Shown here one piece after another: positions 1-56,497 of a stretch of 56,497 nt of DNA. Position numbers and translations under genes: made by a program. The stretch is from Woeseiaceae bacterium (GTDB lineage Bacteria > Pseudomonadota > Gammaproteobacteria > Steroidobacterales > Woeseiaceae): positions 1 to 56,497 of the forward strand of contig JASJCH010000022.1 in NCBI GenBank assembly GCA_030066075.1, written 5' to 3'. The notes under the pieces are model-generated. The model saw nothing but the letters and a program-made list of their open reading frames with translations, was not told the origin of the DNA and ran no database searches. How positions within the stretch are numbered: the stretch's first letter is position 1; every line of letters starts with the position of its first letter.

Positions 1-922
1 TGTCGAGTACCTGCAGCGACAGCAGGTTTGCGCCCGTAGCCGGTCCAGCGTGCGCCCCGGACGATCCGTTGCCGTTGCCCGCAATGATGCCGGCTACGTG
101 CGTGCCATGGCCATAGCCGTCGCCGCGATCCAGGTCGGCCTGGCTAACGGTTTCCTTGAGCTTCGGATAAGCGCCGCCCAGGAAGCTGTACTGGTGAAAG
201 TTCGCGCCGAGGTCGGTGTGCTGCGAGACGCCGGTATCGACGACGGCGATGCCTACTGACTGGCCCTTGAAGAATCGGTTCGGCGACGTAGAGTTAGGTA
301 GCCCTGCTGCTTTCTTTGCGGAAGCCGACGTGACCTGGACCGCGTCGTCGAGCGACAGGCGATTGACCGACTCCTCGACGGCCAGGTCGATCAGCGCGTC
401 GGCCGGAATGCGAACCGCGAGCTGCTCGAGCACCTCATAGCGGCGTACAACCTCACCGCCGAGGCTCTCGACGCGCCCGTCCTCGAACAGCGCGGGGTAG
501 TCGGCGTACGAGACGATAATCTCGGTCAGGCCGTCACCGCCGGCCATTGCGAGCGCCGCGACTTCACCGCTCATCTTGGACATGGCGGTCGCACGGGTCG
601 GCTGTTTCGCCTCCTCAGCCTGCGGGTGCTCTGCCGCTGCGCGACGCGCGTCGGCTGATTCCGGGTAGTCCGCGTAATGACTGGCGACGGCGTCAGCCAT
701 GTATAGATCGTTAGCCAAAACCTCGGTCTCGATGTCCGTACCGGCCATGGCCGGGAGTGAATCGCGCTCGCCTGCAACGTCGCGGTTCACGATGACGGAA
801 TCCTGGGCCGGTGCATCGGAGGCACTGATCGGCCAGGGGGTCGTACGGTCGTTCGTTTGCAGGACGAACGCCGCGGCGCCGATAACGGCGCTAATGGCGA
901 TTGTTGAAGTGATCTTCTTCAT
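1..922 (-). CDS. Subtilase (S8 family serine peptidase), partial at the left edge
   Basis: The reading frame opens with ATG at 922-920 and runs off the window start, so only the first 307 or so residues are present. It begins with an N-terminal signal sequence (MKKITSTIAISAVIGAAAF). A propeptide-like region follows, and then the subtilisin catalytic core starts: the Asp motif AVVDTGV at about residue 229 and the His motif GHGTHVAG at about residue 272. The catalytic Ser lies outside the window. The protein is probably an exported protease. The start codon follows the stop of the upstream diguanylate cyclase gene by only two bases (TAG-CC-ATG), so the two are probably translationally coupled at the end of the c-di-GMP operon. 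The family call is secure; the substrate is unknown. Confidence 0.88.
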   Translation of the reverse strand, partial: MKKITSTIAISAVIGAAAFVLQTNDRTTPWPISASDAPAQDSVIVNRDVAGERDSLPAMAGTDIETEVLANDLYMADAVASHYADYPESADARRAAAEHPQAEEAKQPTRATAMSKMSGEVAALAMAGGDGLTEIIVSYADYPALFEDGRVESLGGEVVRRYEVLEQLAVRIPADALIDLAVEESVNRLSLDDAVQVTSASAKKAAGLPNSTSPNRFFKGQSVGIAVVDTGVSQHTDLGANFHQYSFLGGAYPKLKETVSQADLDRGDGYGHGTHVAGIIAGNGNGSSGAHAGPATGANLLSLQVLD

Positions 923-924
923 GG

Positions 925-3900
925 CTACTTATGCCTCGATGCGAGAATACGGGCCGAATGCAGGTCCGTGGTGGTTTCGTGGAGCGAGAGCTTGCCTGCG
1001 CGCTTGGCGCGGAACAGCAGTGATGTGGGTTCCAGCTCGCCATCTTCGATGACGTAGCTCGTGGACGCTTCGGTCGGGCTGAACATGCCGGCCCAGGCGT
1101 CGCGCTGCTTCTTGGCCTCGTACATCAGGCCGTCGGCAAGGCAGATGATCTGGTCGATGCTCGACTCGTCGATATTGGCCTTGAACAGCGGGAAGGCGGC
1201 GAAGCCGATCGAGCACGTGGTACTGGCGACTTGACCTTCCCCAACGGTGAAGCTCGTTGCCGCGATCCTTGTGCGGATACGCTCGGCGAGCGCCTCCGAC
1301 TCCATCGGTCGGGCCTGCTTGGCAATGACGAGGAACTCGTCGCCACCCCAGCGTATGACGAAATCCGAACGGCGACAGGTATCGAGCAGCACGTCGCGGA
1401 CCTGCAGCAGCATCTGGTCACCGGCCGCGTGGCCGTAGGTGTCGTTGATCGGCTTGAAATTATCGAGGTCGATCATCATGAACACGAGGTCGTTGGTGTC
1501 GCTCTGGTCGATACCCTGGACCTGGTCAGTCATGCGACGACGCACCACGTCGAGGTCGCGCGAGACCTCCTCGAAGACGAAGCGGCGATTGCGCAGCCCC
1601 GTCAGCGGGTCGGAAAGGCTGCTTTCCTGCAGCGCCTCGTTCAAAACCTTGAGCTGCTGATTACGATCGACGAGCTGCTCGGTGCGCGCATCGACCTCCT
1701 GCTCGAGCCGGTTGCTGTACTCTTCCTCACGGCGGAGCTTGCGCTTGTGGGCGAGCCACAGGAACAGCCCGGCCTGCACGATCATGGCCAGGTAGCCCGT
1801 GTAGGCCCACCACGTGGCCCAGGGTGCTGCCGCCACGGTGACGGGCAGCGCGAAACCGGCCTCGTTCCAGGTGCCGTCGCTGTTCGCGGCCTTGACGCGC
1901 AGCAGGTAGCTGCCGGCATCGAGATCGGTGTAGGTCACCCGGCGCTCGTTACCAAGGTCGATCCAGTCCCTGTCAAAACCCTCGAGCTTGTACATGTAGC
2001 TGTTCTGTTCCGGCACCGCGTAATCGAGGGCCGCAAACTCGAACGAGATGACGTCGTCCTTGTAACCCAGCTCGACGCCGTCGATGTCGTCAACGGGCAG
2101 GTCGGCCTTGGTCGGGTCGTTCATGTCGTACGACCCTGTCATGACGACTGGCGGCACCACGAGGTTCACCTGGACCTTGTCCGGGTGGAACGCGTTGAAG
2201 CCATTGTGGCCGCCGAAGAACAGTTCGCCGGCGGTACTTTGATAGTGAGCGCCGAAATTGAACTCCTCCGACTGCAGGCCGTCCCTGCGGTGCAGGTTGC
2301 GGAACTCGCCGCTGGCCGGGTCGAATTTGCTGATGCCGTAATTCGTGCTCATCCAGGCGTGGCCGTTGACGTCGAAGTGAACGCCGTAAACCACGTCGTT
2401 CGCGAGCCCGTCCGCCTGGGAAATGTTGGCGAAGGTGATGCTGTCCGGCCGCTTCGAATTGCCCACGATGCGATCGACACCGCCGCCGCGCGTGCCGACC
2501 CAGACGTCACCGTCGGCATCGACATTCAGTGAATAGATTGTGTCGTCGGCAAGCGAGCGTGGATCGCTCGGATCGTGCCGGAAGGCGGTGATCTTCCCGC
2601 TGGTGGCATCGATGAGGTTCAGGCCGCCGGAGTCCGTGCCGACCCACATGTTGCCATTCCGGTCTTCGACGAAACTGGTCACTCGGTTGCTGCTCAGCGA
2701 GCCAGGTTGGTCCTGGCCGCCGGCAATACGGGTAAACGAATTCGTGGCGCGGTCGAAACGGCTGATGCCGCCACCGAAGGTGCCGACCCAGACGTGACCG
2801 GCCGAGTCCTCGTACATCGCCATAATGCCGTTCGCGCTCAGCGTCGCGGCGTCGTCGGGCTGGCTGCGGAAATGGTCGAACTTGCCGGTCTCGGGATCGA
2901 GCCGGCTGATGCCGCGGCCCATCGTGCCGACCCAGATCATGCCGTTGCGGTCGCGTAGCAGGCTCATGACGCGGTCGTCGGCAATCGACTGGTCGTTGCC
3001 GTCCTCGTGGCGGTAATGGGTCACTTTGCCGGTGTCACGATCCACGGCATTGAGGCCCTCGCCGAAGGTGCCGATCCAGAGCAAGCCGGCGTCGTCCTGA
3101 ACGAACGACGTGACGTTGGGCTGGGCCTCACCGCTCGTCGTGATCTCCCTCGCCGGCTCGAGTCCGTAAGACCAGGTGCGTGAATTCCACTTGCTGAGGC
3201 CGCGCATCTTGGTGCCGACCCAGAGGACGCCGGCGCGGTCTTCGTAGATTACGGTGATCGAGTTGTCAGCCAGGCTGGACGGGTCGGTATCCTCGTTGTA
3301 GTAACGAACGAAATGACCCGAGTCGCGATCGACGAGGTTCAGGCCCGTCGTCGTTCCCGCCCACAGGCGGCCGGCGCTGTCTTCGAAGATTGCGGTCACC
3401 CGGTCGCCGGAAATCGAGGACTCGTCGTCGGCGTCGTGGGTGAAGCGCTCGAACGACCGGGTCTCAACGTCGTAGCGGTGCAGGCCGCCGCCGTAGGTGC
3501 CTACCCACAGCGTCCCGTCGGCGTCCTCGAGCAGCGCGCGTACGCTGTGCTTGCTGAGTGAGCCCGGATTGTCTGCGTCGTGCGACCAGGTAAGCGATTC
3601 GCCGCTGGTCGTGTCGAACCGGCTGAGCCCGTGGTCGCCGCCGACCCACAGCACGCCGTCTGCGGCTTTGGCCAGTACGAAGATATTGTCGGGGCCTGCC
3701 TCGGTCTCGAAGCGATGGTGGTCGAAACGGCCCGAATCGCGGTCCAGGCGGCTGAGACCCGCGCCGCGCGTCCCCGCCCAGATGCTGCCATCCTCGTCGA
3801 CGAGCACCCTGCGTACGACGTTGGAACCGATGCTGCCGGCATCGTTGGCGTCGTGACGGTAGCTGACGAATGCGCCGGACTCGCGGTCGAGCATGGCGAG

Positions 3901-4260
3901 ACCGCCGCCATTGGTGGCGATCCAGAGATTGCCGTCGGCGTCTTCGGCGACGTCGAAAATGAAGTCGTTGGCCAGCGCGTCGGGATTGCCGCGCTCGCGC
4001 TTGAAGTGATCGAACTCGTAGCCGTTGTAGCGGTTCAGGCCGTTCTCCGTGCCGAACCACATGTAGCCTTCCGAATCCTGCAGGATGCTGAGTATGTTGC
4101 TCTGCGAAAGCCCCTGGTCGAGCGCCAGGTGGTCGAACCGCATCGGGTGACTGCCGTTCTTGCCCGCAGACGCCATCGATAACGGTAAAAAGAGAATGGC
4201 GCACAGCGCGAGTATTGCGCCTGCATTCGATCTTGTAATGATTCCGGACTTGTTTCGCAA
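925..4260 (-). CDS. Two-propeller sensor diguanylate cyclase (Reg_prop repeats, Y_Y_Y, TM, GGDEF)
   Basis: I chose the TTG at 4260-4258, giving about 1111 residues, because a GGGAGGGG Shine-Dalgarno sits just upstream and a clean signal peptide follows (LALCAILFLPLSMASA). A longer frame reaches ATG 4302 or GTG 4365. Fourteen WxGT-type propeller repeats follow (MWFGT, LWIAT, IWAGT and so on), enough for two seven-bladed periplasmic propellers. Then come a Y_Y_Y domain, one membrane helix (about WWAYTGYLAMIVQAGLFLWL), a short coiled linker and a GGDEF domain. GGDEF is intact at about residue 972, and an inhibitory-site RxxD (RRSD) stands five residues before it, so the enzyme should make c-di-GMP with product feedback. 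In most proteins of this architecture the output is a histidine kinase. It lies in the middle of the operon 7956 to 1. Confidence 0.9.
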   Translation of the reverse strand: MRNKSGIITRSNAGAILALCAILFLPLSMASAGKNGSHPMRFDHLALDQGLSQSNILSILQDSEGYMWFGTENGLNRYNGYEFDHFKRERGNPDALANDFIFDVAEDADGNLWIATNGGGLAMLDRESGAFVSYRHDANDAGSIGSNVVRRVLVDEDGSIWAGTRGAGLSRLDRDSGRFDHHRFETEAGPDNIFVLAKAADGVLWVGGDHGLSRFDTTSGESLTWSHDADNPGSLSKHSVRALLEDADGTLWVGTYGGGLHRYDVETRSFERFTHDADDESSISGDRVTAIFEDSAGRLWAGTTTGLNLVDRDSGHFVRYYNEDTDPSSLADNSITVIYEDRAGVLWVGTKMRGLSKWNSRTWSYGLEPAREITTSGEAQPNVTSFVQDDAGLLWIGTFGEGLNAVDRDTGKVTHYRHEDGNDQSIADDRVMSLLRDRNGMIWVGTMGRGISRLDPETGKFDHFRSQPDDAATLSANGIMAMYEDSAGHVWVGTFGGGISRFDRATNSFTRIAGGQDQPGSLSSNRVTSFVEDRNGNMWVGTDSGGLNLIDATSGKITAFRHDPSDPRSLADDTIYSLNVDADGDVWVGTRGGGVDRIVGNSKRPDSITFANISQADGLANDVVYGVHFDVNGHAWMSTNYGISKFDPASGEFRNLHRRDGLQSEEFNFGAHYQSTAGELFFGGHNGFNAFHPDKVQVNLVVPPVVMTGSYDMNDPTKADLPVDDIDGVELGYKDDVISFEFAALDYAVPEQNSYMYKLEGFDRDWIDLGNERRVTYTDLDAGSYLLRVKAANSDGTWNEAGFALPVTVAAAPWATWWAYTGYLAMIVQAGLFLWLAHKRKLRREEEYSNRLEQEVDARTEQLVDRNQQLKVLNEALQESSLSDPLTGLRNRRFVFEEVSRDLDVVRRRMTDQVQGIDQSDTNDLVFMMIDLDNFKPINDTYGHAAGDQMLLQVRDVLLDTCRRSDFVIRWGGDEFLVIAKQARPMESEALAERIRTRIAATSFTVGEGQVASTTCSIGFAAFPLFKANIDESSIDQIICLADGLMYEAKKQRDAWAGMFSPTEASTSYVIEDGELEPTSLLFRAKRAGKLSLHETTTDLHSARILASRHK

Positions 4261-4388
4261 GGTCCGCCCCTCCCATCGCTTAGGGGACGTATTAACTCGC
4301 ATTACGGCTTGCGCCGCGTTGATGGCTTTAAGGGGGGGTGGCCGGGAAAATGTGACGCGGGTCACATAACGTGCGTGTCAAATTCCGG

Positions 4389-6284
4389 CTAGTCCGTGCT
4401 GTTCGGGGGCGTGCTGAGCAGCGAGCTGAACGCGTGGCCCGGCACGGGCTCGGAGATGAGGAAGCCCTGGAAGGCGTCACACTCGAGGTTGCGCAGCGCG
4501 GCCAACTGGTCGGGCGTTTCGACGCCTTCGGCAACGACGGCCAGGCCGAGGCGCTGGCCGAGGGCGATCATTGCAGACACGAGTGCGCTGTCTTTCTCAT
4601 TGCTGGCCAGGCCGGCAACATAGGAGCGATCGATCTTCAGTACGTCGATCGGCAGTTCCTTGAGGTAGGCGATGGCCGAGTCACCGGTGCCGAAATCGTC
4701 GACCGACAGCCTGACGCCAAAGCCCTTGAGGTCATGCAGCTGGCTGATCACCTCGTGGTTGCCGGATAGCACGCCGCGCTCGCTGATCTCGAGTTCGACG
4801 GAGGCGGGGTCGATTTGATGTTTGTTGATGATGCGCTTGACCGTTGCCACGAAGTCGCCGCTCATGAGCTGCACCTTGGACACATTGACGCAGATGGTGG
4901 GCAGCAGAATGCCCGCCTCGTGCCAGGCCAGCATCTGCTTGCAGGCTTCGTCCAGGACGAACTCGCCGATGCGAATCATGAGCCCCGACTCCTCGGCCAC
5001 CGGCACGAATTCGCCCGGGGAAATAAGGGTACCGTCGGGCTGCTTCCAGCGCAGCAGCGCCTCGGCGGCGATAACCCGGCCCAGGCCGACGTCGGTAATG
5101 GGCTGGTAGGCGAGAGTGAGCTCATTGCGATCCACGGCCTCGTGCAGCATGTTCTCGAGCATCAGCTTGCGCGCGGCGGCCGCGTCCGTCTCCGCGCAGT
5201 AGTACTTGAAGCCGCCGCCCCGCGATTGTGCATCTCGCATCGCATTGTCGGCGCGCTGCAGCAGGCTGTCGGCGTCGTCCGCATCGTGGGGGTAGATGGC
5301 GACCCCGAGACAGGCGGACAGGGAGACCGTCTGGCCATCCGCCTGGATGGGCCGAGCCAGCTCGCTCAACAGTCGCTGCAACATGCTGTCCACCGGGTCG
5401 GATTCGCGCGACGCCGTGATCATGACGGCGAAGCGAGACTGGTCGATGCTGGCGACCGCCGCCGTCCGCATGCCGGTCGGCGTCGCCGGCGCCGCGCCGG
5501 CATCGCTCACGATGTCGGCGAGCATGTTGCCAACCTGGGTGAGCATGAGGTCGGCGCGTTCCTGGCCCATGGCCTCGATCACGAGCCGGAAACGGGAGAA
5601 GCCGATCACTATGACGGCTAGCTGGTTCCGGTCACGATCGACGGCGGCCATGCCGCGTTTCAGCAGATCGACGAACTTCTTCCGGTTCGGTAGCCCCGTC
5701 ACCGGTTCGAAGGACTCCCGGCTGCGCAGCCGTTCGCGGGCAGCGTCGGCAATGTCGACCGCTTTGCGCAGCGATTCCCGGCTCTCGGCGAACCTTCTCT
5801 GCAATACCGACAGCCGCGCGGCGTACTCGGCACGCCGCGCAATCAGCTCCCACTCGAAGGGCTTGCGAATGACGTCGAACGGTTTCGCCCGCAACACCGT
5901 CGGCAGTTCGCGCGCGGTCGCGCACATGACGACGACGGGCGCGTCGAGGTCGGCGGCATCCAGCAGGCTTTGGTAGACGGGCTCTCCGCCAGCCGCCCGC
6001 AGCGCGGAGTCGACGATGATCACGTCGGGCCTCTTGCTGCGCGCCGCCGCCAGCGGATCGTCCGCGTCGGGCAGTATGGTGGCGTTCAGGCCATGCCGAC
6101 TCAGCCACCGGGGACCCCATTTTTTAGAGTCGCTGTCCCTGCAGACCAGGAGCGCCGTGCCGGCGACCGCGTCGTCGAGATCGTTGGCCGGCGCCGTCGG
6201 TATCGACAGCTTGCGGATCGATCGTGTCAGATCGAGCCCGTCATCCGGCAGGATGCTCAGCGACTTGTGGCCGGTATCAGGCAT
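4389..6284 (-). CDS. REC-like / degenerate GGDEF / EAL protein, probable c-di-GMP phosphodiesterase
   Basis: The ATG at 6284-6282 overlaps the TGA of the preceding gene by eight bases, which favours this start (631 residues) over a longer frame from 6365. The N-terminal third resembles a receiver domain, with a putative phospho-Asp in VIIVDSAL and a Lys in VIRKPF. A GGDEF-family domain follows (VTGLPNRKKF), but the signature is replaced by QSRFA, so no cyclase activity is expected. The EAL domain is well conserved: EALLRW (Glu about 408), NVS, LEISERG, DDFGTGDS, LKIDRSYV, AEGVET and QGF. It should hydrolyse c-di-GMP to pGpG. It belongs to the operon with the flanking EAL and GGDEF genes; the gap to the next gene depends on that gene's start. 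Confidence 0.9.
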   Translation of the reverse strand: MPDTGHKSLSILPDDGLDLTRSIRKLSIPTAPANDLDDAVAGTALLVCRDSDSKKWGPRWLSRHGLNATILPDADDPLAAARSKRPDVIIVDSALRAAGGEPVYQSLLDAADLDAPVVVMCATARELPTVLRAKPFDVIRKPFEWELIARRAEYAARLSVLQRRFAESRESLRKAVDIADAARERLRSRESFEPVTGLPNRKKFVDLLKRGMAAVDRDRNQLAVIVIGFSRFRLVIEAMGQERADLMLTQVGNMLADIVSDAGAAPATPTGMRTAAVASIDQSRFAVMITASRESDPVDSMLQRLLSELARPIQADGQTVSLSACLGVAIYPHDADDADSLLQRADNAMRDAQSRGGGFKYYCAETDAAAARKLMLENMLHEAVDRNELTLAYQPITDVGLGRVIAAEALLRWKQPDGTLISPGEFVPVAEESGLMIRIGEFVLDEACKQMLAWHEAGILLPTICVNVSKVQLMSGDFVATVKRIINKHQIDPASVELEISERGVLSGNHEVISQLHDLKGFGVRLSVDDFGTGDSAIAYLKELPIDVLKIDRSYVAGLASNEKDSALVSAMIALGQRLGLAVVAEGVETPDQLAALRNLECDAFQGFLISEPVPGHAFSSLLSTPPNSTD

Positions 6285-7956
6285 TACGGCTCTCCAGGAA
6301 GGCAACAACCTCGCCAGCCTCGAGCGGCTGGCAAAAGTGGAAGCCCTGCAGCCTGTCGGCGCCAAGCCCCGTCAAGACCTCAGTCTGCTCCTCGGTCTCG
6401 ACGCCTTCGGCGATCGCTGTCAGGTCGAGGGCGTGCGCCAGCGAGATTGCCGCATGGCAAGCCGCCTTGCCGCGTGGGTTGCTGCCGATCTGCGCGACCA
6501 GCGTGTTATCGACCTTGATCCCGTCCACGCCGCTTTGCGTAAGCTCGGCGATCGAAGATGGTCCCAGGCCATAGTCATCCACGACGAGGCCGACGCCGAG
6601 GGACCGCAGCATGTTGCACACCTCGAATCCCGAGACCGCGTCCCGGCACAGGGTCTTCTCCGTGAATTCGGTATCGATACAGTCCGGCGCGAGGCCGCTC
6701 GCGTCGAGAGCGCCGGCGATGCGCTCCGCGAGGTCGGCACGCGCGAATTCCTGCAGGGAGAGATTGACCGACAGGCGCAGATCGTCGAAGCCGGCGTCGC
6801 GCCAGGTCCTGAGCTGCTGACAGCAGGTGCCCAGCACCCAGTCCCCGATCGGCAGTATCAGGCCGGTCCGCTCGGCGAGCAGTATGACCTTTCTCGTCGA
6901 CTGGTTCGCCACCAGGGACTCCGGCCAGCGGAGCAATGCCTCGACAGCCGTTACCCGACCGCTGGCCGCGTCGACGACCGGCAGGAAGTTGAGCGTGAAT
7001 TCCTCGCGTTCGAGCGCCGCCCTGAGTTCGAATTCGAGATCCTGGCGCTGCAGAGAGCGTAGCCTCACCGTGCCGCTGTGAAACACGACAGAACTGCTGC
7101 GACCCGTTCGCGCGTCTTCCATTGCGGCCGACGCGTGCTCGCAAAGCGTTTTGACGTCCTTGCCATCCTGGGGCAACAGGGCAATGCCGGCGCAGGCGCG
7201 CACCTTGACCGCGTTGCCGTTGACGTACACGGGCTCCTGCAGCCTGGCCGTCAGTCGCGCGGTTACGGCCTCGGCGTCTTCTCCGCCGTGGATGCTTGGC
7301 AGGACGACCGCGAACTGGCGATAGTCGATCCTTGCAACAATCGAGCGCCGCTCCGGGTCGGTCTCATCGGCCGCGTTCGGGCCGCGCAGCTCGGCTGTGA
7401 GGCGCGAGCCCAGCTCGCGGAGGATACTGTGCAACTGGCCGTGTCCGAAGGCACCGCGCTGCTCCTCGATCTCGTCAATATGGATGAAGATCACCGCGGC
7501 GCGCTGTTCCTTGAGGCACTGTTGATCGACGATATCGGCGAGTTCGTCGAGGAGGAACTCCCGGTTCGGCAGGTCCGTCACGTCATCGACATAGGCCAGC
7601 TGCTGCATGCGCGAGAGCGCGCCCGCCGGCTGCGAGGCATCCCGAACGATCAGCAGAACCTTGTTGCGGCCCTGGGCGACATAGATGAACTCGCTGCTCG
7701 GCGCAGGTTCCTGCCCGGGTATCTCTTCGGCGAAATACTCGCGGCTGCGCAGCGCGCGCCGCAGGTTCTGTCGAATGCGGGCCGTGGTGGCAGTCGGCCA
7801 GAGGTCGTCGATATTGCCCGGGTTGAGGCCGGTCTCGTCGGACTGCAGCAGCTGCTCGATCGAGCCGTCTCCGGTGACGATCATCGCCATGTGGCCGCGA
7901 GTGGCCTGGACGCCAACGGGTTCGGCCGACAGTACATGATCGGGGGTCGTGCTCAT
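6277..7956 (-). CDS. PAS-like / degenerate GGDEF / EAL protein, probable c-di-GMP phosphodiesterase
   Basis: This 559-residue protein is the first gene of the minus-strand signalling operon. The N-terminal 130 residues look like a short sensory (PAS-like) segment. Next comes a GGDEF-fold domain (VDDVTDLPNREFLL) in which the signature is YRQFA, so it cannot be a normal cyclase. The EAL domain keeps VEALLRW (Glu about 339), SVNLS, AEGVET and QGF, but two canonical motifs are altered: LExTE reads TEFTE, and DDFGTG reads DDYGLG. Phosphodiesterase activity is plausible but less certain than in the next gene. The stop overlaps the next ATG (ATGCCTGA), a sign of coupling. A FliA-type promoter lies about 60-90 bases upstream. 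Confidence 0.88.
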   Translation of the reverse strand: MSTTPDHVLSAEPVGVQATRGHMAMIVTGDGSIEQLLQSDETGLNPGNIDDLWPTATTARIRQNLRRALRSREYFAEEIPGQEPAPSSEFIYVAQGRNKVLLIVRDASQPAGALSRMQQLAYVDDVTDLPNREFLLDELADIVDQQCLKEQRAAVIFIHIDEIEEQRGAFGHGQLHSILRELGSRLTAELRGPNAADETDPERRSIVARIDYRQFAVVLPSIHGGEDAEAVTARLTARLQEPVYVNGNAVKVRACAGIALLPQDGKDVKTLCEHASAAMEDARTGRSSSVVFHSGTVRLRSLQRQDLEFELRAALEREEFTLNFLPVVDAASGRVTAVEALLRWPESLVANQSTRKVILLAERTGLILPIGDWVLGTCCQQLRTWRDAGFDDLRLSVNLSLQEFARADLAERIAGALDASGLAPDCIDTEFTEKTLCRDAVSGFEVCNMLRSLGVGLVVDDYGLGPSSIAELTQSGVDGIKVDNTLVAQIGSNPRGKAACHAAISLAHALDLTAIAEGVETEEQTEVLTGLGADRLQGFHFCQPLEAGEVVAFLESRNA

Positions 7957-8022
7957 GAGGCAGCTGTCGCGGCAGTCCTTTTTGCGAACATCTCGAGGCT
8001 ACTTATAGTCGCTATGGCATGG

Positions 8023-8049
8023 TTATCGGCATATAACCAGCAGACTTAA
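8023..8049 (-). promoter_or_regulatory. Probable FliA (sigma-28) promoter of the c-di-GMP operon
   Basis: Read on the minus strand, TTAAGTCT (8049-8042) is followed after exactly 11 bases by GCCGATAA (8030-8023). The E. coli FliA consensus is TAAAGTTT, N11, GCCGATAA: the -10 box is perfect, the -35 box matches at six of eight positions, and the spacing is exact. Transcription would start near 8015 and enter the EAL gene at 7956. This would place the operon in the flagellar class III regulon. Confidence 0.6.
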
Positions 8050-8071
8050 GGGCGCATTCTCGACTTTTTGC

Positions 8072-8100
8072 TTGTCTTTTCGGCCACTTGCGGCTAATTT
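8072..8100 (+). promoter_or_regulatory. Probable sigma-70 promoter of the ileS T-box leader
   Basis: TTGTCT (8072-8077), a 17-base spacer and TAATTT (8095-8100) form a moderate sigma-70 promoter. Predicted initiation near 8105-8108 coincides with the first paired bases of T-box Stem I, which supports the assignment. Confidence 0.45.
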
Positions 8101-8102
8101 CC

Positions 8103-8371
8103 GGGGCAAGACGTCGATGGGGACGAACAGGCGGGCCATTCAGGCCACAGCGACCGGGGGAGGGTGCGAGCCCCGGGCCGGAATCCGCCGAATATCACCC
8201 CGGAGTCGCTGCCCGAAAGCCCGCGAGTAGGCGCAGCCGGCTGGCCCACGAGACGGGCGTCGGGTCGCAGGACCCAGGAGGCGACCGCCGCGAGGCCGTC
8301 GTGAAACCGGGTGGTACCGTGATGTGAATTCATCGCCCCGGGCGCAGATTGCGCCCGGGGCTTTATTTTTT
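8103..8371 (+). promoter_or_regulatory. T-box riboswitch, isoleucine specifier, transcription-terminating, upstream of ileS
   Basis: Stem I can be folded by hand. The base is GGCA/TGCC plus GAC/GTC (8105-8112 with 8205-8213), then a kink-turn-like internal loop, then GGGG/CCCC (8119-8122 with 8198-8201). The specifier loop has AUC at 8194-8196 followed by A. Above it are GGCGG/CCGCC, ATTC/GAAT, GGCC/GGCC and an apical region with GGGTGCGAGCC. A Stem III hairpin GGGTC/GACCC lies at 8262-8275. The antiterminator pairs CCGGG (8307-8311) with CCCGG (8337-8341) and GTGATG with CATCGC, and holds the seven-base bulge TGGTACC (8312-8318). UGGU can pair with an ACCA tRNA end, which fits the A73 discriminator of tRNA-Ile. 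The competing terminator begins at 8335. Uncharged tRNA-Ile should permit ileS transcription. Confidence 0.9.
8335..8371 (+). terminator. Regulated intrinsic terminator of the ileS T-box
   Basis: A perfect 12-base stem, GCCCCGGGCGCA with TGCGCCCGGGGC (8335-8346 and 8350-8361), has a three-base loop and is followed by TTTATTTTTT. Its 5' arm shares bases 8335-8341 with the antiterminator, so the two structures exclude each other. Confidence 0.92.
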
Positions 8372-8372
8372 G

Positions 8373-8396
8373 GTAGGAGCGCGCCATGCGCGCGAT
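8373..8396 (+). repeat. REP-like half element between the T-box terminator and the ileS start
   Basis: GTAGGAGC followed by the hairpin GCGCGC-CAT-GCGCGC and GAT resembles the first half of the two longer copies at 29992 and 50044, with diverged stem bases. It ends immediately before the ileS Shine-Dalgarno sequence at 8397-8402. Confidence 0.45.
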
Positions 8397-8408
8397 GGGA
8401 GGCTGAAC

Positions 8409-11400
8409 TTGCCATTCAAGGAAGTATCCACGCGTTACAACGGGCCGGCTCTCGAGGAAGACGTGCTGGAGTTCTGGCGCGAGCACGACACGTTCGCGAA
8501 GACGCTGCAACAAAGCGAGGGCGGCCCGCAGTTCAGCTTCAACGAGGGTCCGCCGACGGCGAACGGCAAGCCCGGCATCCACCACGTGCTCGCCCGCAGC
8601 TTCAAGGATGCCTTCCCGCGCTACAAGACCATGCGCGGCTACCACGTGCCGCGCAAGGCCGGCTGGGACACCCACGGCCTGCCCGTGGAGCACGAGGTCG
8701 AGAAGCACCTCAAGAACGAGGGGCTGATCGAGAGTTACGACAAGGACGAGATCGAGCAGAAAGTCGGTATCGCCGAGTTCACGCGCCTGTGTCGCGAATC
8801 GGTCATGACCTACATCAACGACTGGGAGCGCATGACCGAGCGCATGGGCTTCTGGGTCAACCTGGACGAAGCCTATTACACGCTCAACAACTCCTTTATC
8901 GAGTCGGTCTGGTGGCTGTTGAAGGAAATCTGGGACAAGGACCTCGTTTACCGCGGCTACAAGGTTGTCCCCTACGACCCGCGCATCGGCGCGACGCTGT
9001 CGTCGCACGAGCTCGCGCAGGGTTACCAGGACACCGAGGATCCTTCGATCACGGTGCGCTTCAGGGTCGAAGGCGAAGAGAACACCTCGATACTGGTCTG
9101 GACGACGACGCCGTGGACGCTGCCGTCGAACCTGGCGCTGGCCGTGGGTGCGGACATCGACTACAGCTATTGCCAAGTAGAGGGTGAGACGCTGATCCTC
9201 GCCGAGGCGCTGCGCGAAGAGGTCATGCGCGATCTCGAGCACACCGTCACGAAGACGGTCAAGGGCGCCGAACTGGTCGGCACACGCTACGAGCGCCTGT
9301 TCGACTACCTCGACGTCGATTCCGATGCGACGTTCCAGGTCTATGCGGCCGACTTCGTCAGCACCGAGAGCGGCACCGGCATCGTCCACACGGCGCCGGC
9401 CTACGGCGTCGACGACCTCCTGTTCGGCCAGGAGCACGGATTGCCCGTCGTGCACGGCGTCGGGCTCGACGGCAACTTCCTGGACGAAGTCGAGCCCGTC
9501 AAGGGCATGTTCTTCAAGGACGCCGACAAGCCGCTGATCCGGATTCTCAAGGACCGCGGGCTGATGTTCCGGTCCGAGCGCATCACCCACAGCTACCCGT
9601 TCGGCTGGCGCACCAAGGACCCGATCATCTACTACGCCAAGAACGCCTGGTACATCCGCACGTCACAGTTTCGCGAGCGCATGGTCGAGCTCAACAACAC
9701 GATCAAATGGGTGCCCGAGCACATCAAAGAGGGGCGCTTCGGCAACTGGCTGGAGAACAACATCGACTGGGCGCTGTCGCGCGAGCGGTTTTGGGGAACC
9801 CCTCTCCCGGTTTGGACGGACGGACAAGGTGACTATGTTTGTATTGGTTCGGTAGAGGAGTTGAGCGAACTCGCAGGCAAAGACCTCTCCGACCTCGACC
9901 TGCACCGACCCGCCGTGGACGACATCACGTTCGAGAAAGACGGCAAGACCTGGCGGCGCGTGCCCGAGGTCATCGACTGCTGGTTCGACTCGGGGGCCAT
10001 GTCCTACGCGCAGTGGCACTACCCGTTTGCAAACCAGGACAAGTTCGACAAGCACTTCCCGGCTGATTTCATTTGCGAGGCCATCGACCAGACGCGCGGC
10101 TGGTTCTACACTCTGCATGCGATCGCGACGCTCGTCTCGGACAGCGTGGCGTACAAGAACTGCATCTGCCTGAGCCACATCGTGGACAAGGACGGCAAGA
10201 AGATGTCCAAGTCGCTGGGCAACATCGTGGATCCCTACGATGTCTTCGACACGGTTGGCGCCGACGCCCTGCGCTGGTACTTCCTTGCGCGCCTGTCGCC
10301 GGACGTGCAGAAGCGCATCTCGGTCGATATCGTTGCCGACGTCGCCAGCTCGTTTATCAACACGTTCTGGAACACCTACGGTTTCTTCGTGCTGTATGCG
10401 CGGCTCGACGACGTCGACTTCAACCGCCACGTTGCGGTGGAGGACCGTCCGGAGATCGATCGCTGGGCGCTGGCGTTGTTGCACCAGACCATCACGGCCT
10501 GCACCGAAGCGATGGACGACTACGACGCCAAGCGCGCCGGCGACGCCATCGAGTCTTTCGTCGATCAGCTCAGCAACTGGTACGTGCGCCGCAATCGCCG
10601 CCGGTTCTGGAAGTCGACGGACCCCGAGGACAAACACGTCGCCTACCTGACGTTGTACGAATGCCTGACGGGAGTCACCGAACTGATGGCCCCGTTCGTG
10701 CCGTTCCTGGCCGAAAACGTGTACCAGAACCTGGTGCGCACCGTGAACCCGGATGCGCCCGAGAGCGTCCACATGTCGAGCTGGCCCGAGGCGGATCCCG
10801 CCTGGAAGGACGACAAACTGCTGTTCAAGATCGGCGTCGTGCAGAAGGTGGTCGGCCTCGGCCGCGCGGCGCGCGGCCAGTCAGGCGTGCGAACGCGCCA
10901 GCCGCTATCGCGGCTGCTCGTGAGGGCGCCGTCAGAAGAAGCGCGCGCGGCGCTCGAGCAGAACCAGGACCAGGTGCTCGAGGAGCTCAACGTCAAGGCG
11001 ATCGAGTTCATTGCCCGCGACGCGAGTCACGTGACTTATCGCATCAAGGTCAATACGCCGTCGCTTGGCAAGAGGGGACTTGGCCGGAAGATCCCCGAGA
11101 TTCGCAAGTGGCTCGAGCAGGAGGCCGACGGCGCCGATATTGCGCGCGCCGTCGCCCAGGGTGAGCCTTATCCGTTGCCGATGCTCGACGAGCCGCTGCC
11201 CGCCGCCGATTTCCTCGTGGAGACCGAGGCCAGCGAGGGCTTCGCCTGCGCCGAGGAGGCGGGCTACCTCGTGGAACTGGATACGGCGCTCAGCGACGAG
11301 CTGCTGGACGAGGGCGTGGCGCGCGAGCTCGTGCGGTCGGTCCAGGATGCGCGCAAGCAGGCCGGTCTGGAGGTTTCCGACCGGATCGTGCTCGGCGTTT

Positions 11401-11561
11401 CGGGGTCCGCGGGGGTCGAGAAGGCGCTCGCAGTGCACCGTGATTATGTCATGGTGGAGACGCTGGCGACCGGTTGGGAGACCGGGCAGGCAGCGGCCCT
11501 GTTCAGCATCGATCGTGAGCTTGGCGACGAGAGCTGGACTGTGGAATTCCGCAAGGCATAG
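8409..11561 (+). CDS. ileS: Isoleucyl-tRNA synthetase, type 2 (IleRS2), GXHH variant
   Basis: IleRS charges tRNA-Ile with isoleucine. I chose TTG at 8409: GGGAGG at 8397-8402 is six bases upstream and the protein then starts PFKEVSTRYNGP, as in relatives (1050 residues). The protein is of the type-2 family (Thermus/Bacteroidetes/clostridial, including mupirocin-resistant enzymes), with GPPTANG, WDTHGLPVE, an editing domain from about residue 190 to 390, KMSKS at 598-602, and the NWYVRRNRRRFW tRNA-binding region. The class I HXGH signature is swapped to GIHH (residues 56-59), a variant reported in hyper-mupirocin-resistant IleRS2 enzymes. The usual proteobacterial neighbours ribF and lspA are absent. 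Expression is controlled by the T-box just upstream. Confidence 0.96.
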   Translation: MPFKEVSTRYNGPALEEDVLEFWREHDTFAKTLQQSEGGPQFSFNEGPPTANGKPGIHHVLARSFKDAFPRYKTMRGYHVPRKAGWDTHGLPVEHEVEKHLKNEGLIESYDKDEIEQKVGIAEFTRLCRESVMTYINDWERMTERMGFWVNLDEAYYTLNNSFIESVWWLLKEIWDKDLVYRGYKVVPYDPRIGATLSSHELAQGYQDTEDPSITVRFRVEGEENTSILVWTTTPWTLPSNLALAVGADIDYSYCQVEGETLILAEALREEVMRDLEHTVTKTVKGAELVGTRYERLFDYLDVDSDATFQVYAADFVSTESGTGIVHTAPAYGVDDLLFGQEHGLPVVHGVGLDGNFLDEVEPVKGMFFKDADKPLIRILKDRGLMFRSERITHSYPFGWRTKDPIIYYAKNAWYIRTSQFRERMVELNNTIKWVPEHIKEGRFGNWLENNIDWALSRERFWGTPLPVWTDGQGDYVCIGSVEELSELAGKDLSDLDLHRPAVDDITFEKDGKTWRRVPEVIDCWFDSGAMSYAQWHYPFANQDKFDKHFPADFICEAIDQTRGWFYTLHAIATLVSDSVAYKNCICLSHIVDKDGKKMSKSLGNIVDPYDVFDTVGADALRWYFLARLSPDVQKRISVDIVADVASSFINTFWNTYGFFVLYARLDDVDFNRHVAVEDRPEIDRWALALLHQTITACTEAMDDYDAKRAGDAIESFVDQLSNWYVRRNRRRFWKSTDPEDKHVAYLTLYECLTGVTELMAPFVPFLAENVYQNLVRTVNPDAPESVHMSSWPEADPAWKDDKLLFKIGVVQKVVGLGRAARGQSGVRTRQPLSRLLVRAPSEEARAALEQNQDQVLEELNVKAIEFIARDASHVTYRIKVNTPSLGKRGLGRKIPEIRKWLEQEADGADIARAVAQGEPYPLPMLDEPLPAADFLVETEASEGFACAEEAGYLVELDTALSDELLDEGVARELVRSVQDARKQAGLEVSDRIVLGVSGSAGVEKALAVHRDYVMVETLATGWETGQAAALFSIDRELGDESWTVEFRKA

Positions 11562-11758
11562 GGTGGAAATGCACCACTTGCGTGCACTTCGCGATCTCTG
11601 TTATAAGAAACGGGCGCAGGTATATGAAAGATCAAGAGTCTGTTAAGGATGACTAGGTTTGAGAGGACCGCGGACTACAGGAGGTAGTCGCTCATTAGCG
11701 TAAGTGCTGCTCCCCCAAAAAAAGCAGCCCAACAATAATGAAAAACGCTGGAGTGGAA
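11562..11758 (+). other. Structured leader region between ileS and the small hypothetical gene
   Basis: Apart from the promoter candidate, this gap holds two small hairpins. GACTAC/GTAGTC (11673-11678 with 11684-11689) has AGGAG in its loop. GCTGCT/AGCAGC (11706-11711 with 11723-11728) has a CCCCCAAAAAA-type loop. No terminator with a U-tract for ileS is visible and no convincing short gene follows the looped-out Shine-Dalgarno. Confidence 0.35.
11578..11607 (+). promoter_or_regulatory. Possible sigma-70 promoter upstream of the small hypothetical gene
   Basis: TTGCGT (11578-11583), an 18-base spacer and TATAAG (11602-11607) lie just after ileS. A transcript from here would carry a leader of about 145 bases before the ATG at 11759. 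Confidence 0.4.
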
Positions 11759-12130
11759 ATGTCGTACCACGTCGACCGCTTTTACGCCGCAGTCTCGGTG
11801 CTGGCTGGCCATGGTCATATAAAACAAAGACTTATCAACGCCTACGAAGACAACCTCGGCGAGATAAGCGAAGACGAATTGCCGATCTCGGTAAAACAGC
11901 CATTCTCCGACCTCAGACACCAGATGCACCGGGTGACGCCCCTGAACGGCGAGGGCCCGATCTGCGCGTCCGTGCGCAAGATGTCGGTGCAGGAAGCGGC
12001 CGATTGTGCGGTGTCCGTCGTGTCGCTGTACGGCGAACTCCTGAAGCTCAGTGACGGCGACCAGTCTTTGCCGGCGCTGGACGGCCAGGAGGCCGAAGTC
12101 GTCCCGCCGTTCCTCGTCAAGTCGAACTGA
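11759..12130 (+). CDS. Small protein of unknown function
   Basis: I do not recognise this family. The preferred start is ATG 11759, preceded by GGAG at 11750-11753 with a five-base spacer; an in-frame ATG at 11738 has no better signal. The product is a soluble, acidic protein of about 123 residues without a signal peptide or membrane segment. It has regular predicted helix (SYHVDRFYAAVSVLAGHGHI) and a compact polar motif, PLNGEGPICASVRKMS, that looks conserved rather than random. It stands alone after ileS with its own promoter candidate and a 150-base leader. Its 3' end overlaps the convergent SRPBCC gene by 14 bases. Codon use matches its neighbours, which supports a real gene. Confidence 0.75.
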   Translation: MSYHVDRFYAAVSVLAGHGHIKQRLINAYEDNLGEISEDELPISVKQPFSDLRHQMHRVTPLNGEGPICASVRKMSVQEAADCAVSVVSLYGELLKLSDGDQSLPALDGQEAEVVPPFLVKSN

Positions 12131-13130
12131 TCGGGTAGTAGACGTAGGTCACCAGTTTGTCTTCTGACACCCTGGTCGGATCGCTCACGTAAGACTCCCA
12201 GGCAGCCCCCGCCCTCTCTATCCCCAGCGCCGCGAGGTACGCGGCAATCTTCCTGTGGGTCGCGCCCAGGTTCCGATAGGAACCGACGTGACGTACCCGT
12301 ATAACGTTGCCGGCATAGGTCATGCCGATCTGCACCCGGGGCCCATCGCGCGGCGTGTCGGCGGTGACGCCGCGCACCGGGATTGCCGCATCGAACAGGA
12401 CTTCCGAGCCACTGAATGATCGCGTGATCGACAGCGGCGCGCCGGCCTCGGTCAGCCCCTGCGCGTCGATGAATCCCAGGATCTCGAAATAGGCGTCGCC
12501 CATGGCTTCGGACATCGCCGCCGGCTCGGGCATTGCGGTCGTCGGCAGGAACGCGATTGTGGCGGCCTCCACAACGAGCTGCTCGATCTCCAGGTCGCTG
12601 AAGTCGGCGCCCGGCAGGCTTTCCGCCAGTTCACCGAGCTTCACGAGGCCGGCTTCGTGGTCACGCCGAACGACACCCGCAAAGGCGAGGCCGAAGAAGC
12701 GGCCCAGTATGTTGAAGCCGAAATCGGTCTCGAAACGCCAGGTTACCCGCGTACCACCGGCGATTCGCTCGAGGTCGAACGAGGTTTGCGCCTGGCCCGA
12801 CTCGCCCGGGTTGATCGTCGTCGCAATATGCGTGAATGGGCGACTCTCGGTGATGACCTGGGTGCCGCTGCCGATGATGCTGCCGTCCCAGGTCATGGTC
12901 GCGCCCACACCGCGCGCAGGCCCCGAGTAGACGATCATTGCATTGGGATCGGTCTCGACCCAGGGCGACCAGAGCGTGACGCGACGAAAGTCGTTGATCA
13001 GTGCGAAAACGGTCCCCGGGTTGGCGTCGATCCCGGTCGTGACCTCGACTCGCGCATAGCGCGGCAGGGTCAACCCGATGATCAGGATCAGGGCGATAAA
13101 CCCGAGAGTGCCGTACAGGAGTTTTTGCAT
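12117..13130 (-). CDS. Membrane-anchored SRPBCC-domain protein with a GyrI-like C-terminal region
   Basis: The start is ATG 13130-13128, giving 337 residues. An N-terminal membrane helix (LLYGTLGFIALILIIGLTL) is followed by a START/polyketide-cyclase type (SRPBCC) domain: ANPGTVFALINDFRRVTLWSPW, then TRVTWRFETDFGFN. The C-terminal 140 residues resemble the GyrI/AraC effector-binding fold (TYAGNVIRVRHVGSYRNLGA, AAYLAALGI). Both folds bind small hydrophobic or amphipathic ligands, so a ligand-binding role at the membrane is plausible, but the ligand is unknown. The upstream part of the open frame lies opposite murI and is not part of the gene. It is divergent from murI, with 48 bases between starts. 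Confidence 0.8.
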   Translation of the reverse strand: MQKLLYGTLGFIALILIIGLTLPRYARVEVTTGIDANPGTVFALINDFRRVTLWSPWVETDPNAMIVYSGPARGVGATMTWDGSIIGSGTQVITESRPFTHIATTINPGESGQAQTSFDLERIAGGTRVTWRFETDFGFNILGRFFGLAFAGVVRRDHEAGLVKLGELAESLPGADFSDLEIEQLVVEAATIAFLPTTAMPEPAAMSEAMGDAYFEILGFIDAQGLTEAGAPLSITRSFSGSEVLFDAAIPVRGVTADTPRDGPRVQIGMTYAGNVIRVRHVGSYRNLGATHRKIAAYLAALGIERAGAAWESYVSDPTRVSEDKLVTYVYYPISST

Positions 13131-13178
13131 GGCGGCATTGTATTCAATGTTGCGGCGAGTCCACAGTACAATGCGCGC

Positions 13179-14000
13179 ATGAATGCACCGGATGCGACAC
13201 GCCCGATCGGGGTCTTTGATTCGGGCGTCGGCGGCCTGACGGTCCTGAAGGCGCTGCAGGCCGCGATGCCGCATGAGCATCTCGTCTACCTGGGCGACAC
13301 GGCGCGCCTGCCCTACGGCACCAAGAGCCCGGCATCGATCGAGCGCTACGCCTGCCAGGCCGCCGCGCTGCTGCGCCAGCATGACATCAAGATGCTCGTC
13401 GTCGCCTGCAACACGGCGTCCGCGGTGGCGCTGGATGCGCTGCGTGAAGCGATGCATCCGCTGCCGGTGATCGGTGTCGTCGACCCCGGCGCCGCAGCCG
13501 CGGTTGCCGCCCGGCCGGGCGGCCGGCACCTGGTGCTCGCCACCGAGGCGACGGTCTGTCTCGGCGCTTACCGGGAAGCCATCCTCGGACTCGATCCGGG
13601 CGCTACGGTGGACGAACTGGCCTGCGAGCTGCTCGTTGCACTGGCCGAGGAAGGCTGGAACGAAGGCCCTGTCGCGCAGGACATCGTGCGCCGCTACCTC
13701 GCCGAGCTCGCCGAGGCCTCACGGCATCCCGACAGCGTCATCCTTGGCTGCACCCACTTCCCGCTGCTGCGCCCGACGTTTGCTGCCGTCTTCGACGACA
13801 GCGTCGCCATCGTGGATTCCGCCGGCACGACCGCGGCGGCAGCCCGTGAGCTGCTCCGTAGCCTCGATCTGGCAACAGAGGACGGCGCAGGCCGCCTGAC
13901 GCTCCTGGCAACGGATGGCGCTACCCGTTTCGCCCGCGTAGGCGGTCAGTTCCTAGGGCATGACCTGTCTTGGAAGGATATCGAAATCGTCGACCTGTAG
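13179..14000 (+). CDS. murI: Glutamate racemase
   Basis: MurI interconverts L- and D-glutamate for peptidoglycan. The 273-residue protein has the family signatures in order: GVFDSGVGGLTV near the N-terminus, YLGDTARLPYG, the first catalytic cysteine in VVACNTASA (Cys77) and the second in LGCTHFPLL (Cys191). The length is typical. The start is ATG 13179. A good -10 box (TACAAT, 13167-13172) lies only six bases upstream, so transcription may begin at or next to the start codon. The gene is monocistronic, with a 125-base gap holding a long inverted repeat before the next gene. Confidence 0.96.
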   Translation: MNAPDATRPIGVFDSGVGGLTVLKALQAAMPHEHLVYLGDTARLPYGTKSPASIERYACQAAALLRQHDIKMLVVACNTASAVALDALREAMHPLPVIGVVDPGAAAAVAARPGGRHLVLATEATVCLGAYREAILGLDPGATVDELACELLVALAEEGWNEGPVAQDIVRRYLAELAEASRHPDSVILGCTHFPLLRPTFAAVFDDSVAIVDSAGTTAAAARELLRSLDLATEDGAGRLTLLATDGATRFARVGGQFLGHDLSWKDIEIVDL

Positions 14001-14010
14001 AACGGCGAGC

Positions 14011-14071
14011 GGGGGACCTTTCATCGGAAGTAAAGCGCAGCGCAGCGAGCCATGGAGATGAAAGGTCCCCC
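14011..14071. repeat. Perfect 15-bp inverted repeat after murI
   Basis: GGGGGACCTTTCATC (14011-14025) and its exact complement (14057-14071) enclose 31 bases. No U-run follows, so it is not a standard intrinsic terminator. It may be a dispersed element or a large cruciform/stem-loop between murI and the M49-like gene. Confidence 0.6.
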
Positions 14072-14125
14072 GGTCGACGCTGTTCGATGCGATAATTCCA
14101 TTCTTTACTAGCCAGGCTTCTGCTC

Positions 14126-15772
14126 ATGTACCGACTAGCCACTGTACTCCTCACCAGCCTCTTCCTCGTCGCGTGCGCCGAGGAGCCCATGCCCGAAACC
14201 ACGGTCGAGCCGCTCGTCGAAGGCGAGGCGCGGCCTGAAATCTATGCCGACTTTACGCTGACCGCGGACCTGAGTTATCTCACCGCTAACCAGCGGGAGA
14301 TGATCGGTGTTCTGATCGAGGCGTCCCGCATCATGGACGACCTGTTCTGGCGCCAGGCGTATGGCGACGATTACCGCGAGTTTCTCGATGGCCTCGAACC
14401 TGGCGACGAGCGTCGCTTCGCGGAGATCAACTACGGGCCCTGGGATCGGCTCGATGGCGACCGGCCGTTCGTCAAGGGTGTTGGCGCGAAACCGCCCGGC
14501 GCCAATTTCTACCCGGCCGACATGACGGTCGAGGAATTCGAGGGCGCTTACCTGCCGGGCAAGGCCGGGCTGTATTCGCTGGTTCGCCGCGACGAGAACG
14601 GGGCGCTCACGCTGGTCCCCTACCACGTCGCGTATGCTGACGAGCTCAAGGCGGCGGCCGAACTGTTGCGGCAGGCGGCGGACCTGGCGGAGAGCCAGGA
14701 CTTTGCGAACTACCTGAAGCTGCGGGCTGCGGCGCTGATCAGCGACGAGTACCAGGTGAGCGACCTGTACTGGATGGACGTGAAGGATAACGAGATCGAT
14801 GTCGTTATCGGCGCCATCGAGACCTATGAAGATCAGCTGTTCGGCTATCGTGCTGGTTTCGAGTCCTATGTCCTGATCAAGGATCTGGACTGGAGCGCCA
14901 ACCTGGCGCGCTTCGCAAGCTTCCTGCCGGAATTGCAGGAGGGCCTGCCGGTACCCGACGAGTACAAGATGGAATCGCCGGGCTCGGATGCCGACCTCAA
15001 TGCCTACGACGTTGTGTACTACGCCGGGCACAGCAACGCCGCCTCCAAGACGATCGCAATCAACCTGCCGAACGACGAAGAGGTGCAGTTGCAGAAAGGC
15101 ACGCGGCGCCTGCAGCTGAAAAACGCGATGCGCGCCAAGTTCGACAAGATTCTCGAGCCGATCGCCGACGTGCTGGTCGACGAATCGCAGCGGCAGCACA
15201 TCACGTTCGATGCGTTCTTCGCCAACACGATGTTCCACGAGGTCGCGCACGGTCTCGGCATCAAGTACACGATCGATGGCAGCGGCACGGTCGGCGAAGC
15301 GCTGCGCGATGTCGCCTCGAGTATCGAGGAGGGCAAGGCGGACGTGCTGGGCCTGTACATGGTCACAGCGCTGCACGACGCCGGCGAACTCGGCGACGTC
15401 GACCTGCGCGACTACTACGTCACGTTCATGACCAGCGTGTTTCGTTCGATTCGATTCGGCGCCAGCAGCGCGCACGGCAAGGCCAACATGGTGCGCTTCA
15501 ATTTCTTCATGGACGCCGGCGCTTTTGTCCGTGATTCCGCAACGGGACGCTACAGCGTCGATTTCGAGCGCATGCGCGAGGCCAATGCCGACCTGTCGCG
15601 CCTGCTGCTGACGCTGCAAGGTGACGGCGATTACGAAGGTGCGCTCGAACTGACGAACTCGCAGGGCGTCATCGGGGACCAGCTGCAGGCCGACCTCGAC
15701 CGCCTGACGCAGGCCAATATCCCGGTGGACATCGTCTTCAACCAGGGCGAGGCGGTACTCGGGCTCGATTAG
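14126..15772 (+). CDS. Lipoprotein zinc peptidase, dipeptidyl-peptidase III (M49)-like
   Basis: The 548-residue product starts with a lipoprotein signal (LLTSLFLVAC, Cys17) and so is probably tethered in the envelope. The central zinc site is HEVAHGLG (His371, Glu372, His375) with the downstream acidic motif EEGKADVLGLY, as in M49 peptidases. Most M49 enzymes carry a six-residue HEXXGH motif; here it is the five-residue HEXXH form, as described for the Caldithrix abyssi enzyme. The role is probably removal of dipeptides from peptide N-termini or a related hydrolysis. It lies alone on the plus strand and converges on folE with 11 bases between stops. The family call is good; activity is inferred. 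Confidence 0.8.
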   Translation: MYRLATVLLTSLFLVACAEEPMPETTVEPLVEGEARPEIYADFTLTADLSYLTANQREMIGVLIEASRIMDDLFWRQAYGDDYREFLDGLEPGDERRFAEINYGPWDRLDGDRPFVKGVGAKPPGANFYPADMTVEEFEGAYLPGKAGLYSLVRRDENGALTLVPYHVAYADELKAAAELLRQAADLAESQDFANYLKLRAAALISDEYQVSDLYWMDVKDNEIDVVIGAIETYEDQLFGYRAGFESYVLIKDLDWSANLARFASFLPELQEGLPVPDEYKMESPGSDADLNAYDVVYYAGHSNAASKTIAINLPNDEEVQLQKGTRRLQLKNAMRAKFDKILEPIADVLVDESQRQHITFDAFFANTMFHEVAHGLGIKYTIDGSGTVGEALRDVASSIEEGKADVLGLYMVTALHDAGELGDVDLRDYYVTFMTSVFRSIRFGASSAHGKANMVRFNFFMDAGAFVRDSATGRYSVDFERMREANADLSRLLLTLQGDGDYEGALELTNSQGVIGDQLQADLDRLTQANIPVDIVFNQGEAVLGLD

Positions 15773-15783
15773 AACTCAGGGCG

Positions 15784-16389
15784 TCAGCGATCGCTGCCGA
15801 TCATGCGCAGGAATTCGGCGCGAGTGCGGGCATCCTTGCGGAACGTGCCGATCATCTGGCTGGTCACCATGGACACGCCGGCCTTGTGAATGCCGCGCGT
15901 GGTCATGCACTGGTGCACGGCCTCGATGACCACGCCGACACCGTTGGGTTTCAGCACGTCTTCGATGCAGTTGGCGATCTGCGCGGTCATCTTTTCCTGC
16001 ACCTGGAAACGTCGCGCAAACGCCTCGACGACCCGGGCGAGCTTGCTGATGCCGACGACCTTGTTGCGCGGCAGGTAGCCCACGTGCGCCTTGCCGATGA
16101 TGGGCGCCATGTGGTGTTCACAGTGAGATTCGAACTCGATGTCGCGCAAAACGATCATCTCGTCGTAGCCCTCGACTTCTTCGAACGTGCGCCGGAGATA
16201 CTGGACCGGGTTCTCGTTGTATCCGCTAAACCAGTCCCGGTAGGCCTCTGCCACGCGTTTCGGCGTGTCGACCAGCCCTTCACGGCGCGGATCCTCGCCC
16301 GCCCACAAGAGCAGGGTTTCGATCGCCTGTTCGGCTTGCTTGCGAGTGGGTTTGCGCGGCTTGCCCGACTTTGTGCTTTTGCTGGCCAA
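15784..16389 (-). CDS. folE: GTP cyclohydrolase I
   Basis: FolE converts GTP to 7,8-dihydroneopterin triphosphate for folate synthesis. I place the start at TTG 16389-16387, which has AGGGG about seven bases upstream and gives 201 residues; the open frame upstream overlaps msrA and is arginine-rich nonsense. The signatures are clear: [26 protein letters not shown] with the zinc Cys/His, [12 protein letters not shown], and [11 protein letters not shown] with the second zinc Cys. It is the last gene of the run TPR-M23-msrA-folE, 14 bases after msrA. Confidence 0.95.
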
Positions 16390-16403
16390 TGGAATGCCCC
16401 TGC

Positions 16404-16988
16404 TCAGGCGCTGCGTCGGTCGGCGCCGAGGCCGACCGGGCAGCTGACGCCGGTTCCGCCCACGCCGCAATAGCCCCCCGGGTTTTTCGCGAGGTACTGC
16501 TGGTGGTAATCCTCCGCGTACCAGAACTTCTCGAGAGGTTTGATCTCTGTCGTGATGTCGCCGTAGCCGGCCTTGCGCAGCTCAGCCTGGAACTCCGGCA
16601 GGGAGCGCCGTGCCGCCGCGTCCTGTTCGTCGTCCAGCGTGTAGATTGCCGACCGGTACTGGGTGCCGATGTCGTTGCCCTGGCGCATGCCCTGGGTCGG
16701 GTCGTGGTTTTCCCAGAACACGGTCAATAGCTGGTCGTAGCTGACAATGTCGGGATCAAAGACGACAAGCACGACTTCCGCGTGCCCCGTAGACCCACTG
16801 CACACGAGCTTGTAATCCGGGTTCGCGGTCGTACCGCCGGCATAACCCACGGCCGTCGTGTAGACCCCGTCGAGCTCCCAGAAGCGCCGCTCCACGCCCC
16901 AGAAACAGCCCATGGCGAACACAGCCTGCTGCAGGTGATCGTCAAAGGGGCCCTCGATAGGGCGTCCATGGACAAAATGTGAGTTCAT
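16404..16988 (-). CDS. msrA: Peptide-methionine (S)-S-oxide reductase MsrA
   Basis: MsrA repairs oxidised methionine. The 194-residue protein has the catalytic GCFWGVE motif at about residue 27, followed by [27 protein letters not shown] and EDYHQQYL. The C-terminal [15 protein letters not shown] carries the resolving cysteines. No signal peptide is present, so it is cytoplasmic. The ATG overlaps the stop of the M23 peptidase gene by four bases (ATGA). The combination with an exported M23 protein and folE looks positional rather than functional. Confidence 0.96.
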
Positions 16989-17818
16989 TGGGCCAGGTAC
17001 CTCGCTCCGCGCCGCGGGCGGTTGATGATACCGTCTGTCGCCTGGAAGCGCACAGGGATCGACTGCGTATTGCCCCAGGTGGTGGCGCGATAGACGGCAA
17101 AGTGCAGGTGCGGCATCGTCGTATGGCCGGTGTTGCCCGAGTAGCCGATCAGTTGCCCCTGTGAGACGCTGTCACCAACCTCGACGAGCGATCCGTGCTG
17201 CATCAGGTGGTAGTACTCACCCGTGGTGCCATCGCTATGCAGGACCACAATGTAGTTGGCGTAGCGGCCGCAGCCGTCTTCCCAGCAGCCTTTGTCGTGG
17301 GATTCCTCGACCCGGGCGACGACGCCCCCGCGCGCGGCGTGCACCGGCGTGCCGGTCTTCATGTCGAAATCGATCGCAAACTCCTCGAGACCCGTATGAC
17401 TGAAACGCGAGCCATAGCCTTGCAGGACACGGTACGACCGGCCCGGCGCGTAGGGCAGGGAATAGAGGTGGTCGTCGTCGTGCACCGCGTCCTTGTCGCC
17501 CACGGTCCAGTCCAGCGAGTAGCGGTAGTCGGGGCCCTTGCGGCCGTCGCCGCCGGCCAGCACGAGGACCTGCTCGGTTGCCTGGGGTTCCAGGGTGCTC
17601 GTGACGATGCTGGCGCCGCGAATGATGTTGTCGTGGGTGCGAATTCGCAGCGTATACGTGACCGGGTAGTCGCGCAGGTTACGGGCATGTAGCTCGACGT
17701 TGCGGCCGGCGTTGACCGCGTCTACGCAGATCCAGTCGTCTTCGCATTCCGTGGCCGCCGCAGACCCGGCCGCGAGCAGGGCAAGCCCGGTGACTAGAGG
17801 TTGCCAGCTGCGTCGCAA
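16985..17818 (-). CDS. Exported M23 (LytM-type) peptidase
   Basis: The 277-residue product starts with a signal peptide ([16 protein letters not shown]) and is therefore periplasmic. An N-terminal beta-rich region is followed by an M23 domain from about residue 150: [20 protein letters not shown] carries the first zinc ligands, and [24 protein letters not shown] and PHLHFAVY complete the site. All ligands of an active lysostaphin-type endopeptidase appear to be present, so it probably cleaves peptidoglycan cross-links. It overlaps msrA by four bases and follows the TPR gene by 35 bases. Confidence 0.9.
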
Positions 17819-17853
17819 AATTAGTTCTCTCCCGCTGCGCGTCGCTGGGCCGT

Positions 17854-19335
17854 CTAGCGGGCGGCTTCCTCGGCGCGCAGAGCGTCGAGGTCGGACTGGC
17901 GATAGAAAAACCGGTGGGAGAGGACCTGGTCGGGCGTTGCGACGACCACACCATCTTCGAGACGCGGCCGGTAGATCCGGCGCCGCAATTCGCGTTGCAC
18001 GGTGCTCACCATGCGCTCGAACTCTTCGGGGCTGGCCTCGACGAGCTTGATATTGGTGGCGCGCCCCCGGGGCGACACCTCATAGTTCAATGTGACCCGG
18101 CCCTGCAGCAAGGGGTTGGTATTGTCGTCACTGGATGACTGTGTGTCGGACGACGCATACATCGGCAGCTTGTCCTGTTTCAGCGTGATAACGCTCTCGA
18201 GCTGTTTGCGCCGCACCTTGAGGCTCTCCTCGTTCTGACTCAACAACTCCCAGGTATCGCTATAGGCTTGTCGCGCCCGCTGCACAATGTTGCCGTAGAT
18301 GTAGAAGTCGCCGAGCGCGAGTCCGGCCTGTGCGACGACCTGCCAGCTGGAGTCCGGGCTCTCTGCTGCAATGCGCGTTGCGCGGCGAAAATAAATTTCG
18401 CCGGAAGCCATCGACGTGTCATGGAAAGACGCCTGACCGGACGTGTCCATGTAGAAATAGGATCGGCCGAGCCTGATCAGCGGCTCGACGAGGTTGATGG
18501 ACTCCTTGCCTTCGTGATCTTCGATGATGCGTATGGCGCGACGGTAAGTGGCGCGCTCATCGAAGATAAACCCGGCGCGATGCTGCCACGCGGCGCGTCG
18601 CATCAGCGCCGGGACGAGGGCTGGCGCATCCAGCTGGTGCTCGCGGATGTTGATCGCATAGATCGTGTCTTGCGCGTCCTTGGCGGCATCCATGTCGCCC
18701 ATGCGAATGTGAGTCTCCGCGATCGATTCCAGCAATTCCAGCTGGTCCATATTGTGCGGACCCTCGTTGACGTGGGTGACGTGCACGGCGCGCTGGAAGG
18801 TCTGCGACGCCAGGTCCGGTCGGCCGCTCTCGAGCTGCGCGGCGCCGAGCCCCTTCAGCGGGTTAATGAGCTGTATGTTGAGGCGATCCTCGTTGTCTTC
18901 GATGATCTCGATCGCCGACTCGAAGTTCTGCACGGCGGCGTCATACTGCTCCGTCTGGAATTGCACGATGGCGAGATTGGTCAGCGCCTTGGCGAACTGG
19001 TTGGACTGCGGTCCGTGGGTCCTGATGGACAGTTCGACGACGCGCTTGGCGACGGTGTCCGCCTCGTCGAGGACATTCTCGCTCATCAGTTCCTTGAACA
19101 ACTGGAACTCGGCGTCGAGCAGCTCGTCGTCGTCGATTTCGGGCACGGTCGCCTCGTCGTCGCCCTCGTCGATACCCTCATCGGACACGGGTACGATCTG
19201 TCCTTTCTGGACGAAGTCGGCGGGCGCCGCCGGCTCGTCGGGGGTACCGGCCCCGCTCTCTTGCGCGCTCGCGAATGCCATGCTCACCAGGAGCAGCAAA
19301 GCGACCGGGAATCTCGACGAATCAATCATTGCCAT
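17854..19335 (-). CDS. Exported TPR protein with TonB-like C-terminus
   Basis: The 493-residue protein begins with a signal peptide (FPVALLLLVSMAFASA) and a very acidic linker (DEGIDEGDDEATVPEIDDDE). From about residue 75 to 370 it consists of TPR-type helical hairpins, for example QFAKALTNLAIVQFQTEQYDAAVQNFESAI. The last 100 residues (GRVTLNYEVSPRGRATNIKLVEASPEEFERMV, RRRIYRPRLEDG) resemble the C-terminal domain of TonB-type proteins. It has no N-terminal TonB anchor and is more likely a periplasmic scaffold than an energy transducer. It heads the TPR-M23-msrA-folE run. Confidence 0.82.
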   Translation of the reverse strand: MAMIDSSRFPVALLLLVSMAFASAQESGAGTPDEPAAPADFVQKGQIVPVSDEGIDEGDDEATVPEIDDDELLDAEFQLFKELMSENVLDEADTVAKRVVELSIRTHGPQSNQFAKALTNLAIVQFQTEQYDAAVQNFESAIEIIEDNEDRLNIQLINPLKGLGAAQLESGRPDLASQTFQRAVHVTHVNEGPHNMDQLELLESIAETHIRMGDMDAAKDAQDTIYAINIREHQLDAPALVPALMRRAAWQHRAGFIFDERATYRRAIRIIEDHEGKESINLVEPLIRLGRSYFYMDTSGQASFHDTSMASGEIYFRRATRIAAESPDSSWQVVAQAGLALGDFYIYGNIVQRARQAYSDTWELLSQNEESLKVRRKQLESVITLKQDKLPMYASSDTQSSSDDNTNPLLQGRVTLNYEVSPRGRATNIKLVEASPEEFERMVSTVQRELRRRIYRPRLEDGVVVATPDQVLSHRFFYRQSDLDALRAEEAAR

Positions 19336-19412
19336 AGCAGGTTTTTAGGACTTCTCGCGGTCGGAATAGTTCTGGTTTAGGTATGCGACCGCGCCGGTTC
19401 CACTATACCGAA

Positions 19413-20477
19413 TTACAGGTCCAGTCCAAGCTGCTGTTGTCCGGGTTTGCGAAAGCGGGTGCAGTCGAGGCCGCGGTGGTAGCGCTCGGGCGCCAGTCCG
19501 AGCCGCTGGCAAGCGACTTTGAAGCGTTTGCCGAGCATGTCCGCGTAGGCGCCGCGCCCGCGCTGCCGCACGCCAAACCGGTTGTCATAATCCCGGCCGC
19601 CGCTGGCCTGGCGAACCAGGCTCATGACGTGGGCGGCGCGGTCCGAAAAATGCGCCTCCAGCCACTCGGCGAACAGCCCGGCGACCTCGTGGGGCAGGCG
19701 CAGGAAGATGTAGTGCGCGTGCGAGGCGCCGGCGTCCGCCACGGCTTCCAGTACGGACTCGATTTCGGCATCGTTGATAGCCGGGATCAGCGGCGCCATC
19801 AGCGCGCTGGTGGGTATGCCGCTTTCGCTGAGCCGCCGAATCGTCTTCAGGCGCGCCTCCGCCGACGGCACGCGCGGCTCCATGATGCGTTTCAGGCCGG
19901 CATCCAGGGTCGGGACGCTGATCGCCACCGAGCACAGCCGCCGGCTCGCCAGCGTGGCCAGCAGATCGATGTCGCGTTCGATCAGCGTGCCCTTGGTAAT
20001 CAGGTTGACGGGGTGGCGGTGCTTCTCGAATAGCTCCAGTAACGAGCGGGTAACCTGCGTGGTTTTCTCGGCGGGCTGGTACGGGTCGGTATTCGCGCCA
20101 ATGGTAATCGGCTGGCACTCGTAGCCGGGCTTCTCCCACGCCTCGAGCAGCCGGCTGGCGGCGTTCGGTTTGTAGAAGATGCGGGTCTCGAAATCGAGCC
20201 CCGGCGACAGGTCGAGGTAACTGTGACTCGGCCGCGCGTAGCAATAGATGCAGCCGTGCTCGCAGCCCTGGTACGGGTTGATGGAGTGATCGAAAGGCAC
20301 GTCCGGCGAGTTGTTGTGGCTGATGATCGAGCCAGCCTGCATGGCCTTGAGCACCGTCTGCGGCGCCTCGCCGGCGCGCCGGGCTGCCTCTTCCGGGTCG
20401 AACTCTACGGGCCGCGTGGCAAACCGGCCCTCCCTGTCGGAGACGGCGCCGCGGCCCTTGTGCGGGCGCTGGGACAT
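19413..20477 (-). CDS. PA0069-family radical SAM protein, SOS-linked
   Basis: The 354-residue protein has the radical SAM cluster motif CEHGCIYC (Cys72, Cys76, Cys79) and the flanking INPYQGCEHGC context typical of the PA0069/Rv2578c group, which is related to spore photoproduct lyase-like enzymes. The reaction is unknown. A full LexA box lies 13 bases upstream of the ATG (20491-20510), which suggests induction by DNA damage. PA0069 belongs to the reported LexA regulon of Pseudomonas aeruginosa, so the regulation is consistent with the family. It lies in a minus-strand series with the glycine-zipper lipoprotein and mscS, but the LexA box implies its own promoter. Confidence 0.93.
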   Translation of the reverse strand: MSQRPHKGRGAVSDREGRFATRPVEFDPEEAARRAGEAPQTVLKAMQAGSIISHNNSPDVPFDHSINPYQGCEHGCIYCYARPSHSYLDLSPGLDFETRIFYKPNAASRLLEAWEKPGYECQPITIGANTDPYQPAEKTTQVTRSLLELFEKHRHPVNLITKGTLIERDIDLLATLASRRLCSVAISVPTLDAGLKRIMEPRVPSAEARLKTIRRLSESGIPTSALMAPLIPAINDAEIESVLEAVADAGASHAHYIFLRLPHEVAGLFAEWLEAHFSDRAAHVMSLVRQASGGRDYDNRFGVRQRGRGAYADMLGKRFKVACQRLGLAPERYHRGLDCTRFRKPGQQQLGLDL

Positions 20478-20490
20478 CGGGGTGCTCGAT

Positions 20491-20510
20491 TACTGTATAA
20501 AAAAACAGTA
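20491..20510. promoter_or_regulatory. LexA (SOS) box
   Basis: TACTGTATAAAAAAACAGTA matches the 20-base gammaproteobacterial consensus TACTG-N10-CAGTA with both arms perfect. It sits between the radical SAM start (20477) and the upstream lipoprotein stop (20534). Confidence 0.88.
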
Positions 20511-20533
20511 TCCGAGCCCGGCCCGGCCGTCAA

Positions 20534-20896
20534 CTAGTTGAGTACCCGGTAACCCCGTCCGCGCATGCAGCGTTTGAACACCTCCTGCTGCATTTCATCG
20601 GCGTCAAGGCCCGACTGCGTACCGCCGTATAAAGCGCCGGTGGCGGCGCCCTCGGCAACATCGGTCGAATTGCCGCCGATCGCACCGGCCGCCGCGCCGA
20701 CGACCGCGCCCAGCCCGGCGCCTTTGGCGACACCCTTGGCGACAACGACCTCCTCGGTGTACGCCTCGCACTCTTCCCAGTCCTCCTCGTACTGGTCGAG
20801 GTCGACGCCCTTCATGTCGATGATCGGGTCCGGGTTCGCGGCGCAGCCCGCGAGAGCTGCGGCGGCAAGCACCAGCAATATCCTGACTGCACCCAC
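20534..20896 (-). CDS. Small glycine-zipper lipoprotein
   Basis: I chose GTG 20896-20894 because GGAG lies six bases upstream and translation then starts directly with a lipoprotein signal (ILLVLAAAALAGC). The mature protein (about 100 residues) has an acidic segment, YEEDWEECEAY, and a glycine-zipper membrane segment (GAGLGAVVGAAAGAIGG). Two C-terminal motifs follow, ALYGGTQSGLDADEMQ and RCMRGRGYRVLN. Proteins of this kind sit in the outer or inner membrane; function is unknown. A longer frame reaches 20971 but lacks a signal. Confidence 0.82.
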   Translation of the reverse strand: MGAVRILLVLAAAALAGCAANPDPIIDMKGVDLDQYEEDWEECEAYTEEVVVAKGVAKGAGLGAVVGAAAGAIGGNSTDVAEGAATGALYGGTQSGLDADEMQQEVFKRCMRGRGYRVLN

Positions 20897-20971
20897 TTGG
20901 ATCTCCACAAAACTCAGCATCCCTGCTGTATCAACGCGCGTATCGGCCTTGCGTTGACAAGCAGAACCCAA

Positions 20972-21817
20972 TCAGTCGTGCTTGTAAAGGTGCACATCCT
21001 GCTGCGGGAACGGGAACGAAATGCCGTCCTTGTCGAAGCGCTTCTTGATGGCTTCGGTCAGATCGAACATGACGCCCCAGTAGTCCGGCGTCATTACCCA
21101 CGGCCGCACGACGAAGTTCACGCTGCTGTCGGCGAGTTCCGACACTGCGATCGTTGGCGCGGGATCGTCGAGGATGCGATCGTCCGCGGCGATCAGCTCT
21201 TCGATTGTCTTGCGCACCTTGTCGAGGTCGTCCTCGTAGCTGACGCCGACGACCATGTCCACGCGGCGGGTGTCGTTGGCCGAGTAGTTGGTAATGATGC
21301 CGCCCATGATCTGGCTGTTCGGCACGATGATCTGCTTGTTGTCGCCGGTCTTCAGCACCGTGGTCAGGATCTGCACGTCCACGACAGCGCCAGAGATGCC
21401 CGCGCCCTCGATGAAGTCGCCGACCTTGTAGGGCCGGAAGATAATGATGAGCACGCCGGACGCGAAGTTCGAGAGCGATCCCTGCAGGGCGAGGCCGACG
21501 GCGAGGCCGGCGGCGCCGAGAATGGCGATAAAGGAGGTCGTCTGGACACCGAGCGCGCCGACGGCAGCGATGACGACGATGACCAGCAGGATCATGCTGA
21601 TCAGGTTCGTGACGAACGAGACGAGGGTCTTGTCGACCTCCTGCGCGGTCATGACCTTGCGTATGCCCCTAGTGACCAGGCTCACAGCCAGGCGGCCGAC
21701 ATAGAAGATTACGATCGCCGTGACAAGGTTGATTCCGAACTCGAGTGCGGAAGTCTTCAGGAAGACCATGGCTTCATCCCACGAAAACCCGAGGTCAGGC
21801 AGTGCTACTTCATCCAT
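20972..21817 (-). CDS. mscS: Small-conductance mechanosensitive channel, MscS family
   Basis: The 281-residue protein has the MscS architecture: two N-terminal membrane helices, then the pore helix with alternating small residues (ILGAAGLAVGLALQGSLSNFASGVLI). The beta domain follows (RPYKVGDFIEG, IIVPNSQI, ITNYS), and last the alpha/beta C-terminal domain. It releases osmolytes on hypo-osmotic shock. The length agrees with E. coli MscS (286). It lies between the MRJP-like gene (30 bases upstream) and the lipoprotein gene (75 bases downstream). Confidence 0.94.
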   Translation of the reverse strand: MDEVALPDLGFSWDEAMVFLKTSALEFGINLVTAIVIFYVGRLAVSLVTRGIRKVMTAQEVDKTLVSFVTNLISMILLVIVVIAAVGALGVQTTSFIAILGAAGLAVGLALQGSLSNFASGVLIIIFRPYKVGDFIEGAGISGAVVDVQILTTVLKTGDNKQIIVPNSQIMGGIITNYSANDTRRVDMVVGVSYEDDLDKVRKTIEELIAADDRILDDPAPTIAVSELADSSVNFVVRPWVMTPDYWGVMFDLTEAIKKRFDKDGISFPFPQQDVHLYKHD

Positions 21818-21847
21818 TGTTTCTCTCTTGTGCGGTTGGGTAACTGT

Positions 21848-22966
21848 TTATTGGCCGGGCGTCCCTTCGGCGTCCAGCTTGATGCGGAAGATCTTGTACG
21901 GCCCTTTGTCCTTGATGTGATCTTTGGACTGCAACACGACATCGCTGAGCGCACTGTCGGCGATATACAGCCAACCATCAGGCCCGAACGACAGGGCGTC
22001 CGGCCAGCGCACGCGATTCGAACGAATCAGTGTGCGCAGCTCGGCATTCTCATCCAGCCGGAATATCGCGTTGTGCTCGACGTCGGTGATGTAGACCCGG
22101 CCGCGCTTGTCGATGCTGAGGCCATCGCTCAGCGGCTTTTCCGAGACGCGTTCGACGCGCGCGGCAATCTGCGAACTGGGAACGTTCGGATCACGAATGT
22201 CGTCGAGCCTGACGCGGTACAGCGACCCGCCGGAAAGCGCCCCGAAGTACAGCCACTCGTCGCCGAGTGCGATACCGTCGACACCGCCACGCAGCGAGAC
22301 GATACCCCCCATGAACGACATCGTTCGATCGCGATTCTGGATCACGTAATTCTCGGCGGACACGGACGGGTGGGATTCGAGGATACGTTTCGCTGTCGCC
22401 GTTTCGATGTCATAGACAATCAGGGCCGGACTCTTGCGCCAGAAGCTGGCGTCGGCGATGACGACCGTACGGCCGTCAGCGCTGACCTGGATGTCCTGCA
22501 GGAAGGAACCGCGCGGCGCGATGTCCTTGTCGAGCTTCTGGTCGCGCAGCAACTCGCCGGTGTTGATGTCGAAGGCCAGGAGCCTTGCGGTGTGCAGGCC
22601 GTGGTTGCCGTGGTCGATTGTCCATAGCCGGTCGAAGCGGTCGATGGCGACGCCGAGTATCGTGTCGAACAGTTGCGTCTGCTTGGCGCCGTCAGGGAAG
22701 GGCACCGACGCGCCGTCGACAAACTCCAACAGCTTGTTGCCTCGCGGCCGGGCTTCGGGGTGAACCGTGAAAAACACCCGCCCGGTACGGCTGACGGCGA
22801 CGTTGCCGATCGGCAGCCGGTACGACAGCACTTCCTCGAGGCTGCTTTCGGCGAGAATCGGAGACGTCGTGAGATCACGGTACGGCTCTCCGCCGCCGTA
22901 ACGCACCCAGGCTACGACGGTCGCCAGTAAGATCACGATGATCAAGAACAGCAGGATTTTTTTCAT
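21848..22966 (-). CDS. Major royal jelly/yellow-like beta-propeller protein, membrane-anchored
   Basis: The 372-residue product has an N-terminal membrane anchor (ILLFLIIVILLATVVAWV) followed by a beta-propeller. Motifs such as GVAIDRFDRLWTIDHGNHG, DIQVSADGRTVVIADASFW, GVDGIALGDEWLYFGAL, GLSIDKRGRVYITDVEHNAI and DALSFGPDGWLYIADS are those of the MRJP/yellow family, which is related to SMP-30/gluconolactonases. The bacterial function is not established; lactonase-like or ligand-binding roles are possible. It is periplasm-facing and precedes mscS by 30 bases. Confidence 0.85.
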   Translation of the reverse strand: MKKILLFLIIVILLATVVAWVRYGGGEPYRDLTTSPILAESSLEEVLSYRLPIGNVAVSRTGRVFFTVHPEARPRGNKLLEFVDGASVPFPDGAKQTQLFDTILGVAIDRFDRLWTIDHGNHGLHTARLLAFDINTGELLRDQKLDKDIAPRGSFLQDIQVSADGRTVVIADASFWRKSPALIVYDIETATAKRILESHPSVSAENYVIQNRDRTMSFMGGIVSLRGGVDGIALGDEWLYFGALSGGSLYRVRLDDIRDPNVPSSQIAARVERVSEKPLSDGLSIDKRGRVYITDVEHNAIFRLDENAELRTLIRSNRVRWPDALSFGPDGWLYIADSALSDVVLQSKDHIKDKGPYKIFRIKLDAEGTPGQ

Positions 22967-23028
22967 ACTTGGCTGCTGTAAGCGCGATGCTCTCCCCAGC
23001 GCGGATTTTACATCAATGACCGGGCCTG

Positions 23029-23907
23029 TCAGCCGCCAAATGCGGTGATCCAGGCGAGCACGAGCGTCGCCGCGGCAGCGATTCCGGCCGAGCGTTGCAG
23101 GTTGCCGTCCTGGAGCCGGTCACGAAACCGGGTCAGCAGGATGCCGCCCGCGAATCCGCAGACGAAGCCCATCAGGTGTGCGCCGACGTCGGTGTTCTCG
23201 TCGCCGGTCCCGGTGAACATCAGCAGGGCGAGTCCGCCAACGATGGGACCAAGCCGGTAGGGCCAGCGGTCCTGGGCCATCAGCTTTGCCCGCCAGACGA
23301 ATCCCACGGTGAGACCGAGCGCGGCAAAGACCGCGGTCGATGCGCCGATGGAGCGGTGCGTCGACTCGAGCAGCAGCGTATTGAGCAGGTTACCGGCGGC
23401 TGCCGTCGTAATGACGGCCGCCCAGGCAACGCCGGAACCGAGCAGGCGTCCAGCCAGCAGGCCAAAGAACGCGCCAAACACCAGGTTGCCCACCAGGTGC
23501 CGCAGCCCCGAATGCATGGTCAGCGCGGTGACCGACCGCCACCACTCGCCGGCCCGCACGAGTGCTCCATCGATGCGGCCGGCGGCCAGCCAGTCCTGGC
23601 TGAAAGCGGACGTCCAGGACAGCCATGCGAAAAGCAGGACGGCGCTCACGTAGCCGACGATGCCTGGCACCGCGTTGAGGTAGCGGTACTCCCTGGGCTT
23701 GACCGGTTGCTGCGGCGGATTCTCCTCGTCATACAACCGCAATTCGGTGGCCGCCTCGGCGGAGAACTCGGCAGGAACGACGATAGCGCAGCTGAATGCG
23801 TCGTCGACAAGCTGGTGCGGAATGTTCGCGGACGCGAGTACCAGCGACCGGTCGGCACACGCCCGCCGGTTGCGGCTTTCGAACACTACGCGCATGTCGT
23901 CATTCAT
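23029..23907 (-). CDS. Rhomboid-family intramembrane protease with an N-terminal soluble domain
   Basis: The 292-residue protein starts with about 85 soluble residues that resemble the DUF2007-type signal-transducing domain (RVVFESRNRRACADRSLVLASANIPHQLVDDAFSCAIVV). Six or so membrane helices follow. The catalytic Ser motif is HRSIGASTAVFAALG and the catalytic His is in VGAHLMGFVCGFAGG; TMHSGLRHLVGNLVFG matches the conserved HxxxN region of helix 2. It should cut membrane protein substrates. It is divergent from the SRPBCC gene with a 50-base gap. Confidence 0.9.
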   Translation of the reverse strand: MNDDMRVVFESRNRRACADRSLVLASANIPHQLVDDAFSCAIVVPAEFSAEAATELRLYDEENPPQQPVKPREYRYLNAVPGIVGYVSAVLLFAWLSWTSAFSQDWLAAGRIDGALVRAGEWWRSVTALTMHSGLRHLVGNLVFGAFFGLLAGRLLGSGVAWAAVITTAAAGNLLNTLLLESTHRSIGASTAVFAALGLTVGFVWRAKLMAQDRWPYRLGPIVGGLALLMFTGTGDENTDVGAHLMGFVCGFAGGILLTRFRDRLQDGNLQRSAGIAAAATLVLAWITAFGG

Positions 23908-23957
23908 CGATTCGGGTAAGCTTAACAGCCGTTTTCACGCGGAGACAGGAACTGGCG

Positions 23958-24500
23958 ATGAAGCGCACTTTTTCAATGTTGCTCGTTGCACTGGTCTTCA
24001 GCGGACCCGCGAGCGCCGAAGTGATCGACGCCGCGCCGGGCGGTTTTACCCTGGTCCACGAGGTGTCGATCGACGCGCCGCGCCAGGAGGTTTGGCACGC
24101 AGCGGTGAACGAGATCAGCCAATGGTGGAGCTCGGACCACACGATTTCCGGTGATGCGTCGCGCATGAGTATCGACGCACGACCGCAGGGTTGTTTCTGC
24201 GAGACCATCGGCGAGCAGGCCGGCGTCGTGCACCTGACCGTTACCTTCGTGAACCCGACTGTCCTGCTGCGCCTGACCGGCGGTCTCGGGCCGCTTGGCC
24301 TGCTCGGTGTCGACGGCAATATGACCTGGGAGTTCTTCGACACCGAGGCGGGCACCACGGTGCGCTTTGCCTATGCCGTGGGCGGCTATCGCCCGGGCGG
24401 ACTCGACGAGATCGCTGCGCCTGTCGACCAGGTTATCGGGGAGGCTCTGCAGCGGCTCGAAGCCTACGTCGAGACGGGCGACCCCGGGCCCTTAGGCTGA
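23958..24500 (+). CDS. Exported SRPBCC-domain protein
   Basis: The start ATG 23958 gives 180 residues with a signal peptide (FSMLLVALVFSGPASA). The mature part has an SRPBCC/Bet v 1-like fold: HEVSIDAPRQEVWHAAVNEISQWWSSDHTISG, a beta-rich middle, and a C-terminal helix (IAAPVDQVIGEALQRLEAYVETG). Such proteins bind lipophilic ligands; the ligand here is unknown. The TGA overlaps the next ATG by one base (TGATG), so it is coupled to the MBL-fold hydrolase gene. Confidence 0.85.
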   Translation: MKRTFSMLLVALVFSGPASAEVIDAAPGGFTLVHEVSIDAPRQEVWHAAVNEISQWWSSDHTISGDASRMSIDARPQGCFCETIGEQAGVVHLTVTFVNPTVLLRLTGGLGPLGLLGVDGNMTWEFFDTEAGTTVRFAYAVGGYRPGGLDEIAAPVDQVIGEALQRLEAYVETGDPGPLG

Positions 24501-25336
24501 TGCCCGACTTTGGTCCATCCATGCCGCCGTTCGCGGAGCTGGCGCCGGGCGTACGCAGGATCGTGGCGCCCAACCCGTCGATGATGACAGGGCCGGGCAC
24601 GAACACTTACCTCGTTGGCGAAGATGCGGTGGCCGTGATCGACCCGGGGCCGGCAATTCCCGAGCATATCGAAAATATCCTATTAAAAACAGAGGGTTAT
24701 ATAGCCTGGATCCTGGCCACGCATACGCATCCGGATCATTCGCCGGGCGTTGTCATGTTGGCCGAAAGAACCGGCGCGGAGGTGCTCGGTATACCGGCGC
24801 CCGATAGGGCAAGCCAGGACAAGACGTTTGCGCCGACGCGCGTGCTGGCCGACGGCGACGCCCTCGATACCGACGAGTTCCGGCTCGAGGCGGTGCACAC
24901 GCCCGGTCACGCGTCCAATCATCTCTGCTTTCGGCACGCCGGTCTCAACTGGTTGTTCACGGGCGATCACGTCATCGATGGCTCTACCGTCGTCATCAAT
25001 CCGCCCGACGGCGACATGAAGCATTACATCGAGTCGCTCGAGAAATGCCGCGACCTCGATTGCGCCGCGCTGGCGCCCGGCCATGGCGAGGTTATCGAAG
25101 ACCCGGTTCGCGCGATCGACTGGATCATCGACCACCGGCTCGAGCGCGAGGCGAAGGTGCTGGCGGCCGTCAGAGCAAACCCGGGGCTGACCACACGCGA
25201 ACTCGTGCCACACGTTTACAAGGACGTTGCGCCACACCTCTACCGATTGGCCGAGCGCTCGCTGCTCGCTCACATCCTGAAGCTGGAGGGCGACGGCGTG
25301 GCCGCGCGGGCGGATGAGCGATGGCGCGCTACCTAG
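24500..25336 (+). CDS. MBL-fold hydrolase (LACTB2/glyoxalase II-like)
   Basis: The 278-residue protein has the metallo-beta-lactamase metal-binding motifs: THTHPDHSPG, the second-sphere His in HTPGHASNHLC, the bridging Asp in LFTGDHVIDGS and the final His in ALAPGHGEVIEDP. A helical C-terminal extension (LAAVRANPGLTTRELVPHVY) resembles the LACTB2-type winged tail. The likely role is hydrolysis of a thioester or phosphodiester. It is coupled to the SRPBCC gene upstream and overlaps the next gene by 16 bases. Confidence 0.88.
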   Translation: MPDFGPSMPPFAELAPGVRRIVAPNPSMMTGPGTNTYLVGEDAVAVIDPGPAIPEHIENILLKTEGYIAWILATHTHPDHSPGVVMLAERTGAEVLGIPAPDRASQDKTFAPTRVLADGDALDTDEFRLEAVHTPGHASNHLCFRHAGLNWLFTGDHVIDGSTVVINPPDGDMKHYIESLEKCRDLDCAALAPGHGEVIEDPVRAIDWIIDHRLEREAKVLAAVRANPGLTTRELVPHVYKDVAPHLYRLAERSLLAHILKLEGDGVAARADERWRAT

Positions 25337-26439
25337 CCGTCGGCGCCATCCTGGTCGCTGTCGGCCTGAGTGCGGCGCTGTTGATGACTCCGCAACCGGT
25401 ATCCAACACAGTCGTTGAGCCTGGCGAGATTTCACCAATTCAGGAGGCGCCGGTTCAGGAAATGGCCGGCCTCGATGAGATCGGCGTACAGCCTGTGCGG
25501 CGCATGCTTGCCATCGATGCGTGCCGCGATGCCGGCGAAAAATCAGACGAACAGCGCATGGCCGAATACGAAGAGCAGGCCGAAGAAATGCTGCGGGTAC
25601 TGGGGTCATCCTCCGACGCTGAGCACCTGCTCGTTGCGGCCCTCGTCAGTTGGCGCAAAGCGCCGGAAGAGGCCTTTCTCTTGTTGGACCGGGCCCGGTC
25701 TGCCGATCCGCGTAACCCGCTTGTCGCGTCGCAGATCCTGGAGCTGTGTCTCGAGATCGACGCCTGCAACCTCGGCCGTCCCGGGTTGGAAAGGAACCTG
25801 ATTGCCGCTGACAAGGCCAATGGCCTTGCATGGGTCACTGTAGCGAGAAGCCGGCTGAGCCGCTTCGATGAGGCAGGCGCACTGGCCGCCTTGCGCGAGG
25901 CCGCCGCCGCACCCTCTATGAACGATCGCTTCGCCGAGCACGCACTGTTGTTCGAGCGCGGGCTCGCTGCCTCCACCGATCTGCCCCCATTCGAACGCGG
26001 TGTTGCCGCGCTGGGGCACGGCGCGGCCATATTTACGGGTAGCTTCCTGATTACGCGTGACTGTGACGAAAGGGCCGAGAACTCGGCCGAATGGCGCGAT
26101 GTCTGCCTCAGGCTCGGCGAGCGCTTCGAACACGGCGGGCGCACGATACTCACCCAGGCCGTCGGCCTGGGCCTGCAGGCGAAAATGTACGAATACGGCG
26201 GCGACAGTCGCGCACAGCAGATTGCCGAGCAACGTTACCGCGGTTTCAGAAACGACTGGCAGAGCCTCGCAGCCAGGACCACCCGAGCGATGGAACTGCG
26301 AGACGCCACGGTCCAGCAACGCTTTTTCGACACATTTGCCGCTTCCGGCGAGATCGCTGCCCTGCAATACCTGGCCACCGAAATCGAAGCGCGCTTACCG
26401 GAGCTGAATGCGGAAGACTCAGCCTGCCCAACCCCTTGA
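25321..26439 (+). CDS. Membrane-anchored helical-repeat protein of unknown function
   Basis: The 372-residue product has one N-terminal membrane helix (YLAVGAILVAVGLSAALLM) and then a mostly helical body with TPR-like stretches (AEHLLVAALVSWRKAPEEAFLLLDRARSADPRNPLVASQILELCLEIDACNLG). I do not recognise the family. Cys pairs (DACRDAG, LCLEIDAC, RDCDERAENSAEWRDVC) suggest disulfides in an exported domain. It overlaps the MBL-fold gene by 16 bases and ends 51 bases before fdxA. Confidence 0.78.
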   Translation: MARYLAVGAILVAVGLSAALLMTPQPVSNTVVEPGEISPIQEAPVQEMAGLDEIGVQPVRRMLAIDACRDAGEKSDEQRMAEYEEQAEEMLRVLGSSSDAEHLLVAALVSWRKAPEEAFLLLDRARSADPRNPLVASQILELCLEIDACNLGRPGLERNLIAADKANGLAWVTVARSRLSRFDEAGALAALREAAAAPSMNDRFAEHALLFERGLAASTDLPPFERGVAALGHGAAIFTGSFLITRDCDERAENSAEWRDVCLRLGERFEHGGRTILTQAVGLGLQAKMYEYGGDSRAQQIAEQRYRGFRNDWQSLAARTTRAMELRDATVQQRFFDTFAASGEIAALQYLATEIEARLPELNAEDSACPTP

Positions 26440-26490
26440 ACTGAGCGCGGTCTTGGCATAGCGTACGCGCTCGGAACAGAGGAACACCAC

Positions 26491-26794
26491 ATGACATTCG
26501 TCGTCACCGAATCCTGCATCAAATGCAAACTCACCGACTGCGTCGAGGTTTGCCCGGTGGACTGTTTTCACGAGGGGCCGAACTTCCTCGTGATCGATCC
26601 GGAAGAGTGCATCGACTGTACGCTTTGCGAGCCCGAGTGCCCGGTCGAGGCGATCTATTCCGAGGACGAGTTGCCGGCTGGGCAGGAGCACTTCCTTGAG
26701 CTCAATGCCGAGCTGTCGCAGGAGTGGCCGGTCATTACCGAGATGAAGGACCCGCCGGCCGACGCCGACGACTGGCGCGAGGTTAAGGAAAAGC

Positions 26795-26814
<20 letters not shown>
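26491..26814 (+). CDS. fdxA: 7Fe ferredoxin FdxA
   Basis: The 107-residue protein has the FdxA pattern: a first cluster with cysteines in [20 protein letters not shown] and a second with [16 protein letters not shown], matching [3Fe-4S] and [4Fe-4S] clusters. The C-terminal helix ([22 protein letters not shown]) is also typical. It is a low-potential electron carrier. The stop overlaps the convergent haloalkane dehalogenase gene by 20 bases. Confidence 0.96.
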
Positions 26815-27688
<874 letters not shown>

Positions 27689-27705
27689 CGCCGTATCATA
27701 ACGGC

Positions 27706-28626
27706 ATGAGCAGCTTTCGCGCCAAGGCGATGCGCGCCATTACCGGCGCGTGGTTTCGGTCGGTCAATGCCGAGAAGGCGGACGTGCATCGTATGCGCAG
27801 GGTCTGGCACGGTCTCGCCAATACGCTGTGGACGGCCAGCGGAGTGGACGTCCGCCGCACGGATTTTGCCGGGATGCGCGCGGAGTGGCTGACGCCCCAG
27901 GCGCCGGCCCGGGGCAAGGCGATGCTATACCTGCACGGCGGCGCGTACGTGTTCGGCAATTGCGCGACGCACCGGCAGCTCGTCAGCTACATCGCCAGGT
28001 CTTGCGGCGTTCGCGCGCTGGTCATCGAGTACCGCCTGGCGCCGGAAAATCCGTTCCCCGCGGCCATCGAGGATTCGCTGGCGGCCTACCGCGCCCTGCG
28101 CGACGAGGGTTACGGGCCCGGGGACATCGTCGTTGCCGGCGACTCAGCGGGCGGCGGCCTCGTGATGGCGCTGCTGCTGTCGTTGCGGGATGCCGGCGAG
28201 GAGATGCCCGCAGGGGCCGTGATGTTTTCGCCGTGGCTCGACCTGACGGCCAGCGGCGAGTCCATGACGACGCGCGCCAAACGGGACCCCTGGTTCAAGC
28301 CCCCGGACATGCCGATCATCGCCTCTTACTACTGCGAGGAAGAGGAGTACCGGAACCCGCTGGTGTCGGCCGTCTTCGCGGACGTGCAGGGTCTGCCGCC
28401 CATCCACATCCAGGTCGGTGACGACGAGATCCTGCTCAGCGATTCGACCCGGATCGCCGAAAAAATCGAGGCGGCAGGCGGCGAGGTCACGCTCGATGTG
28501 TGGCCCCAGATGTTCCATGTATTCCAGGTATTCGTGCACCAGATGCCGGAAAGCCGTGAGGCCATCGGCAAGCTCGTGCCGTACGTAAGATCGTGGCTAC
28601 ATATTGGCGGGTCGTCAGATTCCTGA
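27706..28626 (+). CDS. Alpha/beta hydrolase, hormone-sensitive-lipase-type esterase
   Basis: The start ATG 27706 gives 306 residues. The oxyanion-hole motif LYLHGGAYVFG, the nucleophile motif VAGDSAGGGLV, the acid in VGDDEILLSDS and the His in QMFHVFQ identify a bacterial HSL-family (family IV) carboxylesterase, cytoplasmic, with a short helical cap. The 3' end overlaps the convergent methyltransferase gene by 12 bases. Divergent pairing with a dehalogenase hints at xenobiotic or haloester metabolism, which is an inference. Confidence 0.92.
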   Translation: MSSFRAKAMRAITGAWFRSVNAEKADVHRMRRVWHGLANTLWTASGVDVRRTDFAGMRAEWLTPQAPARGKAMLYLHGGAYVFGNCATHRQLVSYIARSCGVRALVIEYRLAPENPFPAAIEDSLAAYRALRDEGYGPGDIVVAGDSAGGGLVMALLLSLRDAGEEMPAGAVMFSPWLDLTASGESMTTRAKRDPWFKPPDMPIIASYYCEEEEYRNPLVSAVFADVQGLPPIHIQVGDDEILLSDSTRIAEKIEAAGGEVTLDVWPQMFHVFQVFVHQMPESREAIGKLVPYVRSWLHIGGSSDS

Positions 28627-29976
28627 CTGTTTCTGCGCGTCGTCGTACATCTTCGTCAGGAACGCGCGAATAGCGGGCTCGGCTTCGGCGCGCGTCATCA
28701 ACTGTTGTTTCTCCAGGACGACGGCCATGTCCTGGATCGTGCGCTTGCCGTCGATCAGCGACATCATGAACGAGTAAATCTGGGTGGTCATTGCCTGGCT
28801 GCGGAATGCCGGCGACAGCGGCACGGGTTCCTTGCCGGTCACGATCCAGTCGGGCAGGGCGCGATGCCGCGCCGGCGCGTCGGTATTGCGCTCCTTGTAA
28901 GCCGAGAACGAGAAGACCCGCTCCTGGCGGCCGTGGCGACTGGCAGGAGAACACATATAGGGGATAGTCGCCTCGCTGACATACGGGTCGCTGAAGCCGC
29001 TCTCGGCGATAATCGCCTTGGTTTCCTCCGGGCTGTAGCGCCGGGCACGCTCCGGCGTTGCAAACGCCAGCGAGCCGAAGTTCACCCAGCGACCTTCGGG
29101 TTTCAGGAGCGCGTTGATTCGCGCCGCCAGCACCGGCAGGTCTTCTGAAATGATGTCGATGAGCCACGGTGTCACAACCGTGTCGAAAGAGCCTGCTGCG
29201 AACGGGGTGCGCAGCGCGTCGCCGAGAACAAGATAAAAGCCATCGCGAACCACCTCCGGCGCGGCTAGCGTGCGCAGCACGGCGTCGTCCTCGAGCGAGC
29301 GCGGCGCGATCGGGAACTCGTACATTTTCAATGTATCGCCATTTGCGACCGTCTTCGCGATCAGCAGCAACAGCGGATTGAAGTCCATCGCAACGGTTGC
29401 ATCGCAATCCATCTGCATGTGCAGGTCATACGCCAGGCGGCCGGCGCCGGCGCCCAGCACCAGGACCTTGCCGAGCTCGGCGTTTTCGTGCAGCACCGAC
29501 TGCAGCTGTTTCAGGGACGCCTGGTTTTCCTCGTCACCCCAGGACCAGTCGCGGTGCACGTTGGCGTAGTAGGTGTTGAGGCCCTGGTCGACCGGCAGGC
29601 GGGTGCGCAGGGCGAGATAGCTCTCGTAATTGCCCTGCAGCGACTGCACGTCGAGGGGCTGCAGCAGTTTCTGCAGCTTGCGGCGATGGGTGTCGGTGGC
29701 CTTGCGATAGCGCTCGACGCGCCGTCGCGTCAGCGGCCGCAGGTCCTTGTCCTTGAGTTCCGAGTCGAGCGAGGCCGCCTCCTGGCTCAGGCTCTGCAGC
29801 GCAAACTGCAGTCGGCCGCGCCACTCGCCGAGCGAGGCCTGCGGCTCCGCGAACATCCACGGTATGCCGTCGATCGACGGGAAGTCGATCTTGCAGGCCT
29901 TGCAACGGAATACGCCATCGTTCTCGTCCAACGGCGCTTTGTCGCACCTCGGACACGCAAGCAGTTCATTAAGCAT
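28615..29976 (-). CDS. SAM-dependent methyltransferase with an N-terminal zinc ribbon (carnosine N-methyltransferase-like)
   Basis: The start ATG 29976-29974 gives 453 residues. An N-terminal zinc ribbon (CPRCDKAP and CKACKIDFP) precedes a helical region, and then a Rossmann methyltransferase: VLVLGAGAGRLAYDL is the SAM-binding motif I, MDFNPLLLLIAK the acidic loop, and FDTVVTPWLIDII motif IV. The closing region (WVNFGSLAF, YSPEETKAIIAESGF) resembles the N2227/carnosine N-methyltransferase group. Fusion to a C-terminal helical domain (YSFMMSLIDGKRTIQDMAVVLEKQQLM) is unusual. The substrate is unknown. Confidence 0.8.
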   Translation of the reverse strand: MLNELLACPRCDKAPLDENDGVFRCKACKIDFPSIDGIPWMFAEPQASLGEWRGRLQFALQSLSQEAASLDSELKDKDLRPLTRRRVERYRKATDTHRRKLQKLLQPLDVQSLQGNYESYLALRTRLPVDQGLNTYYANVHRDWSWGDEENQASLKQLQSVLHENAELGKVLVLGAGAGRLAYDLHMQMDCDATVAMDFNPLLLLIAKTVANGDTLKMYEFPIAPRSLEDDAVLRTLAAPEVVRDGFYLVLGDALRTPFAAGSFDTVVTPWLIDIISEDLPVLAARINALLKPEGRWVNFGSLAFATPERARRYSPEETKAIIAESGFSDPYVSEATIPYMCSPASRHGRQERVFSFSAYKERNTDAPARHRALPDWIVTGKEPVPLSPAFRSQAMTTQIYSFMMSLIDGKRTIQDMAVVLEKQQLMTRAEAEPAIRAFLTKMYDDAQKQSGI

Positions 29977-29991
29977 GCGCGGAGTATAACC

Positions 29992-30034
29992 GTAGGAGCG
30001 GCCCATGGCCGCGATCGCGCCCACGGGGCGCTCC
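29992..30034. repeat. REP-like dimeric palindrome, copy 1
   Basis: Two hairpins, GCGGCC-CAT-GGCCGC and GCGCCC-ACG-GGGCGC, are joined by GATC and flanked by GGAG/CTCC. The first 39 bases are identical to the copy at 50044. It lies between the methyltransferase start and the DUF1501 terminator. Confidence 0.8.
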
Positions 30035-30037
30035 AAC

Positions 30038-30074
30038 AAAAAAAACGGGGTCAGAGCCCTAGGGCTCTGACCCC
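30038..30074 (-). terminator. Intrinsic terminator of the DUF1501 operon
   Basis: A perfect 28-base palindrome (GGGGTCAGAGCCCT and its complement, 30047-30074) is followed on the minus strand by G and eight T (30045-30038). It lies 16 bases after the DUF1501 stop at 30090. Confidence 0.85.
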
Positions 30075-30089
30075 AATCGAGGGTTCGTG

Positions 30090-31718
30090 CTATACGGGGT
30101 TGGCAATCGTGCCGTTACAGATTGGGGTAAACGCTGTGAGGCTTCGCTGCATCGCTGCGTTACCGAGGCCGTGGTTCCCGAAGACGCTGCCGAACTGCCC
30201 TTCCTCACCGTGCAGCGCCATGTAATTGAGCAGCACGGTGTTCACGAGCAGGTTGACGTTGTTGGCCGCAGGAGTCGCACCGCGCTGTACCGAGCCGCCC
30301 GCATCCATGTAGCCGAGCTGCTGGTGGACAGCCTGTTCTTCCGGCGTCGCGCCGATGATCGTCGGCCTCCGTCCCGGGTTGTAGACCAGGAAGAAGGAGC
30401 CGGCGGTCGACGAGTTGTCACTCGTCCACTCACCCTTGCCGCGACCGTCCTGCGTGTTGTCGATGGCGCCGTTAGAGGACAGCGAACCGTCCGAGAAGAC
30501 GTACATCATGACCGGGGTCTGCAGGCGTGCCGCATACTCGAGTACGGCGCCCATGCAGCGACCGGCGCGGAAGTCCTTGACCTCGCCCTCGGCGCGGCGA
30601 CCACCGTGGTAGTCGTAGCCACCCATCTCGATGCAGCCTGCGCCGGCGTAGCCGTTCAGAACCAGCTTCATTACCGAAGCCGTTTTCTGGAACTCGCGCG
30701 CATCGCGATCGCCGGCGTCCCACTCGGCCTGCGAGAAGATGCCCGTCGGCCCGACGATCTCCGGATCGAGACCCGGGTCGATCGGTACGCCGCCGAAGCG
30801 ATCAGCAATATCGGCAGACTTCAGGTAGCCGCAGCGGACCATTTCCTTGATGACGGCATCGCGCGTGATCTGCGTGTCGACCTGGTCCATCTTGCGATCC
30901 GAGATGCGGTAGATGGATTCCATGACGGCCGTGGCGTCGTCCTTGGACAGGATGCCCACGAGGTCACCCGTGTCGACGAGGTTGACGACGTCCGACGGGC
31001 GATCGACCTTGGTCGGCCGCAGTTCGGGGTCGTACAGCATCGCCGGCAGCATCGAGTTGCCGCCCGAGTCCGAGTTCTCGGAACCGGCCAGCGTCAGGAT
31101 GGATCCGTCGGCGCCCAGGCCGCCCGCGCCGGCACGGGCGATGCCGTACATCGGGTTATGCGGGTTGTTGCCCGTGTCGTTATCCGAGCGCGCCGGGATG
31201 GCCGCGCCGTTGATGAACTGCTCGTTACCCGCCGTGAGGGTCTGCATGATGCCGCGACGGAACGCACTGTCGAGGTGGAAGCCGAGGCCCAGGTCGAAGT
31301 TCTCGTAGGGCAGGTTCAGCGTCGGGTCGACGAGTCCGGGGACCATGTCGCCCGGCAAACCCATCTTCTCGTAGCCGGCCGTGGACAGGAAGTCCAGCTG
31401 GCCGCCTTCCTGGCCGCACAATACGTTCGAGCCGAAGATGTTCGCGCCACCGGCGAGGTCGAAGCAGATGAACGGGATCTTGCCGGCGCCGTTGGTGGCG
31501 ATCTGGCAAGGGTTCGTCAGCAGTGCATCGAGATCCGGCGACAGCGCCGCGGCCGCTTCGCGCGGGTTCGCGAACAAGCTCAGGATGCCTGCGCTCGACG
31601 TGTAGGCCGCGCCGGACATGAAGCCCTGTGCCACGAACTGGCGTCGCGTGACAGGACGCGGATGATCGGCATGATACTGCGGCTCATCATAGTGCCGTGT
31701 TTTACGTTTGATAGTCAT
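30090..31718 (-). CDS. DUF1501-type exported protein
   Basis: The 542-residue product carries a twin-arginine-like N-terminus (VTRRQFVAQGFMSGAAY), so it is probably exported folded. The body belongs to the DUF1501 group, which is related to alkaline phosphatase/sulfatase folds: FICFDLAGGANIFGSN, GLDPEIVGPTGIF, GYDYHGGRRAEGEVKDFRAG, VMMYVFSDGSLSSNG. DUF1501 genes often travel with DUF1800/DUF1592-type genes encoding exported heme proteins, as here. The activity is unknown. It is the third gene of the minus-strand operon, 30 bases after the LamG-diheme gene, and ends at a strong terminator. Confidence 0.8.
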   Translation of the reverse strand: MTIKRKTRHYDEPQYHADHPRPVTRRQFVAQGFMSGAAYTSSAGILSLFANPREAAAALSPDLDALLTNPCQIATNGAGKIPFICFDLAGGANIFGSNVLCGQEGGQLDFLSTAGYEKMGLPGDMVPGLVDPTLNLPYENFDLGLGFHLDSAFRRGIMQTLTAGNEQFINGAAIPARSDNDTGNNPHNPMYGIARAGAGGLGADGSILTLAGSENSDSGGNSMLPAMLYDPELRPTKVDRPSDVVNLVDTGDLVGILSKDDATAVMESIYRISDRKMDQVDTQITRDAVIKEMVRCGYLKSADIADRFGGVPIDPGLDPEIVGPTGIFSQAEWDAGDRDAREFQKTASVMKLVLNGYAGAGCIEMGGYDYHGGRRAEGEVKDFRAGRCMGAVLEYAARLQTPVMMYVFSDGSLSSNGAIDNTQDGRGKGEWTSDNSSTAGSFFLVYNPGRRPTIIGATPEEQAVHQQLGYMDAGGSVQRGATPAANNVNLLVNTVLLNYMALHGEEGQFGSVFGNHGLGNAAMQRSLTAFTPICNGTIANPV

Positions 31719-31748
31719 GTCGTTAGTTCCTTTCCTTAGGTCCTGTCG

Positions 31749-34262
31749 TTACTGAATCAGCGTAGCTGCGTTGCCGAGGGTGGCGGCGCAGACGCCCTTG
31801 GCGATGGCGCGCGTGTCCGAACCGCCGTCCAGCAGGCGCTGGGCAAGGTTGTTCGGACGACCGCCAGCGGCCGTTACTGTTGCGAGTTCTGCATTCACGT
31901 CGGCGAATGCCGGCTGGGATGCGATATTCGTACCCATGATCCGGTTCACCAGCGGCGTGATGTAGCCACCGCGGTTCGCCGCGGAGAACGACGTCCCTGC
32001 CGGGGCAGAGAAGAAGCCTGCCGGGAAGCTCGGGTCGGAATCAGCCGGTCCCGGGCTCGCGTTCGAACCGATGAATGCATCGCAGTAGGCAATCGCAAGC
32101 TGGGCGACAGCCACCTGGTGTGACGACAGGAACGTGTTGACGTCTTCAACGGCCGGCAGTGACTGCCGCAGTTCCTGGTACGTCATGTCGACATTCATGT
32201 AGTCCGTCCAGTCGATGCCGAGCACGCTGGCAAACGTCGCGTTGATCTCATCGAAGGTCCTCAGACCGACATGCGAAGCCGGCGTCAGGTCCGATTCAGT
32301 CAGAACGAGCGTCGGGTCGGCCGGGCGGTTATAGCTGGCGCCGGCCAGGCGATCGAAGGTCAGGAAGAACTCGTCGAGTTCCGGACCCTTCTCGAGCGGC
32401 AGGACCGCGCCGAGCGTCGAGAGCGGCTGGCCGAGCTCCGCGAACTGCGTTGCGTCCAGGGTTCCGACCATCGTCGCATAGGTCTGACCGACAGGCGCCT
32501 CGATACCGTTCATCGCGACGCGCATACCCTCGATCGGGATACCCGTCGGCGTCGAGCCGTCCAGCGTGATGAAGTGCGGCTTGTCGAACAGGTAGGCATA
32601 GCTGTCGAACTGCGCAACCTCGAAGAGGACGTAAGACGAATCCGCCATCGTCGCATCTCCGGGATACAGGATCTCCGAGATGTTGAACAGCAGGAAGAAT
32701 TTCTCACCTACGCCGACATCGAAGTTCTGGGTCACCTGTTCCTGGGTCATCGCACGGCGGTGCAGTGCGGCCAGGCGGATGGTGCCGGCGAACTGGCCCT
32801 CGCCGGAGGTCTCGGCGCCCAGTACGAGCGCGAAGGTGTCCTGCCAGTCGATGAGCGTGCCGCCCGGAACCGGGTCCACCTGGCTAACGAGGTCGCCGTT
32901 GACGTAGATCTTGCGACCCTCGATCGGGTCGTAAGTCGCTACGACGTGCTGCAGGGTTGCCTGCAGTACCTCGTCGGCATCCGGCGTGGAGAGTGCCGGG
33001 TCACCGTTCAGGCTGGTCTCGGTCGAGCGCAGCTGGAAGTCGTAGTTGTACAACGTCTGCTGCAGCGTGAAGTTACGCGCCTGCTCGCCGGCGGAGTAGC
33101 TGACGATGCGCGCCATTTCCTGCGTCACGTTAGCCGGAATCACCCAGGCTTCGATCGAGAACTCACCCGACTCCTGGAAGATGTCGTGGATCTTGGCGCT
33201 GGCGATCGTCGTACCGCGGGCGATACCACCGTTCATCGTGATGCCCCAGCCGCCGTACCAGGTGACTTCCTGCGACAGGTTGAGGTCGATTGCCGGGTCC
33301 ACACCACTCGTGTCGTACGCGACCAGGCCGGTGCCCGTCTTGAACTCCCAAAGCGCAATCTGGGCGTCCTCGAAACGGTTGCCGCCCGAAGCAATCGTGC
33401 CGTCCACGAGCTTCATCGCTTTACTGAAGACCAGGTTCGGGTCGACTTGCGTGGGCGTAATGCCGTTGGCGAACTGCGTAATGGCGTCTTCGAGGTCCTG
33501 GGCGTCGGCGGCACAGTTACCGCTCCAGCAGTTATGGCCCTCGAGGCGCAGCTTGGTCACGATCTGCGAATTCGCCGGCGTGTCCAGGTTGATTTTCGGC
33601 TTGGCAGCTTCGTAGGCCACGTCGATATTCGGATCACCGTGGAACGGCTGGCGCTGCGAGTTAGCCGGCGCCTGCGAGCTGTGACAGGTCGAGCAGTACG
33701 GCTGCAGGTACGGGCCATGGATCAACGCAGCGAACTGGCTGGAGTCAACCGGGAAGTTCTTGCTGGCGCCGGGATCCTGCGACGGCGGCGGCAACAGCGT
33801 GATCTGGCGGCCACCGCCACCCCCGTCACCGAGCCAGTTTTCGATCCAGGTCGTCATGATCGTGCCGCAAACGGCCGAGTCTGCAACCCAGCAGTTGTGG
33901 CCCTGTGCGACCTTCTCGACCACGCGCGACAGGCTCGGCTGCTGCGTATCCGTGACGGTTACGGCGGCATCGTAGGCCATGTTCACGTCGTCGTTGCGCA
34001 CGAACATGGGCTGCTGGCCGACGGATTCGTTATGGCACGAACCACAGCGATCCGACGTCTTGGCGTTGGCCCAGAATTCCTGCTGGAAGGCGAGCACGTC
34101 GGCGTCGCGCGCAACAGGTCCGGTGTAAGGCGCATCATTGTTCGAGTTACCACCCGGCGGAAGCGGGTTCGCCGTCGTCTCGGCGCCACCACTACAGGCG
34201 GCGAGGAAAACACTGGCGGCAACAGCAAGGAGCGCGTTCTGCATAGCGATGTTCCTGTTCAT
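31749..34262 (-). CDS. Diheme c-type lipoprotein with LamG domain
   Basis: The 837-residue protein starts with a lipoprotein signal (LLAVAASVFLAAC, Cys23). Two c-heme motifs, CGSCH (73-77) and CSTCH (190-194), each precede a conserved GHNCW motif (121-125 and 242-246), so the N-terminal 260 residues are a tandem duplication. A LamG/concanavalin-like domain follows (WEFKTG, SGEFSIEAWVIP, GRKIYVNGDLV, LAALHRRAMTQEQV). The C-terminal 300 residues have no domain I recognise and end with a helical part (YQELRQSLPAVEDVNTFLSSHQVAVAQLAIAYC). It is probably an envelope electron-transfer or substrate-binding protein. Start ATG 34262 has GGGAG upstream. Confidence 0.82.
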   Translation of the reverse strand: MNRNIAMQNALLAVAASVFLAACSGGAETTANPLPPGGNSNNDAPYTGPVARDADVLAFQQEFWANAKTSDRCGSCHNESVGQQPMFVRNDDVNMAYDAAVTVTDTQQPSLSRVVEKVAQGHNCWVADSAVCGTIMTTWIENWLGDGGGGGRQITLLPPPSQDPGASKNFPVDSSQFAALIHGPYLQPYCSTCHSSQAPANSQRQPFHGDPNIDVAYEAAKPKINLDTPANSQIVTKLRLEGHNCWSGNCAADAQDLEDAITQFANGITPTQVDPNLVFSKAMKLVDGTIASGGNRFEDAQIALWEFKTGTGLVAYDTSGVDPAIDLNLSQEVTWYGGWGITMNGGIARGTTIASAKIHDIFQESGEFSIEAWVIPANVTQEMARIVSYSAGEQARNFTLQQTLYNYDFQLRSTETSLNGDPALSTPDADEVLQATLQHVVATYDPIEGRKIYVNGDLVSQVDPVPGGTLIDWQDTFALVLGAETSGEGQFAGTIRLAALHRRAMTQEQVTQNFDVGVGEKFFLLFNISEILYPGDATMADSSYVLFEVAQFDSYAYLFDKPHFITLDGSTPTGIPIEGMRVAMNGIEAPVGQTYATMVGTLDATQFAELGQPLSTLGAVLPLEKGPELDEFFLTFDRLAGASYNRPADPTLVLTESDLTPASHVGLRTFDEINATFASVLGIDWTDYMNVDMTYQELRQSLPAVEDVNTFLSSHQVAVAQLAIAYCDAFIGSNASPGPADSDPSFPAGFFSAPAGTSFSAANRGGYITPLVNRIMGTNIASQPAFADVNAELATVTAAGGRPNNLAQRLLDGGSDTRAIAKGVCAATLGNAATLIQ

Positions 34263-34274
34263 TGTTCAGTCTCC

Positions 34275-35462
34275 CTACTGGCCCATGCAGTGAACGGCAG
34301 TCTGGGCGAAGACGTCCTTCATCCTGTAGCCCAGGCTGGTCATAAAGTCGGTGGTCAGCTGGTCGACCATGCCGCGGTCGGCGGCGTTCTCAGGCTCACG
34401 CATGCACACTGCCTTGAACACTTTGCGAACCTGGCAGGCGGCAAATGCTTCGCTGTTACCCAGCTCTTCGCCCAGCGATTTGGCGCCGTTGCCCGAACCA
34501 GGCAGCGACGGGTCGAAGCCGAGAAACGCGTTCTGACCTTCACGCCAGCGGTTCTGCCACGAATCGTCAACCGTGCGGAAACCCTGGGGGAAGTTCAGGT
34601 CGTTGTTGAAATACTTCGGCTGTACGGCGCCCGGCGTGTACTCGAGGCGACCGGTCGTCTCGTTGTAGTTGTAGTAAGCAAAGGCGCCCGCCAGCGGGTC
34701 CATGCCGTTGTGGCAGCCGACGCAGTTGTTCAGGAACAGGCGGCTGTCACCACCCGGGCTGCGGCTCACGTCCTGGCGAATGCGATCCGGCGCCAGCTTG
34801 GTGTCGTGAACCTGCTCGAGGTCGTTGCACATGTGGTTGAGCAGCGTAAAGCGGAACATGGCGCGGTTGGTGCCCGCAACGTAGAACGCCTCGGAAGCGG
34901 CCCGCGACGTCATGATGCCGGCCGTTGCGCTCGACGGGATGCCCTGGACCGACGACTGCGTCGTCGCAACGAGCTCATCGCGCAGGTTGATGTTGTTCAG
35001 CTCGAGCTGCGCGTAATGGTCGTTATTGGCCGCGGACGGTGCCGACGACACAACGCCGTTGCTGCCGACGTAGGTCAGGTCGGCTGACAGCAGTGTATTA
35101 AAGGGTACGTCGTCACGGACCATGCCGACGACGGTCGCGACATAGTCATTCAGCGGCACGAACACCGACTGGTCGCGGTTCGTCCACGGCGCCGCGAAGT
35201 TCTTCAACGTCACGTTGTAGAAATTCACGTTATCCATGGCAATGAAAGCCGCGGTCACTGCGTCGCCCGGAAGCGCGGGGTTGACCGCGTCCTCCATCTG
35301 CTGCAGCACCGCGTCGGTCGGCGGCACGCCGGCCAGGCGATCATGAATACGTTTCGCCTGCTCGCGATACCCTGCGTGTGCCGGCGCCATCATGCCCATA
35401 GCTACAAGCGCAACAACTACAATGCGCCACAGCGGGCTGGTCCATCCCTGGTCTCGTTTCAT
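34275..35462 (-). CDS. Exported monoheme DUF1592/DUF1588-like protein
   Basis: I place the start at ATG 35462-35460 (395 residues), because a normal signal peptide follows (WRIVVVALVAMGMMAPAHA); in-frame starts at 35486 and 35513 are possible. A helical region with the motif TSRAASEAFYVAGTNRAMFRFTLLNHMC precedes a single c-heme site, CVGCHNGMDPL (Cys247). GAFAYYNYNETTGRLEYTPG and the closing segment ACQVRKVFKAVCMREP follow. This layout resembles planctomycete-type DUF1592/DUF1588 cytochrome-like proteins. It opens the minus-strand operon and is 12 bases from the LamG gene. Function is unknown. Confidence 0.72.
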   Translation of the reverse strand: MKRDQGWTSPLWRIVVVALVAMGMMAPAHAGYREQAKRIHDRLAGVPPTDAVLQQMEDAVNPALPGDAVTAAFIAMDNVNFYNVTLKNFAAPWTNRDQSVFVPLNDYVATVVGMVRDDVPFNTLLSADLTYVGSNGVVSSAPSAANNDHYAQLELNNINLRDELVATTQSSVQGIPSSATAGIMTSRAASEAFYVAGTNRAMFRFTLLNHMCNDLEQVHDTKLAPDRIRQDVSRSPGGDSRLFLNNCVGCHNGMDPLAGAFAYYNYNETTGRLEYTPGAVQPKYFNNDLNFPQGFRTVDDSWQNRWREGQNAFLGFDPSLPGSGNGAKSLGEELGNSEAFAACQVRKVFKAVCMREPENAADRGMVDQLTTDFMTSLGYRMKDVFAQTAVHCMGQ

Positions 35463-35513
35463 TTTTGTCCACGTCCTGTAGGTCATAACAGTCTGCTCAC
35501 GTTGTAGTGTCAC

Positions 35514-36207
35514 TGCCTTTTTGCTTTAAGGGATTGACGACAACGTCGGCAGACGTTTTCAACAACCCGATGCTGCCTGATCCCTCAATATTTCTCCGTG
35601 AATGCTTTCACAGTCCCGGCATTTGCGATTCGGCAGCGGCGCAAAAACCAATCGATCTGCAATCAATAAAGCAATTGCTGTGCCAGTCTTGGCCGATCCG
35701 TCGAAATAAGCGAGAAAAAATAGAGAAATCAATCAGTTGCGGGTTTTGCGTAGGTGCAAACCGAAGCAACGATATGTCAAGCCGATGTCGGTAGTTGCGA
35801 ACAATGATTATGACCAGCGGAGCTAAGCTACTGATTGCACATGGCCCTGACGCTGTCGCCGAAGAGAGACAGGCGGTGATTTTCACGTCACTCCGATACC
35901 GGAACCGTTTCACATCACGGCTAATCCAACGTCGAGAATTCGCAATCGAATGTCACGAATTCACGGGCGACATATCAGCATGGAACCGAATCGCAGGCTG
36001 TTTCGTTTAGACGATTCAGGCATGCGAATCACGTTAAAAAGGACATTTAACTTTGCGTACTGTCGCCCTTTTTCGACATTACATCGCCTTCCAGACCTCT
36101 CATATACTGAGGCGCGGAGTGTGATCTTGTTAACGGTATACACCGAGCTGCGCCGTCAAACTTACACTTTCCTCGCAGCTCGCCAGGAAGACTCGAGGTA
36201 TTAACTG
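35514..36207. promoter_or_regulatory. A+T-richer divergent regulatory gap between the two halves of the heme locus
   Basis: About 700 bases separate the two divergent operons and are visibly richer in A+T than the genes around. The only open frames are short, overlapping and without family features, so I see no gene. A plausible plus-strand promoter is TTACAT (36079-36084), 18 bases, TATACT (36103-36108), 100 bases before the HzsA-related ATG. No clear operator was identified. Confidence 0.5.
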
Positions 36208-38967
36208 ATGAACAGGCAGTCTCGACATGGATTTCGAATCGCCGCGCTGATTTCAGCGGGGGCGATAGTTGCTGCGTGCAGCCAGGGAGATGGCGTCAGC
36301 ATCGGAACGGGGCAGGATGCGGATCCTGTGGTTATCGATTTTCCGATCGCCTACATACGCGCCCCGATCCCGACGGATGACGACGGTAACTTCGAGCAGG
36401 AAGACCTGCGCGAGCAGATTACCTTTGATTTCGGCGCCGACCTCTACTATCGCGATCGGGCTTCCCCGAGCGCCGAGGCCATCAACATCACCGGCGAACT
36501 GACGCAAGGTCTCGCCGCGATTCGCGACGTCGAGATTGCCTATGACGGTAGCGCGCTGGTGTTTGCGATGCGCTTCCCGTTCGACCCGGACGTCGATGAA
36601 GAAGACCTGCCGACCTGGAATATCTGGAAGTACACGTTTGAAGGCGCCGTGCTGGAGCGCGTCATCACTTCCGATCTGACCGCCGAGATCGGTCATGACA
36701 TCATGCCGAAGTACCTGCCGGACGGCCGCATTATCTTCGCATCGACGCGCCAGACGCGCTCGCAGGCCGTGCTCCTCGATGAAGGCAAGCCCGGCTTTCC
36801 GGCCATGGACGAGGATGAGAATGAGTTCGCATTCAACATCCACATTATGAACGACGACGGCACGGGCGTTGAGCAGGTTACGTATAACCAGAGCCACGAT
36901 CTCGATCCCGCGCCGATGGCAAATGGCCAAATCGTATTCTCGCGCTGGGACCACGCGGGTCCCAACGACGAAATGAACCTCTACCGCATGAACCCGGACG
37001 GTTCTGGCATCGAATTGCTGTACGGCGCCCAGAGTCACGATACGGGCACCAACGGCGACACGATCCAGTTCAGCCAGCCGCGCGAACTCGAAGACGGCCG
37101 CGTCATGTCACTGATTCGCCCGTTCACCGACACCGAAGGTGGCGGCGAACTCGTAACGATCGATGTGCAGCAGTACCTCGAGAACACGCAGCCGACCGCG
37201 CCGAATATCGGCATCCTCAACGGGCCTGCGCAGGAAGATGCGACGGTCAACGATGTGTCGACCGAGCCCGGCGTGCCCTCCATCGGAGGCCGCTACGCAT
37301 CGGTATACCCCATTCTCGACGGCTCCGGGCGCCTGATCGTGAGCTGGAGCCAGTGCCGCCTGCTCGAGCAGCTGGAGGACGACCTTGACCCGCTGACCGA
37401 GGACACGGCGGTACGGCCGTGTACCCCGGAGCGTCTCGCGATGCTGTTCGTTCAGCCGGATCCCGACAACCCGGTCACGCCTGATGTCGGCAGCTACACG
37501 ATCGCGCCGCCGCTCTATGGCATCTGGATGTACGATCCGAGCGACGACACGCAGCTACCGATCGTGCCTGGTGAAGAGGGCTTCGTCTTCACCGAAGTCG
37601 TCGCGGCCGACCCGAAGGTTGCGCCGCCCGCAATCCCGGACGGCTCCAACGTATTCTTGCTCGACCCGACGATCGCAGATGCCGGCGAGGGTGTTATCAA
37701 CATCCGCAGCGTCTACGACTTCAGCGGCGTCGACAATTTCAATATCCCGGCCATGGCCGATCCGCTGCAGACCCCGGCCGCCGCTCGCCCGGCGCGCTTC
37801 CTGCGGATTGAAAAAGCCGTGTCGATCCCCGACGAGGATCTCATCGATCTCGACAATACGGCGTTCGGCGTCACAACGGCCTTCGGCATGAAGGAGATCG
37901 TCTCCTACACGCCGATTGAGCCCGACGGCTCGGTCATGGTGAAGGTGCCGGCTAATGTGGCGCTGCAGCTGAGCATTACCGACGAGAACGGCATGCGTAT
38001 CTCGGCGCGCCATACCAACTGGATATCGGTGCGCCCGGGCGAAGAGCTCAAGTGCCAGGGTTGCCACGATGGCACCAGCGGCCTGTCGCACGGTCGTCGT
38101 GACGCGTTCACCTCGGCGTATGCGGGCGCACAGCCCGGCTGGCTCGAATTCCCGAACACGGACCTGCAGTGGTTCATCAATGAGCCTGGCGAGACCATGG
38201 CCGAAGTTCGCGCGCGCGTTACGTGCACCAACGCTGGCGGCGTTTGTGACGCGACGACGTCTGTCGAGCCTTCGATGAACCTCTATTACACCGATGTGTG
38301 GACCGCGGACCCGACCGTCCGCGCCAACAACCTGGACATCGACATCCGCTACACGAGCGCGGACGTCAACAACCCTGGTCTGTCGACGAACTCGCCGACG
38401 ACCCAGGCCTGCGAAGGCGACTGGCAGGCGTTTTGCCGCACGGTGATCAACTACGAGTCGATCATTCATCCGCTGTGGAGCCTGCCGCGGCCGCAGTTTG
38501 ACGACATGGGGCAACCGATCCTCGATGGCAATGGTGTCCAGGTGGATCGGCAGTGCACGCTGTGTCATACGCAGATCGATCCGGCAGACGGCATGACAGT
38601 CATCGTCCCGGCCGGTCAGCTCGAATTAACGGACGGGCTCTCGCCCGACGAACCCGATCATTTCCACGCTTATCGTGAGCTTCTGGCCGGCGATAACCTC
38701 CAGGAAGTGGTCAATGGCGCATTGGTTGATGCGCAGCAACAAGTAGATGTCGATATCGACGGGAACCCGATATTCGACGTCATCCCGATTCCGTCACCGG
38801 CAAGTGCTGCGGGTGCGCGGGCTTCGGGCAATTTCTTCGGACGATTTACAGATCCGAACAACGTGGAACACTTCGGTGTTCTGTCCAGCGCGGAGAGACG
38901 CTTAATTGCGGAATGGTTAGATGTCGGAGCCCAGTACTACAACAATCCTTTCGACGTCCCGCAATAA
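36208..38967 (+). CDS. HzsA-related diheme c-type lipoprotein with beta-propeller
   Basis: The 919-residue product has a lipoprotein signal (IAALISAGAIVAAC). Residues about 60-550 form a PD40/TolB-like propeller (ALVFAMRFPFD, DIMPKYLPDGRIIFASTR, FNIHIMNDDGTGVEQVT, GQIVFSRWDH). A beta-sandwich-like segment (VSYTPIEPDGSVMVKVPAN) then leads to the first c-heme site CQGCHDG (616-620) and, after an insert, CTLCHTQ (783-787). This order matches hydrazine synthase alpha-subunit-related proteins found in many non-anammox bacteria. No other hydrazine synthase subunit is in the window, so hydrazine chemistry should not be assumed. It heads the plus-strand operon and overlaps the next gene by 47 bases. 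Confidence 0.78.
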   Translation: MNRQSRHGFRIAALISAGAIVAACSQGDGVSIGTGQDADPVVIDFPIAYIRAPIPTDDDGNFEQEDLREQITFDFGADLYYRDRASPSAEAINITGELTQGLAAIRDVEIAYDGSALVFAMRFPFDPDVDEEDLPTWNIWKYTFEGAVLERVITSDLTAEIGHDIMPKYLPDGRIIFASTRQTRSQAVLLDEGKPGFPAMDEDENEFAFNIHIMNDDGTGVEQVTYNQSHDLDPAPMANGQIVFSRWDHAGPNDEMNLYRMNPDGSGIELLYGAQSHDTGTNGDTIQFSQPRELEDGRVMSLIRPFTDTEGGGELVTIDVQQYLENTQPTAPNIGILNGPAQEDATVNDVSTEPGVPSIGGRYASVYPILDGSGRLIVSWSQCRLLEQLEDDLDPLTEDTAVRPCTPERLAMLFVQPDPDNPVTPDVGSYTIAPPLYGIWMYDPSDDTQLPIVPGEEGFVFTEVVAADPKVAPPAIPDGSNVFLLDPTIADAGEGVINIRSVYDFSGVDNFNIPAMADPLQTPAAARPARFLRIEKAVSIPDEDLIDLDNTAFGVTTAFGMKEIVSYTPIEPDGSVMVKVPANVALQLSITDENGMRISARHTNWISVRPGEELKCQGCHDGTSGLSHGRRDAFTSAYAGAQPGWLEFPNTDLQWFINEPGETMAEVRARVTCTNAGGVCDATTSVEPSMNLYYTDVWTADPTVRANNLDIDIRYTSADVNNPGLSTNSPTTQACEGDWQAFCRTVINYESIIHPLWSLPRPQFDDMGQPILDGNGVQVDRQCTLCHTQIDPADGMTVIVPAGQLELTDGLSPDEPDHFHAYRELLAGDNLQEVVNGALVDAQQQVDVDIDGNPIFDVIPIPSPASAAGARASGNFFGRFTDPNNVEHFGVLSSAERRLIAEWLDVGAQYYNNPFDVPQ

Positions 38968-39721
38968 CTGCGCTGCCTGGTGTGCGTGCCTGCTTGCGCT
39001 GGTACTGACGACCCTCACACCCTGGCAGACAGCGACCGCCGACGACGAGATCCTTCGCAAGGTCGCGGTTGCTGATCCTTACCTGGAGATGCATACCGGG
39101 CCGGGTCGCGGTTACCCCATTTTCCACGTCGTCGATCGTGGCGACCAGGTCGAGATCCTGTTGCAACGCACCGACTGGTACCAGGTGCGGACGGACCGCG
39201 GCATCGAGGGCTGGGTCGACCAGGCCCAGATGGAGCTGACGCTCAATCCCGACGGCTCGGAGGTCGACTTCGTGACAGCTGACCTCGGGGACTTCACCAA
39301 CGCGAGATGGGAAGCCGGAGTACTGGCTGGTGACTTCGGTGGGGCGAACATCGTTTCGCTCTACGGTGGGTACTCGGTCAACCCGCATGTCTCCGTAGAG
39401 GTATGGGGTTCACAGATTCTGGGAAATTTTTCGAACGGCTGGATGGGCAGTGTTAACGTCGTTCACGAGACCTGGCCGGATTGGCGGTTCTCACCGTTTT
39501 TTACATTGGGTGCTGGAGTAATACATACCTCGCCCAAGTCGACGATCATCCAGGGCGATGATCGCACCGACGAAATAGCGCACGTGGGCGCGGGTTTCAG
39601 GGTCTACGCCTCACGACGATTTTTGCTTCGCGTCGAGTACAAGAGCTACGTGGTTTTCACGAGCCGCGATGAGAATGAGGAAGTTGAAGAATGGAAAGCC
39701 GGTTTCGCGTTCTTTTTCTGA
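38921..39721 (+). CDS. SH3b-domain outer-membrane beta-barrel protein
   Basis: The 266-residue product starts inside the end of the HzsA-related gene. A signal peptide (CACLLALVLTTLTPWQTATA) leads to a bacterial SH3 domain (YLEMHTGPGRGYPIFHVVDRGDQVEILLQRTDWYQVRTDRGIEGWV). About 150 residues of amphipathic strands follow and end in Phe (AGFAFFF), typical of a small outer-membrane barrel (TIGR04565-like). It probably anchors to peptidoglycan or protein partners through SH3b. It overlaps the next gene by 31 bases, so tight coupling is likely. Confidence 0.8.
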   Translation: MSEPSTTTILSTSRNNCAAWCACLLALVLTTLTPWQTATADDEILRKVAVADPYLEMHTGPGRGYPIFHVVDRGDQVEILLQRTDWYQVRTDRGIEGWVDQAQMELTLNPDGSEVDFVTADLGDFTNARWEAGVLAGDFGGANIVSLYGGYSVNPHVSVEVWGSQILGNFSNGWMGSVNVVHETWPDWRFSPFFTLGAGVIHTSPKSTIIQGDDRTDEIAHVGAGFRVYASRRFLLRVEYKSYVVFTSRDENEEVEEWKAGFAFFF

Positions 39722-40347
39722 TCGGCTGCGTACTGACGCTGTCGGGCTGCGGCATTTTCGGTGACAAGGAAGCGCCGCCGCCGGCGTCCGAGCCGCCGGG
39801 GCAGGTCGTTGACCCCGAGGTCGAGCGACGCGAGATCAAGGAAGCCAAGATCGATCGCGAGGACTTCGAGGTCGGCGCGTTTGCCGGGATCATGAGCATC
39901 GAGGACTTCGGTTCGGACACCGTGTATGGCGTCAAACTCGCCTACCACGTCACCGAAGGGTTTTTCGTGGAAGCCTCGGTCGGCCAGACCGAAGCGGGCA
40001 AGACGAGCTTCGAGCAACTCTCGGGCGGCGCGCTGTTGTTCGAGGACCGCGACCTGACGTATTACAACCTGAATCTCGGCTACAACGTCCTGCCCGGCGA
40101 AGTCTTCATAGGCGAAGGCAGAGCCTACAACACCAATTTCTACCTGATCGCCGGTCTCGGTTCGACCAGTTTCGCCGACGATGACCGGTTCACGGTCAAC
40201 TTCGGCGCCGGCTTCAGGTTCCTGCTGACCGATTCGGTCGCGATCCACGCGGACTTTCGCGATCACCTGTTCGACGTGGACATTCTCGGTCGGGAAAAAA
40301 CCACGCACAACCTCGAGGGCACCATTGGCGTGTCTGTGTTCTTCTGA
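39691..40347 (+). CDS. Outer-membrane beta-barrel lipoprotein
   Basis: The 218-residue product has a lipoprotein signal (RVLFLIGCVLTLSGC) and a proline-rich linker (APPPASEPPGQVVDPE). The rest is a barrel domain similar to that of the preceding gene (EVGAFAGIMSIEDFG, YNLNLGYNVLPGEVFIG, FTVNFGAGFRFLLTDSVAIHADFRDHLFD) and ends in Phe. The two proteins look like tandem paralogues with different N-terminal modules. Confidence 0.78.
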   Translation: MESRFRVLFLIGCVLTLSGCGIFGDKEAPPPASEPPGQVVDPEVERREIKEAKIDREDFEVGAFAGIMSIEDFGSDTVYGVKLAYHVTEGFFVEASVGQTEAGKTSFEQLSGGALLFEDRDLTYYNLNLGYNVLPGEVFIGEGRAYNTNFYLIAGLGSTSFADDDRFTVNFGAGFRFLLTDSVAIHADFRDHLFDVDILGREKTTHNLEGTIGVSVFF

Positions 40348-40394
40348 GGAAGAGGTCACAGTTCGCCGGGGGGCGGACGGCTAGAGTAGAGGGC

Positions 40395-40631
40395 ATGACT
40401 ATGAAAAGTTTTGGCAAAATCCTGCTGGTACTGGCCGTGGCGGCCGGGGCTGCGGGCTGCAGCAATTTCGAGCCCTGGGTGAAGCCCTACGAGAGGGACC
40501 GCCTGGCGGATCCGATCATGGCGCTCGACATGGACCCGGTATCCAGTTCCTACATCATGCACGTCTACGAGGCGCGTGAAGGCGCCCGCGGCGGCGAGGG
40601 TGCAGCCGGCGGCGGCTGCGGGTGTAACTAG
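40395..40631 (+). CDS. DUF4266 small lipoprotein with Cys-Gly tail
   Basis: The 78-residue product starts at ATG 40395 or ATG 40401. A lipoprotein signal (ILLVLAVAAGAAGC) is followed by the DUF4266 core (FEPWVKPYERDRLADPIM, YIMHVYEAREGARGGEG) and a C-terminus GGGCGCN. DUF4266 genes typically sit directly before DUF3570 genes, as here (8-base gap). As I recall, these pairs often also accompany ApbE and thioredoxin-like genes; neither is present in this window. The Cys-Gly tail could be a metal or cofactor site or a modification target; function is unknown. Confidence 0.85.
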   Translation: MTMKSFGKILLVLAVAAGAAGCSNFEPWVKPYERDRLADPIMALDMDPVSSSYIMHVYEAREGARGGEGAAGGGCGCN

Positions 40632-40639
40632 AGGCCCGG

Positions 40640-41779
40640 ATGAACCGTCTGCGCCACACAGTTGTAGCTCTGGCAGGACTGCTGTTCGCGAACAGCGCCC
40701 TGGCGGGCGTGCTGCCCGAGGATCGCAGCGACGTGATGTACCACCTTTATGAAGGTGGTGGCGTGCGCATCGACGGTCCGTCGATCCTGATGCGCAAGCA
40801 AGTTGGCAACAGCATGTCGTTCGTCACCAACTACTACATCGACACGATCAGCTCGGCGTCGATCGACGTGATCACCACTGCAAGCCCGTACGATGAGGAG
40901 CGCACGCAGTGGTCGCTCGGCATGGACTACTTGCGCGGCAACACTACGATGAGTGTCGGGTATACGACGAGCACCGAGTCCGACTTCGACGCCAAGACCT
41001 ACAGCCTGGCGGTGAGCCAGGACATGTTTGGTGACCTGACCACGCTCACGCTGAGCTATGCCCTGGGCGACGACACGGTCGGACGTTCCGATGACCCCTT
41101 GTTTGAGCGCGAGGCCGATCGCCAGCAGTACGGGGTTGGCATCACGCAGATCCTGACCCGCAACCTGATCGCGACGCTGAACTACCAGGCGGTCACAGAC
41201 GAGGGTTTCCTGAACAACCCGTACCGAACGGTACGCTATGCTGATGCCGCGGTGCCGCGGGGCTTCAGCTACGAGCCGGAGCTCTACCCCAACACGCGCA
41301 CGAGTAACGCGCTGGGCCTGCGCATGAAGTACTTCCTGCCGTACCGTGCAGCGGTGGAGGCCGAGTATCGTTACTTCACCGATACCTGGGATATCGAGGG
41401 TCACACGGCGAAACTCGGCTATGTGCACCCGATGGGACCGTTCACGTTCCACCTCAAGTACCGTTACCACGACCAGACCGGGGCGCACTTCTTCTCGGAC
41501 CTGTTCCCGCGCGCGCAGGCAACCAACTTCCGCGGCCGCGACAAGGAGCTCAGTCCGCTGACCAGCCACACGCTCGGCATTTCGGGCAGCTGGGAGTTCA
41601 TCGAGCAGCCCGAGGGCTGGAAGTTTTTCAAGCGCGGCTCGCTCAACGTGTCCTACGACTTCCTGTCGGTGGACTACCACGAGTTCTCGGATATCAGCGC
41701 CGGCCAGCCATTGGGTGAGGAGCCGCTGTACAAGCTCGAGGCCGATGTAATTCAGATCTTCTTCTCGTTCTGGTATTAA
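40640..41779 (+). CDS. DUF3570 outer-membrane beta-barrel protein
   Basis: The 379-residue product has a signal peptide (TVVALAGLLFANSALA) and then regular amphipathic strands (YEGGGVRIDGPSILMRKQVGNSMSFVTNYYID, WSLGMDYLRGNTTMSVGY, LTTLTLSYALG, YGVGITQILTRN) to a C-terminal aromatic (FFSFWY). This is the DUF3570 family, a predicted 16-20-strand barrel. It is the last gene of the heme locus plus-strand operon and the natural candidate for the outer-membrane conduit or export partner of the DUF4266 lipoprotein. Confidence 0.87.
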   Translation: MNRLRHTVVALAGLLFANSALAGVLPEDRSDVMYHLYEGGGVRIDGPSILMRKQVGNSMSFVTNYYIDTISSASIDVITTASPYDEERTQWSLGMDYLRGNTTMSVGYTTSTESDFDAKTYSLAVSQDMFGDLTTLTLSYALGDDTVGRSDDPLFEREADRQQYGVGITQILTRNLIATLNYQAVTDEGFLNNPYRTVRYADAAVPRGFSYEPELYPNTRTSNALGLRMKYFLPYRAAVEAEYRYFTDTWDIEGHTAKLGYVHPMGPFTFHLKYRYHDQTGAHFFSDLFPRAQATNFRGRDKELSPLTSHTLGISGSWEFIEQPEGWKFFKRGSLNVSYDFLSVDYHEFSDISAGQPLGEEPLYKLEADVIQIFFSFWY

Positions 41780-41796
41780 TTTCTCTGCATGGTTGA

Positions 41797-41863
41797 CCGG
41801 CGACGTCCTGTCGCCGGCCCTCCGGGCGCACTTCGTGCGTCCAAAATCGCTTCCGGCGATTTT
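41797..41863 (+). terminator. Three consecutive hairpins after DUF3570, last one terminator-like
   Basis: CCGGCGAC/GTCGCCGG (41797-41817), GGGCGCAC/GTGCGTCC (41824-41842) and AAAATCGC/GCGATTTT (41843-41863) follow each other almost without gaps. The third has A-run and T-run flanks, so it could terminate in both directions. Confidence 0.5.
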
Positions 41864-41934
41864 GTCGCTACGCTGCGCGTGACTTCCGGTTAGCATCCCC
41901 CGGCCCACCCAAGCCAGTGGTACGATTACGCGCC

Positions 41935-42489
41935 ATGATCTGGATAACCATCGGACTTGCCTTCGTCGCAGTCATTGTCGTTCTTTACAACCGACTGGTG
42001 CGGGCGCGAAATCGCGTCGACACCGCCTGGAGTGATATCGACGTACAGCTGCAGCGGCGCCACGACCTCGTGCCGCGGCTTGTTTCTGCGGTCGATGCCT
42101 ACGCCCAGTACGAGAAGGCCACGCTCGAGGCCGTCGCGGAACTGCGTGCCGAGGCGATGCGCCAGACGGGTGTGCGAGCGCGTGGCAAGGCCGAAGAGGA
42201 GCTGGGCAAGGGCGTTCACAAGCTCATCGCGCTGGCAGAGAGCTACCCGGACCTCAAGGCCAACGAGAATTTCCTCAAGCTGCAGGGCGAGCTCGTCGAG
42301 ACCGAGAACTACCTGCAGTTTGCGCGCCGGTACTACAACGGCTCCGTGCGCGAATACAACACCATGACGGAGTCGGTGCCCAGCAACATCATTGCCGGCA
42401 TCTTCAGTTTCGGCGCGCGCAGCTTCTTCCAGAAGTCTTCCGACGACGCGGCCAACGTGCCGCTGGTCAAGTTCGGGTCGGTCGAGTGA
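41935..42489 (+). CDS. lemA: LemA family protein
   Basis: The start ATG 41935 gives 184 residues. It has an N-terminal membrane helix (WITIGLAFVAVIVVLYNRLV) and the LemA core: RNRVDTAWSDIDVQLQRRHDLVPRLVSAVDAYAQYEK, YPDLKANENFLKLQGELVETEN and ARRYYNGSVREYNTMTESVPSNIIAG. LemA proteins are membrane-bound helical bundles of unclear function that usually pair with a TPM or DUF2207 protein. Here the stop overlaps the GTG of a DUF2207 gene by four bases. Confidence 0.95.
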   Translation: MIWITIGLAFVAVIVVLYNRLVRARNRVDTAWSDIDVQLQRRHDLVPRLVSAVDAYAQYEKATLEAVAELRAEAMRQTGVRARGKAEEELGKGVHKLIALAESYPDLKANENFLKLQGELVETENYLQFARRYYNGSVREYNTMTESVPSNIIAGIFSFGARSFFQKSSDDAANVPLVKFGSVE

Positions 42490-44213
42490 GGCGACTGCTC
42501 GCCTGCCTGTTGTTGCTGCCGCTGGCGGCGCTGGCCGAAGAACGCATTCTCGGCTTCGACAGTGACATACTGGTGATGCCCGATGGCTGGATCGAGGTCA
42601 CCGAAACGATCCGCGTGCGGGCGGAAGGCCAGCGTATCCGGCGCGGCATCTACCGCGACTTTCCGACCGAGTACCGCGACCGTTACGGCAACGATTACGT
42701 GGTGGATTTCGACATCCTCTCCGTGACGCGCAACGGGGCGCGCGAGGACTACCACACGCAGGGCATCCGCGACGGCGTTCGCACCTATTTCGGCAGCTCT
42801 AGTCGCTACCTCAACTCCGGCGAGCACACTTACGTGTTCCGTTACCGTGCGAGCCGCATGCTGGGGTTCTTCGAGACGCACGACGAACTCTACTGGAACG
42901 TCACGGGCGTCAACTGGGAGTTCCCGATCGACCGGGCCACGGCGACCGTTTCGTTCGGCTTCGATGTCCCGGCCGGCGAGTTGACGGCGGAGGCGTACAC
43001 GGGCGCTTTCGGCTACACGAAGCGCGACTATACGTCGCGCATGGAAGCCACCGGCCGCGTCTACTTCGAGACGACGAAAGTGCTGCCGCCGCTCAACGGG
43101 CTGACCATTGTCGTAGGCTGGCCAAAGGGGCTCATCGAGCCGCCCACCGACCTGCAGCGGGCCGGCTGGCTGCTCAAGGACAACGCCAACCTGCTCATTG
43201 CGGTCGCCGGCTTCGTCTTGCTGCTCGCCTACTACATCCCGGTGTGGCGCTACTTCGGCAAGGACCCCGAGGAGGGCGTGCTGGTGACGCGCTACGAGCC
43301 GCCTGAGGGTTTCTCACCCGCGTCGCTGCGCTACATCCAGCAGATGTACTACGACGACAAGGTCATGACGGCTGCGATCGTCAACCTCGCCGTGAAGCGC
43401 TACCTGCGGATCGACGTCGAGGAAGGGTCCGACGGCTTTCTCGGCATCGGCAAGGAAGACGACAAGTACATTCTCGTCAAGACGGACCCATTGGGGCATC
43501 CGCCACCGATGGCGGCCGGTGAACGGGAGCTCTATGAGCAGCTCTTCAGCGGCCGCAGCCGGATCGCGCTGGAGCAGGAGAACCATGGCAAGCTCGCTGC
43601 GGCGAAGGCAGTGCACAAGGGGTCGCTGGAGCTCGACTACAAGCAGCACTATTTCAAGTTCAACGGCCTGCTCAATGTGCCGGCCATCCTGCTGTTGATC
43701 CTGACCGCGGTCGTATCGCTGTCGCAGGGCCCGTCCGTGTTTTCCATCCTGACCATTGTGCTGATGGCGGTGACGACGATCATTTTCGCCGTCGTCATGA
43801 AGCGGCCGACGCTGCGCGGACGCAAGCTGCTCGACGAGATCATGGGCTTCCAGGATTACCTCGAAATTGCCGAGAAGCACGAGATGGAATTGCGCAATCC
43901 GCCCGAGAAGACGCCGCGGCTGTTCGAGAAGTACCTGCCGTTCGCGCTGGCGCTCGGCGTCGATCAGCGCTGGTCCGAAAAGTTCGCCGAAATTCTGCGG
44001 AATGCCCAGATGGGGGACGGCTCTCCTTATCAGCCGACCTGGTACGGCGGCTCCTGGGACCGTTTCAATGTCAGCAGTGCGACGAGCGCGCTGTCCCACA
44101 GCCTCAGTACCGCAGTGACCCACTCGGTGTCGCCGCCCGGATCGTCTTCCGGCGGCGGCGGGGGCGGATTTTCCGGCGGCGGCGGAGGCGGCGGCGGAGG
44201 CGGAGGTTGGTGA
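42486..44213 (+). CDS. DUF2207 membrane protein with Gly-rich tail
   Basis: A GTG start overlapping the lemA stop (GTGA) gives 575 residues. The signal peptide (LLACLLLLPLAALA) is followed by the extracytoplasmic DUF2207 domain (FDSDILVMPDGWIEVTETIRVRAEGQRIRRGIYRDFPTEY). A membrane helix (NLLIAVAGFVLLLAYYIPVW), a cytoplasmic domain and two further helices (VPAILLLILTAVVSLSQ, VFSILTIVLMAVTTIIFAVV) come next. The C-terminus is a Ser/Gly run ending in GGW, a common ending in this family. It probably works with LemA. The last base is shared with the next ATG (TGATG). Confidence 0.93.
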   Translation: MRRLLACLLLLPLAALAEERILGFDSDILVMPDGWIEVTETIRVRAEGQRIRRGIYRDFPTEYRDRYGNDYVVDFDILSVTRNGAREDYHTQGIRDGVRTYFGSSSRYLNSGEHTYVFRYRASRMLGFFETHDELYWNVTGVNWEFPIDRATATVSFGFDVPAGELTAEAYTGAFGYTKRDYTSRMEATGRVYFETTKVLPPLNGLTIVVGWPKGLIEPPTDLQRAGWLLKDNANLLIAVAGFVLLLAYYIPVWRYFGKDPEEGVLVTRYEPPEGFSPASLRYIQQMYYDDKVMTAAIVNLAVKRYLRIDVEEGSDGFLGIGKEDDKYILVKTDPLGHPPPMAAGERELYEQLFSGRSRIALEQENHGKLAAAKAVHKGSLELDYKQHYFKFNGLLNVPAILLLILTAVVSLSQGPSVFSILTIVLMAVTTIIFAVVMKRPTLRGRKLLDEIMGFQDYLEIAEKHEMELRNPPEKTPRLFEKYLPFALALGVDQRWSEKFAEILRNAQMGDGSPYQPTWYGGSWDRFNVSSATSALSHSLSTAVTHSVSPPGSSSGGGGGGFSGGGGGGGGGGGW

Positions 44214-45910
44214 TGCGCACTATGGTCTCTTTATTTGCCCTGGCGATGCTGGCGGGCTGTCGGTCGGCGCAGACGCCGGCCGATCGCGTCTTCCTGAACG
44301 GGGCGGTCTACACAGTCGATGCCGAGCGCACCTGGGCCGAAGCCGTAGCGGTGACCGACAGCAGGATCGCATTTGTCGGCGACAACAAGTCGGCACGGGC
44401 TTTCATCGGCGACAACACCGAAGTTACCGACCTGGGAGGACAGATGCTGTTGCCCGGGTTCCACGATTCGCACGCGCACATTTTGCTGTTCGTGCAGACC
44501 GACCAGGAGTGCGACCTGCTGCGGCTGGAGACCCTCGAGGAGATCGAAGCGAAGCTCGAACAGTGCACGCAGTTGGATGGCTTTGGTGAAGAGCGCTGGA
44601 TACTCGGCGCCGGCTGGGGGGAGTGGTTGTTCGAGTCCATGAGCCCGACCAGGGAGTTGCTGGACGAGCTGTTTCCCGACAGGCCCGTCTGCCTTGAAGG
44701 TAGTTACGGACACTCATACTGGGTCAACAGCCGCGCGCTGGAGATCGCCGGTATCGATGCCGACACCACCGTGGGCGATGACGGCGTCATAGTCCGCGAC
44801 CCGGAATCGGGAGAGGCAACGGGCACGCTGCACGACTCGGCGATGCTGCTGGTCGAAGACCACATGCCCGAGATGCAGGACGCCTTCCTGCGGGACAAGG
44901 TCCGTGCGGGAATCGCCATGCTTCACGAGCACGGCATCACGGCGTTTATCGAACCCGGGTTCGACGACGAGATGATCCGGCACCCGATCGCGGTAGCCGA
45001 TGCCGGTGATTTCGACATCCGGGCGCTGGTCTCGATGTCGCCGGTCAACCTGAAGCCGGCCGCGTTCGACGACAGCGTCTACGACCTGATGGAAAGCCGG
45101 CATGAATGGCGCCGACCGAATCTCGATGTGGATTCCGTGAAGATCTACATGGACGGCGTCATCGAGTCGGGTACGAGCCCGCTGCTGGAACCCTATGCGA
45201 TAGAAGAGTACGGCACCGGCCCGTACTTTTATTCCCAGCAGCGGGTCAACGAGTATTTCACTCGCCTCGACGCCATGGGATTGCAGGTGCACGTCCACGC
45301 GATTGGCGATGCTGCCGTACGCCGCGCACTGGATGGCTTCGAGTACATGCGTGAGCAAAACGGCATGTCGGACAACCGCCATCACATTACGCATCTGCAA
45401 CTGATTCACCCGGAAGATCGGCCGAGATTCGGCGAGTTGGGCATTGGAGCGACGTTCCAGTTGCTCTGGGCGCACCCGGAACCCGGTCTCCTCGACATGA
45501 CGGTGCCGATGCTGGGTCGCGATCGCGCCTGGCAAACCTATCCGGCGCGTGACGTCCACGAGGGCGGCGGGCGCATCAACGGCGCCAGCGACTGGTGGGT
45601 AACCGACATCAATCCCTTGCTCGCCATCGAGAGTGCAATTACAAGGCAGAACCCGTGGACCGATGAGGGCGAGGATCTGAATGCCGCTAATCAGTCCCTC
45701 GACCTCGCCACGATGATCGAGGCCTATACGATCAACGGCGCCTACACGATGAGCCTCGAGGACGAGCAGGGCTCGATCGAGGTCGGCAAGCGAGCGGATC
45801 TCGTGGTTTTGGACCGCAACCTGTTCGAGATCGACGCTTACCAAATCTCCGATGCCCGTGTAACTATGACGATCTTCGACGGTCGAACCGTCTATCGCAG
45901 CCCCGAGTAG
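44213..45910 (+). CDS. Lipoprotein amidohydrolase, YtcJ-like
   Basis: The start ATG 44213 has GGAGG upstream and yields 565 residues beginning with a lipoprotein signal (VSLFALAMLAGC). The amidohydrolase-3 pattern is complete: LPGFHDSHAH metal ligands, LEGSYGHSYWVNSRAL, the metal-linked Lys region DSVKIYMDGVIESGT, VHVHAIGDAAVRRALD, HHITHLQ and the closing GSIEVGKRADLVVLDRNLF. Related enzymes hydrolyse N-acyl or exocyclic amine bonds; the substrate cannot be inferred. It is coupled to the DUF2207 gene. Confidence 0.92.
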   Translation: MRTMVSLFALAMLAGCRSAQTPADRVFLNGAVYTVDAERTWAEAVAVTDSRIAFVGDNKSARAFIGDNTEVTDLGGQMLLPGFHDSHAHILLFVQTDQECDLLRLETLEEIEAKLEQCTQLDGFGEERWILGAGWGEWLFESMSPTRELLDELFPDRPVCLEGSYGHSYWVNSRALEIAGIDADTTVGDDGVIVRDPESGEATGTLHDSAMLLVEDHMPEMQDAFLRDKVRAGIAMLHEHGITAFIEPGFDDEMIRHPIAVADAGDFDIRALVSMSPVNLKPAAFDDSVYDLMESRHEWRRPNLDVDSVKIYMDGVIESGTSPLLEPYAIEEYGTGPYFYSQQRVNEYFTRLDAMGLQVHVHAIGDAAVRRALDGFEYMREQNGMSDNRHHITHLQLIHPEDRPRFGELGIGATFQLLWAHPEPGLLDMTVPMLGRDRAWQTYPARDVHEGGGRINGASDWWVTDINPLLAIESAITRQNPWTDEGEDLNAANQSLDLATMIEAYTINGAYTMSLEDEQGSIEVGKRADLVVLDRNLFEIDAYQISDARVTMTIFDGRTVYRSPE

Positions 45911-45913
45911 TCC

Positions 45914-46543
45914 ATGAACACACCTGTCCACAACCTGCGGCCGCAGCGGCCGAGTGCGATCCCGAACGTGATTTTCGCGTTACTGATCATCAACGGCGTC
46001 GTGTTTGCGCTGCAGCAATTGAGCCCGCGCTTCTTGATGATCAACTTCGCGCTGTGGCCGGCCGGCCCGTCGAATTCTCCGTTCATGCCGTGGCAGCTCG
46101 TGACCTATGGATTTCTGCACGGCAACCTGATGCACATCGCCTTCAACATGTTTGCGCTGTGGATGTTCGGTCGCGAACTCGAATTGATTATGGGGGCCCG
46201 GCGATTCCTCACCTATTTTCTGACCTGTGTAATCGGCGCCGGCATCATCCAGCTTATCGTCGCCGGCACGCAGGGCGGACTCTACCCGACCGTCGGTGCG
46301 TCCGGCGGCGTCTTCGGCATCCTGTTGGCTTTCGGCATGGCGTTCCCGAACCGCATGATCATGCTGATCTTCCCGCCCATCCCGATGAAGGCCAAGTACT
46401 TCGTCATCGTATTCGGCCTGATCGAGCTCTACCTGGGGATCAGCGGCAACGCGCCGGGCATCGCCAACTTCGCCCACCTCGGTGGTATGCTTTTCGGCTT
46501 CCTGCTGTTGCGCTATTGGAGCAAACCCAGACGACGTGGCTAA
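45914..46543 (+). CDS. Rhomboid-family intramembrane serine protease
   Basis: The 209-residue protein has six membrane helices. FLHGNLMHIAFNMFALWMFG is the conserved helix-2 HxxxN region, PTVGASGGVFGILLAFG carries the catalytic GxSG Ser, and ANFAHLGGMLFGFLL the catalytic His. It is the second rhomboid in the window and lacks the extra N-terminal domain of the one at 23029-23907. It lies three bases after the amidohydrolase stop and overlaps the LysE gene by eight bases. Confidence 0.95.
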   Translation: MNTPVHNLRPQRPSAIPNVIFALLIINGVVFALQQLSPRFLMINFALWPAGPSNSPFMPWQLVTYGFLHGNLMHIAFNMFALWMFGRELELIMGARRFLTYFLTCVIGAGIIQLIVAGTQGGLYPTVGASGGVFGILLAFGMAFPNRMIMLIFPPIPMKAKYFVIVFGLIELYLGISGNAPGIANFAHLGGMLFGFLLLRYWSKPRRRG

Positions 46544-47129
46544 CCTCATCGCCCTGGCTGTTGCGACCGCGATCCTGGTGGCGATACCGGGACCGAACGT
46601 CGCCCTGATCGTCGCCAACAGCATCCGGCACGGGTTTCGCGCCGGTGCGACCACCGCACTCGGCGTGACGTTCGGCAACGCCATCCAGCTGCTGCTGGTG
46701 GTTCTCGGCATGGCCGCGGTCATCCAGTTCGCGGCGGACGCGTTGAGCTGGATTCGCTGGGCCGGCGTTGCCTATCTCGTCTACCTCGGAATTCGTACCT
46801 GGAACGAGCCTGCCGACGACCTCGGTCTGATTAGGGCTGCTCCGGCCGTGTTCTGGCGCGCGGTCCTGATCGCCGCAATCAACCCCAAGACCTTGCTGTT
46901 CATTGCCGCGTTCCTGCCGCAGTTTGTCGTTGTCGATGGCGGGCCGGCAGGGCAACCGGCGACAGTCGCGGCCGTATTTCTCGCGGTACTGCTGGCCGGC
47001 GACGTCGTGTGGGCCGCGTCGGCCGGTTCGGCAAGGCGGCTGCTGGGGCGCTACTCGGCGGCGCGCAACCGCATCACCGGCGGTTTCCTCGTGGCGGCAG
47101 GCATCGGGCTGGCGCTGGCGCGCAGGTGA
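46536..47129 (+). CDS. LysE/RhtB-family amino-acid exporter
   Basis: A GTG at 46536, inside the last codons of the rhomboid gene, gives 197 residues, close to the family norm. ILVAIPGPNVALIVANSIRHGFRAGATTALGVTFGNAIQ is the LysE signature. Further helices follow, with YLVYLGIRTW and INPKTLLFIAAFLPQFV. It probably exports amino acids or related metabolites. Start choice is moderately certain. Confidence 0.9.
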   Translation: MANLIALAVATAILVAIPGPNVALIVANSIRHGFRAGATTALGVTFGNAIQLLLVVLGMAAVIQFAADALSWIRWAGVAYLVYLGIRTWNEPADDLGLIRAAPAVFWRAVLIAAINPKTLLFIAAFLPQFVVVDGGPAGQPATVAAVFLAVLLAGDVVWAASAGSARRLLGRYSAARNRITGGFLVAAGIGLALARR

Positions 47130-47185
47130 AACCTTTTCAACTACTCGGACATCTATAAAGAGACGCATTCGACGTGGGGGACAAC

Positions 47186-48727
47186 ATGACGATCAAACGC
47201 AGGACATTCCTGGGCCACATGGCGGCGGGCAGCGCGGTTCTGACCGTACCGGCCTTTCTCAACGGCTGCTCGGTGCAGCAGGCGACGGCGGTCGCCGAAC
47301 CCATGCCCGAAAATCCGTTCATGGACTGGTTCGGGGTGGACCAGGCAACAGTGGCGCGAGTGATGGCCGAGCTGACGGCCAACGGGGCCGACGCCGCCGA
47401 TCTCTATTTCCAGCACACGCGCAAGAATGCCCTGTCTCTCGAGGACGGCATCGTGTCGAGTGCGAACTCGAATATCCAGCAGGGCGTCGGCCTGCGCGTG
47501 GTGATCGGAGAGCAGACAGGCTACGCGTTCACCGAGGACCTGACGCTGGCGTCGATGCTCGCGGCTGCGCGCACGGCATCAGCAATCGCCTCGGGCAGCC
47601 GCGTAGCGGCGCCCCAGGCATTCACACCGAAGGACATGGGCGGCCTTTACACCACGACCGTGCCCTGGGCCGAGGTCGGCATCGACCAGAAGCTCCCGGT
47701 ACTGAAATACGTCGAGGAAAAGGCGAAGGCCCTCGATCCCGCAGTGGAAAAGGTTTCGGTCTACTGGGGCGACGAAGACGAGCGCGTCATGATCGCGACC
47801 CTCGACGGCAAGCTCGTCACCGATCACCGGCCGATGACGCGGGTGACCGTCCTCGTCACCGCGCGCAAGGGTGAGGAAGTCCAGTCCGGTTACTCGAATA
47901 TCGCGGGGCGCGAGGAGTTCGGCTGGTATACCGAGGAGCGCCTCGACACGATGATCCAGGAGGCCGTCGATCGCACGATGATCCTGTTCGATGCGCGCCG
48001 GCCGCCGGCCGGCGAGATGCCGGTCATCCTGGCGTCGGGCGCCAGCGGCATCCTGCTGCACGAGGCCATTGGCCACGGCATGGAGGCCGACTTCAACCGC
48101 AAAGGCACGAGCATCTACTCCGACATGATCGGCAAGAAGGTGGCCGAACCGTTTGTCACGATTGTTGACGAGGCGACCATTCCGCACGAGCGCGGGGCCC
48201 TCAATTATGACGACGAGGGCAACAAGGCCGGGCGCACGGTGCTGGTCGAGAACGGCGTGCTCAAGTCCTACCTGCACGACCAGATCAGCGCGAAGCAGTA
48301 TGACCTGGCGCCCACGGGCTCCGGTCGTCGCCAGTCTTACAAGTATGCGCCGATGCCGCGCATGACCTGCACGTTCATGGAAGATGGTCCGCACACGAAG
48401 GACGAGATTATCGAGGCCGTGGACCACGGCATCATCTGCGAGACCTACACGAACGGCCAGGTACAGATCGGTGCGGGTGATTACACCTTCTACGTGAAAA
48501 ACGGCTGGCTCGTCGAGGGCGGCAAGGTCACGGCGCCGATCAAGGACGTCAACATCATTGGCAACGGCCCCGAGTCGCTGAAGCGCATCACGATGGTCGC
48601 CAACGATGCGCGTCTCGACACGGGCGGCTGGACCTGTGGCAAGAACGGGCAGAGCGTGCCGGTATCGCAGGGCATCCCGACCGTGCTGGTCTCCAACATG
48701 ACGGTGGGAGGCGAGAATGCGAGCTGA
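47186..48727 (+). CDS. tldD: TldD-family metalloprotease with Tat/lipoprotein signal
   Basis: The start ATG 47186 has GGGGG five bases upstream (GTG 47174 is the alternative). The N-terminus is a twin-arginine signal with a lipobox (IKRRTFLGHMAAGSAVLTVP, then AFLNGC), so this TldD should be exported and lipidated. The rest is canonical: the zinc site HEAIGHGMEAD (His292) and GTSIYSDMIGKKVAEPFVTIVDE, with a C-terminus IPTVLVSNMTVGGENAS. Classical TldD/TldE is a cytoplasmic heterodimer that trims peptides such as microcin precursors. The downstream TldE partner overlaps by 11 bases. Confidence 0.93.
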   Translation: MTIKRRTFLGHMAAGSAVLTVPAFLNGCSVQQATAVAEPMPENPFMDWFGVDQATVARVMAELTANGADAADLYFQHTRKNALSLEDGIVSSANSNIQQGVGLRVVIGEQTGYAFTEDLTLASMLAAARTASAIASGSRVAAPQAFTPKDMGGLYTTTVPWAEVGIDQKLPVLKYVEEKAKALDPAVEKVSVYWGDEDERVMIATLDGKLVTDHRPMTRVTVLVTARKGEEVQSGYSNIAGREEFGWYTEERLDTMIQEAVDRTMILFDARRPPAGEMPVILASGASGILLHEAIGHGMEADFNRKGTSIYSDMIGKKVAEPFVTIVDEATIPHERGALNYDDEGNKAGRTVLVENGVLKSYLHDQISAKQYDLAPTGSGRRQSYKYAPMPRMTCTFMEDGPHTKDEIIEAVDHGIICETYTNGQVQIGAGDYTFYVKNGWLVEGGKVTAPIKDVNIIGNGPESLKRITMVANDARLDTGGWTCGKNGQSVPVSQGIPTVLVSNMTVGGENAS

Positions 48728-50033
48728 TCTCAAAACCCAGGCGGCGCACGCCGTCGAGCTGGCGAAAAAGGCCGGCGCCGAGGATGCATGGGCCACCGCG
48801 AGCCAGAGCCGTAATGTCGAGTTCGAGTATCGCGACGGCGCGCTGGAGAAGGTCAAGGACACGACCTCGCAGTCGCTGGCAATCCAGGTCTACGCCGACG
48901 ACCGTTACTCGAGCCACCAGACCACCGACCTGAACCCGGACCGCCTGGGTGGCTTCGTCAACGAGGCGGTCGCAATCACGCGGGCGCTGGAACCCGACGA
49001 ATATCGCAAGGTTACGCCTGAAGCGTTGTTCGCCGGGCGGCCGACGGACGATCTCGATCTCGTCGATGCCACAGTCGCGACGCTGGACCGTGACCAACGG
49101 CTCGCCTGGTGCGAGGCGCTCGACGCCGCGTCACACGGCCATGAGCGGGTTATTTCGGCAACGGCGGGCGTCTACGACGGCACCGTGAACTCGGCTTCGG
49201 CCAGCAGCAACGGCTTCCTCGGCAGTCAGCAGTCGACGTATTGCTGGTTCGGGTCGAGCGTGACGCTTCGCGACAAGGGCGATAAGCGCGCCGAGGACTG
49301 GTTCTATGCGGGCGGCGCACACGTTGCAGACCTTCCCGATCCGGGCGGCGTAGGCGAGGAGGCGCTCAATCGCACCCTGTCACGCCTCGACTCGGAGAAA
49401 GGCCCCACGCTGAAGACCGTCATGGTCGTGGATTCGCGCGCGGCGGCGTCGCTGATCGGCCGGCTGCTGCGACCCGCGAATGCGGGCAGCGTGCAGCAGG
49501 GACGTTCGTTCTGGGCGCCGCTGATCGATGAGCAGGCGTTCAGCGATAAGCTGACGATCGTTGACGATCCGCTGATCAAACGCGGTCTGGCGTCACGTCA
49601 CTACGACAACGAGGGCATTTCCGCCCGGCGCATTCCAATCGTCGAGAGCGGCGTCGTACGCAACATTTACGTGGATACCTACTACGGCCGCAAGGGCGGC
49701 ATGAAGCCAACCACCGGCTCGGCCTCGAACCGCGTGGTGAGCCCCGGTGACCATTCGCTGGAAGAACTGCTGGCGGACGTCGGCGATGGTATCTACGTCA
49801 CGTCCTGGCTGGGCGGCAATGCCGATTCGACGACGGGCGACTTCTCGCTGGGCCTGCGCGGTCATGTGATCGAGAACGGCGCGATCGGGCGCCCGGTCGG
49901 CGAGATGAACGTGACCGGCAACCTCAAGGACCTGTTCGGCCGCCTCGAGATGCTCGGCAACGACCCGTACCCGTACTCGTCGACGCTGGCTCCGTCGCTG
50001 GTCTTTAGCGACGTCGACTTCTCCGGCGCGTAG
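48717..50033 (+). CDS. pmbA: TldE/PmbA-family protein, no signal peptide
   Basis: The 438-residue protein is the TldE-type partner: AVELAKKAGAEDAWATASQSRNVEFEYRDGALEKVKD, VVDSRAAASLIGRLLRPANAGSVQQGRSFW, SRHYDNEGISARRIPIVESGVVRNIYVDTYYGRK, SSTLAPSLVFSDVDFSG. As usual for TldE, no HEXXXH site is present. It lacks any signal peptide although its coupled TldD has a Tat signal, so it would have to be co-exported with TldD as a folded complex or act elsewhere. Confidence 0.93.
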   Translation: MRADLKTQAAHAVELAKKAGAEDAWATASQSRNVEFEYRDGALEKVKDTTSQSLAIQVYADDRYSSHQTTDLNPDRLGGFVNEAVAITRALEPDEYRKVTPEALFAGRPTDDLDLVDATVATLDRDQRLAWCEALDAASHGHERVISATAGVYDGTVNSASASSNGFLGSQQSTYCWFGSSVTLRDKGDKRAEDWFYAGGAHVADLPDPGGVGEEALNRTLSRLDSEKGPTLKTVMVVDSRAAASLIGRLLRPANAGSVQQGRSFWAPLIDEQAFSDKLTIVDDPLIKRGLASRHYDNEGISARRIPIVESGVVRNIYVDTYYGRKGGMKPTTGSASNRVVSPGDHSLEELLADVGDGIYVTSWLGGNADSTTGDFSLGLRGHVIENGAIGRPVGEMNVTGNLKDLFGRLEMLGNDPYPYSSTLAPSLVFSDVDFSGA

Positions 50034-50043
50034 GAGACTTGCT

Positions 50044-50089
50044 GTAGGAGCGGCCCATGGCCGCGATCGCGCCCACGGGGCGGTCCTAC
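50044..50089. repeat. REP-like dimeric palindrome, copy 2
   Basis: The first 39 bases equal the copy at 29992. Here the outer arms extend to GTAGGA (50044-50049) and TCCTAC (50084-50089). It lies between the stops of pmbA and the SDR gene and could act as a bidirectional stem-loop at the convergent ends. Confidence 0.8.
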
Positions 50090-50820
50090 GCCATCAGTCC
50101 ACCATCGCAGGGAATATTTGTCCCGGTAATGTGACTGGCGGTATCGGATGCGAGGAACAGCACCAGCGCGGCGATGTCTTCGGGCGTCGCGATGCGGCCG
50201 TTCGGGCTGTTCTCGGCGACCATGGCCAGGAACTCGTCGACCTCCATGCCCTGTTCCTCGGCCTCGCCGGCCAGCATCGGCGTGTCGACGCCGCCAGGAC
50301 AAATCGCATTGAAGCGCACGCCGTCGCGCGCATGATCCTTGGCCATGGCGCGCGTCAATAGCTGCAGCCCACCTTTGCTCGCGCAGTAAGCCACGGCGCG
50401 CTCGCCGGCCTCCAGGCCCCAGACCGATGAAATGTTGACGACACTGCCTTCGGCCTTGACCAGGTGCGGAAGGGCGGCGCGCGACAGGTAGAACGGCACG
50501 TCGAGGTTGACCGCGATCGTATCCCGCCAGTCATCGTCGCTCAGCTCGTCAGCGCTGCCGCGAATCAGTACGCCCGCCGCATTGACCAGGCAGTCGATGC
50601 CGCCGAATTCGTCGACCGTGTCGGAAATAAGCTCGTCGCAGTCTTCCGACTCCATGAGCTCGCCGGCCCAGGTGGAGATGTTGTCCGAGACGTCGGCAAC
50701 CTCGTCGAGCCGGCCTTCGTCCCGTCCGGCGGCCATCACGGACCAGCCCGCGTCGGCAAAAGCGATCGCGATAGCCGCGCCGATACCCGAGCTGGCGCCT
50801 GTAACCAGTGCTACATTCAT
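50086..50820 (-). CDS. Short-chain dehydrogenase/reductase
   Basis: The 244-residue protein has the classical SDR features: ALVTGASSGIGAAIA for NAD(P) binding, LVNAAGVL, the catalytic Ser in VVNISSVWG, YxxxK as AYCASKGG, and PGGVDTPML. No Asp/Arg pattern clearly fixes the cofactor. The substrate is unknown. It is divergent from rsgA with 65 bases between starts. Confidence 0.93.
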   Translation of the reverse strand: MNVALVTGASSGIGAAIAIAFADAGWSVMAAGRDEGRLDEVADVSDNISTWAGELMESEDCDELISDTVDEFGGIDCLVNAAGVLIRGSADELSDDDWRDTIAVNLDVPFYLSRAALPHLVKAEGSVVNISSVWGLEAGERAVAYCASKGGLQLLTRAMAKDHARDGVRFNAICPGGVDTPMLAGEAEEQGMEVDEFLAMVAENSPNGRIATPEDIAALVLFLASDTASHITGTNIPCDGGLMA

Positions 50821-50885
50821 GTCAATTCCAAGGCGGGTGGGAATGAGGTACGGAGTGTATCCCAGAAGCGTCGGAGAGGAGATAC

Positions 50886-51914
50886 GTGATTAACCTTGGC
50901 TGGAGATCGTTCTTCGAAAGCCAGCTTCGTGACGACGATGCGGCTTTGTTGCGCGCGCGTATCGTCGCCATGCACCGCCAACGGGCGCAGCTCCTGGGTG
51001 ACGACATCGACGCCGCCGCACCGCTGGCAGGCAACGCGGCAACGCTGCAGCTAACGGTCGGTGACTGGGTGCTGGTCGACCCGACGGGTCCCCGGATAGT
51101 CCGTCGCCTCGATCGCTTCGCGCTGTTTCAGCGACGCGGCGCGGGCACGAGTGGCAGAATCCAGCCGATCGCGGCCAATGTTGATACGTTGTTCATCGTG
51201 ACCTCGGCCAACCGCGACTTCAATGTCGCCAGGCTCGAGCGTTATCTCGCCATTGCACACGACGCGGGCGCGCACCCGGTCGTCGTCATTACCAAGTCCG
51301 ACCTGGCGGACTCGGTGAGCGACCAGGTGAAGCAAGCATCGCAGTTATCGCCGGGCCTGCTTGTCGAGGCGCTCGATGCCAGGGACCCGGCGCAGGTCGC
51401 CGTGCTGCAGGGCTGGTGCGGGCCTGGTCAGACCGTGGCCCTCGTCGGCTCATCCGGCGTTGGCAAGTCGACACTGATTAACACCTTGACCGGCTCCGCC
51501 CTCGCCACGTCGGCCGTGCGCGAGGATGACCAGCGCGGTCGGCACACGACGACCGGACGGTCCATGCACCAGCTACCGGGCGGTGGCTGGCTCATCGACA
51601 CGCCCGGCATGCGCGAGCTGCAACTCGTCGACGTTGCCGATGCGATCGAGGACGTATTTGCCGAAGTGGCCGAGCTCGCACAGAGCTGCCGCTTTGCTGA
51701 CTGCACCCATACCGGCGAGCCGGGCTGCGCCGTGCTGGCAGCGATCGACGCAGGCAAACTGGATGCGGGACGCCTGCAGCGCTACCACAAGCTGCAGCGG
51801 GAGGATCGCCACAACACCGCCACGCTGGCGGAACGTCGCGCACGGGACAAGCGCTTCGGCAAAATGGTCAAGACCGTGATGGCTGAGAAACAGCAGGAGA
51901 AAGGCAACAAGTAG
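50886..51914 (+). CDS. rsgA: Ribosome small subunit-dependent GTPase A
   Basis: GTG 50886 with GAGGAG upstream gives 342 residues. An OB-fold N-terminal domain precedes a circularly permuted GTPase: TKSD (G4) comes before GSSGVGKSTLINTL (G1) and DTPGMRELQL (G3). A C-terminal zinc finger follows (CRFADCTHTGEPGC). RsgA checks maturation of the 30S subunit. The order of motifs leaves little doubt. Confidence 0.96.
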   Translation: MINLGWRSFFESQLRDDDAALLRARIVAMHRQRAQLLGDDIDAAAPLAGNAATLQLTVGDWVLVDPTGPRIVRRLDRFALFQRRGAGTSGRIQPIAANVDTLFIVTSANRDFNVARLERYLAIAHDAGAHPVVVITKSDLADSVSDQVKQASQLSPGLLVEALDARDPAQVAVLQGWCGPGQTVALVGSSGVGKSTLINTLTGSALATSAVREDDQRGRHTTTGRSMHQLPGGGWLIDTPGMRELQLVDVADAIEDVFAEVAELAQSCRFADCTHTGEPGCAVLAAIDAGKLDAGRLQRYHKLQREDRHNTATLAERRARDKRFGKMVKTVMAEKQQEKGNK

Positions 51915-51928
51915 CCGTCAATGTCTAT

Positions 51929-51934
51929 ATAATG
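51929..51934 (+). promoter_or_regulatory. Possible -10 element upstream of typA
   Basis: TATAAT stands 25 bases before the typA ATG. The matching -35 position is poor, so this is only a candidate. Confidence 0.35.
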
Positions 51935-51959
51935 CGCGCCTTTCCGCCCTCCAAGCGCC

Positions 51960-53798
51960 ATGTTTCCCACCGACAGAATTCGCAATATCGCGATCATCGC
52001 TCACGTTGATCACGGCAAGACGACACTGGTTGACCAGCTGTTGCGGCAGTCGGGCACGCTCGATGAGCGGGCGGCCGTGCCCGAGCGGGTCATGGACTCG
52101 AACGACCTCGAGCGCGAACGAGGTATCACGATCCTGTCCAAGAACACGGCGATCAGCTGGCAGGACTGGCGCATCAACATCGTCGACACGCCGGGCCATG
52201 CCGACTTCGGTGGCGAGGTCGAACGCGTGCTGTCGATGGCCGACGGTGTTCTGCTGCTCGTCGACGCCGTCGAGGGGCCGATGCCGCAGACGCGCTTTGT
52301 CACGCAGAAAGCGTTCGCGCACGGCTTCGTGCCGCTCGTCGTTATCAACAAGATCGACCGCGACGGCTCGCGCCCCGGCTGGGTGCTCGACCAGACCTTC
52401 GAGCTGTTCGATCGACTGGGCGCCACCGAGGAGCAGCTCGATTTCCCGGTGATTTATGCCTCCGCGCTGCAGGGCTTTGCCGGCGCTGAACCCGATGTCG
52501 CCGGCGGCGACGTCCTGCCGCTGCTAGAGGCCATCGTCGAGCACGTCCCGCCTCCGCAGGTGCAACTCGACGGGCCGCTGCAGTTGCAGGTCTCCAGTCT
52601 CGACTACAACTCGTACGTCGGCGTGCTCGGCATCGGTCGCATCAGCCGCGGCGTGGCGAAGGCGAACTCGCGCATCAGCGTCGCCCGCTCTGACGGCACG
52701 TCCACGTCGGCACGGCTGGCGCATCTCTATGGATTCAATGGCCTGGAGCGAGTCCCTGTTGAAGAAGCCGGGGCAGGGGACATCGTCGTATTCAGCGGCA
52801 TCGATGATCTGCAGATCTCCGACACGATCTGTCCACGCGACGAGCCCGATCCGCTGCCGGCGCTCGAGGTTGACGAGCCGACGATCAGCATGACCTTCCA
52901 GGTGAACAAGTCGCCGTTCGCGGGTCGCGAGGGCAAGTACCTCACGAGCCGGCAGATCCGGGAGCGGCTCGACCAGGAACTCAAGCACAACGTCGCGCTG
53001 CGGGTAGAGGATACAGACGACCCTGATCGCTTCCAGGTGTCGGGGCGCGGCGAGCTGCACCTGTCGGTGCTGATCGAGACGATGCGCCGTGAAGGCTACG
53101 AACTGGCCGTCTCGCGGCCGACCGTTATCGAACGCGAGATCGATGGCGAAATAAAAGAGCCCTGGGAACTCGTGACGGTGGATTTCGAGGAGGAATACCA
53201 GGGTGCGGTAATGACGCGCCTGGCAGACCGCAAGGGCGAACTGCTCGACATGATGCCCGACGGGCGCGGCCGAATTCGCCTCGAGTACCGGATCCCGGCC
53301 CGCGGCCTGATCGGCTTTCGCACCCAGTACCTGACGGTGACGGCCGGCACCGGGCTGCTGTACTCGGTCTTCGACGACTACGGGCCGAAGGTCAAGGCGG
53401 AGATCGGGCAGCGCAACAACGGCGTGCTGGTCTCCAACGTCAACGGCAAGGCGCTGGCTTACGCGCTCTTCAACCTGCAGGACCGCGGCTCGCTGTTTAT
53501 CGGCCACGGGACCGAGGTCTACGAGGGCATGATCGTGGGAATTCACAGTCGCAGCAACGACTTACCGGTGAACCCGACCAAGGCCAAGCAGCTCACCAAT
53601 ATTCGCGCCGCCGGCTCGGACGAGAACATCCAGCTGACGCCGCCGCTCAACTACTCGCTCGAGCAGGCGCTGGAGTTCATCGACGACGACGAGCTCGTCG
53701 AGATAACGCCATCGAGCATTCGTTTACGCAAGAAACTGCTTGCCGAGGGCGAGCGGCGCCGCGACGAAAGACTGAAGAAAAAACAGGCGGACGTTTAG
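51960..53798 (+). CDS. typA: Translational GTPase TypA/BipA
   Basis: The 612-residue protein has the family GTP-binding motifs ([44 protein letters not shown]). Two beta-barrel/EF-G-like domains and the TypA-specific C-terminus follow ([62 protein letters not shown]). It is a ribosome-associated GTPase involved in stress and low-temperature ribosome assembly. It follows rsgA by 45 bases, a plausible ribosome-maturation pairing. Confidence 0.97.
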
Positions 53799-53813
53799 GG
53801 TATCCTCGGGATC

Positions 53814-54425
53814 GTGTACCGCGGAGAACGATTCAACAGCATCAGTCACCTGGTCGGCGCGACTCTCGCGCTGGTCGGCGGGGCCGTGCTCATCACGCTG
53901 GCCGCCATCGAGGGCGGCGTCGGCAGGATCGTCAGCTTCACGGTCTACGCCGTTTCGCTGTTCCTGCTGTACCTCTCATCGACGCTCTATCACAGCTTCC
54001 CGGGGCGCGTGAAACCGTTCTTCCGCGTGATGGATCATCAGGCGATCTACCTGCTGATTGCCGGCACCTACACGCCGATAGCGGTCGTCGTGCTCGACAG
54101 TGCCGGCGGCTGGTGGCTGCTCGGCGGCGTCTGGTTCATGGCGATCTTCGGCATGGTGCTCGACGCAGTGCGCCGCACCGGGCCGCGGATCGGTTCCATC
54201 CTGCTGTACCTGGCGATGGGCTGGGCGTGTGTCCTGGCGTTCGATTCGCTGCAGGTGTTGATGCCGCCGGCATCCCTGAACTGGCTGTTGATCGGCGGTG
54301 CGTTCTACACCTCTGGCATCGTGTTCTACATCCTCGATAGCTGGTACCCGTGGTGCCATGGGATCTGGCATCTGTTCGTGCTGGCCGGCAGCGTCAGCCA
54401 TTACATCGCGATCGTGCTGCTGTAG
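53814..54425 (+). CDS. Hemolysin III / TrhA family membrane protein
   Basis: GTG 53814 gives 203 residues with seven membrane helices. The YqfA/HlyIII signatures are ERFNSISHLVGATLALVG, SSTLYHSFPG, MDHQAIYLLIAGTYTPI and a closing HGIWHLFVLAGSVSHYIAI with metal-binding His. It is related to PAQR receptors; the bacterial role is poorly defined. It is 15 bases after typA. Confidence 0.92.
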   Translation: MYRGERFNSISHLVGATLALVGGAVLITLAAIEGGVGRIVSFTVYAVSLFLLYLSSTLYHSFPGRVKPFFRVMDHQAIYLLIAGTYTPIAVVVLDSAGGWWLLGGVWFMAIFGMVLDAVRRTGPRIGSILLYLAMGWACVLAFDSLQVLMPPASLNWLLIGGAFYTSGIVFYILDSWYPWCHGIWHLFVLAGSVSHYIAIVLL

Positions 54426-56247
54426 TGGGACCGATACTGAGACAGGAAGGGGCGCAGCCAGCGATGGGCTCGGGATAATCAAGCGCAGTCGGGGACGAAA
54501 AGCGCTGCTTGCGCTTGGCGTTTTCGTGCTGCTTGTTTTCGCCTACTCCGTCAAGTCGTTCACGCCGCCAATCTTCAGCACGAACTCTATCGCCGACCTG
54601 CGAGCGCTGGACGTCAACGGCGACGAGCAGTACTTGCTCCTCAGGGGCGCGGACAGGGATCAGCCGGTGCTTCTGTTCGTCCACGGCGGCCCGGGAATGC
54701 CGGCCATGTACCTCGCCCACGATTTTCAACGGCAGCTGGAAAAGCATTTTGTGGTCGTGCACTGGGACCAGAGATCGTCGGGGAAATCTTTCAAGGCCGA
54801 TGCCAGTGGGGATCAGCTCAGCACCAGCCAGCTGCTGAGCGATATGGATGTTGTCGTCGACTTTCTTCGCGACGAACTCTCGACCGACCGACTGTGGCTG
54901 GTCGGGCATTCGCACGGTGCATACCTTGCGGTACTTTACGCCCGTCGACACGACGACAAGGTGTGCGCCTACGTCGGCGTCGGCCAGGTTACCAACGACA
55001 GCGCGACAGGCCCGGTCTTTTCGCTCCAACGGGAGTTCCTCGAGGCTCGGCGGGAGGAGCTTGGGCTAGAGCCGGGCGTGGCCATCGACAGATCGAACCT
55101 CGAAGATCTTCTGTTCAGGACCGGCAGTGAGCTTTACGGAGAGACGTCTTTCGCCCCGCTGCTGCTGTCGGGCCTCATGGCCACGGAGTACAACCTGTTC
55201 GACAGCCTCAACGTTGCGAAGGGCTCCTCGTTCTCGTCAAGGCACATGCGCTACGACATGCCACGCGACCTGTTGGCGAACGAGTGGCAGTTCAATATTC
55301 CTGTCGCGCTGATCATGGGCCGCCATGACATGGTTACGCCAACGCAGCTCGCCAGGGAGTACTTCGAGAAAATCGAGGCGCCGGCCAAGGCATGGCTCGA
55401 ATTCAAGGAGACCGCGCACTTCCCGCACTTCGAGCAACCGCAGCAGTTCACGGCGGCATTGACCATGCTCAGGGAAAGCTGGGGTGACTGTCCGCACCGA
55501 TTGAGAGATGCCGTGCCCGCCGATGTAGCTGACCTCGCCACTGCGGTCGATGGCAACGAAAGCGTTGACGTGCAGCCCGATGACTCGAGCGGTGCCGATT
55601 CTCAATCCCCGCCGGAAGCTGACCTGCAATGGCTGCGAAAAGAGACCACCCAAGAGGTAATCACCGCGTATGCGTTGATGTTCCGGCATTTGGGGCTTAG
55701 CGAAGCCGAGCAGGTTGATCTCACGAATTTTCTCGTTGAGGTCGCAATCTCCAGTACGAGGATGCGCAACTTCAATCCTCAGCCCATTACAGAGGACGAC
55801 CGGCAGGCGGGAATCACCGCAATCATCGGTGACGCCAAACTCCTGCAGCTTTTGGAACTCGAGCGCAACAAGATGGAGTACTGGGAGGCCGGGCGTGCTA
55901 CGCGGCTGTTCCAGGCCAACGACGTCCCGTTGACCGACGCGCAACAGGATCAGTTCCTCGAAATCCTGGTGCAGGTGCGGGGGCAGGAGCAGGCCGTTGC
56001 CAATCCTGACGTGCAACGAAGGTCCGTGGAGTACGTCGAGAACCGAATGGCGGAAATGGACGAGTACGAGCGGCTTGTGCTGGAGCTCTCGCCGAGCGTG
56101 CTATCTGATCGTCAAATGGAGCTGCTTTTCGAGCGGTACCAGGCGTTCTCCTATCGACGAGCCGAAATTCTCGACATGCAAAAGAAGACCAGGGCGAACG
56201 AAACCGATGACGACGACTTTCCCCTCGTCTATCCGGCACGGGACTAG
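54358..56247 (+). CDS. Membrane-anchored S33-type alpha/beta hydrolase with an uncharacterised helical C-terminal domain
   Basis: The natural start is unclear. Recognisable sequence begins near 54475 with IIKRSRGRK and a membrane anchor (ALLALGVFVLLVFAYS). The nearest in-frame ATG is 54358, inside the preceding gene. Another ATG at 54463 has AGGAAGG upstream but is one base out of frame. Residues of an alpha/beta hydrolase follow: LFVHGGPGMPAMY, WDQRSSGKSF, the nucleophile in LVGHSHGAYLAVLYARR, the acid in LIMGRHDMVTP and the His in TAHFPHFEQ. These resemble proline iminopeptidases. About 220 further C-terminal residues are helical (ETTQEVITAYALMFRHLGLSE, NKMEYWEAGRATRLFQAN) and belong to no family I know. 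It ends eight bases from the tRNA 3' end. Confidence 0.8.
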   Translation: MGSGICSCWPAASAITSRSCCCSGTDTETGRGAASDGLGIIKRSRGRKALLALGVFVLLVFAYSVKSFTPPIFSTNSIADLRALDVNGDEQYLLLRGADRDQPVLLFVHGGPGMPAMYLAHDFQRQLEKHFVVVHWDQRSSGKSFKADASGDQLSTSQLLSDMDVVVDFLRDELSTDRLWLVGHSHGAYLAVLYARRHDDKVCAYVGVGQVTNDSATGPVFSLQREFLEARREELGLEPGVAIDRSNLEDLLFRTGSELYGETSFAPLLLSGLMATEYNLFDSLNVAKGSSFSSRHMRYDMPRDLLANEWQFNIPVALIMGRHDMVTPTQLAREYFEKIEAPAKAWLEFKETAHFPHFEQPQQFTAALTMLRESWGDCPHRLRDAVPADVADLATAVDGNESVDVQPDDSSGADSQSPPEADLQWLRKETTQEVITAYALMFRHLGLSEAEQVDLTNFLVEVAISSTRMRNFNPQPITEDDRQAGITAIIGDAKLLQLLELERNKMEYWEAGRATRLFQANDVPLTDAQQDQFLEILVQVRGQEQAVANPDVQRRSVEYVENRMAEMDEYERLVLELSPSVLSDRQMELLFERYQAFSYRRAEILDMQKKTRANETDDDDFPLVYPARD

Positions 56248-56255
56248 CGTGAAGG

Positions 56256-56295
56256 TGGTGGGCCCGCCAGGACTCGAACCTGGGACCAAGGGATT
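56256..56295 (-). tRNA. 3' exon of an intron-split tRNA, probably tRNA-Ile2 (CAU)
   Basis: Read on the minus strand, the exon gives A37-A38, the 3' anticodon-stem arm TCCCT, the variable loop TGGTC and the T-arm CCAGG-TTCGAGT-CCTGG. The acceptor arm is CGGGCCC, followed by discriminator A and an encoded CCA (56258-56256). The pattern AATC...TTGGTC and an acceptor with GGGCCC match tRNA-Ile2 (CAU) of proteobacteria; tRNA-Lys is the main alternative. The 5' exon with the anticodon is beyond the window edge. Confidence 0.75.
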
Positions 56296-56497
56296 CACTT
56301 TATCCACTCATTTCTGAATGGAGCGGACTATCTCATCACCCTCAACCGAGTTGTTAGGGGCGGGACGCTCTAGCCTGTTATTAAGAACACTGAAGTTCCC
56401 AGGTAGTCTCTGCACCTTCCGACAGTGTACCGCCGGCTTGGCTCAGGATTGCCACCAGCCGAACTGCTGAGGTTTCCCTGAATTCATCCCGTTCATG
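56296..56497 (-). ncRNA. Group I intron (IC3-like) interrupting the tRNA anticodon loop, partial
   Basis: The minus strand shows all four group I core elements in order: P (AATTCAGGGAAACC, 56484-56471), Q (CAATCCTGAGCCAAG, 56451-56437), R (GTGCAGAGACTACC, 56415-56402) and S (GAGATAGTCC, 56334-56325). P4 pairs TCAGG with CCTGA, P7 pairs GACTA with TAGTC, and P3 pairs CGGGATG (56491-56485) with CGTCCCG (56367-56361). The intron ends in G (56296) right before A37, as expected for the terminal omega-G. At least 202 bases are visible, and no protein is encoded in them. P1 and P2 lie outside the window. Confidence 0.9.

Follow-up and report, generated by a model that had tools for sequence, protein, structure and literature searches.

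A full-length isoleucine T-box leader predicted upstream of type 2 ileS in Woeseiaceae-like Gammaproteobacteria

T-boxes are treated as a mainly Gram-positive trait, and the Woeseiaceae are gammaproteobacteria of marine sediments. Surveys, as far as their accessible portions extend, place T-boxes in Firmicutes, Actinobacteria, Chloroflexi, Deinococcus-Thermus and Geobacter/Pelobacter (PMC2494555, PMC3766115). The locus analysed here, in which ileS of a Woeseiaceae bacterium (assembly GCA_030066075.1) follows an apparently complete isoleucine T-box, raises the questions of whether the leader is what it seems, in whose genome it lies, how it would operate and how it came to be there. It is located in a contig of 56,497 nucleotides (JASJCH010000022.1), referred to in its entirety as the window. 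The first-pass annotation of this stretch knew of no well-described gammaproteobacterial example, a statement that is still fair but has a partial precedent in a T-box-like hisS attenuator from isolated Gammaproteobacteria, published in 2010 (PMC2965389, in its available part). No earlier report of a Woeseiaceae ileS T-box was found in the open-access literature, judged by titles and abstract openings.

Based on an Infernal search, positions 8105-8343 (+) match RF00230 along the whole model, positions 1-219 of 219 (51.1 bits, E 2.4e-10, 531 nt searched), and across the 2.58 Mb assembly no other position matches at E <= 0.001 (the leader itself has E 2.8e-10 there). The first-pass annotation had named a covariance-model score below threshold as counting against a T-box; the score does lie below the Rfam gathering score of 93, although the match is full-length. 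In agreement with this, a gathering-threshold Rfam scan of the window does not list the T-box leader, and routine annotation would thus miss it. The cut-off is a strict one, since among 14 named control genomes five have RF00230 matches and only two of those five pass. Extending the search to related genomes, as had been suggested at the outset, returned matches across the Woeseiaceae, with the leaders of four relatives above the gathering score (104.5, 103.5, 93.1 and 113.3 bits). The low score of the window leader is therefore no ground for rejection, considering the E-value, the covariation described below and the relatives above 93. We regard it as confirmed, at the level of sequence analysis, that ileS is preceded at 8105-8371 by a full-length isoleucine T-box leader, which includes a terminator of its own. 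The identity and the target gene initially assigned are borne out by the full-length match, the covariation and the AUC specifier before ileS; of the span initially given, 8103-8371, the 3' end is kept and the 5' end moves by two bases.

The host is best judged from the neighbourhood of the gene. The closest named IleRS proteins come from Woeseiaceae MAGs (best three 91, 88 and 85% identical), in a contig scan that returns relatives sharing IleRS peptide patterns and of which 80 of 100 were kept. A separate protein search covered the best 120 of 8000 matches (78-93% identity). Around the locus, 13.2 kb are collinear with a Woeseiaceae MAG at 83%, and NCBI puts the Woeseiaceae in Gammaproteobacteria. 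As a 16S search of the assembly itself found none, placement rests on these relatives, by which the genome is Woeseiaceae-like, in agreement with the gammaproteobacterial origin first assumed; the family coded f1 in our kinship code is taken to be the Woeseiaceae. Since listings of T-boxes are dominated by Firmicutes, Actinobacteria, Chloroflexi and Deinococcus-Thermus (PMC2494555, PMC3766115, in the portions available), a contig misbinned from a Gram-positive organism could be suspected, an explanation to which we give hardly any credence. It is refuted in practice by the collinear flanks and by the recurrence of T-box plus ileS2 in many separate assemblies, including a genome of 4.1 Mb in one contig (G485).

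Class I T-boxes are composed of Stem I, an AG bulge, an apical loop, Stem II, Stem IIA/B, Stem III, an antiterminator and a terminator, and the structure of the window leader carries these names as parts to which we take it to correspond. Conservation was assessed in an alignment of 51 distinct leaders, whose selection required a 5' motif and an intact T-box motif. The conservation of these two thus follows from the selection, while the AUC specifier was no selection criterion. All features lie on the forward strand. Stem I (8110-8207) consists of the helices 8110-8112/8205-8207, 8119-8122/8198-8201, 8130-8135/8184-8189, 8143-8145/8177-8179 and 8154-8159/8171-8176, with 86.6-100% of cells paired per helix, and contains GGGG/CCCC, as mapped by hand. 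Its AG bulge, AGCGA (8149-8153), is present in 50 of 51 leaders, with AGUGA in the remaining one, and the apical loop with GGUGCGAG (8160-8170) conforms to RGUGNRAG in 50 of 51. Within the specifier loop GAAUAUCA, AUC at 8194-8196 is followed by A (8197); the specifier is AUC in all 51 leaders, with A as the following base in 49, U in one and G in one.

Downstream of Stem I, Stem II (8208-8237) with a GAA...AGUA S-turn-like loop is paired in 86.8% of cells and shows two-sided changes in 7/7 pairs, AGUA being found in 34/51 leaders. The Stem IIA/B pseudoknot (8238-8258) is formed by a hairpin, 8244-8247/8255-8258, crossed by C8238-G8250 and G8239-C8249. Its hairpin is paired in 84.7% of cells, with two-sided changes in all four pairs, while the crossing pairs (CG in 49/51, GC in 51/51) are nearly invariant, so that covariation is uninformative there. 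Stem IIA/B and Stem III are separated by an extra hairpin (8262-8275; 87.9% of cells paired), which is gapped in 13/51 leaders and absent from some relatives. Stem III (8281-8302) has 82.5% of cells paired and two-sided changes in 8/8 pairs, and the antiterminator (8307-8341) is made up of 8307-8311/8337-8341, paired throughout (100%), and 8319-8324/8331-8336 (82.2%). Between these strands lies the T-box bulge UGGUACC (8312-8318), the UGGU of which is complementary to tRNA A73CCA. Immediately 5' of the leader, a promoter-like TTGTCT ... GCTAATT (8072-8099) was read by eye and is a tentative assignment; GCTA(A/G)TTT-like stretches occur at a similar place in several of eight relatives, some of them without a T-box, and a consensus promoter scan does not list 8072-8099, its single match being 7982-8009. 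All parts named in the first-pass annotation were thereby located, namely Stem I with AUC and a following purine, the apical segment, found as GGGUGCGAG, the antiterminator with its seven-base bulge and the competing terminator, to which the AG bulge is added. The anatomy is that of an ordinary class I T-box; the news is the host.

The proposed structure is supported by covariation. In the 51 leaders, standard pairs occupy 89.7% of the 2800 cells of aptamer and antiterminator, and two-sided changes affect 43 of 57 pairs and 324 cells, compared to 28.1 and 121.5 in shuffles that ignore relatedness; on each of five measures, all 500 shuffles fall short of the observed value. When the partner is displaced by 1-3 columns, a control that keeps relatedness but over which the structure is favoured through having been drawn on the window sequence, pairing falls to 34-50%. 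Helices 2 and 10 barely vary and are uninformative in this respect. The minimum-energy fold of the window leader is unexceptional (z -1.5; 19 of 200 shuffles equally good), and it is covariation that revealed the T-box structure, whereas the fold alone would have missed it.

The leader ends in an intrinsic terminator (8335-8371), with a 12-bp stem at 8335-8361, a GAU loop and the tail UUUAUUUUUU. It is the sole terminator-like site in 7950-8420, where 0.3 are expected in shuffles. As bases 8335-8341 are common to terminator and antiterminator, the two structures are mutually exclusive, as first proposed. In the 51 leaders, 90.0% of 611 terminator cells are paired; two-sided changes are found in 5/12 pairs, a value reached by 10/500 shuffles and weaker than for the aptamer, while none of the 500 reaches the cell count or the covariation score. 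At least five T are present in the nine bases after the stem in 41/45 leaders, a count from which six leaders whose hairpin contains an insert or is strongly altered were excluded; the tract is poor in L011, L012, L015 and L022. In five loci (L016, L025, L028, L063, L065), palindromic repeat-like inserts lie within the terminator hairpin and make it longer, and at L058:4906-5000 such a palindrome stands in place of what lies 3' of Stem I.

The position of this hairpin bears on whether the switch would act on transcription or on translation. Class II ileS T-boxes of Actinobacteria are translational, with a truncated Stem I and a hidden ribosome-binding site, and it is conceivable that the window hairpin is likewise a sequestrator of the Shine-Dalgarno sequence. 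In the IleRS tree, actinobacterial loci fall on the side of the Woeseiaceae, and these ileS loci often have a T-box motif; in one of them, L091, which gave no RF00230 match at E <= 0.01, a downstream hairpin holds GGAGG. Moreover, terminators are reported for only about 10% of Pseudomonadota riboswitches (PMC12452182, in the part available), so that a switch of the terminator type would be out of the ordinary in this phylum, and the four poor U-tracts among 45 leaders point in the same direction. Against this, the 12-bp hairpin is directly followed by UUUAUUUUUU, its pairing is kept in 90% of cells, and most leaders have the U-tract. The Shine-Dalgarno-like GGGAGG (8397-8402) lies beyond the terminator stem and starts 36 nt after it. 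With the ribosome-binding site free of the hairpin and a U-tract following it, we consider translational control highly unlikely.

The leader is thus best explained as a transcription-attenuating isoleucine T-box, and we estimate the probability of this explanation as a whole, mechanism and history together, at about 90%. As for the mechanism, it relies on the parts identified, on their conservation and covariation, on the mutual exclusivity of the two hairpins, on the matching tRNA of two congeners and on the co-occurrence with ileS2. A tRNA-Ile was not found in the assembly itself, which is 79.7% complete in 114 contigs. Two congeners, G427 and G441, have a tRNA-Ile with anticodon GAU and the 3' end GACCC-A-CCA, i.e. 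discriminator A; AUC is the codon read by GAU, and the U of UGGU is complementary to A73, so that the predicted fit of the fourth bulge base to A73 holds with the tRNAs of these congeners. RF00230 matches in G427 and gives no match in G441 (84% complete).

We propose that the leader operates as follows. RNA polymerase would start near 8105. In the emerging RNA, the AUC specifier of Stem I would read the GAU anticodon of tRNA-Ile, while the AG bulge and the apical loop would grip the tRNA elbow. An uncharged tRNA would pair through its ACCA end with UGGU in the seven-nucleotide bulge and hold the antiterminator (8307-8341), which takes 8335-8341 from the terminator and would allow ileS to be transcribed. 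With charged tRNA, the 12-bp terminator (8335-8361) would form instead, likely releasing an RNA of about 265 nt. In this manner the leader would respond to isoleucine.

The gene under this control, ileS (8409-11561, +), encodes 1050 aa from a TTG start placed by eye from GGGAGG, and its product is the single match over the ileS cut-off in the assembly (TIGR00392, 949 bits). It scores 893 bits against 1ile and 884 against 8c8w, compared to 399 against 8c9f and 362 against 1ffy; taken together, 1ile and the 1032-residue chains 8c8u-w/8c9d reach 873-893 bits and the 917-921-residue chains 8c9f, 8c9e and 1ffy 362-399. We take the former to be type 2 and the latter type 1, judging also from chain length. 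The T. thermophilus enzyme is named as IleRS2 in the accessible part of PMC10485003. The window product is, by this comparison, a type 2 IleRS, closer to IleRS2 than to IleRS1. GIHH replaces HIGH in the protein, and KMSKS is present. The G/AXHH form of IleRS has been tied to high mupirocin resistance or hyper-resistance (PMC10485003, same part); the window enzyme shares type 2 and GIHH for HIGH with that form, but belongs to a gammaproteobacterial clade. Both the window and L045 have a glutamate racemase gene downstream of ileS. Elsewhere, the window contains a 919-aa protein (36208-38967, +) matching the hydrazine synthase alpha middle domain PF18582 at 57.5 bits, and a group I intron (56304-56497, -; 59.6 bits), cut off by the contig end.

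The type 2 enzyme is unevenly distributed. Among 147 genomes drawn from the order, ileS2 is present in 24/24 of the window's family at 69-100% identity and in 4/22 of a second family (f187) at 65-70%, and an IleRS2-like match is found in 2/2 of a third (f189) at 37-43%; in the other 99 genomes, none of the matches listed exceeds 36% identity. In a draw from the class, 16/369 genomes have an IleRS2-type match (at least 36% identity), 14 of them outside the window's genus. Type 2 IleRS is, as far as these samples indicate, rare in the order outside the window's family. The IleRS tree, built by a quick method with SH-aLRT support only, on limited, pattern-biased sampling, with long branches flagged and without L061 (8 stops), groups Woeseiaceae and f187 in one clade (33 rows, support 100), on the side of Actinomycetota and one alphaproteobacterium (96). 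Other gammaproteobacterial IleRS2 fall into two groups, one of 11 rows with a Bacteroidota row, and one of three rows with SAR324 and a deltaproteobacterial MAG.

The T-box largely follows this family. RF00230 is detected in 22/25 sampled genomes of the genus, own genome included, versus 0/15 of other families of the order; of the three negatives within the genus, two are 64 and 76% complete and the third (G381) 93%. Of ten further, chosen genomes, six are positive: two from the genus (G427, G407), three representing other genera of the family (G485, G508, G514; 3/3) and one from f187 (G484; 1/4). The four without a match are G441, G501, G524 and G548. In G484 (L157), a gene that by eye resembles ribF ends upstream of the T-box, which in turn precedes ileS2, and in G501 (L155) and G524 (L158) the ribF-like frame runs almost to ileS2, without a T-box; among loci L132-L161, 14/30, whose N-terminal pattern did not fit, were not counted. 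Wider draws, in which stricter filters lose weak matches, gave 2/369 genomes for the class, both of the window's genus, with 0 matches in the 14 IleRS2-type genomes outside it, and 2/398 for the phylum, one of these two being the window's own genome. TGGNACC was not found in the 450 nt upstream of 13 of 14 non-Woeseiaceae IleRS2 loci, where L226 (start too early) and L229 are not evidence. The window's genome is thus no isolated oddity; the T-box is widespread in Woeseiaceae, and G484 adds an instance from a second family of the order.

Among the named relatives, some T-boxes seem to have been lost. IleRS similarity yielded 40 named loci; the antiterminator motif is complete upstream of the gene in 33, and a complete T-box is absent from seven. 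L035, L036 and L049 show no T-box trace in the 420 nt upstream of ileS; L042 and L069 are without most of Stems I, II and III, L058 has its 3' half replaced and L056 its middle. These seven are found in four places on the IleRS tree (L035/L036, L042/L069, L049/L058 and L056), which suggests repeated loss of the T-box while ileS2 stays. With the T-box lost or truncated in 7/40 relatives, and with the window leader scoring lowest among the 22 positives of the genus sample (51.1 bits), the window copy could in principle be a decaying relic. This is even less probable than translational control: every functional element is intact in the window, the chosen pairs fit its leader, though they were drawn on it, and the seven degraded copies look different from it. 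Its G+C content is 71%, and the bias correction amounts to 21.5 bits.

Because type 2 IleRS is rare in the order outside the window's family, the likeliest history is that ileS1 was replaced by an incoming ileS2 that carried its T-box. A type 2 gene would have taken the place of type 1 in an ancestor common to Woeseiaceae and some of the second family, the T-box probably coming together with it and later being lost in some lineages. Alternatively, Gammaproteobacteria may have evolved the T-box themselves or inherited it vertically, or ileS2 may have acquired it only once the gene was in place. Gene and leader are separable, as indicated by the 14 other gammaproteobacterial genomes of the class draw with an IleRS2-type gene and without a T-box match, and by G501, G524 and G548 of f187, which have ileS2 without one; these three raise the odds of this alternative, which we nevertheless hold to be unlikely, though not negligible. 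The class draw, even considering its stricter filters, contains the T-box in the window's genus only, and within the order all T-boxes whose downstream gene was read adjoin ileS2.

The second genome of the phylum draw, G749 (0.9 Mb, another class; 26.1 bits), points to a different set. In its family, whose genomes measure 0.5-1.1 Mb, RF00230 is found in 19 of 40 sampled genomes, none above the cut-off. T-box-like leaders with a UGGCACC antiterminator and a short Stem I (L198:1700-1875, L199-L217) stand directly before aspS or an AspRS/AsnRS-like gene, the gene names being read by eye. UGGC fits a G73 tRNA such as tRNA-Asp. In an all-family re-search, L199 scored 45.7 bits with RF00230 and L198 gave no match at E <= 0.01. 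The AspRS of G749 (L198) shares 95% identity with one assigned to Candidatus Enterousia avicola, an alphaproteobacterium. Judged by gene, specifier and shape, these aspartate T-boxes are apparently independent of the Woeseiaceae set.

In comparison to known systems, the window leader resembles class I T-box leaders of Firmicutes, as far as the available part of TBDB (PMC7778990) describes them, in Stem I with specifier, AG bulge, apical loop, Stem II, IIA/B and Stem III, and also in the UGGNACC antiterminator, the competing intrinsic terminator and the ileS target. It differs from them in its gammaproteobacterial host, G+C of 71%, sub-cut-off score, extra hairpin before Stem III and type 2 IleRS. 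Class II ileS T-boxes of Actinobacteria (PMC7778990, same part) share the ileS target, UGGUACC and a related IleRS; unlike these, the window leader has a long, full Stem I, a terminator with U-tract and GGGAGG outside the hairpin. The leuA T-boxes of Geobacter and Pelobacter (PMC2494555, accessible portion) also have Gram-negative hosts, which are Deltaproteobacteria, with another amino acid and another gene. The hisS attenuator (PMC2965389, in its available part) is alike in its T-box resemblance, its class and the horizontal transfer proposed for it. It is described as an unknown attenuator with a short ORF in isolated species, whereas the Woeseiaceae ileS T-box is family-wide, covarying and complete.

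In conclusion, we lean towards a reading in which an ileS2 plus T-box unit entered Gammaproteobacteria once, displaced ileS1 in an ancestor shared by Woeseiaceae and some of a second family, and served as a transcriptional tRNA sensor through most of the family's history. Along with the separate Enterousia-like aspartate T-boxes, it would show repeated T-box uptake by Pseudomonadota, hidden by the standard Rfam cut-off. The findings are a warning that taxonomic surveys at that cut-off undercount T-boxes. For the Woeseiaceae, they represent a likely case of an essential enzyme swapped along with its own regulator, and a natural test of the device with a proteobacterial polymerase and tRNA pool.
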